From: Terriglobus albidus
GTDB taxonomy: Bacteria; Acidobacteriota; Terriglobia; Terriglobales; Acidobacteriaceae
Assembly (NCBI RefSeq): GCF_025685425.1
Contig: NZ_JAGTAS010000049.1
Location: forward strand, 62,001 to 126,000
Direction: 5' to 3'
Length of the DNA stretch: 64,000 bases
Below, one piece after another: positions 1 to 64,000 of this stretch. How positions within the stretch are numbered: the stretch's first letter is position 1; the number at the start of each line of letters is the position of its first letter. The notes beneath the pieces are model-generated. The model saw only the letters and a program-made list of their open reading frames with translations, was not told where the DNA came from and searched no databases. A program made the translations under genes and the position numbers.

Positions 1-6
1 CCGGTA

Positions 7-118
7 GAGCATTTTTCCTGTAGGTGTAGTGCGGGGCTTGTGCATCTATGGGCGTTTTCCTCAATGAAAACGCCGCTGCGCCCCTGCTCTCGACTACCCA
101 GCAACAGGAGAAATTCTC
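7..118 (+). repeat. Family A MITE-like element, copy 1
   Basis: A ~112 bp element with imperfect terminal inverted repeats: GAGCATTTTTCCTGT on the left, and a right end whose complement is GAGAATTTCTCCTGT. It carries an internal hairpin (GGCGTTTTC / GAAAACGCC). A TA dinucleotide flanks each end (5-6 and 119-120), as expected of a TA target-site duplication. Related copies lie near 22.5 kb and 59.2 kb. It sits directly upstream of the metallophosphoesterase gene. Confidence 0.65.
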
Positions 119-134
119 TAGACTGTCGAATGTG

Positions 135-1178
135 ATGCGTCTCCTAACCACGTTGCTGATAGCACTCTGCTCTGCCGCCCTCTATGCCCAGGAGCCTGTG
201 CGTTTCTTCCAGTTCACCGACGCGCATCTGTTCGATGACGGGGATAAGCTTTCGCGGGAAGAGGCGTTCAAGGTTGCCGCGGAGGATCGCCGCAGCTTCC
301 GCTGGGCGATTGGAGCGATGAATGCCAGCGGCTTTCAGGCGGACTTTGCGGTCTTTACCGGCGATCTGGGACTGCTGAACGTGGACTTCTCGCAGTCACG
401 GTGTGCAGCGACGCCGGTACCTCTCTCCTCTACGGGTCTGCCGCCCTTCCGTCTGGACGCGGCCGTGGAAGAGGTAGCTGACCTGCTGGCTCCGCTGAAG
501 GTGCAGCGAATTTACTTCGTAGCGGGCAACAACGACGTGATTCATGAGCGCATCGCCGACTCAGGACGGTTTCCATGCTTTATGGCCCTGCTGCAGGAGC
601 GCATGAAGGCGAAGCATGGGCCCGACGTGTATCCACTGCTGACGAAGAATGCATTTGTGATCCGCGGACTTCGCTTCGCCGGCATGGATACGGTCAGCTT
701 TAAGTCGAAGGAAAATTATGCGGCGCCCTGTGCGATTGAACCGGAGCCGGTGAACTGCCCGAAGGAACAGATCGCGCTCATCGGCGATCTGGCGGACGAT
801 TCCCCGCAGCCGCTCGTGATCTTCACACATGAACCGGACCTGATGGATCCATTCCGCAAACATCCCGTGTGGGAGATTGATGAGGCTTTACGGAAGGACT
901 GGGAGAAGACCGCATGCGGGCCGAAGGTCCTGGGCATCTTTGCCGGCCATTTCCATGACGAGGCGAAGAGCAGCTATGCGGCTGCGGACAGCTCGCTTGC
1001 AGTGAATCCCTGTGTTGCGGCAAAGACGCGGGTGGCGCCCCCGTTGAGCGAGAAGAACCAGGTGGGTGAAGCGGAACAGGCACGGGGATTTTTGCGTGTC
1101 GTGGTGAGCACGGCAGGCATCCAGAGTGTAGAACCCACGTGGTACGACATGCATGCGGTTGTCCCGCCGGCACAGTGA
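135..1178 (+). CDS. Secreted metallophosphoesterase (calcineurin-like)
   Basis: Predicted exported metal-dependent phosphoesterase of the calcineurin-like superfamily, about 347 residues. The start chosen is MRLLTTLLIALCS, which gives a typical Sec signal peptide ending at LYAQ; an upstream in-frame ATG would put repeat-derived residues in front of it. The metal-ligand motifs appear in order: FTDAH, TGDLG, GNNDVIHE (the GNHD-type motif with N for H), THEPD and GHFHDE. Substrate is unknown; purple acid phosphatase, nucleotidase and sphingomyelinase-like activities all use this fold. The next gene starts 12 bp downstream, so the two are probably cotranscribed. Confidence 0.85.
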   Translation: MRLLTTLLIALCSAALYAQEPVRFFQFTDAHLFDDGDKLSREEAFKVAAEDRRSFRWAIGAMNASGFQADFAVFTGDLGLLNVDFSQSRCAATPVPLSSTGLPPFRLDAAVEEVADLLAPLKVQRIYFVAGNNDVIHERIADSGRFPCFMALLQERMKAKHGPDVYPLLTKNAFVIRGLRFAGMDTVSFKSKENYAAPCAIEPEPVNCPKEQIALIGDLADDSPQPLVIFTHEPDLMDPFRKHPVWEIDEALRKDWEKTACGPKVLGIFAGHFHDEAKSSYAAADSSLAVNPCVAAKTRVAPPLSEKNQVGEAEQARGFLRVVVSTAGIQSVEPTWYDMHAVVPPAQ

Positions 1179-1190
1179 AGGAGATACAGA

Positions 1191-1655
1191 ATGCACGAAG
1201 AGCGGATTCGATATGGAACAGCCTTTCCGGAAGGCGTGAAGGCATTGCAGCAGCTTGGACGCATCGTGGATAACAGCGGCCTGGAACACAGCCTGCTGGA
1301 ACTGGTGAAGATGCGGTCTTCGCAGTTGAATGGATGTGCCTACTGCCTGGACATGCATAGCAAAGATGCCATGGCCGCCGGAGAGACCGCACAGCGCCTG
1401 TTCGCGCTGGGTGCCTGGCGCGAGACGACGTTCTTTACCCCGCGCGAGCAGGCAGCATTGGCATGGACTGAGGCGATTACCAACATTCAGCAGGGACATG
1501 CTCCGGATGCCGTGTTCGCGCAGGTGAAGGCGCAGTTCAGCGAGGAGGAGATCGTGCGACTCACCTTTGCGATCACACAGATCAATAGCTGGAACAGGAT
1601 CGCGATTGCGTTTCGTCCGGCGGTAGGTGATTATCAGCCTGCAAAACGGGGCTAG
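1191..1655 (+). CDS. Carboxymuconolactone decarboxylase / AhpD-like family protein
   Basis: A 154-residue protein of the CMD/AhpD alkylhydroperoxidase-like family. The diagnostic segment is around residues 35-60: LVKMRSSQLNGCAYCLDMHS contains the CxxC pair (CAYC) followed by the conserved histidine, the redox centre of AhpD-type peroxidases. The remainder is the expected all-helical repeat. It follows the phosphoesterase by 12 bp after an AAGGAG-type ribosome site. Family members act on peroxides or simply remain uncharacterised; a true carboxymuconolactone decarboxylase role is unlikely without catabolic neighbours. Confidence 0.88.
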   Translation: MHEERIRYGTAFPEGVKALQQLGRIVDNSGLEHSLLELVKMRSSQLNGCAYCLDMHSKDAMAAGETAQRLFALGAWRETTFFTPREQAALAWTEAITNIQQGHAPDAVFAQVKAQFSEEEIVRLTFAITQINSWNRIAIAFRPAVGDYQPAKRG

Positions 1656-1729
1656 GCTGCTATTTACGCTGGCAGCCAACCGGCGCGATTGGGTAGGATG
1701 TCCTATCCTTGGGAATGTATTGAAGGAGG

Positions 1730-2278
1730 ATGATGGCAACGAACGAGAGCAAGCAGTTGGTTCTGGCCGCCGCAGAAGCGGCCGACAGTAAGAAGGCCGA
1801 GGACATCCGTATCCTGCAGCTGGACCCGTCCGAGAGCGGGTTGTGCGACTACTTCCTGATCTGCAATGGCACCAACGAACGCCAGAACGACGCGATCTCC
1901 GATGAGATTGAACTGCAGTTGAAGAAGCAGTTTGGTGTCTATGCGAACTCCGTCGAGGGCCGCAAGCAGGCCGAGTGGATCCTGATGGACTATGTGGACT
2001 TCATCGTCCATATCTTCTCTCCGGAGAAGCGTGAGTTCTACGGTCTGGAGCGCCTGCGCAAGTCCGCAACGACTATCTCAGTGGCAGAGATGCATCAGGA
2101 GATCGCGGCTAAATCGAAGGCTGTACGCGAGAAGAAGGTTCCCGCGAAGAAGGCCGCGAAGAAAACTGCAAGAACGGCCGAAAAGAAGACGGCTGTAAAA
2201 GCGACTGTAAAAAAGACAGCTGCAAAGAAATCGCCTGCGACGAAAGCTGTCAAGAAGGCTGTAAGTAAGAAACGATAG
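1730..2278 (+). CDS. rsfS: Ribosomal silencing factor RsfS with lysine-rich tail
   Basis: RsfS (Iojap) binds ribosomal protein uL14 and blocks 30S-50S joining when nutrients run low. Residues ~5-115 are the family domain, with the hallmark CDYFLICNGTNERQ and WILMDYVDFIVHIF segments. The usual length is about 105-130 residues; this protein has 182 because of an extra tail from ~134 rich in KKA/AKK/TAKK repeats, resembling histone H1 or bacterial H1-like tails. Two ATGs overlap the AAGGAGG site (1730 and 1733); the second has slightly better spacing. The usual partner rlmH lies 4 kb away, beyond an inserted reverse-strand receptor gene. Confidence 0.93.
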   Translation: MMATNESKQLVLAAAEAADSKKAEDIRILQLDPSESGLCDYFLICNGTNERQNDAISDEIELQLKKQFGVYANSVEGRKQAEWILMDYVDFIVHIFSPEKREFYGLERLRKSATTISVAEMHQEIAAKSKAVREKKVPAKKAAKKTARTAEKKTAVKATVKKTAAKKSPATKAVKKAVSKKR

Positions 2279-2299
2279 TTCTTCCGGAGCATCGAACTT

Positions 2300-2350
2300 T
2301 CAATATCCCACCGATCGCGATGCGATGGGTGGGGCACTCAGTTTGGGGGT
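2300..2350. repeat. Family D hairpin module, short copy
   Basis: Contains the recurrent unit CCCACC-GATCGCGATGCGATGGG-TGGGGCAC, with a CATCGC/GCGATG-type stem. It matches modules at 6.9-7.1, 16.2-16.3 and 63.5-63.7 kb and lies just past the rsfS stop codon. Confidence 0.6.
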
Positions 2351-2436
2351 TCAATTAATTGATTCACCTTGGTGACATTTAGTCGTTACTGCCATGGAAG
2401 TCGAAGGAACGATCGCACATACTAGTTCCCAAATAG

Positions 2437-2466
2437 AAGAAGGCCACCCATAGGGTGGCCTTCTTT
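2437..2466. terminator. Bidirectional intrinsic terminator between rsfS and the receptor gene
   Basis: Perfect stem AAGAAGGCCACCC with loop ATA and its complement, followed by TTT; A-rich sequence precedes it, so it can serve both strands. It ends 19 bp from the stop of the reverse-strand receptor gene, which is its most likely client. Confidence 0.8.
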
Positions 2467-2484
2467 GTTGAGTCCTACTTCAAG

Positions 2485-5400
2485 TTAGAAGTCGTACCGC
2501 AGGCTCATCTGCGTAATACGAGCATTGCCGTTCACGTCGATCGACTTACCGAAGTTGGCATTGTTGGTGTCGCCGATCGGATTGGCAAAGTTGGGGTGGT
2601 TGAACATGTTGAAGAAGCTGGTCTGGAAGGTGACCGTCTGCCGCTCCGTGATGGCGAAACGCTTGATCGCTCCCAGATCGAGGTTGATGAAACGCGGACC
2701 ATAGATGCTATTACGCTGGACTGGAGGATCGCACCACACGGTCGGGCAAGAGTAGGCACCCCACGTCTTGGCTCTAATGAAGCCCTTGGTCGGGCTTACA
2801 TCATGATTAATCGAGTTGCGCGGATTCCCGGTTCCCAGATAAACAGCACGATCGATTCCAGGGGTTCCGTCCTTATTGGGATCATAAGTGCTGGCGCCGT
2901 CATGGATGTAGATCGGTGTACCGCTGTGCCACGAGAAGATTGGCGCAAGCGCCCATCCACCGAGGAACAGGTTGTTCTTCTTCCACTGTGATTCGATATT
3001 CGAGGTCACAACCAAGTTATGACGAAGATCGAAGTCGGCCGCGCCGTACTCGTAGCGAGGGTTGTAGGGAGAGGCGATACCGGTGCCACCGCTCTTTACC
3101 TTGAAGACGTCTGAGGTGTTGTCCATCGCCTTCGAGTAGGTGTAGTTGGCCAGCATCTGAACACCCTTCGCAAAGCTCTTCCGCACGCTGACTTGGCCGC
3201 CGTTGTAGTTGGAGCCAAAAGCGTTGGTGCGGAAGTTATCGTTATTGAAGAGGCTGGTCGGGCGAGCCGAGCTGTAGGTGGTATATCCCTGCGCAGCGCA
3301 GAGCGCCTTCTGTGCCGGACTCGACGAGGACAAGCAGGCAGTACGGCCCTCGAAGGTGTTGATGTTCATCAGACCGACGAGCTTGCGGCCGAAGGTGCCG
3401 ACGTAGGTTGCTTCCAGAACGTAACCCTTGAAGCCGCTCTGGATACCAAAGTGCGCCTGCTCATAATACGCAGTGGTCAGGCGTTCGTCGATGTGACGAG
3501 GCACAGGCTTGGCGCCGGCCACAGCAAGGGCTGCATTCCCGGTAAATGGAGCCTGGTAGACCTGGCTGCGCAGGCTGGCACCTACGACGCCGGATCCGGC
3601 ACCGTAACCGTAGCTGTTGTCGACGAAATGCGGGTAGTTGAAGCGAATGTTCTCGTAGACGTTGTTGTAGAGACGGTCGTAACCAATACCAAAGCCACCA
3701 CGCAGGACAAGCTTTCCATTGCCCATCGTGTCATAGGCAAAGCCAAGGCGTGGGGCAAAGTTGTTCATGTCCTTGTTCCAGATATCGCTATTCTTCTGGA
3801 TAAACTTGGCTCCCTGAACAGCAGCCAGGAGTGGAATGTTGGGAAGATTCGGGTTTCCGGTCGCTGTGGGAGTGCCGAAAGTGCCGAAATAGACATTGGA
3901 GTCGTAGCCAGCCTTGAAGTTATGCGGAGGACCGAAGTACTCCCAGCGCACGCCGTAATTCAGGGTCAGGCGCTGCGTAGCCTTCCAGTCATCCTGGAGG
4001 TAGGCCGCGAACTCATTTGCACGATACCCGCGATATGGATCAGGGGCGGTGTTGGTCGTCGGGTCCAGTGACGCAGTGGCCTCGTAAAGGCTGCCAAGGC
4101 CACAGGTGCCGCCACAGATCGCGATTTCTTGATCCTCGTCAGCAATGCCATCCGTGACCAGACCTTCTACCGACCAAGGAACCAGAGTCCCGTTGACATC
4201 GTTGTAGAAGGAGGAGCCGTTCCGGGTACGAACGTAGCGGAAACCACCCTTCGCGGTATGAGTGCCGATAGTCTTGGTGACCGAACCCTCATAAGCAAAT
4301 TGGTTGTCTGTGAAGTACTGCGGCAGGCCAGCGCTAGCGCCAAAACCAGTCGACAGCGAATCTGCAGAAAAGATAGAGGCAATACCGGCTGTTCCGGGAA
4401 CCTCAAAGTTAGAGACGTGGCGCAGGTAACTGGCCTTTGCCTGGGTGATCAAGGTCGGAGTCCAGGTACGAGTCCACGATGTACCGAAGATCTGCGATCC
4501 ACCAACGTTGTTGTAAGCCGGTCCAGGTGTGGAGTCACCACCGCCATTATTAAAAGAACTTGTATAAAGATCAACGATGTACGTGAAGGCTAGCTGGTCC
4601 TTGTCCGTAAGCTTGTGGTCGATCTTCATGCTGCCGCGGTTCTGATTCGTCGCGGTCGTTGAGATGATGCTCGCAAGGCCGTATACGGGAACCGGGAAGA
4701 GGGTTGTGATGGTTTGGTCGCATGCCGCGTTGTAGCAACCGCCAGATGAGAGCGATCCCTGAGCGATATTGCTGAAGCCCGAGGTCGCCAGAGGGAACGA
4801 GCTCGGGTACTTTGCATAGAGAGTCTTGAATACGCTACCCAAAGAACCGGAGCGGGAGAGTGCACCAGGGCACTGGCCACCTACCCAATTACCACCAACC
4901 AGGGATCCCTGATTGAGCGGGCAGGCGCCCACCTGCGCATAGTGGTTACCGGAAGAATCCGTGGTCACTGCAGTGTTCTGCTGGGTCGTACCTTCCATGA
5001 AGTTGCGATATGCGCCGCTGCTCACGAAGTCCAGGAACTGCTGAGTTGTAGCCGTAACGGTCGAGGGAGTGCCCTCGCGATAGCGGTGGATTTCCAGGGT
5101 TGCGAAGAAGAAGGTCTTATCGCGACGTATCGGACCACCGATCGATCCACCGAACTGGTTACGAACACGGTGATCGCGTAGGCCGCTATTGTTCGAGAAC
5201 CAGCTATTCGCGGCAAGCGTCTGGATACGGTTGTACTCGAACAGCGAACCGTGCCACTGGTTTGCGCCGGACTTCAGAACGGTATCGGTCGAGAAGCCAC
5301 CGGCGCGGCCATATTCGGCGGGAGGCACATGGGTCAGAACACGGTACTCCTGGATGGCATCGGGCGAGATGGAGGTGACTGCACCGCCCACACCAAAGGT

Positions 5401-6018
5401 GAAGCCTGCACCACCCTGGCCCTGATCATTGTTGTCAAAACCTTCGACCAGGAAGTTTCCGGTACCAGTTCGAGCGCCATTGATAGCGAAACCACGAAGA
5501 GTACTGCCGCTGTCGGGGGCCGCACCGGCAACAAGCTGAACAAATTGATTCTGGGTACGTGACTCAAGTGGGGAGCTCTTCCAGATAGAGGAGTCCACCA
5601 GCTCCGAAAGAGAGGAGGTTTCGGTCTGGACCTGCTCGGAGCTGCCGCCTTCAACCGAGATGACAACCGCCTCGGAACCGACGGCCAGAGTCACGTCAGC
5701 GTTGGTGGCGGTACCTACAGAGGTCTTGATGTCTTTGACTTCACGGGTCGAGAATCCCTTGGCTTCGACCTTGATGGAGTAACCGCCGATAACGCGGAGA
5801 TTAAGGAACTGATAGCCACCCTGCGAGTTCGTGGTGACGGTATGGGTCTCGCCCGTGAGGGCGTTGCTCAGTGTAACGGTTGCGCCCGGAACGGCCGCCT
5901 TGGACTGATCAGTAACTGTGCCTGTAATCGTGCCGAGACCGGCCGATGTTTGAGCTGTCAGAGATACTGTGCAGACAAGGCCAAACAGGAATACAACAAC
6001 AGCAAATATCTTCTTCAT
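2485..6018 (-). CDS. Oar-like TonB-dependent outer-membrane receptor (large)
   Basis: About 1177 residues. The start MKKIFAVVVFLFGLVC is preferred: it opens a clean Sec signal peptide (cleavage after LTAQ) behind a GGGAGA ribosome site, while the longer frame adds about 100 untypical residues. Next comes a carboxypeptidase-regulatory-like beta sandwich (GTITGTVTDQSKAAVPGATV, roughly residues 30-115), a plug domain (FLVEGFDNNDQGQGG, ... PAEYGRAGGFSTD), and a long beta barrel ending in an aromatic residue (LRYDF). This architecture is typical of Acidobacteriota Oar-like receptors, presumed to import polymers or oligomers using TonB energy. The ligand cannot be told from sequence. The gene is inserted between rsfS and rlmH on the opposite strand. 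Confidence 0.9.
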   Translation of the reverse strand: MKKIFAVVVFLFGLVCTVSLTAQTSAGLGTITGTVTDQSKAAVPGATVTLSNALTGETHTVTTNSQGGYQFLNLRVIGGYSIKVEAKGFSTREVKDIKTSVGTATNADVTLAVGSEAVVISVEGGSSEQVQTETSSLSELVDSSIWKSSPLESRTQNQFVQLVAGAAPDSGSTLRGFAINGARTGTGNFLVEGFDNNDQGQGGAGFTFGVGGAVTSISPDAIQEYRVLTHVPPAEYGRAGGFSTDTVLKSGANQWHGSLFEYNRIQTLAANSWFSNNSGLRDHRVRNQFGGSIGGPIRRDKTFFFATLEIHRYREGTPSTVTATTQQFLDFVSSGAYRNFMEGTTQQNTAVTTDSSGNHYAQVGACPLNQGSLVGGNWVGGQCPGALSRSGSLGSVFKTLYAKYPSSFPLATSGFSNIAQGSLSSGGCYNAACDQTITTLFPVPVYGLASIISTTATNQNRGSMKIDHKLTDKDQLAFTYIVDLYTSSFNNGGGDSTPGPAYNNVGGSQIFGTSWTRTWTPTLITQAKASYLRHVSNFEVPGTAGIASIFSADSLSTGFGASAGLPQYFTDNQFAYEGSVTKTIGTHTAKGGFRYVRTRNGSSFYNDVNGTLVPWSVEGLVTDGIADEDQEIAICGGTCGLGSLYEATASLDPTTNTAPDPYRGYRANEFAAYLQDDWKATQRLTLNYGVRWEYFGPPHNFKAGYDSNVYFGTFGTPTATGNPNLPNIPLLAAVQGAKFIQKNSDIWNKDMNNFAPRLGFAYDTMGNGKLVLRGGFGIGYDRLYNNVYENIRFNYPHFVDNSYGYGAGSGVVGASLRSQVYQAPFTGNAALAVAGAKPVPRHIDERLTTAYYEQAHFGIQSGFKGYVLEATYVGTFGRKLVGLMNINTFEGRTACLSSSSPAQKALCAAQGYTTYSSARPTSLFNNDNFRTNAFGSNYNGGQVSVRKSFAKGVQMLANYTYSKAMDNTSDVFKVKSGGTGIASPYNPRYEYGAADFDLRHNLVVTSNIESQWKKNNLFLGGWALAPIFSWHSGTPIYIHDGASTYDPNKDGTPGIDRAVYLGTGNPRNSINHDVSPTKGFIRAKTWGAYSCPTVWCDPPVQRNSIYGPRFINLDLGAIKRFAITERQTVTFQTSFFNMFNHPNFANPIGDTNNANFGKSIDVNGNARITQMSLRYDF

Positions 6019-6335
6019 GTTTGTTTGTGCATCTCCCTTGGGGTTTTGGGAAACCTTTATTCGTGTATGGAGTTCAGGAAAACTCTGCTTGAATCCACCC
6101 GCCAGATTTTGGTTGAGCGTCGGTGTAGCAAGATCGGTGCCAATCTCCGTAACGTACAAAGTAACTGATTTAACAGTACTTTTGTGATAGATAGAGCGTT
6201 TGATCGATGAGAAGTCTATGGCTTTTGGAATTTTGCGGTGACAATCTATTGAATTTTGGATGAAATTCAAGCGGATGCTGGAGAGGGCGCCCATAATACC
6301 GGCCCCGCCACACTCAAGTTGCAAGGAGCTTTTCT
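6019..6335. promoter_or_regulatory. Divergent control region, receptor gene / rlmH
   Basis: A 317 bp gap between divergent genes must hold both promoters. It contains a perfect interrupted palindrome, TTGAATTT-N6-AAATTCAA, at 6249-6270, a plausible operator or small hairpin 66 bp upstream of rlmH. No convincing -35/-10 pair was singled out. Confidence 0.4.
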
Positions 6336-6779
6336 GTGAAACTTACCCTGATAACGGTCGCGGCCGGTTCTGATCGTGCGATCGACAATCTGGCTGGCGA
6401 GTACCTGAAGCGGATCTGCCGTTATGCTCCGCTGGATGAGCTTCCTCTGAAGACGGAACGGGAGTTTCTGGAGCGGGTGGAGCGTGAACGGAAAGAAGGC
6501 GCCGTACTTCTGGTACTGCTCGACAGCCGGGGAAAGCTGCTGACCTCAGAAGAGTTCGCCGCCGCCCTGGGCGGAGCGCGGGACGGCGGCAAACGCCGCG
6601 CTCTTCTGGCGATCGGACCTCCGGATGGCTGGTCACCGGAGACGTTGAAGCTTGCAGATATGACCTTGTCTCTGGGCCGGATGACCCTGCCGCATCAACT
6701 GGCCCGACTGGTGCTGGCCGAACAGATCTATCGCGCCTTCACCATCCTTGCCGGGCACCCTTACCACAGCGGGCACTAA
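6336..6779 (+). CDS. rlmH: 23S rRNA (pseudouridine-1915 N3) methyltransferase RlmH
   Basis: RlmH is a SPOUT-class methyltransferase that methylates pseudouridine 1915 in helix 69 of 23S rRNA of assembled ribosomes. The 147-residue length is normal (~155). Visible family motifs: LLDSRGKLLTSEEFAAAL, the AdoMet-loop segment AIGPPDGWS (normally IGGADG-like, so slightly divergent), and the C-terminal trefoil knot region MTLPHQLARLVLAEQIYRA followed by GHPYHSGH. rlmH is usually the immediate downstream partner of rsfS; here they are separated by a receptor gene on the other strand. Confidence 0.94.
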   Translation: MKLTLITVAAGSDRAIDNLAGEYLKRICRYAPLDELPLKTEREFLERVERERKEGAVLLVLLDSRGKLLTSEEFAAALGGARDGGKRRALLAIGPPDGWSPETLKLADMTLSLGRMTLPHQLARLVLAEQIYRAFTILAGHPYHSGH

Positions 6780-6849
6780 CTGCATGATGGAAGTCCCTGG
6801 AGGCATGCCTATAGAAGGGCATCCTGGCCCGGCGGGGAATTGAAACGTG

Positions 6850-7097
6850 CCTTGGAACTGGTTCCCCATCCACCGCAATCGGGTCGCCCACGAACTGGTT
6901 CGTGGGGTGAGAAGGATATCTCGCGAAGCGAGACCGCTTTGCTCCTCTTGTTGGGCATAGCAAGAAACAATATGGGTAGAAAAGCAGATTTCTCCGCTCC
7001 CTTGTCGCTACGAAATGAGAAACAAAAGAGACGATTCGAGCTGCGCTCGAATTTCCCACCCATCGCGCTGCGATGGATGGGGCACCCAGAGTGGGGT
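6850..7097. repeat. Family D composite intergenic hairpin array
   Basis: A mosaic of short palindromes: CGAACTGGTTCG, TCTCGCGAAGCGAGA, then the module with CAGATTTCTCCGCTCC, CGCTACGAAATGAGAAAC, the hairpin TTCGAGCTGCGCTCGAA, and CCCATCGCGCTGCGATGG followed by ATGGGGCACCC. The same order of modules recurs in at least eight other gaps of this window. It fills almost the whole space between rlmH and the next gene; no coding sequence is evident. Confidence 0.75.
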
Positions 7098-7175
7098 TAG
7101 GCTCGGGCAGATGAAAGGTGTGAGAAACCTGACACCTGTTGGCATTGACGGACATCCGAGGGATTGAGGTACGAG

Positions 7176-8120
7176 ATGACTCGAATGCGCCTTCTGACAG
7201 GGACTGGCATCGCTCTTCTACTGATTGGCGGTGCGATGCAGGCCTATCATCCGAAATTGGAATCTCCGCCCGTGACGGCCGAGATCCAGGTTCCGGATGA
7301 GGTGAAACAGATCCTGCGGCAACGGTGCTATAGCTGCCACTCGAACGAAACCAAACTGCCGTGGTATGACAACCTTGCTCCGGCATATTGGATCGTACGA
7401 AGCGATGTGCGGGAAGGGCGCGAACATGTGAACTTCTCCACCATTGGAGCGAAACCCGCGGCCGTCCAGCGCGGGACGCTGTTTGAAAGCGTGAATCTGA
7501 TTCAGCTTGGCTCTATGCCGCTGCCACGATATCTGGCGGTTCATCGCGATGCCGGAGTCACGCCGGACGAGCTCGTAACTCTGCGGCACTATCTTGAAAC
7601 ACCGCCGGTACAGCCTGCCGCACCCGCACCTGCCGCCGCTGCGGAGACGCAGTTCCAGCACTGGATTGCGAGCAATGGCACGCCCATACAAGTGCAGCCT
7701 GAGTGGAACGGCGTACCATTCCTGCCGGAGTACAAGAACTGGAAGCCGGTCAGCAGCACGGAACGGTGGGACAACCACACCATGCGCCAGATCTTCGGCA
7801 ACGACATCGCACTCGAGGCGATCGCAGACGGAAAGATCGACAACTGGCCCGATGGGACGGTCTTCGCCAAGGTGGCCTGGCTGCAGCAGCCGGATGGCAA
7901 AGGCGGCATCACTACCGGAGCCTTCCAGCAGGTAGAACTCATGATCAAAGACAGCAAAAAGTATGCTTCGACCGAAGGCTGGGGATGGGGCCGCTGGCGC
8001 GGTGATGATCTGAAGCCTTACGGAAAAGACGCGGCATTTCAGAACGAGTGCATCAGCTGCCATGAACCGGTGGCCCATAGCGACCATGTCTACACAATGC
8101 CGATTGGAGGCGCGCAATGA
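7176..8120 (+). CDS. Heme-binding / cytochrome P460 domain protein
   Basis: A 314-residue exported or membrane-anchored protein. An N-terminal hydrophobic segment (TGIALLLIGGAMQAY) is followed by a heme-binding domain with the c-type motif CYSCH near residue 50 and the typical NETKLPWYDNLAPAYWIV stretch. The C-terminal half looks like a cytochrome P460 domain (RWDNHTMRQIFGNDIA, FAKVAW) ending with a second CxxCH, ECISCHEPV. It therefore probably binds two c-type hemes in the periplasm and handles electron transfer or a small-molecule oxidation; substrate unknown. ATG 7176 is behind a GAGG site. The next gene overlaps its stop by ATGA, implying translational coupling. Confidence 0.82.
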   Translation: MTRMRLLTGTGIALLLIGGAMQAYHPKLESPPVTAEIQVPDEVKQILRQRCYSCHSNETKLPWYDNLAPAYWIVRSDVREGREHVNFSTIGAKPAAVQRGTLFESVNLIQLGSMPLPRYLAVHRDAGVTPDELVTLRHYLETPPVQPAAPAPAAAAETQFQHWIASNGTPIQVQPEWNGVPFLPEYKNWKPVSSTERWDNHTMRQIFGNDIALEAIADGKIDNWPDGTVFAKVAWLQQPDGKGGITTGAFQQVELMIKDSKKYASTEGWGWGRWRGDDLKPYGKDAAFQNECISCHEPVAHSDHVYTMPIGGAQ

Positions 8121-8590
8121 AACAGCTACTCGCGGCAATGTCGGTTGTTTTGCTTCTCTCCGGCTGCTCACCGAAGCCGCCCAAAACGGTATATCCGCGG
8201 CTCAACCGCGAGGCGGAGACCAGCGGGTTGCTGTCCTGGAACCAAAGATCGTCCTGGAACCCAAGATCGGGGCGTGTGATTACCTCGTGGGTCAATCCCG
8301 GAGGAACCATGACAACGCTCTACGGCGACGACGCGGCCGTCAACTATGCACGTTCCCACGCCGATGGGGCCTATCCCGCAGGAGCAAAGCTGGGCGCTGT
8401 GACCTGGAAGCAGCAGGAAGATGCGCGCTGGTTCGGTGGAAGGATTCCTGCTCAGGTGGCGAGCGTCGAGATCGTTACCGCCGGTGGATCGTACGCGAGA
8501 TATGAAGGTTCACCACTGACGGCAGTACCCGGAGACGATACGCAGCGGGCGCAGTTCCTACTACACCAAAGAGCGGCAGTGATGCCATGA
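8117..8590 (+). CDS. Small lipoprotein with P460-like domain
   Basis: A 157-residue protein with a lipoprotein signal peptide (MKQLLAAMSVVLLLSGC; lipobox LLSGC, Cys17). The mature part (GGTMTTLYGDDAAVNYAR, GAKLGAVTWKQQEDARWFGG) resembles the beta-sheet P460-type fold, although no CxxCH is present, so a heme cannot be claimed. It overlaps the heme protein gene by 4 bp and is presumably made with it as a membrane-attached partner. Its stop codon lies 3 bp before a family B repeat. Confidence 0.7.
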   Translation: MKQLLAAMSVVLLLSGCSPKPPKTVYPRLNREAETSGLLSWNQRSSWNPRSGRVITSWVNPGGTMTTLYGDDAAVNYARSHADGAYPAGAKLGAVTWKQQEDARWFGGRIPAQVASVEIVTAGGSYARYEGSPLTAVPGDDTQRAQFLLHQRAAVMP

Positions 8591-8592
8591 AG

Positions 8593-8683
8593 AATTGAAT
8601 AATGGAATAACGTGACGATTGAATAAGGTTCTACTTGCAGGCCAGGACCTTATTCAATCATTCAATTTTTCAATCATTCCATC
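8593..8683. repeat. Family B inverted heptad array between convergent stops
   Basis: Left arm of TTGAATAA/TTGAAT-type units and a complementary right arm (TTATTCAATCATTCAAT...) around an ~18 bp centre. It starts 2 bp after the lipoprotein stop and ends 2 bp before the obg stop, so it fills the convergent gap. It could act as a bidirectional terminator or mRNA 3-prime stabiliser. Confidence 0.75.
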
Positions 8684-8685
8684 GC

Positions 8686-9780
8686 CTAGCGGCTGCGGGC
8701 GCTAGGCGGTGGCGGCGGGAAGGGTTTGGGCAGTGCCGGAGGGACGTAATCGGCTTCGCTGGCCGGGTCGGGACGGTGCTCGTCCACCAGCTTGGCGATG
8801 GCGTACTTCAGCGGATCCAGGCCTTCGCCGGTGACTGCCGAGATGGCATAGAAGGGAAGCTTGCGGCGCTTAGCGTAAGCCTGCAGCTTCTTGAGCTTCT
8901 CCGGATTGGCGGCATCCATCTTGGTGGCGACGATGATCGTCGGCTTAGAGTCGAGGCCGTGGCCGAACTCTGCCAACTCTTTGGTGATGGTTTTGAAGTC
9001 CTCAACCGGGTTCTCGCGGCCGCTGCCGTCAGAGACATCCACCAGGTGGACCAGTACCGAGGTGCGTTCAATGTGACGCAGGAACTGAATGCCGAGCCCC
9101 GCGCCCTGCGATGCGCCTTCAATCAGGCCGGGAACATCGGCAATGGTGAACGACGACGTATGAGGATACTCACCGATCTTTACCACACCCAGGTTGGGTT
9201 CGAGCGTCGTAAAGGGATAGTTCGCGATCTTGGGCCTGGCGGCGCTGAGACGTGAGATCAGCGTGGATTTGCCAACATTGGGATAACCGACAAGGCCGGC
9301 ATCCGCGAGCAGCTTCAGCTCCAGGCGGTAATGGCGTTCTTCTCCGGGACGGCCAAGTTCATGCTCACGCGGAGCCTGGTGAGTCGAGGTAGCGAAATGC
9401 TGATTACCGCGTCCACCGCGACCGCCGCGGGCGATGCAGATGGTCTCATTCACATGGGTGAAGTCGTGGATTAGCTCGCCCGTCTCCTGGTCGTAGACCT
9501 GCGTTCCAATGGGAACCTCGAGGGTGATTGGCTTACCGGCGGCGCCGGAGCAGTTGGAGCCTTCACCGTGGGTGCCGCGGCCGGCTTTGTACTCCGGATT
9601 GAAGCGGAAGTGCACCAGCGTATTGTGGCTGGCAGAGCTGGTCATATAGACATCGCCGCCATGACCGCCGTCGCCGCCTGACGGGCCTCCCCGGGGGACG
9701 AACTTCTCGCGGCGGAAGGCCATGCAGCCATTGCCTCCATCGCCTGCTTTTACCCGGATTTTTGCCTCATCAATGAACAT
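8686..9780 (-). CDS. obgE: GTPase Obg/CgtA
   Basis: Obg is an essential ribosome-associated GTPase acting in 50S assembly and stress signalling. The 364 residues show the glycine-rich Obg fold at the N terminus ([32 protein letters not shown]), then the G domain with G1 [11 protein letters not shown]3 DVPGLIEGA and G4 ATKMD. The C terminus is proline-rich and short; there is no OCT domain. The gene stands alone on the reverse strand and converges on the P460 lipoprotein gene across a family B array. Confidence 0.96.
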
Positions 9781-9982
9781 TTAGGACGTGCTTTTCCTCA
9801 GCTTCCTCAACCTACTTAGTGTATCGAAGGTTCACGTCAATGAAAAACGCTTAGAAATTACTGTTTACAACCCATTCATGGTGGTGTGCCATGGTTAAAG
9901 TAGTGCCCTTTTCCTGAAAGTCGTGTAAGTGGCCCTCCAACCGGATCAATGGTTGGCGTTTTGATGTTTTTCGGAGGCAAGC

Positions 9983-12900
9983 ATGAGTAGATTAAGAGGC
10001 TTTCTTAACTTGGCCGGTATGGCCATCCTTGGTGTGAGTCTGAATGCAGTGGCGCAGTCCACCACACAAGGTGCGATCGCCGGCACCGTGTTCGATACGA
10101 CGGACGCGGTCGTCAGCAACGCGAAGATTACGATCCATAACGACGGAACCAACCAGGACGTTGTCCTGACCAGTGCATCGAGCGGCGAGTACAAAGCTCC
10201 GCTCCTGCCCCCTGGAACCTATACCGTAACCGTTGATGTGGCCGGTTTTGCAAGCTCCAAGACAACGCAGGTCGTTGTCCAGGTCGGCCAGGTCACCACA
10301 CTGAATCCTCACCTGAGCGCCGGCAAGACCGAGCAGACCGTCGAAGTAACAGCAGATATTCCGGCCATCGATTTTGCTTCGGCCACCTACGGCGGCCACC
10401 TCAGCAATACCGAAATCGAAAACATTCCGATCAATAACCGCCGCTGGTCGTCCCTTGCGCTGACGACACCCGGCGTTACCAACGATGCATCCGGCTTCGG
10501 TTTGTTGAGCTTCCGCGGCATTCCCTCGGTTCTGAACAATGTTCAGATCGACGGTACCGATGACAACCAGGCCTTCTTCTCCGAAGAGCGTGGACGTACG
10601 CGCGCCGGTTACTCGATCTCACAGATCTCCGTTCGTGAGTTCCAGGTGAACACCGGCGTGTACTCGGCTGAGTACGGCCGCGCCGTCGGTGGCGTGGTGA
10701 ACTCGGTTACCAAGTCCGGCACAAACAACCTGCATGGTGAGGTCTACTTCTATCACCGCAACGACATGACCAGCTCGAAGAACGAGAAGACGCTGCTCAC
10801 GACGTTGAACCCTGCTACCAACACCTACACGCCGCAGGTCATTCGTCCGAAGGACAAGCGCAACCAGTATGGCTTCGGAGTCGGCGGACCGCTGATCAAG
10901 GACAAGCTCTTCTGGTTCTATGCCTTCGACATCTTCCACCGGAACTTCCCCGGCATCGCAGTCTCGGGTAATCCCGGAACCTTCTATTCGCAGACGGCAG
11001 GTCCTTGCCAGACGTCGGGCCTGCTGACGGCAACTGGCGCCAGCCTGGCACAGTGCTACGCCGCCCTGAATGATCTCAACACCGATCTGGGTCAGGTGGC
11101 ACGCTATGGCCACCAGATGATCAACACGCCGAAGCTGTCGTGGGTGATCTCGCCCAAACACACCCTGGATGTCTACTACCACCGTCTGCGCTGGGACTCG
11201 CCCGGCGGCGTGCAGACGCAGGCCGCTCTCTCCTATGCTCGCGATTCGTTCGGTACGGACTTCGTGAAGCTGGATTACGGAATCGCCCGTCTGAGCTCGC
11301 TGATCAACAGCCGCATGACTAACGAGCTGCGTTACCAGTACGCCCGCGAGCTGAATTGGGAAGGCCAGCAGCCGTACACCGACTACTCCAAGGCTCATCT
11401 GGTGGGAACGAATGGCGTCACCACGTATGCCTCCATCGCTACCGCGACCGGCGGCTTCAACCTGGGTTCGCCCTACTATAGCTACCGCGTAGCTTATCCT
11501 GACGAGCGCAAGTGGCAGATCGGTGATACGGCTTCCTATCAGTTCGGCAAACATAGTCTGCGTTTCGGTGTGGACTTCGTCCACAACTACGACATCCAGA
11601 ACAACCTCTTCCAGAGCAATGGCTCCTATAGCTACGCGAGCGTCGGCCTGTACCTGGCGGACATCCTGAAGCCGTCGGGCGCCTGCGGCGCGCTCACCGC
11701 ATCCGGTACTCCCAGCTTGACCACGGCGGGTGGATACGGCTGCCACAGCGGCCTGACCCAGGGCTTCGGTCCTCAGGTCTTCGATCTCGCCACGCTGGAC
11801 TCGGCCTACTTCGTGCAGGACGACTGGAAGCTCACGCCGAGCCTGACAGTGAACATCGGCGCACGTTATGACTATCAGTCTTATCCTGGCCCGTTTGCTT
11901 CCGCGGTGAACTCGGCTGTTCCGCAGGAAGCGAACTATCCTTCAGACAAGAACAATATCTCCCCACGTATCGGTTTCGCGTGGGATCCATTCGGCAAGGG
12001 CAAATCGGTGATCCGCGGTGGATACGGTATCTACTATGGCCGCATCATCAACGCTTCTCTGATGAGCGCCTATACCACCACCGGTGGCGCGGGTGGCCAG
12101 CTACAGCTAACGGCGTACAACGGGACCAATCTCGGTACAACCGCGGCGCCGCAGTACATCAAATTCCCGCAAACCCTCAGCGCCCGTCCTACGGGCGGCA
12201 ACTTCGGTGTCCTTTACCTGGACAAGAACTTGCAGAACCCGTACACCCACCAGTTTGACCTGACGATTCAGCAGGATCTCGGATGGCGCAATGTGCTGTC
12301 GGTCTCCTATATCGGATCGCTCAGCCGCGAGCTGCCGAACTATCTGAACCTCAACCTCGACCCGACCAAGACCTACAACGTGACCTACACGCTGGCGGGG
12401 GCGGGTGGAAACTGCCTGGTGGCGGCCTGCGGAACGACCTTCACCCAGAAGGTTTACTCGTCGCGCTCCACGGTAAGCGGATCGAACACGCTGAATAAGG
12501 CGTTCAACCAGATCACCCCGCTCATCAGCAACGTCAACGCGAGCTACCACGCCATGACGGTCGATATCACCAACCGCCAGTCGAGGTTGATCTCGTACGA
12601 CGTGAACTACACCTGGGCGCATGCTCTGGACTACGGTCCGAGCTCGTCGACGAGCTTCAGCCCGGGCAACAACTGGATCGATCCGTACAACGCTCGCGCG
12701 AACTACGGAAACTCCAACATTAACGTTCCCCACCGCCTCGTCGGCTGGGCCAACTTCAACATCCCCGGCCGTAAGGGAGGGGATACTGGCCTCGGTTATC
12801 TAACCAACGGCTGGTCCATCAAGCCGTTGGTCCAAATTCAAAAGGGTCTGCCGTACTCGGTGGGCACCAGCTCCGGTTCGCCGCCAAACCAGACCGGTTG

Positions 12901-13249
12901 CACGGACTGCTTGCAGCCCTACTCCTCCGGCGTTGCCGGCACCGGCGTCAGCTCGTACATCCCGTTCTTCGGCCGTAATCAACTCTTCGGGCCGCGGAAC
13001 ATCGTCATCGACACCCGTCTGCAGAAGGACTTCCGTATCCGCGAGGGTATGAGCTTCCAACTGATGGCGGAGGCCTTCAACCTGGCAAACCACCGCAACA
13101 TCACGGGCGTCAACAGCGGCGCGTTCTCACTCTCGGGCAGCACGCTGACTGCAACGAACAACTTCGGTACACCGTCCACCTCAGGTGTCAACGGCAACTA
13201 CGCTTACCAGGTACGCCAGTTCCAGTTCTCTGGACGCATCATGTTCTAA
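9983..13249 (+). CDS. Oar-like TonB-dependent outer-membrane receptor
   Basis: A 1088-residue receptor: Sec signal peptide ([25 protein letters not shown]), carboxypeptidase-regulatory-like domain at ~25-110 ([20 protein letters not shown]), plug ([37 protein letters not shown]) and a beta barrel ending FSGRIMF. A GGAGG site lies 7 bp before the ATG. It shares architecture with the larger receptor at 2.5-6.0 kb, but the two diverge enough to suggest different ligands. It is monocistronic, ending in a strong terminator. The energy source is presumably the tonB-exbBD operon near 50 kb, which is an inference. Confidence 0.9.
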
Positions 13250-13267
13250 GCGAACCTAACCAAAGCA

Positions 13268-13305
13268 GAAGGGCGGTGGCTTCGGCCACCGCCCTTTTGC
13301 TTTTG
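13268..13305. terminator. Strong intrinsic terminator after the receptor gene
   Basis: GGGCGGTGGC, TTCG tetraloop, GCCACCGCCC, then TTTTGCTTTT. An AA-rich flank on the other side makes it usable in reverse for the convergent SRPBCC gene. Confidence 0.9.
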
Positions 13306-13326
13306 GACAAAAGGCAAATCGGGATG

Positions 13327-14265
13327 CTATGCCTGCTCCCGCGCGAGATAAGCGATAAGCTGCCCAAAGGTTCCACCCCAGCCCTGCTCCATGCTCTGGA
13401 AGAAGCCGGCGAAGGTCTGCTGCTGTACCGGGCTGGCATACATGGCGCGCGAACGGAGGGTCACGAGAGTTTTTCCGTCGCGCTCCTCAAAGGTTGTCGT
13501 GGAGAGCATCTCGACAGGGAAGTCTTTCGCCATCGGAGGAGCGATGGGCTGCTCATTCTCATCGACGAACGATGTTACCAGGACAATGCGTGAAAAGGGT
13601 GTGAGGTCGCGGAAGGTCCAGCGGCCCCACATGGTATTGCCGTCGGGAAGCTGCATGCCGTAGACGAAGTGGCCGCCCTCGCGGATGTCGGCGCGTTTGA
13701 TGATGAGCTTTGTGCCGACGGGGCCGAACCACTTCTGCAGACGATCGGGCTCGGTCCAGGAGCGATAGACCAGCTCCCGCGGAGCCTTGAGTTCGCGGGT
13801 GAGAACAAACTCTTCGCCGGTATAGGTGGAGAGCACTTCTTCGAAGCGGGCCAGTGTGTCCTGCAATCCTTCCACAGCGCCGCGCTCGGCGACGGCGTTC
13901 CGCAGGCGGACATCGAGGAAGTCCATGACGAAGAGGACCTCTGTCTCCTGCGCGCTCTTTTCGCTAAAGGTGATGGTGGCGCGAAAGAGCGGGTCATTGA
14001 TGTGTTCATAGACAAGCCTTTCCGGGGCATCGACGATCTCGTAGCGGACCTCGTTCGGATACTCAGTTCCGTCGGGCCCGATCATGGTGTGCGTCCAAAG
14101 ACCTCCGGGACGGACGTCCATCAGCGTGGTGTGAGTACGGAAGCCGCGCGGACCCCACCAATGACTCACGTGCTCAGCTTCGGTGAACATGCGGAAGACA
14201 AGCTCGCGTGGGGCACGCAGAACACGGCTCTCGATAATCTGGTTTTCTTGGGCGACAGGGGGCAT
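13327..14265 (-). CDS. Tandem AHSA1/SRPBCC-domain protein
   Basis: A 312-residue fusion of two AHSA1-type START-like domains. The first, ~8-150, begins ESRVLRAPRELVFRMFTEAEHVSHWWGPRG; the second, ~160-308, begins LTRELKAPRELVYRSWTEPDRLQKWFGPVG. The near-identical openings point to internal duplication or fusion of two genes that normally are separate. Such domains bind hydrophobic ligands, and in this genomic setting are typically paired with ArsR repressors. The ArsR gene lies 42 bp upstream in the same direction, so the pair should form one autoregulated operon. No enzymatic role can be assigned. Confidence 0.88.
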   Translation of the reverse strand: MPPVAQENQIIESRVLRAPRELVFRMFTEAEHVSHWWGPRGFRTHTTLMDVRPGGLWTHTMIGPDGTEYPNEVRYEIVDAPERLVYEHINDPLFRATITFSEKSAQETEVLFVMDFLDVRLRNAVAERGAVEGLQDTLARFEEVLSTYTGEEFVLTRELKAPRELVYRSWTEPDRLQKWFGPVGTKLIIKRADIREGGHFVYGMQLPDGNTMWGRWTFRDLTPFSRIVLVTSFVDENEQPIAPPMAKDFPVEMLSTTTFEERDGKTLVTLRSRAMYASPVQQQTFAGFFQSMEQGWGGTFGQLIAYLAREQA

Positions 14266-14307
14266 AGCTGCAACTCTCCTTTGTTTGGGACTAGTTGGTT
14301 CGCAGAA

Positions 14308-14679
14308 CTAGTGCTTGTGCTTCTTCTTATGCTTCTTTTTCTTCTTGCCGGTGTGTTCTTCGGCCTGAACCTGGGCCAGGTAGGCTTCAAGGCGGTCGAA
14401 GCTCTCGGACCAGAAACGGCGATACTCCTCCACCCAGCCGGCAACCTCTTTGAGTGGAGCAGCCTCCAGCTTGCAGGGGCGGAACTGCGCCGAGCGCGTA
14501 CGGGAGATCAGCCCGGCGTTCTCCAGCACCTTCAGGTGTTTGGTGATTGCAGGCATGGAGATGGAGAAGGGTTCGGCGAGCTCGGAGACCGAAGCCTCGC
14601 CGCTTGCCAGCTTTGCCAGAATGGCTCGCCGAGTGGGGTCAGCCAGCGCGGCGAAGGTGGTGCTGAGATGGTCATTCAT
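14308..14679 (-). CDS. ArsR-family winged-helix repressor with Lys/His tail
   Basis: A 123-residue ArsR/SmtB-like regulator: MNDHLSTTFAALADPTRRAI is a standard opening, followed by the recognition helix region SMPAITKHLKVLENAGLI and the wing (RTRSAQFRPCKLEA). It lacks the CxC metal site of true arsenic or metal sensors and belongs to the subgroup that precedes SRPBCC genes. The C terminus is odd: GKKKKKHKKKHKH, a strongly basic tail that could bind nucleic acid or metal. It heads a two-gene operon with the tandem AHSA1 protein. Confidence 0.88.
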   Translation of the reverse strand: MNDHLSTTFAALADPTRRAILAKLASGEASVSELAEPFSISMPAITKHLKVLENAGLISRTRSAQFRPCKLEAAPLKEVAGWVEEYRRFWSESFDRLEAYLAQVQAEEHTGKKKKKHKKKHKH

Positions 14680-14751
14680 ATTTCACCACTTGGTTATTTA
14701 GCTGATTGGTTAATTACAATAGGTGAGAAGAGCTTGTCAAGAGAGCATCGT

Positions 14752-15110
14752 CACTAGGGAGACGGCTTAGCCGTGTGACCCGAGGAGCCTCTGAAATTGG
14801 GGCTTTTACCCCTGCTGGCCAGCTCGTATCGGGCGTACAAAGGTCGACCTCAGCAACTAAAGAGGCCGGGGAAAAAGGCGATTTTCAAAAAGCGCAAAAC
14901 CGATCGCGTCAGAATGCCCTATAAGCGATCCGTGGGTATTAGTAGGGAAGAATCAAGCGCCGAAGGCGCTCAACACACCTTTCATGCCCTATAAAAATAG
15001 GGCTTTAAAAGCCGCCGTCCTGGGATGCGTTTTACGAACACGTCTAAGCCGTGTCCGGTAAGCGAGGCATTCGCACCATAGGTGCGAATTGGCTGCACGG
15101 AGTGCTGCGA
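14752..15110. repeat. Family E hairpin-rich intergenic region
   Basis: About 500 bp separate the ArsR gene from the PLP enzyme and no gene is evident. The sequence is a string of short palindromes: ACGGCTTAGCCGT, AGCGCCGAAGGCGCT, CCCTATAAAAATAGGG, and TTCGCACC-ATA-GGTGCGAA. The last is shared, with its AGGCATTCGCACC context, with 40.3 kb. Function unknown. Confidence 0.55.
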
Positions 15111-15178
15111 CAAAAACTGGTCCTTCGCCTGCGGCTCAGGATGACAGCACTTAAGAGAGCCGGTGGCCGAAAGCAGAT

Positions 15179-16084
15179 CTACGAACGGTAGGTGGAGAAG
15201 AGCTCGGTCGTGAAGTAGCGCTCCATGCGGTCTGGAAAGACAGTGACGATGGGGCCGTTGATCCGCTTCGCGGCTTCAATGGCGGCGCAGAAGTTCAAGC
15301 CTGAGCTGGGGCCTACGGGGAATCCCTTAGCGATAATCTTGCGGGTGGCGGCGATGGCTTCGTCGTCCTCGATCTCGATGGTGAGAAGGCCGGGAAGCCG
15401 GTCTTCACGGAAGATCTTGCTAAGGCGATCGACGACACCAGGAATACGGGCCGAGAAGCTGCAGCATTCCACGTCACCGAAGCTGGTGCGATTGACAGGC
15501 CGTGCAACCACAGGAACGACGTTACATCCGGAGTCGCAAAGCCCTTCATAGAGACCGACAAGCGTTCCGCCGGTCCCGACACCGCTGACCACCGCAGCCA
15601 CCGATCCACCGGGAATCTGGTTGATGACCTCATGGGCGGTGCCTACACGGTGAGCACGGGCGTTATCTTCGTTTTCGAACTGCAAGGGAAGGAAGGCGCC
15701 TTCCTCGCGGCCGAGGCGCTGCACCTCGCGCAAGGCGCCGAAGATGCCCTCTTCCTTCGGAGTGAGGATGATCTGTCCGCCGTAGCCGCGGATCATCATC
15801 GCGCGCTCAGCTGAGATTCCCTCTGGCATAACGGCGATGAAACGAAAACCCATCTGTGCGGAGACCAGCGCCATGGCGATCGAAGTAGAGCCGGAGCTGG
15901 CCTCGGCGATGAGATCGCCCTCTTTGATGCGGCCTTCGCGATATGCCTTCTCCAGGATGAAGCGGGCGATACGATCTTTGGTCGATCCCGACGGATTCAA
16001 AAACTCAAGCTTGCACCAGATAGGCGGATGATCATCCAGGGTGATAGGAACGAGCGGAGTGATGAGCGATCTGCCGGGGTACAT
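15179..16084 (-). CDS. Cysteine synthase-like PLP-dependent enzyme
   Basis: A 301-residue fold-type II PLP enzyme of the cysteine synthase/cystathionine beta-synthase group. The Schiff-base lysine sits in NPSGSTKDRIA (about residue 37), the substrate loop in EASSGSTSIAMAL, and the phosphate-binding glycine loop in SGVGTGGTLVG. The usual cysteine synthase loop is TSGNTG; SSGSTS here is typical of divergent OASS-like paralogues, so an acceptor other than sulfide is possible. It is flanked by repeat-filled gaps and has no amino-acid operon partners. Confidence 0.82.
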   Translation of the reverse strand: MYPGRSLITPLVPITLDDHPPIWCKLEFLNPSGSTKDRIARFILEKAYREGRIKEGDLIAEASSGSTSIAMALVSAQMGFRFIAVMPEGISAERAMMIRGYGGQIILTPKEEGIFGALREVQRLGREEGAFLPLQFENEDNARAHRVGTAHEVINQIPGGSVAAVVSGVGTGGTLVGLYEGLCDSGCNVVPVVARPVNRTSFGDVECCSFSARIPGVVDRLSKIFREDRLPGLLTIEIEDDEAIAATRKIIAKGFPVGPSSGLNFCAAIEAAKRINGPIVTVFPDRMERYFTTELFSTYRS

Positions 16085-16110
16085 GAGTATCAGTCTACTG
16101 AGAGAAGAGA

Positions 16111-16312
16111 ATTGAATGATTGGATAAATGAATCATTGAATAATGGCGGATCCTGCTCGATGCCGTTTTGTTTGTCATTTCGTAGCGTAAGCGGAGAAAT
16201 CTGCTTCTCGATCGATATCTTCTCCCCACTCATAGAAAAACGAGTTGAGCTTCGCTCGAATGTCCCACCCATCGCGATGCGATGGATGGGGCACCCGGAG
16301 CATCGGCTCCGA
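16111..16312. repeat. Family B short array followed by family D module
   Basis: A self-complementary heptad block (TTGAATGATTGGAT / AATCATTGAATAAT) at 16111-16145 is followed by the D module: GTCATTTCGTAGCG, GCGGAGAAATCTGCTTC, hairpin TTGAGCTTCGCTCGAA and CCCATCGCGATGCGATGG, then ATGGGGCACCC. It fills the space between the SDR stop and the PLP enzyme start. Confidence 0.65.
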
Positions 16313-16332
16313 ACTAATCGGCGTGCTACTCC

Positions 16333-17091
16333 CTAGTGGCCAGCAAGCATGGTGTTGAACTGCTCAAACCATGCATCGAACTTTTCAGCGTTGAACTCAC
16401 CGGCGAAGCGCAGTGGATGGACGTTCTTCACCAGGATCTCCTTCGCGTGCGGCTGCGTTTCAAGAATCTGCATGGTCTCGTCGATGAAGGCGTCCAGCGG
16501 CATGGCGCGAGGATCGCTCTTCTGGTGCGGCCCGAGCAGCTCGGTCTGGACATACGGCGGAGCCAGTTCCAGGACCTCGACGCTCGTGCCCTTCAACTGA
16601 TAACGCAGGGACTGCGACCAGGAGTGGATCGCGGCCTTGGTGGCCGAATAGGTTGGCGTCAGCGCAAGCGGGGTGAATGCCAGCCCGGAGCTGACATTCA
16701 TGATCGTAGAACCGGGCTGCTTCTGGAGCGTTGGCAGAAGCGCGGCCGTCAGCCGGATGGGCGCGAGGAGGTTGGTGTTGATGGTCTCCTCCGCCGCCTT
16801 GGGATCGATGATCTGCTCGGTCTTCATGATGCCGGCCATGTTGATCAGCACATTCAGCGCGGGATACTTTGCCGTCAACTCTTCAGCGAAGGCGTTGATG
16901 GAAGCCTCGCTCTGGACGTCGAGCTGCACAGCAATGATGCCGGGGTTCGCAGCAGCAACCTGGTCCAGCACCTCTTTACGGCGGCCGGCGATGATGACTG
17001 TATTGCCACGCTTGTGAAAGGCTTCGGCTAGACCGCGGCCAAGACCAGAGCCGCCGCCTGTAATCAGAATCGTGTTTCCTGTGACCTTCAT
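16333..17091 (-). CDS. Short-chain dehydrogenase/reductase
   Basis: A 252-residue classical SDR. The start MKVTGNTILITGGGSG fits, with AAGGGAG upstream; the longer frame would run across the divergent regulator. Features: Rossmann motif TGGGSGLG (~10-17), NMAG for the NNAG motif, catalytic Ser in MNVSSGLAF, and YSATK for the YxxxK pair. NAD(P)-dependent oxidoreduction is certain as a class, substrate unknown; it resembles the DltE/YbbO-like group. It is divergently transcribed from the HxlR regulator, 96 bp apart, which suggests direct control. Confidence 0.9.
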   Translation of the reverse strand: MKVTGNTILITGGGSGLGRGLAEAFHKRGNTVIIAGRRKEVLDQVAAANPGIIAVQLDVQSEASINAFAEELTAKYPALNVLINMAGIMKTEQIIDPKAAEETINTNLLAPIRLTAALLPTLQKQPGSTIMNVSSGLAFTPLALTPTYSATKAAIHSWSQSLRYQLKGTSVEVLELAPPYVQTELLGPHQKSDPRAMPLDAFIDETMQILETQPHAKEILVKNVHPLRFAGEFNAEKFDAWFEQFNTMLAGH

Positions 17092-17187
17092 GGATGTCTT
17101 GCTCCCTTCTTGAGTTACTGTAAGAGTGTCACTCTCTTTTGGGAAGTAGGCACTTTTTGGTATGTCAGTTACTACGAGGTAAGTAGC
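17092..17187. promoter_or_regulatory. Divergent SDR/HxlR promoter region with palindromic operator
   Basis: The 96 bp gap contains the perfect palindrome AGAGTG-T-CACTCT at 17123-17135, plus GTTACT/AGTAAC-like half sites at 17114-17120 and 17168-17173. This is the obvious candidate site for the dimeric HxlR regulator encoded alongside. Confidence 0.55.
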
Positions 17188-17625
17188 ATGGCTCCTGCTA
17201 AATCCGCAAAGAAGAAATCGAAAGCCCCGCTGGTCTTCCAATCGCCCGACGGGAAGTCTTCTCCACACCCTGACCTGGATACATTGGTGCAGCAGACCAT
17301 CGCCCGTGTCGCCGACAAGTGGACACTGCTGACGCTCGAAGCCCTGGACCAGCATGGTACGCTTCGCTTCACGCAACTGGCAGAGCTGGTCGACGGCGTG
17401 AGCCAGAAGATGCTGACGCAGACGCTGCGGCAGATGGAGGCGGACGGATTTGTCACACGAACAGTGCATCCCGTGATCCCACCAAAGGTGGAGTACACGC
17501 TGACGGCGCTGGGCCGCAGCCTGGGAGAGGCCTTCTGCAGCGTGTGGACATGGGCGGAAAAGAACTACAAAGCGATTGAGAAGGCACGAGTGGCATATCG
17601 CGAACGCCCCCGGATTTCCCGATAA
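17188..17625 (+). CDS. HxlR-family transcriptional regulator
   Basis: About 145 residues: a basic N-terminal extension (MAPAKSAKKKSK) then the HxlR winged-helix domain, with VADKWTLLTLEAL, TQLAELVDGVSQKMLTQTLR as the helix-turn-helix, and VTRTVHPVIPPKVEYTLTALGRSL as the wing. HxlR proteins commonly sense electrophiles, aldehydes or redox stress and control an adjacent reductase. The chosen ATG has GAGG eight bases upstream. The divergent SDR gene is its likely target. Confidence 0.9.
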   Translation: MAPAKSAKKKSKAPLVFQSPDGKSSPHPDLDTLVQQTIARVADKWTLLTLEALDQHGTLRFTQLAELVDGVSQKMLTQTLRQMEADGFVTRTVHPVIPPKVEYTLTALGRSLGEAFCSVWTWAEKNYKAIEKARVAYRERPRISR

Positions 17626-17712
17626 GGAACACGAACTTCACTTTGTCATCTGGAAAACGGACGCACGGAAGTTAACCGGGATAACAATGACAGTCGAAGC
17701 AAAGGTGCTGCC

Positions 17713-18543
17713 ATGAAGTCTTGGTTCGTAAAATTCTCGGGTTGTCTCGCGTTGTCGATCTCGCTCTGCACCGCTCATGCCGCGGACCAGATGGTGCGGG
17801 TACAGACAACGCCGGTGGAGATTATCGTCGGGCTCATCGCGAAGGAGAGCGCCGCCTCCAAAGCACGGCCGGCTTATCTGTACACCTCCTACGAACGCTC
17901 AAACCGCACGAACGGAAGATTGTGGAAGGAGCGGGTCGCCGACCTGCCGAAAGGACGCATTCGTCTGCTAATGGAAGAGGATGGCAGACCTCTCGATGCG
18001 TGCCGACAGCGTGCCGAGCGCGAGCGGATAAAGCAGGTTGCCGGCGATCCCGGGGCGTTGCAAAAAGATTTCCAGGCGCAGCAGGAGGACTCCCAGCGTG
18101 CGCAGCGCATGTTGGACCTGCTGCCCAGGGCGTTTCTGTTTGAGCGCGTAGGACAGGAGGGACGGTATACCCGCATCGCCTACCGTCCGAATCCCGAGTA
18201 CATCCCAAAGAGCTTCGAAGAGCGTGTCATGCACGCGATGCATGGCACGGTATTGGTGGACGAACGCGAGTTCCGCCTGCACCAGCTCGAAGGCCGCCTG
18301 GAGAAAGACGTGAGCTTCGGCATGGGTCTGCTGGCCACCCTTCATAGCGGCAGTAGCTTCAGCACCATACGCGAGGAGGTAGCTCCCACCATCTGGAAGG
18401 TCGCGAAGATGCAGACCCGCTTTGATGGACGAGCGATCTTCTTCAAAACCATCAATCGCCAGCAGCAGTCGGAGCATGTTGAGTTCAAGGCCCTGCCGGA
18501 AGGAACGACGATCACCCAGGCGGTGGACCTGTTGTTGCAGTAG
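17713..18543 (+). CDS. Secreted hypothetical protein
   Basis: 276 residues with a Sec signal peptide (FSGCLALSISLCTAHAAD). I do not recognise a named domain. The C-terminal half has HGTVLVDEREFRLHQLEGRLEK, then SGSSFSTIREEVAPTIWKV and GRAIFFKTINR, a layout reminiscent of LolA/MucB-like lipid-binding beta folds seen in many Acidobacteriota secreted proteins; that likeness is a judgement by eye. The middle contains a charged, possibly helical stretch (QRAERERIKQVAGDPGALQK). Likely monocistronic. Confidence 0.75.
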   Translation: MKSWFVKFSGCLALSISLCTAHAADQMVRVQTTPVEIIVGLIAKESAASKARPAYLYTSYERSNRTNGRLWKERVADLPKGRIRLLMEEDGRPLDACRQRAERERIKQVAGDPGALQKDFQAQQEDSQRAQRMLDLLPRAFLFERVGQEGRYTRIAYRPNPEYIPKSFEERVMHAMHGTVLVDEREFRLHQLEGRLEKDVSFGMGLLATLHSGSSFSTIREEVAPTIWKVAKMQTRFDGRAIFFKTINRQQQSEHVEFKALPEGTTITQAVDLLLQ

Positions 18544-18727
18544 TAGAACGGTTGAATCGCTGCATTGTTGTATGTGAGGTTGTTGCATTATCTGCTTGGG
18601 GGCAATTGGAGATTTTTCCGATGCCCCGCTTTTCCCGAAACGTAACGGAGAGCAAAAACCGTCAAAGCTGCACTCGAATACCCCATACCACCTCCGCGGG
18701 TGATGGGGTATTCGCTTTTAATCGCCA

Positions 18728-19009
18728 CTATCGGCGTTTGCGGGCTGCGCGCGAAGGCCAGTACTGAAAGGCATCGGCCTGCAACTCGCCTTCAAGGTCC
18801 ATCAATTTGTGCTGCATGCGCTGCTGGGCGTCGGCAACGCCGCGGTTGTAGACCAGAGGACCAATCTCCTCTAGGAAAAAGTCCAGCAGTAGACCCGCCG
18901 CCAGCGCGTTAAGCGGTTCGGCCAGATTTTGCTCGGCGTAGGTCTGCAGGGAGGCGATGGCCTGCTGGCGGTCCTGGGCTGAAAGTTCAGTGAGCTTCTC
19001 GGTTGGCAC
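18728..19009 (-). CDS. DUF2164 family protein
   Basis: About 93 residues. The core LSAQDRQQAIASLQTYAEQN, LLLDFFLEEIGPLVYNRG and VADAQQRMQHKLMDLEGEL match the DUF2164 family pattern (a conserved LLDFFLEEIGP...YNxGVADA). A GTG at 19009 behind GGAGG is the best start; an upstream TTG at 19069 would add about 20 residues with no ribosome site. Function unknown; family members are small cytosolic helical proteins. Confidence 0.82.
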   Translation of the reverse strand: MPTEKLTELSAQDRQQAIASLQTYAEQNLAEPLNALAAGLLLDFFLEEIGPLVYNRGVADAQQRMQHKLMDLEGELQADAFQYWPSRAARKRR

Positions 19010-19106
19010 TCCTGTTCCCTCCGTTCCCGCCTGAGGGAACACTCTTGAGATTAAATCCCCGCAATACAACCTTCATCTCTCAGTAACAATCCTGTAACAT
19101 AGAGAG

Positions 19107-20015
19107 TTGGGACTTCCGTGCCGTCTGTGCCAGGGAAAGACCCGCAGTTTTGAACGAAGGGACGCGCAGAAGGCCTTGTCCGCAGCACTCCACATCCGTG
19201 AAGAAGAGGTCGTCGTCGACGGCATCGCGGTGCACTACCGCGTTGCCGGAACGGGGCGTCCGCTGTTGCTGCTGCACGGGTTGCTGGCCGACGGACAGAC
19301 CTGGCGCCGGAACCTGAAGGATTTGGCGCGCCACTCTACGGTCTACGCCGTGGATCTCTTCAACATGGGAAAGAGCCAGCGTGTCGCCGGCCTGGATGCA
19401 AGTCTGGAAGCTACCGCCGACCGGATTGCGCGCCTGATGGATGCCCTTGGACTGGACGAAGCCGATGTCGCCGGGCACTCGCACGGCGGAGCGCTGGCCA
19501 TGATGCTGGCGGCGCGGCACACACATCGTGTCGGCAAGCTGGTGCTCTTCGCCCCGGCGAATCCATTCTGCGGACATGGCGCGCGCAACGCACGGTTCTT
19601 TGCCACGCCGCTGGGAGCCTGGCTGGGACGCCGTGTTCCACAGTGGCCCGGACTGCTGCACCGTGCGGCGCTACGCCGGATGTACGGCGAGCCCTCGCGA
19701 ATCATCGATGGAACGCTGGCCTGCTACACCGAGCACCTGAGCATTCCCGGCACGATGGATCACCTGCTGGCGATTGTGCGTTCCTGGGGCAGCGACATGC
19801 GCCGTCTGAAGAAAGTCCTGAACCGCCTGGCCGACGTTCCGGCACTGTTGATCTGGGGCGATCGCGACCGCGCCGTGAGCCTGCCTTCGGCACGGCTCCT
19901 GGCAAAAGAGATGCACCACGCCGAACTGCTGGTACTTCCCGGCGTAGGTCATCTTCCCTTCGAGGAACAGCCCGAGGTCTGCAACCGCGCTATCGCGCGG
20001 TGGTTGAATAGTTGA
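19107..20015 (+). CDS. Alpha/beta hydrolase
   Basis: About 302 residues from a TTG start; the true start is uncertain and may lie nearer the domain (REEEVVVDGIAVHY). The canonical fold is clear: oxyanion HG in LLLHGLLADGQTW, nucleophile elbow GHSHGG, acid in IWGDRDRAV and catalytic histidine in LPGVGHLPFEEQPE. Substrate unknown; it resembles MhpC/epoxide hydrolase or esterase-like enzymes. The last codons (Leu-Asn-Ser-stop) lie within the beginning of a family B repeat, so the repeat contributes the stop codon. Confidence 0.87.
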   Translation: MGLPCRLCQGKTRSFERRDAQKALSAALHIREEEVVVDGIAVHYRVAGTGRPLLLLHGLLADGQTWRRNLKDLARHSTVYAVDLFNMGKSQRVAGLDASLEATADRIARLMDALGLDEADVAGHSHGGALAMMLAARHTHRVGKLVLFAPANPFCGHGARNARFFATPLGAWLGRRVPQWPGLLHRAALRRMYGEPSRIIDGTLACYTEHLSIPGTMDHLLAIVRSWGSDMRRLKKVLNRLADVPALLIWGDRDRAVSLPSARLLAKEMHHAELLVLPGVGHLPFEEQPEVCNRAIARWLNS

Positions 20016-20100
20016 TTTGTTGAATAGTTGAATGGTGCGGCAAATACTGCCGGTGCCATCTCCGCCACGATTCAACTATTCAACCTTTCAACCATTCAAC
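20003..20100. repeat. Family B inverted heptad array bridging two convergent stop codons
   Basis: Left arm TTGAATAGTTGA...TTGAATAGTTGAATGG and right arm ATTCAACTATTCAACC...ATTCAAC around an ~35 bp centre. It overlaps the hydrolase stop on one side and touches the phosphoketolase stop on the other, so both mRNAs end in complementary arms. Confidence 0.8.
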
Positions 20101-22454
20101 TAATTGCTCCACTTCCAGTCCCTCACCTCCGGCATGTCCTCGCCGTGTTCCGCGACGTAGAGTTTATGCTCCTGCATCTTTTCGCTGTGGAGCTGGCGGA
20201 CGCGATCGTACTCAGCCGGTAACGCGTACCGTACGCAGTCGAGCGCAAGTGAGAAGCGGTCGATCTGGTTGAGCACTGTCATGTCGAACGGTGTTGTCGT
20301 CGTGCCTTCGCCGCGGAAGCCGTGCACGTGGAAGCTGGCGTGGTTACGGCGCTTGTAAGTGAGCTTGTGCACCACGGTTGGATAGCCGTGGAAGGCCATG
20401 ACGACCGGGCTTTCCTGATCGAAGATCCGTTCGAAGTTCTCGTCGTCGATGCCGTGCGGATGCTCTCCTGGGGTCTCCAGCGTGAAGAGATCGACGATGT
20501 TGACAAACCGGATCTTTAGCCCCGGCGCCCACTGCCGCAGCACCGTCACCGCGGCCAGGGCCTCCATGGTAGGAACATCGCCGGCGCAGGCGAGAGTAAC
20601 GTCGGGCTTGTCCTGCGGCGCGCAGGTAGACGCCCACGCCCAGATACCCAGGCCTTCGGTGCAGTGGCGCACTGCATCGTCCATACTGAGATAGGTGTGT
20701 GCCGGCTGCTTGCCCGCGATGATGAGGTTGATGTAGTTGCGCGAGCGCAGGCAATGGTCTCCGACAGAGAGCAGGCAGTTGGCATCGGGTGGGAAGTAGA
20801 TGCGCGTCACCTCGCTCTGCTTGTTGGCCACGTGGTCGATAAAGCCGGGATCCTGGTGTGAGAAGCCGTTGTGGTCCTGCCGCCAGACATGCGAACTAAG
20901 CAGATAGGTCAGCGAAGCGATGGGCTTACGCCAGGGCAGTTCTTTGCAGGCCTTCAGCCACTTGGCATGCTGGTTGAACATCGAGTCGATGATGTGAATG
21001 AAGGCCTCGTAGCAGGAGAAGAAGCCGTGGCGGCCGGTCAGCAGATAGCCTTCGAGCCAGCCCTGGCAGAGGTTCTCTGACAGCACTTCGAGCACGCGGC
21101 CATCGGCTGCGAGGTTCTCATCGACGGGAAGCACCTCGCCCTCCCACTGCTTGGGTGTGGCCTGGTAGATGTCCTGCAGGCGATTGGAGGCCGTCTCGTC
21201 GGGGCCGAAGATGCGGAAGTTACGATTGCCGGCGTTGTAGCGGATAACGTCGCGGAGGTAGTCGCCGAAGATCTTGGTGGCCGAGACCTCTTCCGCATCG
21301 CAAGGCACACTGCACTTGACGGCGTAATCGCGGAAGTCCGGCAACACCAGCGGTTTCAATAGCTCGCCGCCGTTGGCGCTGGGATTCACCGACATACGCA
21401 GGTCACCCTTGGGAGCAAGATCGAGCAGCGATGCTACCGGGCAGCCGTGATCGTCGAAGAGCTCTTCCGGCTTATAGCTGCGCAGCCATTCCTCCAGCAG
21501 CTTGAGATGCTCGGGATTGGAGCGTACCTCGTCGAGTGGTACCTGATGTGAACGCCACGTGCCTTCCACCTGTTTGCCATCCACCATATGCGGCGACGTC
21601 CAGCCCTTGGGCGAGCGGAGAATGAGCATCGGCCACGCGGGCCGGTGCGGCGGATTCTGTCCTGCGGCCTCGGCGCGGATTGTGGCGATGTCATCGAAGA
21701 TGCGATCGAGTGTCTCGGCCATCTGCTGGTGCATCACTTCAGGATCATCGCCTTCGACCGTATAGGGCGTGTAGCCGTAGCCACGGAAGAGCTGTTCCAG
21801 CTCCTCCTGCGGAATGCGCGCCAGCAGCGTGGGATTGGCGATCTTGTAGCCGTTGAGGTGCAGGATCGGCAGCACGGTGCCGTCCGTGACAGGATTCAGG
21901 AACTTATTCGAGTGCCACGAGGTCGCGAGCGTACCCGTCTCTGCCTCGCCGTCACCGACGATGCAGGAAACGATGAGCTTGGGATTGTCGAAGGCGGCGC
22001 CATAGGCATGCACCAGCGAGTAGCCAAGTTCGCCGCCCTCATTGATGGAGCCTGGAACATTGGCGGCGCAGTGGCTGGGAATCCCGTAGGGCCATGAGAA
22101 CTGCTTGAAGAAGAGTTTGAGTCCGTCGGCATCCTGCTGGATGTTGGGATAGGTCTCCGAGTAGCTGCCTTCAAGGAAAGTGTTGGCAAGAATGCCGGGA
22201 GCTCCATGACCTGGACCCGTAATCAGCAGCGTGCTGAGCCGGCGCGCCTTGATGATGCGATTGAGGTGCACGTAGATGAAGTTGAGGCCGGGTGTCGTGC
22301 CGAAGTGGCCAAGCAGACGCGGCTTGATGTCGTCGACCGTGAGCGGACGGCGCAACAGAGGATTGTCGCGTAGATAGATCTGTCCGACGGAAAGATAGTT
22401 CGCAGCGCGCCAGTATGCATGAATACCGGCGATTTCCTCAACGGTGAGCGGCAT
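20100..22454 (-). CDS. xfp: Phosphoketolase (xylulose-5-P / fructose-6-P)
   Basis: 784 residues, full length. Phosphoketolase cleaves xylulose 5-phosphate and/or fructose 6-phosphate with phosphate to acetyl phosphate and an aldose phosphate, using thiamine diphosphate. Signature stretches: [40 protein letters not shown] (ThDP/Mg site), and the C-terminal Xfp domain [13 protein letters not shown]. It is the last gene of an mscS-ackA-xfp operon, so acetyl phosphate should pass to AckA for ATP formation. The 139 bp between ackA and xfp is mostly a family A element. Confidence 0.96.
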
Positions 22455-22483
22455 CGCGTGTCTCCGTGGTTAAGGGTTGGCTA

Positions 22484-22593
22484 CAGCGTTTTTCCTGGAG
22501 GTGTAGCGTCGGGTTTCGGCATCTATGGGCGTTTCCGCAATGAAAACGCCGCTGCACTCCTCCTCCGGGAACCCAGCAACAGGGAAAATGCTC
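22484..22593 (+). repeat. Family A MITE-like element, copy 2, inside the ackA-xfp operon
   Basis: Same orientation as copy 1 and easily aligned to it (GGTGTAG, ATCTATGGGCGTTT, AATGAAAACGCCGCTGC, CCCAGCAACAGG, right end AAAATGCTC). The left end is degenerate (GCGTTTTTCCTGG) and the TA flanks are not intact. It abuts the ackA stop codon and lies in the transcribed gap, so its GGCGTTT/AAACGCC hairpin would be in the mRNA. Confidence 0.65.
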
Positions 22594-23784
22594 CTACTGG
22601 AGGGCCTGTGTGCACTCGTGTGCAAGCTGCAGGCCTTCGTCTGCGTGAATCACCCATACGGCGAGTTTTGATGCCGGCGAGGAGAGCAAAGTGTCGCCCG
22701 CCATGACATTTGTATTGCGGGCATGGTCGACGTCGACGCCCCAGCCTCGGAGACCTTCAAGAATGGGGCCTCGTATTTCAGGAGTATTCTCCCCGATGCC
22801 TCCGCCGAATACGATGGCGCGGGCATCGCCCAGCACGGCAAGATAGGCGCCCATGGTGGCGCGGACGCGGTACCCGTACATTGCCATGGCCAGCAGCGAA
22901 CGGTCGTCTGTCTTCTTGCGCAGGATGCGGGTGTCGAGCGACTGGCCGGAGATGGCGAGCAGACCCGACTTCTTCTCCAGCATTTGCAACGCATCCTGTG
23001 CAGAAAGGTTTTCGTGCTGCATGAGATAGGGCAGGATTGCAGGATCGATGGAGCCGGACCGTGTACCCATCATCAGGCCTTCTAACGGCGTAAAGCCCAT
23101 CGAAGTCTCGACCGACTTCCCCTCGCGGATAGCGCAGATCGACGAACCGCTCTCAAGATGACTGGTCACGATGTTTGCCTGCTTGACCGGCGTATTACTC
23201 AACAAGCAGAACTGCTCCAACTGATAGCGATGGGAGAGGCCGTGAAAGCCATACTTGCGGATGCCGTGGCGATTGGCGACATCGTAATCGATCGCGTAAC
23301 GCCATGCGATCTCGGGCAGAGTGTGATGAAAAGCTGTATCGAAGGTGCAGGCAATGGGCAACGCGCTGCCATGCTGCTGCAGCGCACGAATCACTTTGAC
23401 CGACTTGGGATTGTGCAGCGGAGCGAGCTCGGAGCGTGCCTCGATCTTGCGGATCACCTCATCGTCGACGCCCACAGCGGCGTTGAAGTCGTTGCCACCG
23501 TGTACGACGCGGACACCCGCGAGATCAGGTTTCGGGAGATCGAGCTTGTCCAGGGCATTGAGCGACGCTGTGGTCATGGCGTCAAAGTCGCCCGCAGGCA
23601 AAGGCTCAGAGTGCAGTGCCTGATCGCCCTGCGTGATCTCGAGCGTGGTGTCTTTACCGACGTTGTCGATGTCGCCAGTGAGCAGACGCTTGCCTGCGGA
23701 GGCGCGCGGCTGATTCGCGGTGGTCTCGATGAGATCGAACTTCAGCGAGTTGCTGCCCGGGTTGAAACACAGGACGAGGGGCAT
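22594..23784 (-). CDS. ackA: Acetate kinase (divergent)
   Basis: 396 residues, the usual acetate-kinase length. AckA converts acetyl phosphate and ADP to acetate and ATP. Recognisable motifs: FNPGSNSLKFDL (family NxGSSSxK), VRVVHGG, FDTAFHHTLPE, KYGFHGLSHRY, TSMGFTPLEGLMMGTRSG and FGGGIGENTPE. The nucleotide/phosphate loop usually read as HLGNG is HLESG here, losing the conserved asparagine, so kinetics or substrate may differ. It follows mscS by 13 bp and precedes xfp, which supports an acetyl-phosphate role. Confidence 0.93.
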   Translation of the reverse strand: MPLVLCFNPGSNSLKFDLIETTANQPRASAGKRLLTGDIDNVGKDTTLEITQGDQALHSEPLPAGDFDAMTTASLNALDKLDLPKPDLAGVRVVHGGNDFNAAVGVDDEVIRKIEARSELAPLHNPKSVKVIRALQQHGSALPIACTFDTAFHHTLPEIAWRYAIDYDVANRHGIRKYGFHGLSHRYQLEQFCLLSNTPVKQANIVTSHLESGSSICAIREGKSVETSMGFTPLEGLMMGTRSGSIDPAILPYLMQHENLSAQDALQMLEKKSGLLAISGQSLDTRILRKKTDDRSLLAMAMYGYRVRATMGAYLAVLGDARAIVFGGGIGENTPEIRGPILEGLRGWGVDVDHARNTNVMAGDTLLSSPASKLAVWVIHADEGLQLAHECTQALQ

Positions 23785-23797
23785 GGCGACTTCAAGC

Positions 23798-24931
23798 TTA
23801 CGAGGCTTTCTGGATCGGTGTTGTAAATTTCTCGACGGTTTCGCTCTGTGAGCGGTCTGGATCGGGCAGGGAGGCGAAGCGTGTGCGGGGGAAATATTGC
23901 GGGTAGCTTTCGCGGATGAATTCCATCATCTTTTCGCGGATGATGCAGCGGAGATCGAAGTTGTCACCTGCATTGCGGTTGCTGACCAGGCAGCGAATCT
24001 CCATGGTGTGTTCCTTGATGTCGGTGACCTGTAAGCCGCAGACCTTGCCATCCCACAGCGGTGAGGCCTGGCAGATCTCCAGTAGTTTTTTGCGGAGCGG
24101 CTCTACAGGAATGGCGTAGTCGACGTAGAGGAACGCTGTACCGAGGATGTCGGAAGACTGGCGCGTCCAATTCTGGAAACTGTTCTCAATGAAGTAACTC
24201 AGCGGCACGATCAGGCGGCGGAGATCCCAGATTCTGACGACGACGTAGGACGAGGTGATCTCTTCGATTTTTCCCCACTCGCCCTGAACAATAACAACAT
24301 CGTCGATGCGGATGGGTTCAGTCAGTGCGATCTGCAGGCCGGCGAGGAAGTTGGAGGCAGTGGATTTAGCCGCCGTGGCAAGGATGAGAGACGCGACACC
24401 GGCAGAGGCGAGAAGGCCGGTACCCGCCTTCCAGAGGCGATCATCGTGGAAGGTCCACAGGCAACCTGCAACCGTGACGATGACGATCATCGAGATGACG
24501 AAGCGGCGAAAGAGGCTGAATTGGGTATGAACGCGCCGCGCCTGGATGTTGTCTGTCGAGGAGAGGTCGTAGCGGCGAAGAAAGATGTTCTGCACCACAT
24601 AAACGACACCGGTGGCGAACCATCCGAGAGAAAGGACGAAGAGGATGGCCAGTGCCTGGCGCACATCGTTGTGGTAACGGGCAGGAATCGGCAGACCCGG
24701 CTCAACCAGAAAGAAGCAGGTAAGAACGAAGATGGCCCGCGCGGGACGTGCAAGGTAGCGCTGCAGGCCAAATCCCAGCCCCCTGCTCTCAGGGGTTCCG
24801 TCCTTGTCCTGCTTGCGACGGAGAACGCGGAAGATGATCCAGTGAAAGATGTTGGAGAAGACCAGAGCTGCGCAGAAGAGAAAGAGGGCAAAGAACCAGC
24901 CATGCCAGACATGGAGGATTTTGGTGAACAT
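23798..24931 (-). CDS. MscS-family mechanosensitive channel
   Basis: 377 residues. Four or more hydrophobic segments in the N-terminal half (LFLFCAALVFSNIFHWIIF, IFVLTCFFLVEPGLPI, ILFVLSLGWFATGVVYVV, VISMIVIVTVAGCLW), then the pore-lining TM3-like stretch GLLASAGVASLILATAAKST and the beta domain (RIDDVVIVQGEWGKIEEITS). This is a small MscS-like channel likely in the inner membrane, relieving osmotic stress or leaking solutes. It heads the ackA-xfp operon; a role in acetate or anion release is a tempting but unproven inference. Confidence 0.9.
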   Translation of the reverse strand: MFTKILHVWHGWFFALFLFCAALVFSNIFHWIIFRVLRRKQDKDGTPESRGLGFGLQRYLARPARAIFVLTCFFLVEPGLPIPARYHNDVRQALAILFVLSLGWFATGVVYVVQNIFLRRYDLSSTDNIQARRVHTQFSLFRRFVISMIVIVTVAGCLWTFHDDRLWKAGTGLLASAGVASLILATAAKSTASNFLAGLQIALTEPIRIDDVVIVQGEWGKIEEITSSYVVVRIWDLRRLIVPLSYFIENSFQNWTRQSSDILGTAFLYVDYAIPVEPLRKKLLEICQASPLWDGKVCGLQVTDIKEHTMEIRCLVSNRNAGDNFDLRCIIREKMMEFIRESYPQYFPRTRFASLPDPDRSQSETVEKFTTPIQKAS

Positions 24932-25059
24932 GCCGAAAAGTGGTCTCCCAGGTTGGCGGTGGCCGGTGGCCGTCTTGGTGAGATGACGGAGCGCGAGAGG
25001 GAGGTTGCAAGGGTGTGGGAGAGCGTTTCTACGAGACGTTTTTTAATGAGTTTGTATTG

Positions 25060-25262
25060 TCAACCGGTTCGCGCACGGCGCGAATGCCCACATCTGCTTG
25101 CACCCCAAACGAACGTAGTTCGTCGGGGACCCCGCGGCGTAGATATGGGGCACCCGGGATTGGGGACCGAAAAGTGGGTGGAAAAGCAGATTCTCCGCTC
25201 CCGTTGGTCGCTACGAAATGACAAACAGAAAAGGCAGTTCGCGCGCACCCGGGTCTTGGGCC
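25060..25262. repeat. Family D composite array
   Basis: Between mscS and mnmG: hairpin TTCGCGCACGGCGCGAA, CGAACGTAGTTCG, GGGGACCCCG, TGGGGCACCCGGG, then GAAAAGCAGATTCTCCGCTC and GGTCGCTACGAAATGACAAA. Same module order as elsewhere. No gene is seen in the whole 385 bp gap. Confidence 0.65.
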
Positions 25263-25317
25263 ACATTATTCTCGCGAATCCCCTTAAAATAGAAGAGAGA
25301 GAGATTCCGGCAGATCA

Positions 25318-27231
25318 ATGGCGTTCACAGAACAGTTCGATGTACTGGTGGTGGGGGCAGGGCACGCCGGCTGCGAAGCCGCGATGGCTGCCGCACGTAT
25401 GGGCCTGCGCACCGCCCTGTTCACGCTGAACCTCGACCTGGTTGCACAGATGAGCTGCAACCCAGCCATCGGCGGCATCGCCAAAGGACATCTCGTCCGC
25501 GAGGTTGACGCCCTGGGCGGCGTCATGGGGGAGGTTGCCGATGCCGTCGGCATCCAGTTCCGCCTGCTGAATACCTCGCGTGGCCCGGCCGTGTGGTCGC
25601 CGCGGGCTCAGTGCGACAAGGCGCTATATCGCGTGAAGATGCGCGAGGTGCTGGAAGGCCAGCCGAACCTGTTCATTAAGCAGGCTGAGGTGGTCGACGT
25701 TGTGCTGGAAGATACCGCCGACGGCTCCCGCCGCATCACCGGCATCCGGCTGCGCGACAGCCGCGTTGTGCATGCCGGCGCGGTCGTGATCACCACTGGA
25801 ACCTTCCTGAACGGGCTGATCCACTGTGGCGAAGAGCGTTACACCGCCGGCCGCTCCGGCGAACCTGCCTCCGTTTTGCTGGGCGAGTCGCTGAAGCGCC
25901 TGGGCCTGCGTGAGTGCCGCCTGAAGACGGGTACACCTCCGCGCCTGGACGGACGCACCATCGACTGGTCACGCTTTGAAGAGCAGCCCGGCGATGCGGA
26001 CCCGACACCGTTCAGCTTCCGCACCAAAACCGTGCCGCAGCTCCGCCAGGTAAGCTGCCATATCGCCTACACCACGCCGGAGACGCTGGAGATCATCCGC
26101 CGGAACGTGCATCGGTCGGCGATGTACTCCGGCCAGATCGAAGGCATTGGGCCACGCTACTGCCCGTCGATCGAGGACAAGATCGTCAAGTTCCCAGACA
26201 AGACACAGCACCAGTTCTTCCTGGAGCCCGAGGGCCTGAATACGCACGAGGTCTACATCAACGGCATGAGCACCAGCCTGCCCATGGAAGTGCAGGCCGC
26301 GATGGTCCACTCCATACCGGGGCTGGAGAGGGCCGAGATGCTGCGGCCGGGCTATGCCATCGAGTACGACGCCATCGACCCGACCGAGCTGGACCGTTCG
26401 CTGAAGGTGAAGTCGATTGACGGTCTGTATCTTGCCGGCCAGATCAACGGCACCTCGGGGTACGAGGAGGCTGCCTGCCAGGGCCTGATGGCCGGCATCA
26501 ACGCTGCGCTCAGCGTGAAAGGCGAAGCACCGTTCTGGCTGGATCGCGCCGACGGATATACCGGTATCCTGATCGACGACTTGATCTCGAAGGGCACCAA
26601 TGAGCCCTACCGTATGTTCACCTCGCGGGCGGAGTTCCGGCTGCACCTGCGCATCGACAACGCTGACCGCCGCCTCACCCCCAAGGGACGCACCCTGGGC
26701 CTGATCAGCGACGCGGCCTGGACCGACTACGAGGCCAAGCAGGCACGCATGGTCGCCCTGGAAAAGCTGCTGGCAACCGAACGTCTCCGCGAAGGCGAGA
26801 ACAAGAGACAGACACTGGCGCAGCTTCTGAAGCGGCCTGAGGTCACCATCGATCAGCTTCTAGCGCTCTTTCAGGACAAGCTACGGGAGGATGCCCGCTT
26901 CGCGGAGATGACCGCCGGCCTGCAGGGCGAGACCCTACCGTCGTGGGTGCGCAACGAGCTGAAGTCAGTGGAGACGGAGATCAAGTTCTCGGGCTATCTC
27001 GACCAGCAGCGCCGCAATATCGAGAAGCTGAAGAAGGCGGAGGAGCGGTCGATCCCCGAATGGTTCGACTACACCCAGATCAGCGGCCTCTCGCGCGAGA
27101 TGAAGGAGAAGCTGAGCCGTGTACGCCCGGCGACCATCGGCCAGGCCAGCCGGATTCCGGGAGTAACCCCGGCCGCGGTGAGCCTGATCAATATTTACAT
27201 CGAGATACAGGGCCGCCAGCAGGCGGTCTAG
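25318..27231 (+). CDS. mnmG: tRNA uridine-34 carboxymethylaminomethyl modification enzyme MnmG (GidA)
   Basis: 637 residues. With MnmE, MnmG installs the cmnm5 group at wobble uridine 34 of several tRNAs. The FAD-binding opening [20 protein letters not shown] and the family signatures [39 protein letters not shown] and [22 protein letters not shown] are all present; the C-terminal helical domain ends with [19 protein letters not shown]. It starts 10 bases after a GAGAGAG run. MnmE is not in the window. dnaB follows 82 bp downstream. Confidence 0.97.
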
Positions 27232-27232
27232 A

Positions 27233-27266
27233 AAATTCGGGAATATCCGCGATTACTCCCGAATTT
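27233..27266. promoter_or_regulatory. Stem-loop between mnmG and dnaB
   Basis: AAATTCGGGA and TCCCGAATTT arms, 10 bp perfect, 14-base loop. It begins one base after the mnmG stop. There is no T-run, so it is more likely an mRNA processing or stability element than an intrinsic terminator. Confidence 0.5.
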
Positions 27267-27313
27267 CCACGCACATCCACGCCCAAAAGCGGGGGTAGAG
27301 TTAAGGAACTTAG

Positions 27314-28699
27314 ATGGCCTCCTATCTTCAGATTCTTGAGCAGCAAGGCGCACCCGCAGCGCTGCATGCGGAAAATACGATCCTTGGCGCCATGCTCACG
27401 GACTCGCTGGCAATTACCGATGCCACGGCGAGGCTGAAGATCGATGACTTCTCGCTGGACTCGCATCGCCGTATCTATGGCGCGATGCTGGAGATGATCG
27501 AAGCCGGTCATGCCATCGACATCGTTACCGTCTCCGACAACCTGGCTCGCAAGAAGGAGCTGGAGGGGATCGGCGGCATTCCGTATCTCTCGTTCCTGAC
27601 CGAGGGCATTCCGCGGAACCCGAACATTGAGGATTACGTTCGGATCGTCAAGGACAAGAGCCTGCTGCGCCAGCTGATGAGCGTGTGCAACGACGGCCTG
27701 CTGGCCTCGGCGGATCAGTCCGAGCTTGCCATCGATGTGCTGTCACGTGTGGAAGGCCGCATTCTGGAGATCGCCGAAGGAGCCATCCAGAAGAGCTTCT
27801 CTTCGATCGGCGAGATCGTGGCCGAGAGCTTCGGCACCATCGATGCTCTGTACGAACAGGGCCGTGAGATTACCGGCCTGCGCACGCACTATGCCGAGTT
27901 CGACCGCATGACCAGCGGCCTGCAGCATTCGGAGCTTACGATTATCGCCGCCCGTCCCTCGATGGGTAAGACAGCCTGGGCCATCAACATCGCACAGAAC
28001 TCGGCGGTGCGCGACGGCAAGGTGGTCGCGGTCTTCTCGCTCGAAATGAGCAAGGAGTCACTGCTTCGCCGTATGTTGGCCAGCGAAGCGCTGGTCAACT
28101 CGAAGAAGATTCAGACCGGCTTTCTTCCTCGTGAAGACAAGCAGAAGCTCGTGAGCGCGCTGGATCGTTTGATGTCATCGAAGCTCTATGTGGATGACAC
28201 TCCCGGCATCACGCTCGCCGAGATGCGCGCGAAGGCTCGCCGTCTGAAGCAGCAGGAAGGCGCGCTGGATTTGATTGTGATTGACTACCTGCAGCTCATG
28301 ACAGGCTCTGCCGGACCGGGCAAGAAGGGCTTCGAGAGCCGTACGCAGGAGGTCTCGTCGATCTCGCGTGGTCTCAAAGCCCTCGCGAAAGAGATGAAGG
28401 TGCCGGTGATCGCACTCTCGCAGCTCTCACGTGCCAGTGAACAGCGCGGCGGCGAGAAGAAGCCGATGCTGAGCGATCTGCGTGAGTCGGGATCGATCGA
28501 GCAGGACGCCGATGTCGTCTGCTTCATTCACCGCGAAGAGTACTACGACCGCGAGAACGAAGACCTGAAGGGCAAGGCCGAGATCATCATCGCCAAGCAG
28601 CGTAACGGCCCGACGGGCAGCGTGCATATGGCGTATCTCAGCGACTACACACGCTTCGAGAATCTGGAGACCGCACACTCGGGTGGAGCGGAGTACTAG
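27314..28699 (+). CDS. dnaB: Replicative DNA helicase DnaB
   Basis: 461 residues. The N-terminal primase-interacting domain (HAENTILGAMLTD, SHRRIYGAMLEM) is joined to a RecA-like helicase domain with Walker A ARPSMGKTAWA, Walker B LIVIDYLQLM and the arginine-finger region AKQRNGPTG. The hexameric helicase unwinds DNA at the fork. A C-terminal intein is absent. Clustering with mnmG, dnaN and further right rsmG-parAB suggests replication-linked neighbourhood. Confidence 0.97.
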   Translation: MASYLQILEQQGAPAALHAENTILGAMLTDSLAITDATARLKIDDFSLDSHRRIYGAMLEMIEAGHAIDIVTVSDNLARKKELEGIGGIPYLSFLTEGIPRNPNIEDYVRIVKDKSLLRQLMSVCNDGLLASADQSELAIDVLSRVEGRILEIAEGAIQKSFSSIGEIVAESFGTIDALYEQGREITGLRTHYAEFDRMTSGLQHSELTIIAARPSMGKTAWAINIAQNSAVRDGKVVAVFSLEMSKESLLRRMLASEALVNSKKIQTGFLPREDKQKLVSALDRLMSSKLYVDDTPGITLAEMRAKARRLKQQEGALDLIVIDYLQLMTGSAGPGKKGFESRTQEVSSISRGLKALAKEMKVPVIALSQLSRASEQRGGEKKPMLSDLRESGSIEQDADVVCFIHREEYYDRENEDLKGKAEIIIAKQRNGPTGSVHMAYLSDYTRFENLETAHSGGAEY

Positions 28700-28734
28700 A
28701 GACTCCAGTCTCAGTCGAGATGAGGCGCTACACC

Positions 28735-28925
28735 GTTGCCCCATTCTTCGTTGAAAACGAAGGGTGGGTATCGAGCGAAGCGAAATCGTCTTTCTTATTT
28801 GTCATTTCGTAGCGACCTACGAGAGCGGAGAAATCTGCTTCTCTACAGATACATCTTCATAAAGACGGTCGCGCGAAGTGTGATACACCACCCCTTCGCT
28901 ACGCAAAGGGGTGGGCAACGAGTGC
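28735..28925. repeat. Family D composite array, inverted order
   Basis: Contains CTTCGTTGAAAACGAAG, ATCGAGCGAAGCGAAAT, GTCATTTCGTAGCG, AGAGCGGAGAAATCTGCTTC and CCCCTTCGCTACGCAAAGGGG followed by TGGGCAACGAG. Nothing else is seen between dnaB and the restriction-enzyme remnant (305 bp). Confidence 0.6.
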
Positions 28926-29004
28926 CGTGGCTGCTTTGCGGTATTAGATTATCCGTAGGGCACGAGAAAACGAGCTTTATCTCGCACAAGCCTTTCAGTA
29001 GACT

Positions 29005-29337
29005 TTGGATTCCGTGAATCCGACGCAAAAAATCTACATTAACAAATCACAGATTGCGCGCGTTACGACTGAATCATGGATCGCCACGAATCAGTTTTGT
29101 CTCGCTTGCGACAACGACCATCTCATTGCCACCAAGGCCAACACTCAAGCTCGGGATTTCGAATGTTCTTTTTGTGGGCATGCATATGAGTTAAAGAGTT
29201 CATCTAAACCCTTCGGTAAACGGGTAGTCGATGGTGCATACGCATCTATGATGCGGCGCATCCAGAGCGGAAGCATTGCGAGTTTTCTCCTCATGGAATA
29301 CTCGCTACCATGGAGCGTCAGAAGCGTTGTTGGATGA
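29005..29337 (+). pseudogene. Truncated DpnI-type restriction endonuclease
   Basis: 110 residues resembling the N-terminal catalytic domain of DpnI, which cuts methylated GATC. NKSQIARVTTESWIATNQFC parallels the SQKARILTEDW region of DpnI; a zinc knuckle CLAC...CSFC (Cys 32, 35, 54, 57) surrounds DFEC-N8-ELK, giving the PD-(D/E)XK residues Asp51, Glu62 and Lys64, and VDGAYASMMRRIQ follows. DpnI has about 254 residues with a C-terminal methyl-reading winged helix, which is missing here: the frame stops at Gly110. Start codon is TTG or GTG. Base composition is more AT-rich than neighbours. Most likely a decayed import; a stand-alone short nuclease is less likely. Confidence 0.75.
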
Positions 29338-29618
29338 CATCCTTCGTAATTAAGGAATGATGAATCAGGGTCAAGCCTCAATTGGGCTATCTCGTCAATT
29401 GGACGATCAGGATTTCTCGTATGCCGCGCGGCGTCTTCCCTCTCCTTTATGGCCGCCGCACGTAATTGAGTTGATTTCTCCATAAGACGATCGTCGGGAA
29501 AGTCTGTCAGGCCGCCATAAAACCAGATCATCAACAAAATCCTGAAAACCTACTGACAGGATGCTGTCAGTAGCACGTCAGTACGCTGTCTCTTGTAATC
29601 GACAAGGAGACCGAGCGT
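29338..29618. other. Non-coding gap after the DpnI remnant
   Basis: 281 bp of lower GC with no continuation of the DpnI C-terminal domain that I can recognise in any frame. It ends in GACAGGATGCTGTC, a small palindrome just before the VOC gene. A reverse-strand reading frame crosses it and the remnant but shows no recognisable domain. Confidence 0.4.
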
Positions 29619-29996
29619 ATGAGTGAACGACCGCAGTCCGCTGCCACGTGGTTTGAGATTCCCACCCTTTCCATTGAACGTGCACAGGCCTTTTATGAGC
29701 AGGTGCTGGAGATGAACATGCAATCGTTCCCCGATGAGAACCCGATGGTGGTCTTTCCCAAGGATCCTGCCGGTACCGGCGGTGCGCTGGTGCAGCGCGA
29801 GTTCCAGAAGCCGTGCGATTCCGGCACGGTCGTCTATCTGAGCTGCAAGGGCGATCTTGCTCCGGTTCTGGAGCGGGTGAAGGCCAAGGGCGGCTCCATT
29901 CTGATTCCGAAGACCGAGATTACCGGCGGCTTTGGCTTCTTCGCCTGTATCCGCGATACCGAGGGCAACACCGTCGGCCTGCACTCCACTGAGTAA
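29619..29996 (+). CDS. VOC-family (glyoxalase/dioxygenase fold) protein
   Basis: 125 residues: a single vicinal-oxygen-chelate domain with the paired beta-alpha-beta-beta-beta units (ATWFEIPTLSIERAQAFYEQVL and GTVVYLSCKGDLAPVLERVKAKGG, ending FACIRDTEGNTVGLHS). It resembles the YwkD/bleomycin-resistance type of small VOC protein. The metal ligands are only partly classical, so function is unassigned. The WYL regulator begins 32 bp downstream in the same direction and may control it. Confidence 0.88.
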   Translation: MSERPQSAATWFEIPTLSIERAQAFYEQVLEMNMQSFPDENPMVVFPKDPAGTGGALVQREFQKPCDSGTVVYLSCKGDLAPVLERVKAKGGSILIPKTEITGGFGFFACIRDTEGNTVGLHSTE

Positions 29997-30028
29997 CCAC
30001 GCCCTCACGACGGGATACTATTGCTGCC

Positions 30029-30727
30029 ATGCGCCGTGCCGACCGGCTCTTCCGTATCGTTCAAGTCCTGCGCGCCGGCCGTTTGCTGACGGCGCGCGAT
30101 CTCGCCCGCAAGCTGGAGGTGAGCGAACGCACTGTCTATCGTGACGTACGCGACCTTCAGCTCTCAGGTATGCCGATTCTCGGCGAGGCAGGCGTAGGTT
30201 ACACGCTACGCCGCGACATGGATCTTCCCCCGCTGATGTTCAATGCCAACGAATTGAGCGCGCTTGTCCTCGGGGCCCGGCTGGTGAAAGCCTGGGGCGG
30301 CGATGAGGCTGTCGCCGGAGCAGCCGATGCTCTGCGTAAGATCGAAGCGGTCCTGCCGCCGGAGATGCGGCAGCAGATCGATTCCGTGATGATGTATGCG
30401 CCCGGGTACCGGCTGCAGAAGACCGTGCGCACACTGATCGATCGCATCCACACGGCTTGCGTGGAGCAGCGCATCATCCGCTTCGATTACTGCCGCGAAG
30501 ACGGGCAGTGGAGTCATAACCGTCGCGCTCGGCCGCTGGCGCTTTACTTCTGGGGTGGCGCCTGGACGGCCGCCACCTGGTGTGAGCTACGCAACGACTT
30601 CCGCCTCTTCCGCCTGGACCGCATGGAAAAGTTCGAGCTTCTGGACGAGCCCTTCACCCTGAAGAAGGGCCAGCGCCTCGAAGACTATCTGCGCCAGTTC
30701 GAGAAGCCGAAAAATGCGAATGGGTAG
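30029..30727 (+). CDS. HTH/WYL-domain transcriptional regulator (YafY-like)
   Basis: 232 residues: N-terminal winged HTH (RADRLFRIVQVLRAGRLLTARDLARKLEVSERTVYRD; recognition helix around VSERTVYRDV), a linker, and a C-terminal WYL-like domain (IIRFDYCREDGQWSHNRRARPLALYFWGGAWTAATWCELRNDFRLFRLDRM). The signature W-Y-L appears in altered form (AWTAATW). Such proteins bind nucleic acid or nucleotide ligands and often act as local repressors. Close spacing to the VOC gene suggests joint transcription. Confidence 0.9.
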   Translation: MRRADRLFRIVQVLRAGRLLTARDLARKLEVSERTVYRDVRDLQLSGMPILGEAGVGYTLRRDMDLPPLMFNANELSALVLGARLVKAWGGDEAVAGAADALRKIEAVLPPEMRQQIDSVMMYAPGYRLQKTVRTLIDRIHTACVEQRIIRFDYCREDGQWSHNRRARPLALYFWGGAWTAATWCELRNDFRLFRLDRMEKFELLDEPFTLKKGQRLEDYLRQFEKPKNANG

Positions 30728-30794
30728 CCGCTAAGGTTCCTCATCTCGAAGATTCCACCGCAGCCGCCTCTAGCATAGAAGGTGGAAGAAGTAG

Positions 30795-31964
30795 ATGCGC
30801 GCTGTTGAACCCAATCACGTACGGCCCGTGTGGGCCGAGATCTCAGCCTCGCGGCTGGCCACCAATTACCGTCACACCCGCGGAGCTGCGGGGATGGAGC
30901 TGCTCGCCGTCATCAAAGCAGATGGCTACGGCCACGGAGCGGAGCTGTGCGCCCCTGTCCTGGCCGGAGCAGGCGCGGCGTGGCTGGGTGTGACCTCGGT
31001 GGAAGAGGGAGTGCGCGTCAAGGCATCGCTGGGCATGCTGCCGAGCTTCCTGCAACCGCGTATCCTCATCATGTGCGGCGTGTGGAATGGCGAAGCCGCC
31101 GTCGCTGTCGAACATCGGCTTACGCCGGTGATCTGGGAGGAATACCAGCTCCGCCTGCTGGAAGATGCTGCCCGCGCGCGCGGCCTGGCGCCAAAAAGCT
31201 TTCCCGTTCATGTCGAAGTCGATACCGGCATGGCGCGCCAGGGTGTCACCAATCTGGCAGCCTTCGCTGCACTGATCGCCGAAGATTCTCCCCTGCGGAT
31301 TGAGAGTGCAATGACACATCTGGGCTCGACCGAAGAGGCCGGCTCTCCGTTGAACCGGGAGCAGATGGATCGTTTTGCCGCGCAGGTAAAAGCGAGCAGC
31401 CTCCGGCTGGAGTGGATTCATGCCGGCAATACCTCGGGTGTCGACGCCGGACAGATTCTCGCTCAGATCAAAGAGATCGCTGCCGCCTGCGGCGCACAGC
31501 CGATGGCACGCTCCGGCCTCGCCCTCTATGGCTACGCTCTGGAACTGACCGGGGCCGCACCGCATGTACGGCAGATACTGCAACCGGTGATGGCCTGGAA
31601 GACACGCATTCTGAGCCTGCGCGATGTTCCCGCGGGAGCAACCGTGGGCTACAACGCCACCTTCACCGCGCCGGCGCCAATGCGGTTGGCATTGATCCCC
31701 GTTGGATATGCGGATGGACTGCGACGCGAGCTCTCCAATTGCGGCCGCGTGCTGCTGCGCGAGGCACATGCGCCGATCGTCGGGCGCGTCTCTATGGACC
31801 TGACCGTGATCGACGTTACCCACATCCCCGATGCTGCCATTGGCGATGAAGTCACACTGATCGGCGATGGAGTTCCAGTCGAAGAACAAGCCGCGATCGC
31901 AGGCACGATTCCGTACGAGATCCTGTGCGGCATTAGTGAACGGGTCATGAGGATCCTGGTGTGA
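30795..31964 (+). CDS. alr: Alanine racemase
   Basis: 389 residues. Alr makes D-alanine for peptidoglycan from L-alanine with PLP. The PLP lysine is in LLAVIKADGYGHGAE (~residue 42) and the opposite catalytic tyrosine in ATVGYNATFTAP (~residue 284); the C-terminal beta domain includes PIVGRVSMDLTVIDV. The start MRAVEPNHVRPVWAEI fits family length. A family B array begins 6 bp after the stop. Confidence 0.96.
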   Translation: MRAVEPNHVRPVWAEISASRLATNYRHTRGAAGMELLAVIKADGYGHGAELCAPVLAGAGAAWLGVTSVEEGVRVKASLGMLPSFLQPRILIMCGVWNGEAAVAVEHRLTPVIWEEYQLRLLEDAARARGLAPKSFPVHVEVDTGMARQGVTNLAAFAALIAEDSPLRIESAMTHLGSTEEAGSPLNREQMDRFAAQVKASSLRLEWIHAGNTSGVDAGQILAQIKEIAAACGAQPMARSGLALYGYALELTGAAPHVRQILQPVMAWKTRILSLRDVPAGATVGYNATFTAPAPMRLALIPVGYADGLRRELSNCGRVLLREAHAPIVGRVSMDLTVIDVTHIPDAAIGDEVTLIGDGVPVEEQAAIAGTIPYEILCGISERVMRILV

Positions 31965-31970
31965 CCCGAA

Positions 31971-32079
31971 ATGAATAATTGAATGATCGAATGATTGAAT
32001 AATCCCACTTCATAGGCTGTTTCGCTGCTGTCCGCGAAAACCCATCATTCAATCATTCCATTCTTCAATCATTCAATTT
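31971..32079. repeat. Family B inverted heptad array
   Basis: Arms AATAATTGAATGATCGAATGATTGAATAAT and ATCATTCAATCATTCCATTCTTCAATCATTCAATT (shown here only as their repeat unit TTGAATGA / TCATTCAA) around about 40 bp. It starts right after the alr stop and ends 22 bp before the next ATG. Confidence 0.75.
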
Positions 32080-32101
32080 CTACCCAGTAAACTAGAGGGG
32101 A

Positions 32102-33268
32102 ATGTTTAGAAAGCTGTACGCAGACTGGATGTACGCGTGGGAGACGCGGCTCACCACGGCAGACACCAACCGCATTGTGCGGCCACTCGAATGGGGCTTT
32201 GACTGGCTGGCCGAATGGGGAACCCACGTGGAGGAAGATCCGCTTGGATCGATGAAGGCCATCAACGGTCACATCGTCGCCAACGCCGAAGAGTTCTTCA
32301 GCTATCAGACGCCAACCGACTTTCGTCTGGAGAAGCGCTATCCTCAGCTCTTTCCCACCAACGTGCGTCCGGAGACGCTGGCGAAGGATGCATTGTGGAA
32401 GGCCAATGCCGAAGAGGGCCTGATCGAAGAGGCCGAGTTCCTGCGCTTTACCTCTGCCGTGCGCACCAAGTATCCGGAGAACGACCAGGTGAACGCGCGG
32501 TGGTATCCGGCGCCGGAGCATCAGGATCCGAAACGGCCGAAGCAGGCGATCATCGTCATGCCACAGTGGAACGCCGACGCCTTCAGTCACAACGTTCTCT
32601 GCGATCTGTTCAATAAGTTCGGCGTGTCCGCGCTGCGGCTCTCAAAGCCGTATCACGACATTCGCAGGCCGGCAGAGCTGGAACGCTCAGACTACGCCGT
32701 AAGCTCGAACATCGGCCGCACGATCGAGGCGGTGCGGCAGGCTGTCGTGGATGTGCGGAGCTGCATCGACTGGCTGCAGTCGCAGGGATACACGCACTTT
32801 GGCGTATTGGGAACGAGCCTGGGGTCGGAGTATGCATTTCTCTCCGCCGCCTTCGATGAGCGGTTGAAGGTCTGCGCCTTCAACCACGCGTCGACCAGCT
32901 TCGGAGATGTCGTGTGGCAGGGCCAGAGTACGCGTCATATTCGCGCTGCCTTTGAAGAAGCCGGCATGTCGCGCGAGGATGTCCGAGCCTGCTTTGAGGC
33001 GATTAGTCCGAAGAACTACATGGAGCAGTTTGCACGCGTGAAAGACCGGCAGACGCTGGTCGTCTATGCGACCTACGATCTGACTTTTCCCCTGGAGTTT
33101 TCACTGGAGGTGCTGCGCAGTTTTGAGCAGCTCGGGATTCCGCACACGCCTAAGGTGTTGCCTTGCGGACACTACGTAGTGGGTGAGAAACCATACGCAT
33201 GGCTGGATGGCTGGTATCTCGGCACGTTCGTCCATCGAGCTTTCAAGCGTCTACGTGCAGCGGGTTAA
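32102..33268 (+). CDS. Alpha/beta hydrolase of unknown specificity
   Basis: 388 residues, no signal peptide, so probably cytosolic. The fold core lies at ~140-380: AIIVMPQWNADAFS (in place of the usual HG loop), nucleophile elbow GVLGTSLGSEYAF (GTSLGS, Ser in GxSxG), acid candidate in VVYATYDLTFP and histidine in LPCGHYVVGE. The long N-terminal region (ANAEEFFSYQTPTDFRLEKR) is specific to a family of dienelactone-hydrolase or acyl-peptidase-like proteins that I cannot name. No operon partner. Confidence 0.75.
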   Translation: MFRKLYADWMYAWETRLTTADTNRIVRPLEWGFDWLAEWGTHVEEDPLGSMKAINGHIVANAEEFFSYQTPTDFRLEKRYPQLFPTNVRPETLAKDALWKANAEEGLIEEAEFLRFTSAVRTKYPENDQVNARWYPAPEHQDPKRPKQAIIVMPQWNADAFSHNVLCDLFNKFGVSALRLSKPYHDIRRPAELERSDYAVSSNIGRTIEAVRQAVVDVRSCIDWLQSQGYTHFGVLGTSLGSEYAFLSAAFDERLKVCAFNHASTSFGDVVWQGQSTRHIRAAFEEAGMSREDVRACFEAISPKNYMEQFARVKDRQTLVVYATYDLTFPLEFSLEVLRSFEQLGIPHTPKVLPCGHYVVGEKPYAWLDGWYLGTFVHRAFKRLRAAG

Positions 33269-33285
33269 CCCGGGAAGCGAATTGT

Positions 33286-33411
33286 TCAGGCAGTCTTGTT
33301 GGTGTGGCGGTGCGCCCTGCCGAAGTGCGAAGCAAACAGGCAAGGGAGCACAACAACAGCAACCAAACTGCAACCTAAGATAAGGTCCATCATATCGGTC
33401 AACGTATCCAT
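33286..33411 (-). CDS. Possible 41-residue single-pass membrane protein
   Basis: MDTLTDMMDLILGCSLVAVV... has one hydrophobic helix (residues ~10-27) and a basic C terminus (FGRAHRHTNKTA), with GGGGGA about nine bases upstream. Its ATG overlaps the stop of an upstream reverse frame that also contains a hydrophobic stretch (IHDFLLALCCVTMVLAPYYV). No homology is recognised; this may be chance. Confidence 0.25.
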   Translation of the reverse strand: MDTLTDMMDLILGCSLVAVVVLPCLFASHFGRAHRHTNKTA

Positions 33412-33734
33412 CGGCGTCCATCCCCCATTGCTTTAGCGCAATGGGTAAATTTTGTGATGCATTCTTCTTCGACCACGTCTATCTCGGTGTCCGAAAACGA
33501 TACATAGTACGGCGCCAACACCATAGTGACGCAACACAGGGCTAGAAGGAAATCATGAATTTTGATGACCCCTCCGAAGTTGGATTCGCTTCCTCTTTTG
33601 GGAGGAGCGCGCGCTTCAGAATCGGACGGTATCGCCTGTGTGGGGGAGCGCGGTGTGACTTTGGTGGCAGCTCGCCTTTGCCGGCGCGAACGGTGCTGAT
33701 TGAAAAATTGAATCAAGCTACTAATCAACTGCGG

Positions 33735-33945
33735 GCTCGCCCATACAGCGGGTGCCCCGGGTCCCTCGGGGACCTGGGTATCGCGCTTCGCGCGACCGTT
33801 TTCGTTCAGTAGCCAAGAGAGGTTTGCCTGGAATCCAAGTTTGACGCTTGGTTGAATAAAGGCCGGGTCCAGGTCCTAGAGGGACCTATCACCCCATCGA
33901 ACAAGTTCGCGCGGGGACCCGGACTTGGGGCACCGGGTGCATAGG
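33735..33945. repeat. Family D modules, two copies
   Basis: Two GGGTCC-type modules: GGTGCCCCGGGTCCCTCGGGGACC with TATCGCGCTTCGCGCGA (33741-33800), and GGTCCTAGAGGGACC, TTCGCGCGGGG and CTTGGGGCACCGGGTG (33870-33940). Apart from the small membrane ORF candidates at 33.29-33.7 kb on the reverse strand, nothing else is seen in the 740 bp gap before glyA. Confidence 0.55.
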
Positions 33946-33990
33946 CTAGATCGGCCTAGGTCTGGGGTCTGAGCCGGGTATCTAGCGGCG

Positions 33991-34013
33991 CGGCATAGAA
34001 TATTCCTATGCCG
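33991..34013 (+). promoter_or_regulatory. Hairpin enclosing the glyA start codon
   Basis: CGGCATAG-AATATTC-CTATGCCG: an 8 bp stem whose right arm contains the glyA ATG. No Shine-Dalgarno is visible. TAGAAT at 33996-34001 could instead be a -10 box giving a leaderless mRNA starting at the ATG. Confidence 0.45.
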
Positions 34014-35282
34014 ATCGACTTCAACGCATCACTCGCCGCCTCTGACCCCGAAATCGCAACGATGGTCGAAAAGGAGGTCATCCGCCAGCACGAAGGGCTG
34101 GAGATGATCGCCAGTGAGAACTTCGTCTCGCGCGCTGTGCTGGAGGCCGCCGGAACGGTCTTCACCAATAAGTATGCCGAGGGGTATCCGGCGAAGCGTT
34201 ACTACGGTGGCTGTGAGTTCGCTGACGTTGTCGAGAATCTTGCGCGCGACCGCGCCAGGCAGATCTTCGGCGCCGATCACGCCAATGTGCAGCCGCATTC
34301 CGGCTCGCAGGCCAATGCCTCGGCTTACATGACCATCCTGCAGCCGGGCGACACTATCCTGGGCTTGGACCTGGCACACGGCGGCCACCTCACCCACGGT
34401 CACAAGCTGAACTTCTCCGGCAAGCTGTATCGCGTGGTCGGCTACCAGGTACGTAAAGACACCGAAACCCTGGACTACGACGAGCTCGAGGCCACCGCGC
34501 TGCGTGAGAAGCCGAAGGTCATCGTCGGCGGCGGATCGGCATATCCGCGCATCTTCGACTTCGCCCGCATGCGCGCGATCGCCGATAAGGTCGGCGCCTA
34601 CTTCATGGTCGACATGGCCCACTTCGCCGGCCTGGTTGCCGGCGGCGTGCATCCTTCGCCGGTACCGCACGCGCACTTCGTCACGACCACCACCCACAAG
34701 ACGCTGCGTGGACCGCGCGGCGGCATGGTGCTGTGCACGCAAGAGTTCGCACAAGGCCTTGACCGCTCCGTCTTCCCCGGCCAGCAGGGCGGGCCGCTGG
34801 TGCATATCGTCGCGGCCAAGGCAGTAGCATTCAAGGAAGCACTGCAGCCTGAGTTCAAGCTCTACGCTGCGCAGATCGTGGCCAACGCTAAAGCGTTGGC
34901 CGAGGCGCTGCAGGGTGAAGGTTTCCGCATCATCTCCGGCGGCACCGACACGCACTTGATGCTGGTCGACGTCTTCGCTAAGGGCATCCTGGGCAGCGAA
35001 GCCGAGAACGCCTTGGGCGCGGCCGGCATCACGGTGAACAAGAACGCGATTCCGTACGACACCAATCCTCCGCTGAAACCCTCGGGCATCCGCGTTGGCA
35101 CACCGGCACTGACGACCCGCGGCATGAAGGAAGACGACATGCGCATCATCGCCAAGTGGATCGGCGAAGCTCTCGAATACCGCAACGATGCAGATAAGCT
35201 GGCAAAGATCAAAGGCCAGGTCGGGGAGCTGGCAGAGAAGTATCCGCTGTATGGGTTCTTACGCGAGCAGGCGCTCGCGTAA
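34008..35282 (+). CDS. glyA: Serine hydroxymethyltransferase
   Basis: 424 residues. GlyA interconverts serine and glycine while charging tetrahydrofolate with a one-carbon unit. Signatures: [35 protein letters not shown], and the PLP lysine in [17 protein letters not shown] (~residue 230). The N terminus [20 protein letters not shown] is right for the family. It stands alone, followed by a family B array with a terminator core. Confidence 0.97.
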
Positions 35283-35288
35283 GAACCG

Positions 35289-35485
35289 TTGAATGGTGGA
35301 ATTGTTGAATGGTTGAATAGTTTCTTGCTTGTTCAGAGAGGGTGCGTTTCGCTTAGGCGAGGCTCACCCTTTTCGCATTTAGAGCTGCGCTCACAAGATA
35401 CTTCGCCATGGTCAACGACAAATAGTTGAGGCAAAGCAGCTGCCCAGCCACACCATTCAACTATTCAACGATTCCACCATTCAAC
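35289..35485. repeat. Family B array enclosing a terminator core
   Basis: Left arm TTGAATGGTGGAATTGTTGAATGG and right arm ACTATTCAACGATTCCACCATTCAAC (unit TTGAATGG) enclose ~125 bp. The centre has GGGTGCG-TTTCGCTTAGGCGAGGCT-CACCC then TTTTCGCATTT at 35341-35380, which is closely related to the core of the next array at 36.9 kb. It begins 7 bp after the glyA stop. Confidence 0.75.
35341..35380 (+). terminator. glyA terminator within family B core
   Basis: GGGTGCG...(CGCTTAGGCG)...CACCC followed by TTTTCG. Imperfect stem with a short T-run, plausible intrinsic terminator. Confidence 0.5.
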
Positions 35486-35683
35486 AGAGTGCTACCAAGA
35501 AAGCCACCGGAAACCCAGAGCCAACAACCGACCACAGCTTCCCCAAAAGTAGAGGCTCTACGGATATTGTATCAAGTACGAACTAAACAGCAATAGCACT
35601 TCCGTCCAATGTTCGCCGACGCATTTCCGCTCTACGATTCTTAATCGCTGGATGGCCCGTAAGGATAAGGGGCCGGGCGACAT

Positions 35684-35872
35684 GTGCGACGAATAACAAT
35701 CCGTTTGCTGCTTTTCTTTCTGGTGGCCGTCCTCGGCTTTGAGTTGATGACCACCGCGTTCCACCTCCTCAACCTACCGAGCGATAAGGCCGTTTACGGC
35801 GGCATGGTGCTGCTCGTCTGCGATGCGGTGGTGGTGTTCTGTGCAACCTGGTTTCTCTGGAGGCGTTTATGA
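35684..35872 (+). CDS. Small two-helix membrane protein
   Basis: 62 residues from a GTG start: MRRITIRLLLFFLVAVLGFELMTTAF... has two hydrophobic segments (residues ~7-28 and ~38-58) ending WFLWRRL. Its stop overlaps the SPFH gene start (ATGA), so it is translationally coupled and likely a partner of that membrane protein. No family recognised. Confidence 0.6.
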   Translation: MRRITIRLLLFFLVAVLGFELMTTAFHLLNLPSDKAVYGGMVLLVCDAVVVFCATWFLWRRL

Positions 35873-36855
35873 CTATGTTTGGCAATTTGCTTCAAACCAC
35901 CGGTCGCAGTAACAGTAGCGACGACGACCCAGGCAAACGCATGCTGCGTTTTGCCATGAAGTGGGGTGTTGTTATCGTCATCGCGATCATCGTGCTGAAC
36001 CTGTTCTTCAGCTACATCGTCAGCGTTACGCGTATCGGCGCCGGCTATGAGGGCGTGGAGATCTCGCTTTCCGGTTCGCAGCGAGGAGCGCAGGAGATTC
36101 CAATCCGTACTGGATGGGTCTTCTACAGCCCGCTGAAATCGCAGATCGTGGAGTTCCCGACTTTTGTGCAGACGGTGAAGTGGACGCAGGATGCCCATGA
36201 GGGCTCGGCGACCAACGAACAGATGAGCTTCAACTCGAAAGAGGGAATGGAGATCTATGCGGACGTCTCGCTGAGCTACGCCATCGATCCGCCGCGCGTG
36301 CCTGACTTCTATGTGAAGTACCGGGTCAACGACCTGACGCGCTTCACACACGGCATTCTGCGCGATGTGGTGCGTAACTCGTTGAACGAAGTTGCCAGCA
36401 CCTACACGGTGGAGGAGATCTATGGCGAACGCAAAGCCGAGTTTCTACACAAGGTGCAGGAACTCATTCAGCAGAAGATGGACCCTGTCGGCGTCGGCAT
36501 TCAGCAGTTCGGCTTCATCGGTGCTCCGCCTGTCCCCAGCGTGATTGCTTCGGCCATCACCGCGAAGGCGCAGGCCATCCAGAGCGCCGAGCGTGCGCGT
36601 AACGAGCTTGCGGAGACGCAGGCCGAGGCCGCCAAGCAGATCGCCGCAGCCGAAGGTGAAGCAAAGTCAAGCGTGACGCGTGCCCAGGGCGAAGCGGAGG
36701 CCAACCGCATCCGCCAGACCTCAATCACGCCGCAGCTGCTGGAACTTCGCAAGCTGGAAAACCAGCGCGCCCTGATTGAACGCTGGAACGGCCAACTGCC
36801 CAGCGTGCAGACCGGCAATGGCCAGATGCTGATGGAGCTGCCCTGGGCGAGATAG
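35869..36855 (+). CDS. Prohibitin-like SPFH/Band 7 protein
   Basis: 328 residues with one N-terminal transmembrane helix (WGVVIVIAIIVLNLFFSYIV, ~32-51), an SPFH domain (~55-230: YEGVEISLSGSQRGAQEIPI, RVNDLTRFTHGILRDVVRNSLN) and a long Ala/Glu-rich coiled coil (SAERARNELAETQAEAAKQI, AEGEAKSSVTRAQGEAEANR). This is the prohibitin layout; such proteins form membrane scaffolds that regulate proteases or lipid domains. The coupled small membrane protein just upstream is a candidate subunit. A family B array starts at its stop codon. Confidence 0.88.
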   Translation: MTMFGNLLQTTGRSNSSDDDPGKRMLRFAMKWGVVIVIAIIVLNLFFSYIVSVTRIGAGYEGVEISLSGSQRGAQEIPIRTGWVFYSPLKSQIVEFPTFVQTVKWTQDAHEGSATNEQMSFNSKEGMEIYADVSLSYAIDPPRVPDFYVKYRVNDLTRFTHGILRDVVRNSLNEVASTYTVEEIYGERKAEFLHKVQELIQQKMDPVGVGIQQFGFIGAPPVPSVIASAITAKAQAIQSAERARNELAETQAEAAKQIAAAEGEAKSSVTRAQGEAEANRIRQTSITPQLLELRKLENQRALIERWNGQLPSVQTGNGQMLMELPWAR

Positions 36856-37044
36856 TTGATTGGTTGAATTGTTGAATGGTTGAATAGTTTTCTTACTTGA
36901 TTAGAAGGGGGTGGGTTTCGCTTATGCGATGCGCGCCCCTTTTGTCTTTTTCGCTCGAAGCAGCGGGCGGAGTCCTATGAGGGGCAAGGATGGAATGTAA
37001 GCCGTAGCTCACCATTCAACGATTCAACGATTCAAGGATTCAAC
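36855..37044. repeat. Family B array with terminator core
   Basis: Left arm TTGATTGGTTGAATTGTTGAATGG, right arm ACCATTCAACGATTCAACG (unit TTGAATGG). Core at 36891-36950 is homologous to that of the glyA array. The first T of the repeat follows the SPFH stop codon directly. Confidence 0.75.
36903..36950 (+). terminator. Terminator core in family B array after the SPFH gene
   Basis: GGGGGTGGG-TTTCGCTTATGCGATGC-GCGCCCC followed by TTTTGTCTTTTT. Better T-run than the glyA counterpart. Confidence 0.65.
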
Positions 37045-37104
37045 CAAGGCCCCTGCACACGAGTCCTCTTGCACACTACGACTCGCTCGTGCGGTCCAAA
37101 AGAC

Positions 37105-37245
37105 CTAGTACGTCTCGACCAGTTCTTCTTCGCGGACGGGTTCCGCGGGGCTGCTGTCTTCGAGGGCGGCGAGGACGTTGGCGTCAAACCAGGCGTCGTG
37201 CGCTTCCACTACGGCAGCAACTACGGATTGTGGATTCATTACCAT
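37105..37245 (-). CDS. Candidate small acidic protein (46 residues)
   Basis: Reverse-strand frame MVMNPQSVVAAVVEAHDAWF continuing to EEELVETY. It is amphipathic then strongly acidic, with GC-rich third positions in its middle and 3-prime half, which looks coding rather than random. It is too short for most gene finders and lacks a clear ribosome site. Unknown function. Confidence 0.35.
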   Translation of the reverse strand: MVMNPQSVVAAVVEAHDAWFDANVLAALEDSSPAEPVREEELVETY

Positions 37246-37332
37246 GCTGGCAGCTTAGCCAAGCCTGCTCGCGGCTGGAAGTATCGTTCCGGATGCCCCC
37301 ATTGACTCTCTTGGTGCGACAATCACAGCGGA

Positions 37333-37824
37333 ATGCTTGCTTTTTTTGTCCTGGTTTCAGTGCTGTTGCTGGTGACGCTGATGCAGCCACAGGCCTATGC
37401 CCACAGCCGCAGGCGCAGCCAGATGCAGCAGTACGCACAACAGACCGGCGGCGACTTTCCCGACGAAGAGATTCCGCAGGACTTCCCCTTCTCCATGACC
37501 GATGACCTGAACTGGGGACATGGCCGCCACTGCATCTTCTGGCGACAGGGCCATAGCTACGTCATCGTTATGGATGTCGAAATTGGCTTTGGGAAGCAAC
37601 GGCGGGATCTCACGTTGATGGCGGCGCGGCACGATGCCGCCACCGGAGTCATCTGGTCGATGCCGCGGGAGATCGAGATGCGTGCCGAGGATGGATGGGT
37701 AGTCCTGATGAAGCGCAGGCGCTATCTGAGTCTGTCGGCACTGCTGAGCACTGCTCAGATTGAAGAGTTGAGGAACTTGTTCCTGACTAGCGATTTATCG
37801 AGCGAAGCTCAATCCCGTCTCTGA
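37333..37824 (+). CDS. Membrane-anchored hypothetical protein
   Basis: 163 residues: one N-terminal transmembrane helix (LAFFVLVSVLLLVTLMQPQ) and a soluble domain (RRRSQMQQYAQQTGGDFPDE, GRHCIFWRQGHSYVIVMDVEIG) ending in a helical segment (LLSTAQIEELRNLF). I recognise no family; it could be a DUF of the PH-like or SHOCT-less kind. Monocistronic, converging on dnaN. Confidence 0.65.
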   Translation: MLAFFVLVSVLLLVTLMQPQAYAHSRRRSQMQQYAQQTGGDFPDEEIPQDFPFSMTDDLNWGHGRHCIFWRQGHSYVIVMDVEIGFGKQRRDLTLMAARHDAATGVIWSMPREIEMRAEDGWVVLMKRRRYLSLSALLSTAQIEELRNLFLTSDLSSEAQSRL

Positions 37825-37854
37825 CAGGACTAAAGCAGATCCCTTTCGGGATAA

Positions 37855-37922
37855 CAAAAAAGCGGTTCGCGCGTAGCGCGAATGCCCAGGTCCCCAAGGG
37901 ACCCGGGGCACCCGGTTCTGTG
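37855..37922. repeat. Family D short module
   Basis: Hairpin TTCGCGCGTAGCGCGAA followed by TGCCCAGGTCCCCAAGGGAC and CCGGGGCACCC. The stem here is GCGC/GCGC where other copies have GAGC/GCTC, a covarying pair. Confidence 0.65.
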
Positions 37923-37939
37923 GCTGCAAAGGGAACGAC

Positions 37940-37965
37940 AAAGGCCCGGCTGATGCCGGGCCTTC
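37940..37965 (-). terminator. dnaN terminator
   Basis: AAGGCCCGGC-TGAT-GCCGGGCCTT, a 10 bp perfect stem 33 bp past the dnaN stop on the reverse strand; the downstream T-run is TTTGTCG (moderate). Confidence 0.75.
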
Positions 37966-37997
37966 GCGCGAAGCGCCTTTGCCTGGACGGCGAGTCC

Positions 37998-39176
37998 TCA
38001 GATGCGCATGGGCATGAGGATGTAGCGGTACTTGGAGTCTTCGCTGGAGTCTTCGGGGCGCATTTGGCCGGCGGACTGGGCGTCCTTGAACTCGAGGCGA
38101 ACCTCGCCGGTGTTGCCGATGGCCTTGAGGAAGTCCAGCAGGTAGGCGGAGTTAAAGCCGACGACCAGCGGATCGTAGCTGTAGGGAGTCTCGATCGTGT
38201 CTTCCGATTCGCCGGAGTCGGTGGAGGAGGAGGAGATCTTCAGCTCGTTCTGCTCCATGCGAATCTTGATGGCGCCGGAGCGCTCGTCGGCGAACTGGGC
38301 GACACGCTGGATGGCTCCCATCAGGTCTTCGCTGCGGACGATAACGAACTTGTTGTTGTCGCGCGGCAGAACGGCCTCGTAGTTGGGGAACTGGCCGGTC
38401 AGCTTGCGGCTGGTCAGCACGCGGCCGCCGATCCGGAAGTAGAGGGTCTGGTCGTCGTCGGCGAACTCGAGGGTATCGTCTTCGGTATTTGCCAGCAGCG
38501 AGGAGAGTTCGCCCAGGCACTTGCGCGGAATGAGGGTCTTCTTCTCGCCGGAGACGCCGGAGATGGTCTCGCCGAAGCGCTCGATGTGCGCCAGGCGGTG
38601 ACCGTCGGTGGCGACCATCGCCATGGACTCGGCCTTCAGGACCAGCAGCGCGCCGTTGAGGGTGTAGCGTGACTCCTCGTTGGAGATGGCGAAGATGGTC
38701 TTGGAGATCATGCTGCGCAGGGCAGCGACATTGATCTTCAGGGCGCCGGTCTCGGGAAACTCAGGAACTGCGGGGAAGTTGGCGCGGGCCATGCCAACCA
38801 TCTTGGTATTGGAGCGGCCGGCGCGGATCTGCACCCAGTGGTTATCCATCAGCTTGATGCTGATCTCGCCCTCGGGCAGCAGCTTGATGTAGTCGTACAG
38901 CTTGCGCGCGGGCACGGTGCAGGCGCCGGGCTTCTTCACCTTGGCGGTGGTGGAGGTGCGCAGCGACTGATCGAGATCGGTGGCGGTAATGGTAAGGCGG
39001 TCGTCGTCAGCCTCGAAGAGGAAATTCGACAGAATGGGGATCGTCGTCTTACGTTCCACCACCGACTGTGCGGCCGTCAGCTCACGCAGCAGATCGCCGC
39101 GAGAGATAGAAATTTCGAGATTGCCGGAGGGAGCCGCGGATGCTGCAGCCTGAAGCGGAGTTGCGGTGGTCGTCAT
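37998..39176 (-). CDS. dnaN: DNA polymerase III sliding clamp (beta subunit)
   Basis: About 392 residues from MTTTATPLQAAASAAPSGNL; a longer frame adds repeat-derived residues and is not credible. Three clamp domains are seen: RGDLLRELTAAQSVVERKTTIPILSN, the central KTIFAISNEESRYTLNGALL, and the C-terminal FNSAYLLDFLKAIG ending YILMPMRI, the typical M-P-x-R end. DnaN rings tether polymerase III to DNA. It is alone here, not beside dnaA, recF or gyrB as in many bacteria. Confidence 0.95.
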   Translation of the reverse strand: MTTTATPLQAAASAAPSGNLEISISRGDLLRELTAAQSVVERKTTIPILSNFLFEADDDRLTITATDLDQSLRTSTTAKVKKPGACTVPARKLYDYIKLLPEGEISIKLMDNHWVQIRAGRSNTKMVGMARANFPAVPEFPETGALKINVAALRSMISKTIFAISNEESRYTLNGALLVLKAESMAMVATDGHRLAHIERFGETISGVSGEKKTLIPRKCLGELSSLLANTEDDTLEFADDDQTLYFRIGGRVLTSRKLTGQFPNYEAVLPRDNNKFVIVRSEDLMGAIQRVAQFADERSGAIKIRMEQNELKISSSSTDSGESEDTIETPYSYDPLVVGFNSAYLLDFLKAIGNTGEVRLEFKDAQSAGQMRPEDSSEDSKYRYILMPMRI

Positions 39177-39310
39177 GGCAGAAGAGTCTCCCGATGGTGA
39201 AACCTTCACGTGCGTTTGGCAACAATGTACCAGTTCGTCAACACACGTGGAACAGCTTGATTGTAGCGAGGATTGTGCGCGGAGAGGAGTTGTGCAAAAA
39301 GGGAGTAAAT

Positions 39311-39342
39311 GTTGAATGGTTGGATAGTTGAATGGTTGAATC
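39311..39342. repeat. Family B single arm
   Basis: GTTGAATGGTTGGATAGTTG and one further TTGAATGG unit upstream of dnaN. I see no complementary arm nearby, so this may be a decayed or half copy. The rest of the 330 bp between dnaN and the peroxidase holds GGGTGCACCC- and AGGGTGCGGCACCC-like palindromes. Confidence 0.6.
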
Positions 39343-39505
39343 GTGGCCTTTGCGCCGGGAGGCTCCTCTGACCCGTTTCGTCTCCCACCCGGGTGCACCC
39401 TCTAGGTTCCGGGCCTTCGATGCTTAGACCGCCGGGTGCCGCACCCTCGCAACGCTAGGGTGTTCGGGGACACAAATTCCCAACAAAACGATGGCTTCTC
39501 GCGCT

Positions 39506-40054
39506 CTATTTCTCCAGCTCTGCCTCAATCGCGGCGATCAGGGCCGGATCGTCGGGCGTTGTATCCGGAGCGAACCGGGCTACCGGCTCCCCGGTACGGC
39601 TGATGAGGAACTTTTCGAAGTTCCAGAGCAGCTCCGGCGGCTCGTTCGGCTCGGTGCCGTAATTCCGCAGGTCGGCGGCAAAATCGAACCCGGTGGTCGA
39701 GATTGCCTGCGGCAACGCCTTTGTAAGTTCCTGATAGAGCGGGTGTTTCCCTGGACCGGTGACGCCGATCTTGGCAAACATGGGGAAGCTGACGTCGTAA
39801 GTCAGCGAGCAGAACTTGGCAATCTCCTGGTTGGTGCCGGGCTCCTGCCCGCCGAAGTCGTTGGCGGGGAAGCCGAGAACCACCAGCCCGCGATCGTGAA
39901 AGCGCTCATACAGCGATTCCAGCCCGGAGTATTGCGGCGTCAAACCGCATTTAGAGGCGACGTTGACGATCAGCAATACCTTGCCGACGTACTCGGCCAG
40001 GGTGGTGGGCTGGTTCGTGATGGTCTCCAGCGGAATGGTCTGCAGATTTGCCAT
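39506..40054 (-). CDS. Glutathione peroxidase-family thiol peroxidase
   Basis: 182 residues. The family core is clear: LLIVNVASKCGLTPQYSGLE with catalytic Cys36, the FPANDFGGQEPGTNQEI segment with the active-site Gln, and ELLWNFEKFLIS with the active-site Trp-Asn. It is the cysteine (not selenocysteine) type that commonly uses thioredoxin. It detoxifies peroxides in the cytoplasm. No partner gene is adjacent. Confidence 0.93.
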   Translation of the reverse strand: MANLQTIPLETITNQPTTLAEYVGKVLLIVNVASKCGLTPQYSGLESLYERFHDRGLVVLGFPANDFGGQEPGTNQEIAKFCSLTYDVSFPMFAKIGVTGPGKHPLYQELTKALPQAISTTGFDFAADLRNYGTEPNEPPELLWNFEKFLISRTGEPVARFAPDTTPDDPALIAAIEAELEK

Positions 40055-40078
40055 GTGATTTGGATGCTCTGGGGAGGA

Positions 40079-40107
40079 GTTAGAAGTTGCAAGTTAAAAG
40101 TTGAAGC
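40079..40107. repeat. Family C arm, single
   Basis: GAAGTTGCAAGTTAAAAGTT and GAAG; the same heptad arm occurs in inverted pairs at 43.7/44.0, 47.0/47.2 and 60.0/60.6 kb. Confidence 0.55.
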
Positions 40108-40229
40108 CTCGCCAGTTGAGGGGGATCCTACTCCGGGAGCGCTGCTTGCCAAAATAGGGACAGATGGGCGAGGTTCTGCGAAAAGCTGAGCGCTGAGGGG
40201 GATTGCTAGAGCCGGGGCACAGGCAAAAA

Positions 40230-40500
40230 GCTACCCTCAGCGGCTGAAGCCGCTTTCTTCTCGGGTGCGGTGTGGGACGGCTGAAAGCCGTCCCCTTAAG
40301 CAGGGCATTCGCACCGACGGTGCGAACTGTTGCGCGCGGGCGCGCAATAAAGAAGTCGGTTTTGACGCTCATTTTTCGACGGCGGCCAAGTAGTTTCTTA
40401 GGCGGTTTTGCTTAAGGGCACGGCTTCCAGCCGTGCCGTACGAGGTGAGGCTCAGAGCGGCTTCAGCCGCTGAGGGCAACGCTTTTGGCGCAACAGGCTT
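40230..40500. repeat. Family E hairpin array
   Basis: Consecutive short palindromes: CAGCGGCTGAAGCCGCT, GGACGGCTGAAAGCCGTCC, TTCGCACCGACGGTGCGAA, GCGCGCGGGCGCGC, GGCACGGCTTCCAGCCGTGCC, GAGCGGCTTCAGCCGCT. No gene in the 513 bp gap. The AGGGCATTCGCACC unit is shared with 15.07 kb. Confidence 0.65.
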
Positions 40501-40567
40501 CGCGGCTGATTTCGCATACTCCTTACCAGCAAGGAACCCTCGCGCGCCGCTCTTCGTAATCCACCGC

Positions 40568-41226
40568 ATGGAGGACATCTTGAAACGGCTCCTCATCCTT
40601 GCAGCGCTGACGACACTCTGCGGAATCGCAGCGGCCCAAACCCCGCCACCTGAGCGAACTGTCATCGGTAACGTAGTCGTCTCACAGCACGACCCGGCGG
40701 TGCGGATCGCACTGCCGAAAGAGGCGGTCTATCTCGGCGCAGAACGCTTCGTACTCCACAGCATTGCCGACTGCGAGATTCACATCTTCGTCGAGGCCGA
40801 TGCGCAGCGGGTGGTCAAGCGGCTGTACTGGATCCAGTTCGAGGGCTATCTGCCGAGCACTCCCGGCGCGGTCTACGGCTACAAGTTCGAGCGCACGCTG
40901 GAGCTGGGGGTATGCGCTTCGACGTAAGATCGCGCTTCGGTCGATCACAACCGGCAAAAGAGGGCAGCGATGCTGCCAAGGTACAGTCCATGCTGCACGC
41001 CCACGGATACAGCGAACCCGCAGGCATGATGAACGTCCGCCTGGTGCATCTGACCGACGAGACGAAACGGCGAGAGCTGATGGTGATCTACGCCGAGGAT
41101 CTGAAGGAGACCGGATTTATCGCGGAAGATTTGATGCCCGGTGGACGTGGGAGTGCGCGATGGCCGGAGATTGAAAAAGAATTGATGGAGCGAGCAAAAG
41201 AGAACGTGCGATTCGCGAAGGAGTGA
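40568..41226 (+). pseudogene. Frameshifted secreted hypothetical protein
   Basis: Two overlapping frames look like one gene broken by a one-base slip. Part one (to 40927) has a signal peptide (RLLILAALTTLCGIAAAQ) and AVYLGAERFVLHSIADCEIH, VVKRLYWIQFEGYLP. Part two (from 40912) continues MRFDVRSRFG, GYSEPAGMMNVRLVHLTDE, RRELMVIYAEDLKETGF and runs to 41226. The frames meet at a G5 run (40906-40910); one extra G would restore ELGGMRFDV and a single ~218-residue protein. A programmed slip, a real mutation or a sequencing error all fit. A TTG at 40580 with GGAGG before it is an alternative start. Confidence 0.75.
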
Positions 41227-41314
41227 GCCCCTCCACATGATCGCTTGCTTCTGCTAAACAAACGCAGGTACTCTTCTCGTACTCCCCACATTGATAAGAC
41301 GTAGGACTGTAGAG

Positions 41315-42163
41315 ATGATTCGTTCTCTTTCTGCTGGAGCCCTTGTATGCGCTCTTTCGCTTGGTGACTCGCTTTACGCTCAACAAACACCCACTCCACA
41401 AACTCCACAAACCGCTGCTGCACCGGCCACGCAGGAAGAAACGCCACGTCCCGCCATCCCAAATACCCTCATGGATGGAGCAGAGATCAAGCTTCGTCTA
41501 GCCGAAACCATTTCATCTGCAGATGCTCACGTCGGACAAACCGTGCCATTCGAGGTGACAGAAGATGTTTCTGTACAGGGTGTGACAGTGATACCGAAAG
41601 GTTCTGCCGCACTGGCAACGGTCACCACCGCAGAACCGAAGAAGAGGATGGGCAGAGGCGGCAAACTCGATGTCAACATAGATAGCACGAGACTAGTGAC
41701 GGGAGAAAAGGTACAGCTTCGCGCCGTCAAAAACACAAAGGGAGGCGGTCACGTTGGCGCGATGACAGGTGCAATGGTCGCGACAGGCATTGTGTTCTTC
41801 CCGGCTGCGCCATTGTTCCTTTTCATGCACGGTAAAGACATCACTATCCCAAAAGGTACCGAAATCAGTGCATTCGTCCAGGGAGATATGAAGCTGGATA
41901 TGGCAAAGCTCAATCCAGCGAGTGCGCCATCTGCAAGTCCAATAGCACCCACCGTAGCGAGTTTAAACGTGGACGCATCTGTTTCGGGCGCAGACATCGA
42001 GATCGACGGTGAATTCGTGGGGAATACTCCTTCCGCCATCTCGGTAAAATCGGGTAGTCACACCATCGTTATCAAGAAAAAAGGGTATGCCGACTGGACG
42101 AGAAAGATGAATGTCAGCGGGTCTGGCGCCCGCGTGAGCGCGGAGCTTGAGCAGCAGAAATAA
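41315..42163 (+). CDS. Secreted PEGA-domain protein
   Basis: 282 residues: signal peptide (LSAGALVCALSLGDSLYAQ), Thr/Pro-rich linker (QTPTPQTPQTAAAPATQEE), a middle beta region (VPFEVTEDVSVQGVTVIPKG; residues ~75-190, with a hydrophobic AMVATGIVFFPAAPLFLF segment) and a C-terminal PEGA domain (~215-275: IEIDGEFVGNTPSAISVKSG and HTIVIKKKGYADW). PEGA domains are surface-layer or cell-envelope modules. It precedes purA by 119 bp with a terminator between them. Confidence 0.8.
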   Translation: MIRSLSAGALVCALSLGDSLYAQQTPTPQTPQTAAAPATQEETPRPAIPNTLMDGAEIKLRLAETISSADAHVGQTVPFEVTEDVSVQGVTVIPKGSAALATVTTAEPKKRMGRGGKLDVNIDSTRLVTGEKVQLRAVKNTKGGGHVGAMTGAMVATGIVFFPAAPLFLFMHGKDITIPKGTEISAFVQGDMKLDMAKLNPASAPSASPIAPTVASLNVDASVSGADIEIDGEFVGNTPSAISVKSGSHTIVIKKKGYADWTRKMNVSGSGARVSAELEQQK

Positions 42164-42237
42164 CCTTTCTCCCAGCCTTCCGCTATAGCGGTGTATCGCA
42201 ATATCCGGCAGAACTTCGTTGCGGAGATATAAAATTA

Positions 42238-42272
42238 GGAATCGGGCGACCCAATCGCCCGATTCCTTTTTT
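42238..42272 (+). terminator. Intrinsic terminator immediately before purA; candidate attenuator
   Basis: GGAATCGGGCGA-CCCAA-TCGCCCGATTCC, a 12 bp perfect stem followed by TTTTTT. The T-run abuts GGAG, the purA ribosome site, and the GTG start is 10 bases beyond. It could terminate the PEGA transcript, or attenuate purA if the purA promoter lies upstream of it. Confidence 0.85.
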
Positions 42273-42281
42273 GGAGTACCC

Positions 42282-43595
<1,314 letters not shown>

Positions 43596-43611
43596 GAAGT
43601 TTGGGATGGGT

Positions 43612-43645
43612 AAAGGCCCGCGCCGATTGGTGTGGGCCTTTTGCT
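43612..43645 (+). terminator. purA terminator
   Basis: AAAGGCCC ... GGGCCTTTTGCTTT with a 14-base loop, 17 bp after the purA stop. Confidence 0.7.
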
Positions 43646-43657
43646 TTCGGGGCCGGC

Positions 43658-44016
43658 AGGTTGAAAGTTGCAAGTTGAAGGTTGAAGACGTACCGCGTGG
43701 GCGAGTGGAAGTTGGTGAGCTATCTAACGTTCGAAGGCGGCTGCAAAGCTCGCGGCACAGAAGCAGATTTCTCCGCTCTCTTCGGTCGATCCACCCCAAC
43801 CAGCAAGCTGGCCGGGGACCCCGGCCGCTGTGAAATGACAGACCGGAGATGATTGGCGGCTTGCGCTGGATAACCTTCCCCCTCTGCCCAGCGTTCTAAA
43901 CAATAGGCGGTAGCGCCATGTCTGACTTCGGGCCCCTCGATCCACGGTGCTCCATGGGATGCAGCAAAACATGCCCCACCCATGCCGCACGTCTTCAACT
44001 TTCAACTTTCAACTTC
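43658..44016. repeat. Family C inverted arms enclosing a family D module
   Basis: Left arm GTTGAAAGTTGCAAGTTGAA... ending GACGTACC (43658-43692), right arm GCACGTCTTCAACTTTCAAC... (43987-44016). Between them are AGCAGATTTCTCCGCTC, CCAACCAGCAAGCTGGCCGG, GGACCCCGGCC, GTGAAATGACAGACC. No gene is seen. This is the clearest example of the C-D-C composite. Confidence 0.75.
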
Positions 44017-44154
44017 CTACGTTTAACGGCCCGGAGGATGGCTGTTTGTGATGGGCAAATCCGTCCGAAAGCACACTTCTGCGCGGGCTTCCCGTTACTG
44101 ATTTGCGGCATCAGAGTGTGCAGCAAAAGTGGTAGTTGGTTACTAAAAGTTATT

Positions 44155-44184
44155 TTGACTTTGCGGAGAAAACAGGGCTACACT
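44155..44184 (+). promoter_or_regulatory. Sigma-70-like promoter for the DUF4440 gene
   Basis: TTGACT, 18-base spacer, TACACT; the ATG is 16 bases further on. Confidence 0.5.
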
Positions 44185-44199
44185 CCGTACACCTTACCG

Positions 44200-44745
44200 A
44201 TGAAGTACGCATTCAAATTCGCTGTGCTGGCCCTGGCTTTGGTGGCTCCAATCGCCATTCACGCGCAGGTTTTTCGCCAGGTGGGCATGGCCCCGGTGAA
44301 TGGCGTGCGAAAGATTGCGGCAGGTGCGGCAGGCAACAAAACCGCTTCACACCGGCAGATTGAGGCGTTGGAGCAGCAGTGGCGGCAGGCGCAGTTGAAG
44401 TCCGATGCCGACACGATGTCGAAGATGATGGCCGATGACTACATCGGCATCTCCGCTAATGGCATGGTGCAGACCAAGCAGCAGATGGTCGAGCGTGTGA
44501 TGAACCGCAAGATCAACATCACCCGTATGGATGTCGATGAGCTGAAGGTAAAGATCATCAACGGAAGCACTGCCATCGTGACCTCGCAGGTGGACGTTGA
44601 TGGCGTGATGGATGGGCGCCCGCTGCACGGGAAGTATCTCTACACGCGGGTTTATGCCCGCCAGCAGGGCGGAGGGTGGAAGGTCGTGAACTTTGAGGCG
44701 ACCCGTATGCGGCCCGAACCTGACAAGATTGCCGATAACAAGTAG
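44200..44745 (+). CDS. Exported DUF4440 / SnoaL-like (NTF2-fold) protein
   Basis: 181 residues: signal peptide (KFAVLALALVAPIAIHAQ) and an NTF2-like domain at ~50-175 (IEALEQQWRQAQLKSDADTM, MMADDYIGISANGMVQTKQ, YLYTRVYARQQGGGWKVVNF). DUF4440 proteins often have a small cavity for steroid-like or aromatic ligands; role unknown. The start follows a good promoter; longer frames run into the repeats. Confidence 0.85.
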   Translation: MKYAFKFAVLALALVAPIAIHAQVFRQVGMAPVNGVRKIAAGAAGNKTASHRQIEALEQQWRQAQLKSDADTMSKMMADDYIGISANGMVQTKQQMVERVMNRKINITRMDVDELKVKIINGSTAIVTSQVDVDGVMDGRPLHGKYLYTRVYARQQGGGWKVVNFEATRMRPEPDKIADNK

Positions 44746-44810
44746 TCAGCGCCAGGCGCAAGTCGTCCAGCTTGTCATTGCTGATCAGGTAATCGATAAC
44801 GTTAAACACG

Positions 44811-44838
44811 AAAGGCCCGGAGAGATTCTCTGGGCCTT
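44811..44838. terminator. Bidirectional terminator
   Basis: AAGGCCCGGAGA-GATT-TCTCTGGGCCTT with one G/T mismatch, located between two convergent genes. T/A runs are modest. Confidence 0.65.
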
Positions 44839-44858
44839 GCTAATTTGGGGATGTTCCC

Positions 44859-45059
44859 CTAGGCAATGCGCGCCTGCGGCGTCAACGCGGGAGTACTACT
44901 CAGGGCCGGTTTACGGACATTGTTCAGGGGCATGTTCAAGGCAAGCAGCCGGCGCGGCAGTGACCGCGTCTGGCCGGTAATGCGCGCATCCTCAGGTTCA
45001 ATCAATGAGGCAGCTGCGACGGTCGGGGTGATGGGTAGTACCTTGAGCGAGCTTTGCAT
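44859..45059 (-). CDS. Small hypothetical protein (66 residues)
   Basis: MQSSLKVLPITPTVAAASLI ... RLLALNMPLNNVRKP ... TPQARIA. A strong GGAGG ribosome site seven bases before the ATG and a terminator after the stop make this a convincing gene despite its size. No transmembrane helix; the middle is basic. No homologue recognised. Confidence 0.6.
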   Translation of the reverse strand: MQSSLKVLPITPTVAAASLIEPEDARITGQTRSLPRRLLALNMPLNNVRKPALSSTPALTPQARIA

Positions 45060-45321
45060 CGTACACCTCCGGGGGCCGGGAGACATTCCGAGCGAGAAAA
45101 GGCGCGGAACGTCCAAATGGAGTTTGGATTCGTACAAGTACTAGCTGTTCGTTACTGATGGGATAGATGCAACTGATACAGGCCCTGTTGCTCACAGCGA
45201 CTGCGACATATTGCACCTAATATGAACCAGTTTTGCGACGGTGACTATGATTCCTGTCACATTTTCGACTGCAATTCCCGATTTGGTGCTACGTTCCGAT
45301 TCGAGGGTGGTGCGTTCGGCT

Positions 45322-45888
45322 CTATAGCGACTGGAAAGCTTGCCGCAGGCGCTGCCAGGTGACATTCAGATCTTCCGGCAGAATGCGCGTCTCTGCCAGC
45401 ACAGGCATGAAGTTGTTATCGCCCACCCATCGCGGCAGCCCATGAAGATGCAGGTGTGCCGCAACGCCGGCCCCGGCAGCTTCTCCAAGGTTCAGGCCAA
45501 AGTTCAACCCGTCCGGCTGGTAGGTTGCACGAATAGCCCGCTCGGTCTGCTGGGCCATGACGATCAACTCATGCGCTGATTCCACATCAAGCTTTGCGAG
45601 CGAGTCCGTGTGCACATACGGTACCACCATTACATGACCACTGGTATAGGGAAATGCATTCAGTGCGATGTAATGAAATTTCCCGCGTGTGACGATGTGG
45701 CCGTAGCGCTCGGCTTCGTCGACCGGCATGCCATGCTCGATGGCGTAATCGACCGAAGCGATGAGATTGCAGAAGACGCATCCCTGGTCGTCAGGGTAGG
45801 CATTCAAAGGCTCAGGGATGCCTTTACGCTGTGAGGGGCCTGACTTGGTGATATACGCGTAACGCCAGGGAGTCCAGAGGCGATCCAT
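45322..45888 (-). CDS. HIT-family protein (Ap4A phosphorylase-like)
   Basis: 188 residues. The HIT domain runs from residue ~35: GCVFCNLIA, FPYTSGHVMVVPYVH, and the catalytic HLHLHGLPRW (histidine triad HxHxH). The N terminus MDRLWTPWRYAYI is typical of the bacterial Ap4A phosphorylase-like or HIT-branch-1 group of Actinobacteria and Acidobacteria. Acts on dinucleotide polyphosphates or nucleotidyl conjugates. Confidence 0.9.
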   Translation of the reverse strand: MDRLWTPWRYAYITKSGPSQRKGIPEPLNAYPDDQGCVFCNLIASVDYAIEHGMPVDEAERYGHIVTRGKFHYIALNAFPYTSGHVMVVPYVHTDSLAKLDVESAHELIVMAQQTERAIRATYQPDGLNFGLNLGEAAGAGVAAHLHLHGLPRWVGDNNFMPVLAETRILPEDLNVTWQRLRQAFQSL

Positions 45889-45900
45889 GGGTAAATGCTA

Positions 45901-46049
45901 GTTGAATGGTGGATTGGTTGAATAGTTGAATGGTTTGTCCCTGCGGGAAACACATTATGGGTTCACTTCAACTGACACTACTGATGCGGGGAACCGGCGA
46001 TTCATAACCCGCCAGACCATTCAACTATTCAACTATTCAACAATTCAAC
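45901..46049. repeat. Family B inverted heptad array
   Basis: GTTGAATGGTGGATTGGTTG / ATTCAACTATTCAACAATTCAAC (same unit) around ~80 bp. It lies between the HIT start and the stop of the upstream nuclease gene, ending 8 bp short of that stop. Confidence 0.75.
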
Positions 46050-46056
46050 TGGCCGG

Positions 46057-46884
46057 CTACCGGGCGGCCACAATTCCATACTTCTTCTCCAGGAACGCCG
46101 CCAGCCCCTTGGGCACGGTGGCGGCCAGCTCCTGCCAGGTGAGCAGCGCCAGGCGGCTGCGGAGCTCGGCTGTACGGACGCAGCGGATGATCTGGAACCA
46201 GGCCTCCCGCAGGTCGGAGCGGCGGGCATCACATAACACCAGGTAGGTCTTACCAGTGTGGTGGGCTGCCAGGGCGCCACGAAGGAGCTGGTAGTGGAGA
46301 TAGTCGCCGCGAGTGTTACGGGGCAGGTCTTCGCGGAAGAAGACCTCTTCCAGATCGCGGTAGCGCTCTACCAGTGCGGGGCGGGCGGTCTGGAAGCCGG
46401 TCTCGGTGAGCTTGGCTTCGATCAGTAGATGCCCGAGGACGAGATCGACCTCCGAACGATCAGAGCGGGTGCCGTGCCGAGGAGCCTCCATGCGCACACC
46501 AAATTCGGGGGTAAGACCCGGGGGGACGCCGAGCAGGGCACAGACCTGCGGGCGAGAGAGCAGGCCCGGATAACAGATGATATTCATCAGCAGGGCATCG
46601 GAGGAGTTGGCGCAGTCGAGCTCCTTACGGCGGCGTGCTGTGGCGTACGCCACCCGGCTGCTCGCGGTATATGCCTTGGTGAGCCGCGCGGCCCAGGCGG
46701 GGTTGGCGAGGATGCGGCGATAACTCGATGGATGAAAGTTGCCATGTTGGCCTGGCTCGTCTTCCCGGAATAAAACCGATGGCGTGTGCAGGTCGTCGCG
46801 GCCGTAGGTCGTTTCGTGCTCGCGCTCAAGCGCGAGTCCGCGGGCTGAGAGTTCGCGGCGGAGCTGGGAGGAGGAGAGAGACAT
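46057..46884 (-). CDS. Putative PD-(D/E)XK nuclease-like protein
   Basis: 275 residues. The notable segment is RSEVDLVLGHLLIEAKLTET (~150-170), where Asp, Glu and Lys sit in D-N8-ExK spacing, as in PD-(D/E)XK nucleases. Other parts (FREDEPGQHGNFHPSSYRRI, LAAHHTGKTYLVLCDARRSD) look globular. It resembles the PGN_0703-type putative restriction endonucleases; no methylase is adjacent. It could equally be a repair nuclease. Confidence 0.55.
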   Translation of the reverse strand: MSLSSSQLRRELSARGLALEREHETTYGRDDLHTPSVLFREDEPGQHGNFHPSSYRRILANPAWAARLTKAYTASSRVAYATARRRKELDCANSSDALLMNIICYPGLLSRPQVCALLGVPPGLTPEFGVRMEAPRHGTRSDRSEVDLVLGHLLIEAKLTETGFQTARPALVERYRDLEEVFFREDLPRNTRGDYLHYQLLRGALAAHHTGKTYLVLCDARRSDLREAWFQIIRCVRTAELRSRLALLTWQELAATVPKGLAAFLEKKYGIVAAR

Positions 46885-46910
46885 CGGGGAGAGCGCCTGC
46901 GGCGCTCGTT

Positions 46911-47310
46911 GCAAGTTAAAAGTTAAAAGTTAAAGAGCTACTGTGTCGAGAGGGAGGGTAGTTGAAAGTTGAAGACGTACTGCATCGGTAGGGAAAGTGG
47001 AGCACCCCACATAACGCGAAGCTGGGTGACTATCGAGCGCAGCTCGATCCGTTCTGCGAATGACGAGAGACGTTCGCGCGGAGCGCGAATACCCAGGTCC
47101 CGTAGGACCCCGGGGCACCCACTGTTTGGGCTACTCATGCATCCCCGAGTACCGGTGCAGTACGTCTTCAACTTTCAACTTTTAACTTTCAACGACCGCC
47201 GCGGGCGCTCTTAAAGACGCTTCGCGCGGAGCGCGAATACCCAGTATTTGGGCTACTCATACATCTCGACTCACCACGATCGTACGTCTTCAACTTTTAA
47301 CTTTCAACGA
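46911..47310. repeat. Family C arms and D modules composite
   Basis: C arms at 46911-46984, 47161-47192 and 47283-47310 (units GTTAAAA/GTTGAAA with GACGTACT). D modules between: ATCGAGCGCAGCTCGAT, TTCGCGCGGAGCGCGAA, GGTCCCGTAGGACC, CGGGGCACCC and a second TTCGCGCGGAGCGCGAA. No gene in this 520 bp gap. Confidence 0.7.
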
Positions 47311-47358
47311 CCGCCGCAGGCGCTCATAAAAACCACAACATCCGACTTACCACAAAAG

Positions 47359-47383
47359 AAAAGGCCTCCTTTCGGAGGCCTTT
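47359..47383 (-). terminator. Terminator of the TonB-ExbBD operon
   Basis: AAAGGCCTCC-TTTC-GGAGGCCTTT perfect stem, followed on the reverse strand by TTCTTTTGTGG; 26 bp after the TPR gene stop. Confidence 0.85.
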
Positions 47384-47408
47384 GCGCTTCTCGTCGCATG
47401 GGCGAAGA

Positions 47409-48227
47409 CTACATTGTGACGCCGCCCTTGTTCTTCTCTTCCTTCTTGCGCTCGTTTTCCTTACGTGCGCCCATGGCCTTGTCGCTCCACTCCTGCGCCT
47501 TGTCCAGGTCGGCCTTGCGGGCGGCGTCGTTGCCGCACTCGAGGTCCGCCTTACGGCGATAGGTGAGGTTGAGGTAGGTCATGGCTTCCTCATAGGTCGC
47601 GTTGTTATCGACGGCTTTCTGCAGATACTCCAGACCTTCGTTCACCAGGTTAGTGTTCTGGGCCTGCAGCTTGGCGCATGCGTCTTTGCTCTTCTTGGGA
47701 TTGCCGTCGCCCGCGTCGGTCAAGCCGTCAGCGGCGAGGATCGTGGTGGCATTCTTATACGACTGCATCCAGTCGATAACGCCGATGGTGTAATAAGCCT
47801 CAGCGGCAGCGGGATCGACTTCGATCACCTTCTTCTGCCAGTTCTTCGCATCGTCAAACTTCTTCAGGTTGAAGCTGATGGAAGCCATCTGCTGCAGTGC
47901 AGTCTTGTCCTTCGGGTCCTTCGAAAGAATCTGCTGAAAACCATCCATCGCGCGTTGTGCCGTTTTGATGTTCTCAGGCGTCTCAAGGTTAGGCACTACC
48001 TGCGATGCCAGCGTGGTGGCGAGATAGAGACGGGCCACATCGTAGCTCGGATCGTAATCAAGAGCCTGCTGGAAATGATTGATAGCGTCTTCGTACTTCG
48101 CGGCCTTGAAGGATGCGATGCCCTTCGTGAGCTGGTCGCGGGCCTTCAGACGGTTGCATCCGGTGGCCGAGAGAAGCGTAACCAGGAGAAGTGCGGCCAT
48201 TGCCGGAACACGTAGCTGGAATTTCAT
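47409..48227 (-). CDS. TPR-repeat lipoprotein
   Basis: 272 residues from MKFQLRVPAMAALLLVTLLS, a lipoprotein signal ending SATGC. It carries about three to four tetratricopeptide repeats (LTKGIASFKAAKYEDAINHF, QQALDYDPSYDVARLYLATT, MASISFNLKKFDDAKNWQKK, VIEVDPAAAEAYYTIGVIDW) and a basic C-terminal tail (ARKENERKKEEKNKGG). It is the last gene of the tonB-exbB-exbD x3 operon and could tether or organise the complex in the periplasm. Start is behind GGAGA. Confidence 0.87.
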   Translation of the reverse strand: MKFQLRVPAMAALLLVTLLSATGCNRLKARDQLTKGIASFKAAKYEDAINHFQQALDYDPSYDVARLYLATTLASQVVPNLETPENIKTAQRAMDGFQQILSKDPKDKTALQQMASISFNLKKFDDAKNWQKKVIEVDPAAAEAYYTIGVIDWMQSYKNATTILAADGLTDAGDGNPKKSKDACAKLQAQNTNLVNEGLEYLQKAVDNNATYEEAMTYLNLTYRRKADLECGNDAARKADLDKAQEWSDKAMGARKENERKKEEKNKGGVTM

Positions 48228-48413
48228 TGGACGAAGGGTCTCCTTGAGAATTCGCGATGTAGTGATTTTGCCGGATTGCGTGCGAGAAGCGCGACAGTCT
48301 TGCACGATGATTGTAAAGGCATAGCATGACGCATGGCCAGTAGTTGAAGGTGAAAAGGAGAGCGGGCCACCTGAACGGTACCGTTCAGGTGGTTACCCTC
48401 CTCCGAAGACGAT

Positions 48414-48848
48414 TCAGCAGTTCATCTGGTTGCAGTCTTTTCTGGTTAACAAAGCAATTTCCGAGGCTCCTGCGCGGCGGATAGTATTGACCGCGCCGAC
48501 GACCTCCTGCAAGTCAAAACGTCCATCCGCCTGAAGAAAAACCGTACGGTCCTGCCTGAGATTCATCGCCATTGCCAGGCGGTTACCCATCTCATCCAGA
48601 TTCATCTCCTGACGGTTCAAAGCATAGGCCGGAACCCCACTCTCGCCATAGGACAACTGCACTACCAGCGGGGCAGAAACCGGTTCCGAAGCCGTATGGG
48701 CCCCCGGTTGCGGAAGGGCGGCGCCGATCCCCTGGCTGGATACGGGAGCAATGACCATAAAGATAATGAGCAGAACCAGAAGAACGTCAATGAGCGGCGT
48801 GACGTTGATCTCGGAGGCGATGCCGCGGGTTGTTGCTGTGAATGCCAT
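48414..48848 (-). CDS. exbD: ExbD/TolR-family protein (third copy)
   Basis: 144 residues from MAFTATTRGIASEINVTPLI. One transmembrane helix (VLLVLLIIFMVIAP) carries the TM-start aspartate of the ...TPLIDVLLVL motif used for proton coupling; the periplasmic part is ~95 residues. A longer frame would add about 56 implausible residues. Third ExbD in the operon; the C-terminal CNQMNC contains two cysteines that the sisters lack. Confidence 0.9.
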   Translation of the reverse strand: MAFTATTRGIASEINVTPLIDVLLVLLIIFMVIAPVSSQGIGAALPQPGAHTASEPVSAPLVVQLSYGESGVPAYALNRQEMNLDEMGNRLAMAMNLRQDRTVFLQADGRFDLQEVVGAVNTIRRAGASEIALLTRKDCNQMNC

Positions 48849-49023
48849 AAAGACCTCGTTAAGAAAGTCGTGAGCGAACACAGCATTAAAGACACCGCGG
48901 GCGGCAGCTCTGTGCCACCGCCCGCGTAAGGTATAGATCGGCGTGCATCCGCACGCGTATCCTTGTGCGCATCCGGGCGCGCATGAGCAGAGAGCCCAGG
49001 CGCGGCGGAAGCTCACCGTATGC

Positions 49024-49461
49024 TTACTGTCCAGCCTCGACGCGAGGTGTAATCAGACCGATGTTGTCCACGCCTGCGGCATGGCCGAAGTCGATCACCT
49101 CAGCGACGTACTGGAAGTCGAGGTCCTTGTCACCCTTGACGAACATGACCTTCTCGGCGCGGGTGGCATAGATCTCCTGCAGCTTGGGCAGCAGGCCATC
49201 CTTCGCGAAGTCCGTGTCATTGATCTTGTACGCAGGACGGCCATTGTTGGACAACACCTGGACCACAATCGTGCGGTCGTTGGGATTCTCCTGCTGGTTC
49301 TTGTCCTTAGGCGGCTGAGGCACCAGGGTGTCCAGTCCATGAACTGCCGTGGGCTGGATGACCATGAAGATGATCAGCAGCACCAGCAGAATGTCGATCA
49401 TGGGCGTCACATTGATGTCAGAAGAGACGCCGCCACCGCTACCACCGGCACTCATTCCCAT
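49024..49461 (-). CDS. exbD: ExbD/TolR-family protein (second copy)
   Basis: 145 residues. MGMSAGGSGGGVSSDINVTPMIDILLVLL gives a glycine-rich cytosolic start, then the helix with its motor aspartate. The periplasmic domain (NDRTIVVQVLSNNGRPAYKI) ends with VDNIGLITPRVEAGQ. Together with ExbB it would energise TonB using proton motive force. Confidence 0.92.
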   Translation of the reverse strand: MGMSAGGSGGGVSSDINVTPMIDILLVLLIIFMVIQPTAVHGLDTLVPQPPKDKNQQENPNDRTIVVQVLSNNGRPAYKINDTDFAKDGLLPKLQEIYATRAEKVMFVKGDKDLDFQYVAEVIDFGHAAGVDNIGLITPRVEAGQ

Positions 49462-49514
49462 AACTGAATCTCCTTGGTTGCCGCGCTCAGGCGGCGAATC
49501 TTGAACTTGCTTTC

Positions 49515-49940
49515 TTACTGATCTTCAGTCTTCTCGGTCAGCAGACCGAGCTGGCTGACGCCGGCCGAACGGATACCGTCGACAGCGTCCATCACCTTAC
49601 CGTAGTTCGCGCGGGCGTCGCCACGGAGGTAAACGTGCTTGTCGGTCTTGCTCTCCAGCTTGGCGGAGATCTTGGCGCCCATATCGTCGACGGTTACCTG
49701 GTCACCGCCCAGGAAGACTTTTCCGTCACGGGTCACGGCTACGACCACGGAGTCTTCTTTATTGGCGTCTTCCATGATCACCGCGGCGTTAGCCTTGGGA
49801 AGATCGACGTTCACCTTGTTGTTCAGCATGGGCGTGATCACCATGAAGATGATCAGCAGCACCAGCATCACGTCCACCATCGGCGTTACGTTGATGTTGG
49901 AGTTGACCGCACCCTCGAGGCTCCGAGATGCAATTGCCAT
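49515..49940 (-). CDS. exbD: ExbD/TolR-family protein (first copy)
   Basis: 141 residues: NINVTPMVDVMLVLLIIFMV motor helix, then periplasmic DSVVVAVTRDGKVFLGGDQV and GVSQLGLLTEKTEDQ. Directly downstream of exbB (116 bp), so it is probably the main partner of ExbB. The three ExbDs differ in the periplasmic region and may form mixed complexes. Confidence 0.93.
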   Translation of the reverse strand: MAIASRSLEGAVNSNINVTPMVDVMLVLLIIFMVITPMLNNKVNVDLPKANAAVIMEDANKEDSVVVAVTRDGKVFLGGDQVTVDDMGAKISAKLESKTDKHVYLRGDARANYGKVMDAVDGIRSAGVSQLGLLTEKTEDQ

Positions 49941-50056
49941 CGTTGCTCCTTAGTGAATCTGTTGGTGCTGCGAGAGCTTCAGGCCGCCCGGACCCCGGTC
50001 ATGCCGTTTCGCGGCGGCTGACCGGGGTGCGAGGCGGAGATTCTCGCTTGGGCTGT

Positions 50057-50791
50057 TTAGCGGTGCGACTGCTTGATGAAGTAGTCCACCAGCTCCGAGG
50101 AGCTGTTGTCCATCTCCACGTCGAAGGCCTCAACCTTACCGGTGAAGAAGTTGAAGCACATAACGGCCGGGATAGCTACGAGCAGACCGAACGCGGTCGT
50201 TACCAGAGCTTCCGAGATACCGCCGGCGACAGCGCCGATACCGGAGGTCTTCTGGGTTGCGATCTGTTGGAAGGCGTTAAGAATACCGACTACCGTACCG
50301 AACAGACCGATAAAGGGAGCGGTGGAACCGATGGTGGCCAGACCGCCCAGGCCGCGCTTCAGCTTGGCGTGAACGATAGCTTCGGAGCGCTCCAGAGCGC
50401 GCTTGGCAGACTCGATCTGGTCCTCGGTGATGGAACCGCCGGAACCGAACGAACGGAACTCCTGCAGGCCGGCGGTAACAACCTCGGCCAGGTGCGACTT
50501 CTTGGAACGGTCGGCGATCTTGATCGCCTCGTCCAGACGGCCGTCCTTCAGAGCACCGGCAACCTTGGGAGCAAACTCACGGGACTGCTTACGGGCAGCC
50601 GAGAAATACAGAGCGCGATCGATGATCACAGCCAGCGACCAGATCGACATGACGAACAGGATGATGGCGACGATACGGGCCAGCCAGCCCATGTTCTGCC
50701 ACAGACCCATGAGCGAGAAGCTTACCTGGCCCTCCTGCAGAAACATGCCGATGCTGTGGGGGGCGAAAGTTGCGAGATGAGCGAGAATCAC
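50057..50791 (-). CDS. exbB: MotA/TolQ/ExbB proton channel family protein
   Basis: 244 residues with three transmembrane segments (LARIVAIILFVMSIWSLAVI; TIGSTAPFIGLFGTVVGILN; SEALVTTAFGLLVAIPAVMC) and the family core GLFGTVVGI...ISEALVTTAFGL. With ExbD dimers it forms the proton-driven motor acting on TonB. It lies between tonB and three exbD genes. Confidence 0.94.
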   Translation of the reverse strand: MILAHLATFAPHSIGMFLQEGQVSFSLMGLWQNMGWLARIVAIILFVMSIWSLAVIIDRALYFSAARKQSREFAPKVAGALKDGRLDEAIKIADRSKKSHLAEVVTAGLQEFRSFGSGGSITEDQIESAKRALERSEAIVHAKLKRGLGGLATIGSTAPFIGLFGTVVGILNAFQQIATQKTSGIGAVAGGISEALVTTAFGLLVAIPAVMCFNFFTGKVEAFDVEMDNSSSELVDYFIKQSHR

Positions 50792-50914
50792 TTGATTCTT
50801 TCCTCCTGATTAGGACTTCCGGTACTACGTGTGATGCAAAGCGTTGATTGTTTGAGCTGTGCCAGCCGGGCCACAGCCCCCGCAATATCGAAACCTGCTG
50901 CTAAGTCTTGAGAC

Positions 50915-51652
50915 TTAGCCTCCCATCGTAAAGTTTACGGTGATGGTGGTATCCACTTCGGTGGGTTCACCATTGAGCAGGTAGGGCTTGTACTTCCACT
51001 GCTGCACAGCCTCGACGGCCGAGTTACGCAGCATCTCAGGTCCGCTGATCACCGTCAGGTTCTGGATGGTGCCGGTCTTCGAGATCACGGCATGCAGCAC
51101 AACTGAACCCTGGACGTGAGCGGCGCGGGCGATCGGAGGATAGACCGGGTTGGTCTTCACCAGAATCTGTCCAGCCATCACACCGGCGGAAACGCGGGTC
51201 GGTCCCTTGGGCGGAGCCACCTTGACCACCGGAGCCGGAGCCGTACCGATACCACCAAGGACGCCACCAGCGATACCGGAACCGGAGCCGCCACCCATGC
51301 CCGCCATACCGGCAACACCGGCGACCTGCGGCGGAGGCGCAGCCTCTTCCTTAACCATCTTGATGTCCTTGGGGATCTTCGTCGGAGCGTGCAGGCCCTG
51401 GTCCAGCTCGCTGATGACCTTGATCGGCTTCACCACCTGCGCCGGAGGCGGCGGAGGGGGCGGAGGTGGAGGCGGCGGAGGCGCGCTGAGCATCGCCGTC
51501 ATCGCCGTCTTAGGCAGCGCTTCGGGATACAGCAGCGGAATCAGGATCATCAATCCAATAATGACCCCGTTGAAACTGAAGGTAGCGATCATCCAGTACT
51601 TGGACTTGGACTTGATCTTACCGCCGGATTCCATCAACGAATCTTCAAACAT
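50915..51652 (-). CDS. tonB: TonB-family energy transducer
   Basis: 245 residues: N-terminal membrane helix (WMIATFSFNGVIIGLMILIP), a run of 14 consecutive prolines near residue 58-71, a glycine-rich stretch (GVAGMAGMGGGSGSGIAGGV) and a C-terminal TonB domain (KTNPVYPPIARAAHVQGSVV, VEAVQQWKYKPYLLNGEPTE). The proline and Gly stretches span the periplasm. First gene of the operon that also encodes ExbB and three ExbDs; presumably energises Oar-like receptors such as those at 2.5 and 10 kb. Confidence 0.93.
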   Translation of the reverse strand: MFEDSLMESGGKIKSKSKYWMIATFSFNGVIIGLMILIPLLYPEALPKTAMTAMLSAPPPPPPPPPPPPPAQVVKPIKVISELDQGLHAPTKIPKDIKMVKEEAAPPPQVAGVAGMAGMGGGSGSGIAGGVLGGIGTAPAPVVKVAPPKGPTRVSAGVMAGQILVKTNPVYPPIARAAHVQGSVVLHAVISKTGTIQNLTVISGPEMLRNSAVEAVQQWKYKPYLLNGEPTEVDTTITVNFTMGG

Positions 51653-51744
51653 AGTGCAACCCTCGAGTTGGAGGTGAGCTACGTGCTACAGACACCGGGG
51701 ATTCTTTTTTTGTTCCCGGAATGGAGGAGATGTTCCCGAAAATA

Positions 51745-51785
51745 TTGAAAAAATTCTGGGTTGCACCTTATCCGGTGCAACCCAG
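51745..51785 (-). terminator. secDF terminator
   Basis: CTGGGTTGCACC with its perfect complement and a 6-base loop; on the reverse strand it is followed by AATTTTTTC. It lies 6 bp from the secF stop and separates secF from tonB. Confidence 0.9.
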
Positions 51786-51790
51786 TCCAA

Positions 51791-52735
51791 TTACGCCCGC
51801 TTACCGGGAAGCGATGCCGTCTTACCCTTCGCGATACGCCAGTCCTGATAGGCCACCAGCATCGGAGCCGCAACGGCGATCGAGGAATAGGTGCCGATCA
51901 GAATGCCCACCACCAGCGCGAAGCTGAAGCCGTGCAACACCTCTCCGCCGAAGAGATACAGCGAGAGGACCGTGAGGAAGGTCAGGCCCGAGGTCAGGAT
52001 CGTCCGGCTCAACGTCTGATTAATGCTGCGGTTCACCACGGTTGCCAGCGTCTCACGGCGCGCCGTCGCCAGGTTCTCACGGATACGGTCGAAGACCACG
52101 ATCGTATCGTTCATGGAGTAACCGACCAGCGTCAGGATGGCCGCCACAACCGTGAGCGTAATCTCCTGGTTGGTGAGGCTGAAGGCGCCGATCGTGATCA
52201 GGGTGTCATGGAAGACAGCCACCACGGCCGCCACACCATAGATGAGCTCGAAACGGAACCAGAGATAGACCAGCATGCCGATCAGCGAGTACAGCGTCGC
52301 GAACAGCGCCTGATGACGGAGCTGTTCGCCGGCCGTCGGTCCGATGGTCTGGGAGCTCTCTACCTTGAAGCCGCCATCGTGATAGTTCGCCTGCAGGGCG
52401 CTGAGCACGGCGGCGCGGGCATCGAAACCGACAGCATCGCTCTTCTCCGGCAGCGAGATCAGGACCTCGGGACGGGCAGCCTGGTCTCCCCTTACGGCTT
52501 GAATCTTCGCATCCTTAATACCAGCGGCATCGAAGGCGGCGCGGATGTGATCTTCACTCGGCGTGCGGTCGAAGCTGACGTGCACCTGCGTGCCGCCCTT
52601 GAAATCCACGCCATACGGAATCTTGTGCCAGAAGAGCATGCTGAAGATGCCCGACACTGAAAAGACAAGAGAGAAGGCGAGCAGGTACCACTTTTTGCCC
52701 AGCCAGTCGATATTGATATCGCGAAACAGTTCCAC
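51791..52735 (-). CDS. secF: Protein translocase subunit SecF
   Basis: 314 residues; SecD-SecF pull translocating polypeptides on the periplasmic side using proton motive force. Features: VDFKGGTQVHVSFDRTPSED (periplasmic P1), then membrane segments (LFATLYSLIGMLVYLWFRFE, VVAVFHDTLITIGAFSLTN, LTVVAAILTLVGYSMNDTIV, VFDRIRENL signature). It follows secD by 24 bp. Confidence 0.96.
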   Translation of the reverse strand: MELFRDINIDWLGKKWYLLAFSLVFSVSGIFSMLFWHKIPYGVDFKGGTQVHVSFDRTPSEDHIRAAFDAAGIKDAKIQAVRGDQAARPEVLISLPEKSDAVGFDARAAVLSALQANYHDGGFKVESSQTIGPTAGEQLRHQALFATLYSLIGMLVYLWFRFELIYGVAAVVAVFHDTLITIGAFSLTNQEITLTVVAAILTLVGYSMNDTIVVFDRIRENLATARRETLATVVNRSINQTLSRTILTSGLTFLTVLSLYLFGGEVLHGFSFALVVGILIGTYSSIAVAAPMLVAYQDWRIAKGKTASLPGKRA

Positions 52736-52759
52736 TGTTGTTGCTCCGAGAATTCCGTA

Positions 52760-54373
52760 TTAGATCGAGAGCGCTTCGCCGCGCTGCTTGCGGTTCAGGA
52801 TCGCGTCAAAGATGGTGCGCGAGACGAAGACCGCGGTAAAGATATTGGCCAACAGACCGAAGGTCAGGGTCACGGCAAATCCACGGACCGGACCGGTGCC
52901 AAAGAGGAAGAGGATGGCCGCCGAGACGATCGTCGTCACGTGGGTATCGATGATCGTGATCCAGGCGTGCGCGAATCCGTTCTGTACTGCGGCGCTGGGC
53001 GCACGGCCCAGGTGCAGCTCTTCACGGATACGCTCGAAGATCAGGACGTTGGAGTCGACGCCCATACCGATGGTCAGAATCACACCGGCGATACCCGGCA
53101 GGGTCAGCGTCGATCCGGTCAGCCCCATGAAGCCGAGCAGGATGACCAGGTTCAGAACCAGCGCCAGGTCGGCGTTGATGCCGGCTCCGCGATAGTAGAG
53201 GAGCATGAAGAACATCACCGCCAGCATGCCGGCGATGGCGGCATAGACACCGTGCTGGATCGAAGCCGCTCCGAGCGACGGGCCAACGGTCAGCGTATCC
53301 AGATACGAGATCGAGGCGGGCAGGGAACCGGTGCGGAGCATGAGCGAGAGGTTCTTCGCCTCATCCTCGGAGAGGCCTTCGATCACGCCTGAGTCGTGGA
53401 TGGCGCTCTTGATGCTGGCCACACTGCGGACGCGGTTCTCGAGCACCACGGCGATGCCCTTGCCGACATTCGCGCTGGTGAACTCATAGAAGCGCTCGCC
53501 GGCGCCGCTGGTCAGATTGAAGCTGGTCTGCGACTGGCCGGTGTTGGGGTCACGAACCGGCTGGGCTCCGCGGAAGTCGGTACCGGAGACGATGGCCACG
53601 CGCTTGAGCACGTAGAACATATCGCTGTTGCCGGCGGCAGTGACCGAGCTTGCGCCCTTCACGATCATGTCGTCCGGAGGAAGGGATCCGCCGAGAGTCT
53701 GCAACGCGTCGGCTTCCGTCGACGCGGGTCCGGCAACCACCTCATGGATCTCGAGGCGAGCGGTCGACTGGATAGCGTTGTGCACTTCGTCGGCGTTGGA
53801 GATGCCGGGCAGCTCGATCAGGATCTGGTTATCGCCCAGGCCATACTGCTGAATGACAGGCTCGGCAACACCGAGGCTGTCGACGCGCTGACGGATGGTC
53901 TCGATCGAGGTCTGGAGAACGGTGCTCTCCATCTCTTTGCGCGACTGCTGCTTCATGGTCAGGGTGTAGCCGTTCGGTACCGACGCCACATCGTAAGTCG
54001 AGGAGTAGGAGGTACCGTTCAGGACGCCGCGCACCTTGGAGGTGTCGGCCGCGGTGACGTTCGCAACATTAATAATGTCGACCTTGGTGGGGTCGAGCTT
54101 GGCGACCTGCGCACCGGCGACTCCAGCTTTGGCCAGGTCAGCCTGAAGGCGCGCGACATCCGAGTCGGTCTGCGCGGCAACGGCTTCAGCGACGTGCACC
54201 TGCAGCACCAGATGGGTGCCGCCCTTAAGATCGAGGCCGAGGTGAATGCTGTTGGTCAGCAGTTGCTTCACGCTGCCCTTCTTCGGCAGGCCGGAGCCGA
54301 AGAAGATGAAATAGGTAAAGATGACCAGAGTCGCAACAATAATGCCGGTCCGACCGGCGAGCTTCTTCTGCAT
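52760..54373 (-). CDS. secD: Protein translocase subunit SecD
   Basis: 537 residues. First membrane helix, LGLDLKGGTHLVLQVHVAEA, a long periplasmic P1 domain with RQRVDSLGVAEPVIQQYGLGDNQILIELPG and DEAKNLSLMLRTGSLP, and C-terminal helices including GIAGVILTIGMGVDSNVLIFERIREEL. Standard SecD length for this group. It starts 3 bp after yajC, indicating one transcript with yajC and secF. Confidence 0.96.
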   Translation of the reverse strand: MQKKLAGRTGIIVATLVIFTYFIFFGSGLPKKGSVKQLLTNSIHLGLDLKGGTHLVLQVHVAEAVAAQTDSDVARLQADLAKAGVAGAQVAKLDPTKVDIINVANVTAADTSKVRGVLNGTSYSSTYDVASVPNGYTLTMKQQSRKEMESTVLQTSIETIRQRVDSLGVAEPVIQQYGLGDNQILIELPGISNADEVHNAIQSTARLEIHEVVAGPASTEADALQTLGGSLPPDDMIVKGASSVTAAGNSDMFYVLKRVAIVSGTDFRGAQPVRDPNTGQSQTSFNLTSGAGERFYEFTSANVGKGIAVVLENRVRSVASIKSAIHDSGVIEGLSEDEAKNLSLMLRTGSLPASISYLDTLTVGPSLGAASIQHGVYAAIAGMLAVMFFMLLYYRGAGINADLALVLNLVILLGFMGLTGSTLTLPGIAGVILTIGMGVDSNVLIFERIREELHLGRAPSAAVQNGFAHAWITIIDTHVTTIVSAAILFLFGTGPVRGFAVTLTFGLLANIFTAVFVSRTIFDAILNRKQRGEALSI

Positions 54374-54375
54374 GG

Positions 54376-54699
54376 CTACTTTTCTTCCTCGCCGGTCGTA
54401 ACGCTGGCAATGGCGCTCTTGGCAAACTCGAGCTTCAGATTGTCGGGAGCGACGCGCAGGATCAGCGAATCGTCTTTTACCGACAGGATGACACCCTTGA
54501 TGCCGCCTGAGGTTGTGACGCGGTCGCCGGCTTTGAGATCACCCAGCATCTGCTGCCACTTCTTCTGCTTACGCTGATTCGGAAGAATCAGCAGGAAGTA
54601 GAAGACAGCAATCATAAGAACGATAGGCAGCATCGTAACCAGAGAAGATCCCTGGGCATTCTGCAGGATCATGGCTGAGACAGGTGCGGATACGGTCAA
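54376..54699 (-). CDS. yajC: Preprotein translocase subunit YajC
   Basis: 107 residues from a TTG with AAGGA eight bases upstream; an internal ATG (54672) would give 98 residues but has no ribosome site. One membrane helix (MLPIVLMIAVFYFLLILPNQ, family NQR motif) then a conserved SH3-like domain (DRVTTSGGIKGVILSVKDDS). It associates with SecDF in the inner membrane. Confidence 0.95.
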   Translation of the reverse strand: MTVSAPVSAMILQNAQGSSLVTMLPIVLMIAVFYFLLILPNQRKQKKWQQMLGDLKAGDRVTTSGGIKGVILSVKDDSLILRVAPDNLKLEFAKSAIASVTTGEEEK

Positions 54700-54947
54700 C
54701 GCGAGCGTCCTTCAACACACCGGGCGGGCGCGGCCTGAGGACGCGAACCAACCGGATCGAAAATGATCACCCGATGTCCTTTTAGAAGTCGGGCCCGTCC
54801 TGGATGGACGCTGCCCGCGTCATGCCGGTCGATGGCTACGTCCGTAAACGGACGCAGATCTGCCTGCCCGGATGGAAGGGTGCTAGGCACCAGCATCGCC
54901 GAGGCCGCTCCGACATGTCAAGGAATCGCCTCCCGGCAGACCGACTG

Positions 54948-56159
54948 TTAACACCCGGAGGTACCTGCCCTCATATCCCTGTCTGCCGAGCCCATCAGCG
55001 CCCGAACCTCCGCCGCGCGCATATCGAGCAGGGGACCGTTTTCCAGAACGAACTTCACCATCCGGTCCACGGTCGCCACTCCGGCCATCTGTCCGTCGGC
55101 TCGAATGACCGCGACCGGATCGAAACGGTGAGCCGATGGCCTGCTGAGGCAACGTTGGAGCACTTCGCGCAGATCGCTCTCCCGCTGAACCTTCATTGGC
55201 TGGGGGAGGTGGCGGATACCGATCAGGGCGTGCCGCTCGATGATGCCAGAGGGCCGATTTCCCTCGTCCACCAGCAGAACGACATGCGCTTCGGCGTTCG
55301 CATCGAGGTAGGTTGCAGCTGCGCCGGCATCGAAACAGGTGAAGCAGCTCTCAATAACCCCCCACAGATTGCCCTGCTGCCTGGCCTGTGCCCGCGAGCG
55401 GATGGCTTCAGCCTGCAGGGCGGGCAAAGGGTGCATCTCCGCGGAGGGTTTGCCGAGATAGTATCCCTGAGCCAGCGACACACCAAGATGGATAAGCTCT
55501 TCCAGTTCACTCGCGGTCTCCACACCTTCGGCGATGATGGTGGCATCGATGCGGCCGGCCATGGTGCTCATCATCTCAATCAGCGAAGAACGAGCAGGTT
55601 CTTTATGGCAGCCGCCGACGAAGAACCGGTCGAGCTTGATAAAGTTCGGACGCAGCTCCATCACATGCTTCAGGCTGGCGTATCCGGCTCCGGTGTCGTC
55701 GACCGCGATGTGACCGCCGGCCTCACGGATCTGATCGAGACGCGAGCGGAAGATGGTGTAGTCGTGAATGGGCTCGTCTTCCGTGATCTCAAAGACGGTT
55801 CCACCGAAGTGCCCGGTCTCTCTTAATAGCTGTTGCCACTGCCGTGAGAGCAAAAGCGACGGGCCCACATTGATCGTGAGAAAGCATTTCGGAGGAAGCT
55901 TTGACCTCTCCCAGAGGGCGCTTCGCAGTACCACGCACTCCAGGTCCGCACGCCTTCCCAGATCACCGGCCGCCCGAAAGACCTGGTCCGGCGACGAGGC
56001 GATCTCTGCAGGAAAACGCGCGAGCGCTTCATAGCCGGTAATAAGACCACGTTCGAGGTCGACGATCGGCTGGTAGTGGAAGCCGAAGGGAATATCGCCA
56101 TCCAACAGACCTGAAATCGTGCGCCGCTGTTGCTCGCGCTTGGCGAGGTTGATGTACAT
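54948..56159 (-). CDS. EAL-domain cyclic-di-GMP phosphodiesterase
   Basis: 403 residues. An EAL domain at ~22-260 carries the catalytic set: YEALARF (EAL), NVGPSLLL (Asn), FEITEDEP (Glu), DDTGAGYASL (the DDFG motif with Thr for Phe), FIKLDR (Lys), AEGVET (Glu) and AQGYYLGKP (Gln). The C-terminal ~130 residues (AEAHVVLLVDEGNRPSGIIE, AVIRADGQMAGVATVDR) look like a CBS/GAF-type ligand-sensing pair. No GGDEF domain. It sits between tgt and yajC in an otherwise housekeeping operon direction. Confidence 0.88.
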   Translation of the reverse strand: MYINLAKREQQRRTISGLLDGDIPFGFHYQPIVDLERGLITGYEALARFPAEIASSPDQVFRAAGDLGRRADLECVVLRSALWERSKLPPKCFLTINVGPSLLLSRQWQQLLRETGHFGGTVFEITEDEPIHDYTIFRSRLDQIREAGGHIAVDDTGAGYASLKHVMELRPNFIKLDRFFVGGCHKEPARSSLIEMMSTMAGRIDATIIAEGVETASELEELIHLGVSLAQGYYLGKPSAEMHPLPALQAEAIRSRAQARQQGNLWGVIESCFTCFDAGAAATYLDANAEAHVVLLVDEGNRPSGIIERHALIGIRHLPQPMKVQRESDLREVLQRCLSRPSAHRFDPVAVIRADGQMAGVATVDRMVKFVLENGPLLDMRAAEVRALMGSADRDMRAGTSGC

Positions 56160-56474
56160 GGCCGGCGCTTATCCGTTCACCGAAGGTACAGCGGAGCCGT
56201 AGTGCAAAGGAGCGTGCTTCGTTGCCCCCGTCAGAGTTCCGTCCGGATGGTGTGCGGAAAATACAGTCGAGGGCCCAGAGACCACGCGACCACAGGCAAA
56301 TCGCTTCATAGAGCAATCCTTCTTGCTTGGCCGTTACCGTACTTGCTGCTCCGGGTGCGCTTCAGGCCCGTCTTGTATGCCTCAACTGTGTCACGGAACA
56401 CACCCATCGCACAATTGCATTTACGGCTACTCAGTTCCTGCTTGACTACCTGGTTGTTTCGTCCAAAGAATCGA
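56160..56474. other. Intergenic region tgt-EAL gene
   Basis: 315 bp with no gene. It presumably holds the EAL gene promoter. I see no repeat family member or terminator; on the reverse strand the tgt stop is followed by a T-poor sequence. Confidence 0.5.
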
Positions 56475-57590
56475 TCACTCTGCTTGATCGAACTCATTGC
56501 GAAGCGCCTGCATCTGGTCGAGATAGAAGGCCAGATTGTGTTCACTCGCCAAGGTAAGCGCTAACGGCTCGGCGCTATGCATCAGATGGCGCAGATACGC
56601 ACGCGTATAGCGGCGGCAGACCATACAGCTACATGCCGGATCGGGAGGGTTCTGGTCTTCGGCATACTGCTTGTTCTTGATATTCAGGCGACCCTGGCTG
56701 GTGAAGAGAAGACCGTGCCGGCCGGCGCGCGTGGGCAGCACGCAGTCCATCATGTCGACACCCATGCGGGCGTATTCGACGATCTCATCGGGATAGCCGA
56801 CGCCCATCACATAACGCGGTTTGTCTTTGGGAAGATATTCGAGCGTGTGCGCGATCATCTCGCGCGTGACCTCACGCGCTTCACCGACGGCGAGGCCACC
56901 GATGGCATAGCCGGGGAAATCCATCTCGACGAGCCGCTCGGCTGATTCGGTACGGAGATCCTTAAACATGCCTCCCTGCACAATGCCGAAGAGCGCCTGA
57001 TGGCTGCCGTCGAGCTCGTTGTGCCACGGGACTTCATGGCGATGTTCTTTCCAGTAGTCCAGCGATCGCTGTGCCCAGGCATGCGTCAGCCCCATCGACT
57101 CTTTGGTACGTTCCCACGTGGCGGGCGTTTCGACGCATTCGTCGAAGGCCATCATGATGTCGGCGCCGAGCGCGATCTGGACCTCCATGGAGTGCTCGGG
57201 TGAGAAGAAGTGCTTTGATCCATCATGATGCGAGCGAAATTCGACGCCATCGGGAGTGACCTTGCGCAGCTCGCTCAGGCTGAAGACCTGAAAGCCGCCC
57301 GAGTCGGTGAGCATGGAGCGGTTCCAGCTCATGAATTTGTGCACACCGCCGGCGCGGCGGATCAGCTCGTGTCCCGGACGGAGATAGAGATGATACGTGT
57401 TGGCCAGAATGATGGCCGCACCCTTGCCCTCGGCTCCGTTGGTCTCCATGACATCCTGTGGGACGGCTTTCACGGAGGCTGCCGTGCCGACCGGCATGAA
57501 CACCGGGGTTTCTACCTTGCCGTGAGGCAGGGTCAGGGTAGCCCGGCGGGCGGGGCCGGATTCTTTCAGGAGCTCAAAGCTAAGGGACAC
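56475..57590 (-). CDS. tgt: tRNA-guanine transglycosylase
   Basis: 371 residues. Tgt swaps guanine 34 for preQ1 in tRNAs of the GUN-anticodon class. Catalytic aspartates in MLTDSGGFQVFSLSE and GVDMMDCVLPTRAGRHG; zinc site DPACSCMVCRRYTRAYLRHL with three Cys and a His. HALFGIVQGG-type loop reads HQALFGIVQGGMF. Often beside yajC-secDF, as here, with an EAL gene interposed. Confidence 0.96.
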   Translation of the reverse strand: MSLSFELLKESGPARRATLTLPHGKVETPVFMPVGTAASVKAVPQDVMETNGAEGKGAAIILANTYHLYLRPGHELIRRAGGVHKFMSWNRSMLTDSGGFQVFSLSELRKVTPDGVEFRSHHDGSKHFFSPEHSMEVQIALGADIMMAFDECVETPATWERTKESMGLTHAWAQRSLDYWKEHRHEVPWHNELDGSHQALFGIVQGGMFKDLRTESAERLVEMDFPGYAIGGLAVGEAREVTREMIAHTLEYLPKDKPRYVMGVGYPDEIVEYARMGVDMMDCVLPTRAGRHGLLFTSQGRLNIKNKQYAEDQNPPDPACSCMVCRRYTRAYLRHLMHSAEPLALTLASEHNLAFYLDQMQALRNEFDQAE

Positions 57591-57643
57591 GGAATTATTT
57601 TACGAAGCTGGTTGATGAAACCAATGGGCTCCGGACGATATCA

Positions 57644-58102
57644 CTAGCCAAGAGAATCGCGGAGTTCGGCGATGGTGCGATGCAACACGGGGTGAACCCA
57701 CTCCGGAGCGATCTCTGCTAATGGCTCCAGCACAAACAGCCGCTCATGCATCGCCGGGTGGGGGAGAGTAAGACCATGCTCGTGGAGAATGAGATCGTCG
57801 TAGAGCAGAAGATCGAGATCCAGCACACGAGGGCCTTTTTGCGGCACAAGAGCGCGATTTCGACCCGTTTTGCGCTCAATTTCCAGCATTTCCCCCAGGA
57901 GAACCAAAGGAGTTAACTCCGTCTCCAGCAGGCATGCGCCGTTGAGGAAACGAGGCTGGTCCACGTAGCCGACCGGAGCGGTATCGCGGAAGCTGGAGAC
58001 GGCCAGAATCTGGCCAAAATTGCTAAGTTGCTGAATTGCTTGGGATAAGTGCTGTTGCCGGTCACCGAGATTGGAGCCGAGTGCAATTGCCGCTTTAGGC
58101 AT
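57644..58102 (-). CDS. folK: Dihydropterin pyrophosphokinase HPPK
   Basis: About 152 residues (MPKAAIALGSNLGDRQQHL); a start nine codons earlier is possible. FolK transfers pyrophosphate from ATP to 6-hydroxymethyl-dihydropterin in folate synthesis. Signatures: ALGSNLGDRQ, YVDQPRFLNGACLLET, GPRVLDLDLLLYDDL (the HPPK box) and PHPAMHERLFVLEPLAEI. It overlaps the end of lpxC. Confidence 0.94.
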   Translation of the reverse strand: MPKAAIALGSNLGDRQQHLSQAIQQLSNFGQILAVSSFRDTAPVGYVDQPRFLNGACLLETELTPLVLLGEMLEIERKTGRNRALVPQKGPRVLDLDLLLYDDLILHEHGLTLPHPAMHERLFVLEPLAEIAPEWVHPVLHRTIAELRDSLG

Positions 58103-59009
58103 GGGCAGGCTGCAGCCCGGCAAAGGCATCGGCTTCGGCAGGCTCGTCGTCGTAGGCGTACGCCAGCTCCCAGGTGGAACGGTCTTTCATGAGCTGAGAG
58201 ACGAGGGCGGTATGCATGGCGTGCCCTGCTCGCTCGGCGACGACGCGGCCCTGAATCCGGCGGCCTGCCAGCGCGAGATCACCGATCAGGTCGAGGACCT
58301 TGTGGCGGACGAACTCGTCCGGAAAACGGAGAGGGCCGTTTTGGACACCGGTCCGGGTAAGGATGATGGCCGACTGCTCGGAGACGCCGCGGATGAGACC
58401 CATATCCCGAAGCTTGGCCTCGTCTTCCTTCCATCCGAAGGTGCGAGCGGGAGCGATGAGGTCGGTGTAGGCGCCGGTCTCAAGGTCGGCGAGAAAACGT
58501 TCCCGACCGATGGGATTAGGAAAGTCGATGAGGTAGTCGATCTGGTAGCCGGTGCCGGGGTAGACGCCAATGAACTTATCGCCTTCGCGGACCTCAACCT
58601 CTTTGAGGATGCGAATGTACTCCCGTTTGCGGCGCTGCTGTCGGCTACCGACGCGATCGAATTCCGTGACATACGGTCCGGCGGAGCCGTCGAGGATTGG
58701 GAGTTCGAGGTTGTCGATCTCGACGATGACGTTGTCGATACCGTAGCCAATAAAGGCAGAGAGCAGGTGCTCGGTCGTGGAGATGAGGACACCCTGACGC
58801 ATCAGGCTGGTGGCGTAGCTGACTTTAGCGATATTGCGGTTGTTGGCGGGAATCTCGAAGCCGTCCAGGTCGGTACGGCGAAACACAATGCCTGACCCTG
58901 CGGCAGCAGGGATGAGGCGCATGGTGACAGGAGCTCCGGAGTGAAGGCCGATACCGGAGAAGCTGATCTCCGAGGCGATGGTGCGTTCGTAATGGGGCTT
59001 ACCTGACAC
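58095..59009 (-). CDS. lpxC: UDP-3-O-acyl-N-acetylglucosamine deacetylase LpxC
   Basis: 304 residues from a GTG (VSGKPHYERTIASEI). LpxC is the zinc-dependent committed step of lipid A synthesis. Zinc ligands: His in STTEHLLSA, His and Asp in VRHKVLDLIGDLALAG; the catalytic His is in RAGHAMHTALVS. Fits a didermic outer membrane. It heads a reverse-strand run of folK, tgt, EAL and yajC-secDF and faces rsmG. Confidence 0.95.
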   Translation of the reverse strand: MSGKPHYERTIASEISFSGIGLHSGAPVTMRLIPAAAGSGIVFRRTDLDGFEIPANNRNIAKVSYATSLMRQGVLISTTEHLLSAFIGYGIDNVIVEIDNLELPILDGSAGPYVTEFDRVGSRQQRRKREYIRILKEVEVREGDKFIGVYPGTGYQIDYLIDFPNPIGRERFLADLETGAYTDLIAPARTFGWKEDEAKLRDMGLIRGVSEQSAIILTRTGVQNGPLRFPDEFVRHKVLDLIGDLALAGRRIQGRVVAERAGHAMHTALVSQLMKDRSTWELAYAYDDEPAEADAFAGLQPAHA

Positions 59010-59107
59010 TCGTTCCGATCACCGTCCCGCAAATGTGACGAGAGTCAGAGTAGCCCCGATTCAAACAAGTGTGGATGTGGCAAAAATGACACAGTTAATC
59101 GTTTGGC

Positions 59108-59116
59108 TTATCCACA
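59108..59116 (+). other. Perfect DnaA-box-like 9-mer
   Basis: TTATCCACA in the lpxC-rsmG gap; an imperfect TGTGGATGT lies at 59070-59078. A single box is not evidence for an origin by itself. Confidence 0.35.
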
Positions 59117-59155
59117 TTCCTGTGAGTCCGGCGGATCTTCCCTTCGCCGGTACTA

Positions 59156-59259
59156 GAGCATCCCTGCTGCTGGATCCCGATAGAGAGCGCAGCGGCGTTT
59201 TCATTACGGAAGCGCCAGGGATACGGAATCCCTACGCTAGACCTACGGGGAAAATGCTC
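59156..59259 (-). repeat. Family A MITE-like element, copy 3
   Basis: 104 bp, opposite orientation to copies 1 and 2. Ends GAGCATCCC and GGAAAATGCTC, flanked by TA on both sides (59154-59155 and 59260-59261). Internal GCGGCGTTTTCATTACG is shared with the others. It lies in the divergent lpxC-rsmG space. Confidence 0.7.
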
Positions 59260-59261
59260 TA

Positions 59262-59342
59262 GCCGTTATTGGGGAATAAGGGGAAGCCTCGGTGGCTTGC
59301 GCCGTTTTCCTTCAGAGAAAACGGGTTTTAGGAGAAATGCTC
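59262..59342 (-). repeat. Family A derivative, truncated copy 4
   Basis: Keeps the GCCGTTTTCC-TTCAG-GAAAACGG hairpin and the right terminus GGAGAAATGCTC followed by TA (59343-59344), but lacks a left terminus. Directly next to copy 3, so nesting or tandem insertion is possible. It ends 13 bp before rsmG. Confidence 0.5.
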
Positions 59343-59355
59343 TAGACTTCTGGCG

Positions 59356-59970
59356 ATGGCTACGCTTTCGCTGGAAACCCTGGAGTCCCTATTGCAACCG
59401 TACCTGCCCGCTGGCATTCCAGCCGGTGTCGTGGAGAAACTTTCGGCGTATCTGGAACTATTGCTGAAGTGGAATGCCAGGACGAACCTTACCGCTATCC
59501 GGCAACCGGAGGAGATGGTGCGCCGGCACTTTGGGGAGAGTCTCTTTGCCGGTGGGCTAGTACCGGAGGAAACAGGGACATTGCTCGACCTGGGATCGGG
59601 AGGTGGATTTCCCGGGATTCCGATCCAGATTCTACGGCCGGAGATAGCGGTGACCCTGGCGGAGTCTCAAGGGAAGAAGGCGGCCTTTCTACGGGAAGCG
59701 GTACGGACCCTGGGACTGAAGACTGAAGTCTGGGCAGACCGGGGAGAAAAATTGGCTGGCAGATTTGATGTGGTCGCGATGCGCGCTGTGGACAAGATGG
59801 GGGAGATGATCCCGGTGGCAGAAGCGCTCGTCGGTCCCGGAGGCCATCTCATGTTGCTGACCACCCGTATTCAGCTCGAAGTACTGAACAGAGCCGCGAC
59901 TACTGTGCAGCCTCTGCCGGGATCGCTGGACGGGGTAGTGGCTTTGTTCCACGTGGAACAGAATGGTTGA
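59356..59970 (+). CDS. rsmG: 16S rRNA (guanine-527 N7) methyltransferase RsmG
   Basis: 204 residues. RsmG (GidB) methylates G527 in 16S rRNA. Motifs: KWNARTNLTAIR, LLDLGSGGGFPGIPIQILRP (AdoMet-binding loop), TLAESQGKKAAFLREAV, VVAMRAVDKMGEM. The final codons (FHVEQNG) overlap a parS site, so parS has shaped the C-terminus of the protein. It precedes the parS cluster and parAB, a classic chromosome-partition arrangement. Confidence 0.96.
   Translation: MATLSLETLESLLQPYLPAGIPAGVVEKLSAYLELLLKWNARTNLTAIRQPEEMVRRHFGESLFAGGLVPEETGTLLDLGSGGGFPGIPIQILRPEIAVTLAESQGKKAAFLREAVRTLGLKTEVWADRGEKLAGRFDVVAMRAVDKMGEMIPVAEALVGPGGHLMLLTTRIQLEVLNRAATTVQPLPGSLDGVVALFHVEQNG
59945..59960. other. parS site 1 (inside rsmG 3-prime end)
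   Basis: Perfect 16 bp palindrome TGTTCCACGTGGAACA, the ParB-binding consensus of many bacteria. It encodes part of the RsmG C-terminus. Confidence 0.92.
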
Positions 59971-60001
59971 AAGTTGCAAGTTGAAGGTTGAAGACATACG
60001 G
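59968..60001. repeat. Family C arm (left) at the parS cluster
   Basis: GTTGAAAGTTGCAAGTTGAA... ending GAAGACATACGG; its complement arms lie at 60608-60644 and 60704-60740. Confidence 0.7.
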
Positions 60002-60042
60002 CATGGGTGAGATGGGAAGTCGCCTGCCCAGCGTTCGAGGCA

Positions 60043-60058
60043 TGTTCCACGTGGAACA
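60043..60058. other. parS site 2
   Basis: Perfect TGTTCCACGTGGAACA palindrome in the rsmG-parA gap. Confidence 0.92.
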
Positions 60059-60061
60059 TAG

Positions 60062-60540
60062 GTGGTGGGATGGTCGTATCTGGGTGCCCAGATCTTCGGG
60101 GTCCCCGACGAACTTAGTTCGTTGGGGTGAATTCCCGCCCCTGGGTCCTGGGTGTTCGAGCGCCAGCTCGAACCGTTGTTCTTCCGAACCTTTTGGGAAA
60201 CTTCTTCCGAGAAAGGGAAGAGAAGGAGATTTCTCCGCTACTCTTCACCCCAACTAGCGAGCTAACTGTGGACCCCGAGCGCTGCGAAATGACAAAACCT
60301 AAGCGATCCCGTTGACCGACCCGCCGGACAACCTCCCGGTAAAGCAGGTTCTCCACTCCGTTCAGAATGACAACATAGGAAGTCCGCGTTCCGCGCGTGA
60401 AATGGCCAATGATGTGGTTTCAGGCGATAAAGCGGTTCGAGCTTCGCTCGAATACCCAGGCCCCAGAAACGGGAATTTCACCCCAACGAACTAAGTTCAT
60501 CGGGGACCCCGAAGTCCGGGGCACCCTAATCCATGTATCC
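60062..60540. repeat. Family D modules between parS sites 2 and 3
   Basis: Several modules: GGTGCCCAGATCTTCGGGG, CCCGACGAACTTAGTTCGTTGGGG, AAGGAGATTTCTCCGCT, GCGCTGCGAAATGACAAAAC, then a second set TTCGAGCTTCGCTCGAATACC, CGGGGCACCC. No gene is evident from rsmG to parA (950 bp). Confidence 0.65.
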
Positions 60541-60546
60541 CGAAGC

Positions 60547-60562
60547 TGTTCCACGTGGAACA
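60547..60562. other. parS site 3
   Basis: Perfect TGTTCCACGTGGAACA; immediately followed by TGTTGAATTTC, which recurs as TGCTGAATTTC after site 4. Confidence 0.92.
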
Positions 60563-60607
60563 TGTTGAATTTCAGAACAAAGTAGGATTCCCCGACCAGC
60601 CCCTGCC

Positions 60608-60644
60608 GTACGTCTTCAACCTTCAACTTGCAACTTTCAACCTT
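60608..60644. repeat. Family C arm (right), first
   Basis: CGTACGTCTTCAACCTTCAA... complementary to the arm at 59968-60001. Confidence 0.65.
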
Positions 60645-60646
60645 CT

Positions 60647-60662
60647 TGTTCCACGTGGAACA
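60647..60662. other. parS site 4
   Basis: Perfect TGTTCCACGTGGAACA, followed by TGCTGAATTTC; site 3 and its flank look like a duplicate of this unit. Confidence 0.92.
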
Positions 60663-60703
60663 TGCTGAATTTCTGGGCAAGCACGATCCTCCCTCCCCAT
60701 GCC

Positions 60704-60740
60704 GTGCGTCTTCAACTTCAGCCTGCAACTTCAACCTTTT
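60704..60740. repeat. Family C arm (right), second
   Basis: GTGCGTCTTCAACTTCAGCC... a diverged C arm between parS sites 4 and 5. Confidence 0.55.
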
Positions 60741-60817
60741 TCACCTTCCTCTTCTTTCCCAGTGGAAAAGTCCTGAAATGCGTCCCGTAGAGTACTGGCG
60801 CGGGTTTTCGTGCGGGA

Positions 60818-60833
60818 GGTTCCACGTGGAACA
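60818..60833. other. parS site 5 (one mismatch)
   Basis: GGTTCCACGTGGAACA: identical core, first base G instead of T. It is about 87 bp before parA. Confidence 0.85.
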
Positions 60834-60919
60834 ACACTTTTCCACCTTCGTTCCACAGGTATCCGAGACCTGCATATTGAACCTCGTATCACCGCTCCCG
60901 TAGGCTCAATTCTGTTCCC

Positions 60920-61762
60920 ATGAGCAAGGTTCTCGCCATAGTGAATCAGAAGGGCGGCGTCGGTAAGACGACGACTGCCATCAACCTCTCTGCCGCAATC
61001 GCCCTTGAAGGTCTGGATACCCTGCTGATTGATATCGATCCCCAGGCGAACTCCACTGGCGGCCTCGGCTTCGGCCGGGATGACGAGCGCGCATCCACCT
61101 ATGATGTGCTGATGACCGCTGTCACGCCGGATGCAGCCATGCTCACGACGGAGATCGGCACCTTGAAACTCGTCCCGTCGAGCAAGAACCTGATCGGCGC
61201 GACCATCGAGCTTATTCAGCAGGATCGCCGCGAGTTCCGTCTGCGGGATGCCTTAGCCCCGCTGCGGGAGCGTTTTCCCTTTATCCTGCTGGACTGCCCT
61301 CCAGCCCTCGATCTGCTGACCCTGAACGCCCTAGTTGCCTCTGATGGCCTGCTGGTCCCGATGCAGGCCGAGTACTTCGCCCTGGAGGGCATCAGCGAGC
61401 TCATGAGCACGCTGGATCGTGTCTCCCAGGCCTTCAATCCCGGCCTGGCTCTGGAAGGCGTTCTGATGACCATGTATGACGAGCGCACCAATCTGGCGCA
61501 GCAGGTCACGGCGAATCTGCAGGAGTTCTTCGGGGACAAGCTGTTGAAGACCACCATTCCCCGCAATGTACGTCTGGCAGAAGCTCCCAGTCATGGAAAG
61601 CCGGTCATGGTCTACGATCCGCGGTCGCGGGGATCGGACGCCTATCGCGACCTGGCGCTCGAGTTGCTGAAGCGCAACAAGATCGAAAGCCCGAAAGCGA
61701 AAGAACGCGCCAGGGCAGCGAAGACGGGGCAGGAGTTCAAATTCTGGCCCTATAACAAGTAA
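60920..61762 (+). CDS. parA: Chromosome partition ATPase ParA (Soj)
   Basis: 280 residues. ParA-type ATPase; it binds DNA nonspecifically as an ATP dimer and moves ParB-parS complexes. Deviant Walker A KGGVGKTTTAINLS (~11-24), Walker A-prime DIDPQANSTGG, Walker B ILLDCPPALDLLT. No N-terminal HTH, as expected for chromosomal Soj. Forms an operon with parB (81 bp downstream). Confidence 0.97.
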   Translation: MSKVLAIVNQKGGVGKTTTAINLSAAIALEGLDTLLIDIDPQANSTGGLGFGRDDERASTYDVLMTAVTPDAAMLTTEIGTLKLVPSSKNLIGATIELIQQDRREFRLRDALAPLRERFPFILLDCPPALDLLTLNALVASDGLLVPMQAEYFALEGISELMSTLDRVSQAFNPGLALEGVLMTMYDERTNLAQQVTANLQEFFGDKLLKTTIPRNVRLAEAPSHGKPVMVYDPRSRGSDAYRDLALELLKRNKIESPKAKERARAAKTGQEFKFWPYNK

Positions 61763-61842
61763 TAACTGCACGATGGGCCGCAGAGCGGCCGATGAAGTTT
61801 TTTCTCTGATCTCTGTTTTCTCATCTCAGGAGTCGTTCAACC

Positions 61843-62757
61843 ATGAGCACTGGAGCCAAACGCGCCGCACTGGGGAAAGGTCTGGAAGCGCTGCTTCCCT
61901 CCAAAAAGCCGGCCGCTGAACCCGTCGCCCCACCGCCCGCCGCAGCCGCCCCTGTCACCGTCATCGAGGGCAAACCGAAAGAGATCCCCGTCGAGGCGAT
62001 CGAGCGCAACCCCTATCAGACGCGCACCCGGTTCGATGAGACGGCGCTGGCAGAACTGAGTGCGTCGATCGCGGAGCTCGGTGTGGCGCAGCCGATCCTG
62101 GTGCGTCCGCTGCCGGGCGGCAAGTTCCAGCTCATCGCCGGCGAGCGCCGCTGGCTGGCTTCGCAACGCGCAGGTAAGACGACCGTTCCCGCCATCATCA
62201 AAGAGGTCTCGAACGAGCAGGCGATGGAGATCACCATCGTTGAGAACCTGCAGCGCGCCGACCTGAACCCAATGGAGCAGGCCAAGGCCTATCAAAGGCT
62301 CTCAAGCGAGTTCGGCCTTACCCAGGAACAGATGGCCAAGCGCACCGGCAAAGATCGCGCCAGTGTCGCTAACTTCCTTCGGTTGTTGAAGTTACCGGAA
62401 TCGGTCCAGGCCCGTGTGGAAGTGGGAGAGATCAGCTTTGGGCATGCACGTTCGCTGCTGGCCCTTGAAGACGTGCAACTCATTGAAAAGGCTGCACTTA
62501 AGGTTGTACAAATGGGCATGTCCGTCCGCGCGACTGAGACGTTTGTACAAAACCAGCTCAACCCGGAGCGGAAGCTGGGCAAGGTCGAGGCGGTGGAAGA
62601 TCCGCCGATGGACCCCAACGTAAAAGAAGCCCAGACGAAACTGCAGAGGACGCTTGGGTTGAAGGTGCGGATCGAGGATAAGAACGGCAAGGGCAAAGTC
62701 GTCATAGAGTACGCCAATGTCGATGACTTCGATCGCCTGCTTGAGGCGCTGGCATGA
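61843..62757 (+). CDS. parB: Chromosome partition protein ParB (Spo0J)
   Basis: 304 residues; a CTP-dependent clamp loading at parS. N-terminal ParB/Srx domain: IERNPYQTRTRFDETALAEL, PGGKFQLIAGERRWLASQRA (GERRW CTP-binding motif), NEQAMEITIVENLQRADLNP; then an HTH (LTQEQMAKRTGKDRASVANF; LLKLPESVQARVEVGEISFG). C-terminal dimerisation domain ends FDRLLEALA. Encoded next to five parS sites. Its stop overlaps the next gene (ATGA). Confidence 0.96.
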   Translation: MSTGAKRAALGKGLEALLPSKKPAAEPVAPPPAAAAPVTVIEGKPKEIPVEAIERNPYQTRTRFDETALAELSASIAELGVAQPILVRPLPGGKFQLIAGERRWLASQRAGKTTVPAIIKEVSNEQAMEITIVENLQRADLNPMEQAKAYQRLSSEFGLTQEQMAKRTGKDRASVANFLRLLKLPESVQARVEVGEISFGHARSLLALEDVQLIEKAALKVVQMGMSVRATETFVQNQLNPERKLGKVEAVEDPPMDPNVKEAQTKLQRTLGLKVRIEDKNGKGKVVIEYANVDDFDRLLEALA

Positions 62758-63476
62758 AGTGGCTGCGCGCGACCGCGCTTGAGTATCGTCTGCGGTATCT
62801 GATTCACGCTGTCATCTTCATCGTTGGATTTACCGCACCGTGGAACAAGGGCTGGATGAATGTCGGCCGCCAGTCGGTATGGGTCGAGCTCTCCGGCGGC
62901 ATGATGAAAGGCGCCGGACTCGGCTTCGCCGCGGCGACCGAGACAGTGCTGGTGCTGGCTGCTCTGCTGGCCTGCGCGGGAGCCTGGCTGCGAATCTGGG
63001 CTGCGGCCTACATCGGCACCGGAATCGTCCAGGACGCCAGCATGCGCGGCGAACGTGTCCTCGCAGATGGCCCGTATCGCTATACACGCAATCCGCTTTA
63101 CCTGGGCACCATTCTGCACACCCTGGGAATTGCCATCCTGATGCAGCCGCTGGCAGCATTGCTGGCCGTGGTGTTGATTACAGCGTTCCAGTTCCGCCTG
63201 ATTCTGCGGGAAGAACTGTTCCTCGAAGAACAGCGTGGCCCCGCGTATCTGAACTATAAGGCAGCCGTGCCCCGGCTGTTTCCTAGTCTTCAGCCGCGGG
63301 TTCCCGCAGGCGGAGCGAAGCCTGCGTGGGGACAGGCGATTCTGGGTGAGATTTATTTCCTTGGGGTTGCGGCTAGTTTTCTTCTGCTGGGCTGGCAATG
63401 GGACGCGTGGCTGATTCTGCGCGGCATCCTCATCTCTTGGGGTGCGGCGTTGGTGGCGCGGGCGTTCACGAATTAG
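62754..63476 (+). CDS. Membrane methyltransferase of the PEMT/ICMT type
   Basis: 240 residues with about five hydrophobic segments (IHAVIFIVGFTAPW, ETVLVLAALLACAGAWLRIW, LGIAILMQPLAALLAVVLIT, IYFLGVAASFLLLGW, ILRGILISWGAALVARAFT). The segment GPYRYTRNPLYLGTILHTLG is the hallmark of isoprenylcysteine carboxyl- and phospholipid-N-methyltransferases, followed by REELFLEEQRGPAYLNY. It likely methylates a lipid or membrane protein. Its start overlaps the parB stop, so it is in the par operon. Confidence 0.88.
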   Translation: MKWLRATALEYRLRYLIHAVIFIVGFTAPWNKGWMNVGRQSVWVELSGGMMKGAGLGFAAATETVLVLAALLACAGAWLRIWAAAYIGTGIVQDASMRGERVLADGPYRYTRNPLYLGTILHTLGIAILMQPLAALLAVVLITAFQFRLILREELFLEEQRGPAYLNYKAAVPRLFPSLQPRVPAGGAKPAWGQAILGEIYFLGVAASFLLLGWQWDAWLILRGILISWGAALVARAFTN

Positions 63477-63511
63477 TTTGCTGGTGGCCGGGGCGTACCC
63501 GCTCGATTAAC

Positions 63512-63735
63512 CACAGAACTGGGTGCCCCATCCATTGCAACGCAATGTGGGATTTCTCGTGTACGGACCCTTTTCTTAGGTTGATCACGGCCCGAAAAGT
63601 AGGGGTAGAAAAGCAGATTTCTCCGCCTCCGGTCGCTACGAAATGACAAACCAAAAATAAATCGCGCGAAGTGCGATGCCTCACGCTAAGCCCCACCCTT
63701 CGCGGTAAAGCCGCGAAGGGTGGGGCAACGAGAGC
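63512..63735. repeat. Family D composite array
   Basis: GGTGCCCCATCCATTGCAAC, ATTGCAACGCAATG, GAAAAGCAGATTTCTCCGCC, GGTCGCTACGAAATGACAAA, and CTTCGCGGTAAAGCCGCGAAG followed by GGTGGGGCAACGAG. The gap between the methyltransferase and the final gene is otherwise empty. Confidence 0.65.
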
Positions 63736-63764
63736 ATTTCCGCCTTCAGACTGCGAACTACGGC

Positions 63765-64000
63765 TTAGCGGACGATGCGGAGCTGCGGAACAGCGGTCGG
63801 CATGGACGGGCGGCGGCCGGCGCGCTTGTAGCTGATTGCTCCGATGACGATAGCGCCAAGCATCAGCGGCAGACCGGCGATGAGAAAGAAGACGAAGAAG
63901 GCAAGAAACTCAAGAACGCGTGGGCGCTCCAGGGTGGAGCGCATCGTGGTGGCGTGCATGCCCAGAGCGAGCAGCGTATTCACAGCGAAATAGGCGAAGG
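63765..64000 (-). CDS. Membrane protein, 5-prime end beyond the window
   Basis: Open to the window edge; the visible frame reads FAYFAVNTLLALGMHATTMR... with a long hydrophobic segment (LEFLAFFVFFLIAGLPLMLG) and a basic end (ISYKRAGRRPSMPTAVPQLR). A GTG at 63983 would give a 72-residue protein, but the frame continues cleanly beyond it. No family recognised. Confidence 0.6.
   Translation of the reverse strand, partial: FAYFAVNTLLALGMHATTMRSTLERPRVLEFLAFFVFFLIAGLPLMLGAIVIGAISYKRAGRRPSMPTAVPQLRIVR

Follow-up and report, generated by a model that had tools for sequence, protein, structure and literature searches.

A five-site parS cluster between rsmG and parA of Terriglobus albidus, read as an origin-proximal chromosomal centromere

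As a rule, parS sites cluster near the origin (PMC8357415, PMC5815017, PMC7022226). ParB loads at them, closes on the DNA with CTP and slides outward, and the complex formed in this way loads SMC and is segregated through ParA (PMC7053999, PMC5815017, PMC8357415). The window analysed here, a stretch of 64,000 nucleotides from Terriglobus albidus, holds several copies of a parS-like palindrome between rsmG and parA, interleaved with dispersed repeats and extending into a coding sequence. This raises the question of whether these copies mark a centromere, or whether they owe their presence to the repeats, to gene regulation or to the encoded protein. Our answer is that the cluster is very probably the origin-proximal chromosomal centromere of a ParABS system, where ParB loads. 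The features on which this reading draws are the following, parS sites being given without strand.

59356..59970, + strand: rsmG (gidB), 16S rRNA G527 methyltransferase; open reading frame, TIGR00138 at 123.8 bits (cut-off 99.5)
59945..59960: parS1, exact TGTTCCACGTGGAACA, in frame within rsmG (FHVEQ), with codons identical in 5 related genomes
59961..60007, + strand: copy of dispersed repeat C (GGTTGAAAGTTGCAAGTTGAAGGTTGAAG...GGCATGGG), pairing with 60600-60646; at least 23 matches in the genome
60043..60058: parS2, exact TGTTCCACGTGGAACA
60067..60136, + strand: copy of dispersed repeat D (GGGGTCCCCGACGAACTTAGTTCGTTGGGGTGAA...), pairing with 60472-60541; at least 40 matches in the genome
60472..60541, - strand: inverted copy of repeat D, pairing with 60067-60136
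60547..60562: parS3, exact TGTTCCACGTGGAACA; probably a lineage-specific copy that arose when a ~100 bp unit was duplicated
60600..60646, - strand: inverted copy of repeat C, pairing with 59961-60007
60647..60662: parS4, exact TGTTCCACGTGGAACA, 273 bp before parA
60818..60833: parS5, GGTTCCACGTGGAACA, with a single mismatch at an outer base, 102 bp before parA
60920..61762, + strand: parA, Soj-type partition ATPase; open reading frame with the deviant Walker A motif KGGVGKTT
61843..62757, + strand: parB, Spo0J-type CTPase clamp; TIGR00180 at 184.6 bits (cut-off 58.45)

The initial annotation, made from the letters of the window, had described four perfect palindromes and one with a single mismatch within 890 bp upstream of parAB, and had noticed none elsewhere in the window. 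All five positions were recovered as described, as four exact copies and one one-mismatch copy of the 16 bp parS consensus TGTTCCACGTGGAACA, and the only further match in the window at up to three mismatches, at 63217, carries three. Shuffled sequence searched at the same threshold gave a mean of 0.21 matches, and none of 100 shuffles reached six. The annotation had also proposed a genome-wide search for the 16-mer with up to two mismatches, which we carried out on all 58 contigs of the assembly (6,104,258 bp, completeness rating 100%), and the outcome agrees with clustering here and scarcity elsewhere: outside the cluster the search added only C28:878830, with one mismatch, and C53:120671, with two, which equals the two matches of a reversed-pattern control. 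From base composition, ~0.001 exact copies of TGTTCCACGTGGAACA would be expected per 6.1 Mb. The match at C28:878830 encodes the peptide LFHLEQEG in an open reading frame that we read as glucose-6-phosphate dehydrogenase, and it recurs in two relatives (G001 and G010), so that it is constrained as coding sequence and the protein explains it; it was therefore rejected as a sixth parS. A credible parS occurs nowhere else in the assembly, a 58-contig draft in which contig gaps could conceal distant sites.

The sites stand beside the genes for a cognate ParA and ParB, in the order rsmG, parS zone, parA and parB on the + strand, and dnaA, by which we gauged nearness to the origin, lies on the same contig ~41 kb from the cluster. 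Residues 47-244 of ParB match solved ParB/Spo0J structures (E 3.6e-54), and the protein retains the GERR box and the ENLQR motif. The match of ParA to the ParA_partition family falls below the family cut-off, and the protein is 98-99% identical to the parS-adjacent ParA of three relatives (G001, G008 and G010). Judged by its sequence, ParB is a canonical chromosomal ParB, and the neighbouring RsmG and ParA are likewise canonical. No RNA family matched in an Rfam scan of 59000-61000.

The arrangement recurs at the same locus in related organisms. A parS lies just upstream of parA in all 19 searched genomes of the same GTDB genus, including Terriglobus roseus, at parA identities of 65-99%, and some of these genomes carry extra sites between parA and parB, after parB, ~1.4 kb upstream of rsmG or inside rsmG. 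The four nearest relatives (G001, G008, G010 and G018) each have 4-5 sites at the locus. Of the five close genomes, 5/5 have both the site read in frame within rsmG and one at -101 or -102 from parA; 4/5 have the site at -273 to -276, which G001, G008 and G010 carry at -274 to -276. The spacers among these genomes are riddled with indels while the sites are kept; in an approximate five-genome alignment, 39/48 gapless columns within parS are invariant, against 128/284 outside. At family level, with up to one mismatch allowed, the motif was found in 179/200 genomes, at a median of 3 per genome. Of the 69 family loci in which rsmG lies upstream of parA, 42 show two sites within the inspected zone, the others between one and seven, and a site overlaps rsmG in six. 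The phylum survey, which counted exact copies only, found TGTTCCACGTGGAACA in 119/297 genomes. Taken across these genomes, the arrangement is conserved through genus and family at the same locus.

A few genomes carry sites away from parAB. One genus member (G009; L088-L092, also L077) has five extra exact parS on five non-parAB contigs, several of them apparently intergenic. Another (G006; L093-L099) has seven scattered single-mismatch sites, altered at the outer base only (CGTTCCACGTGGAACA or its complement, and one GGTTCCACGTGGAACA), each lying where one or more frames are open; scattered sites are all but absent from most genus relatives. In the family, G363, G414 and G429 have 23-40 parS-like sites each, and most of those listed for G414 read TGTTCCACGTGGAGCA, a variant that may represent a separate element.

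The initial annotation had further stated that the first site codes for the C-terminus of RsmG and that the cluster is woven into dispersed repeats, and both points hold. The site parS1 sits in the final codons of rsmG (..ALFHVEQNG), in frame and encoding FHVEQ, and the interweaving with repeats C and D is borne out by their pairings at the locus and by their genome-wide copies. Sites 1-4 form an imperfect nested inverted repeat (parS1-C-parS2-D ... D'-parS3-C'-parS4) with arms at ~59945-60175 and ~60433-60662. A direct repeat is superimposed on it, in which 60547-60647, led by parS3, aligns with 60647-60747, led by parS4; relatives carry this ~100 bp parS unit once, in a gappy alignment. The third site and its spacer would thus probably be an extra copy from local duplication of the unit, and with the unit directly repeated here and single in relatives, local duplication seems to be how the number of sites changes. 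We also considered a decayed middle parS near 60380 (in relatives a site falls at ~-427 to -480) and dropped it, the alignment being too poor. Repeat C consists of short, tandem-like GTTGAAG units and also occurs at 43659-44015 and 47160-47193 of the window, and repeat D is a palindrome, ACGAACTTAGTTCGT, with a further window copy at 25108-25134.

Such interleaving could mean that C and D, as a repeat family in which the palindrome happens to occur, brought the 16-mers along, and that there is no centromere at all. The alternation of sites with repeat copies and the repetition of the parS-bearing unit speak for this explanation, which we nevertheless regard as highly improbable, as C and D copies elsewhere in the genome have no parS alongside, relatives retain sites where the spacers differ, and in many genomes the sites occupy short spacers of ~100-350 bp. 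The idea of parS as cargo of either repeat was rejected on the first of these grounds. For the same reason the repeats are not carriers of the sites but occupants of the gaps between them, the spacers being neutral ground that dispersed repeats have colonised. We found nothing to suggest a role for C or D in ParB loading, their copies elsewhere in the genome lacking parS. A comparable question concerns the first site, which would be a coding accident if the FHVEQ tail were conserved as protein. The FHVE peptide is indeed the same in five genomes, but so are its codons: those for F, H, V and E are identical in 4/4 cases, against 24/123 for other conserved-residue codons. The tail moreover falls outside the stretch matched by the RsmG family profile, and the overlap of rsmG with parS gives VPRGT, from another frame, in G011, L148 and L209, and FHVE in G017 and L160, a difference among lineages which implies that the DNA and not the peptide is what is conserved. 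A selected peptide was rejected on the codon test and these other frames, and we give that explanation almost no credence; what selection appears to favour at the first site is the DNA, and FHVEQ would be a by-product. The site would extend into rsmG because the end of the gene has run into the parS zone. There is precedent for a parS within rsmG, as in Thermus thermophilus the only chromosomal parS, to which ParB binding was demonstrated by EMSA, lies within gidB just upstream of parA (PMC4409726). One of the relatives (G018; L086, ~3086) has an exact parS in mid-rsmG, at codon ~67, in addition to the one at the gene end.

The sites might instead be mainly regulatory, with ParB or another factor autoregulating parAB or rsmG rather than marking a centromere. 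The site at about -102 before parA is kept in every one of the five close genomes, and ParB can alter transcription near parS in some species (PMC7022226), both of which speak for this alternative. A promoter scan of 59900-60950 found no sigma-70-like promoter, a weak argument to the contrary as it covered the sigma-70 type alone. Family-wide, site number and position vary freely while presence is conserved, as expected for loading sites, and a regulatory side effect would be compatible with a centromere role; we judge a mainly regulatory function improbable. The reading as a centromere is carried by what we observed of site sequence, number, genome uniqueness, position, conservation and neighbours. 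Weighing against it are the outer-base mismatch of one site, a substitution in the CTP patch of ParB (see below) and the chance that the draft conceals distant sites.

How the centromere would work follows from established ParB biology, from which we infer ParB binding, sliding, ParA transport and SMC loading, and the initial annotation's phrase "dense ParB loading zone" would have the same source. ParB dimers would recognise each 16 bp parS, and the bound ParB would close into a CTP-dependent clamp and then slide off onto flanking DNA. The accumulated ParB would form a partition complex, which would be moved by ParA and would assist SMC loading. With several sites within 890 bp, more ParB may load, and the centromere may tolerate the loss of any one of them.

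One feature of ParB departs from the usual motif. Its box C reads GERRWLA, in which the first two arginines of the CTP patch are intact and Leu replaces the third Arg of GERRxR. Among 76 related loci with a readable motif, the third patch position is Leu in 55 (GERRWLA, GERRLLA or GERRVLA) and Arg in 19. With Leu in the patch, CTP handling could differ. It is conceivable, though in our estimation quite unlikely, that GERRxL weakens ParB retention or spreading in many Acidobacteriaceae and that dense local parS arrays compensate; if so, the five-site zone would reflect an altered ParB clamp cycle. Within the genus, G006, G009 and G011 have GERRWR together with extra scattered sites. An association of GERRWL ParB with clustered rather than scattered sites was dropped, as the many-site family genomes G318, G062, G073 and G414 also have Leu.

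The parS sites of Pseudomonas aeruginosa are packed less tightly than the cluster described here. That species has four ParB-recognised parS near oriC, with a matching half-site GTTCCAC (PMC10419367, PMC7022226). Caulobacter crescentus resembles the present locus in having at least five strong parS clustered in ~5 kb near the origin, from which ParB spreads (PMC5815017), whereas here a stretch of 0.9 kb immediately between rsmG and parA holds all five sites, with dispersed repeats separating them. Closest in placement is parABc/parSc of Thermus thermophilus HB27, with parS in gidB (rsmG) right before parA and near oriC (PMC4409726); there the site is single, and here it is one of five that lies within rsmG. 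A full-text search combining Acidobacteria, parS sites and ParB found no paper in the literature collection searched. Clustering, origin proximity and the overlap with rsmG are all already known, and as both clustering and parS within rsmG/gidB have been published before, the finding is less surprising. The locus is a well-formed, ordinary ParABS centromere in Acidobacteriaceae and leaves the known picture of ParABS unchanged. Its value is that the cluster, on this very probable reading, maps the centromere of an acidobacterium, and that the locus shows parS persisting as the intervening DNA is remodelled by dispersed repeats.
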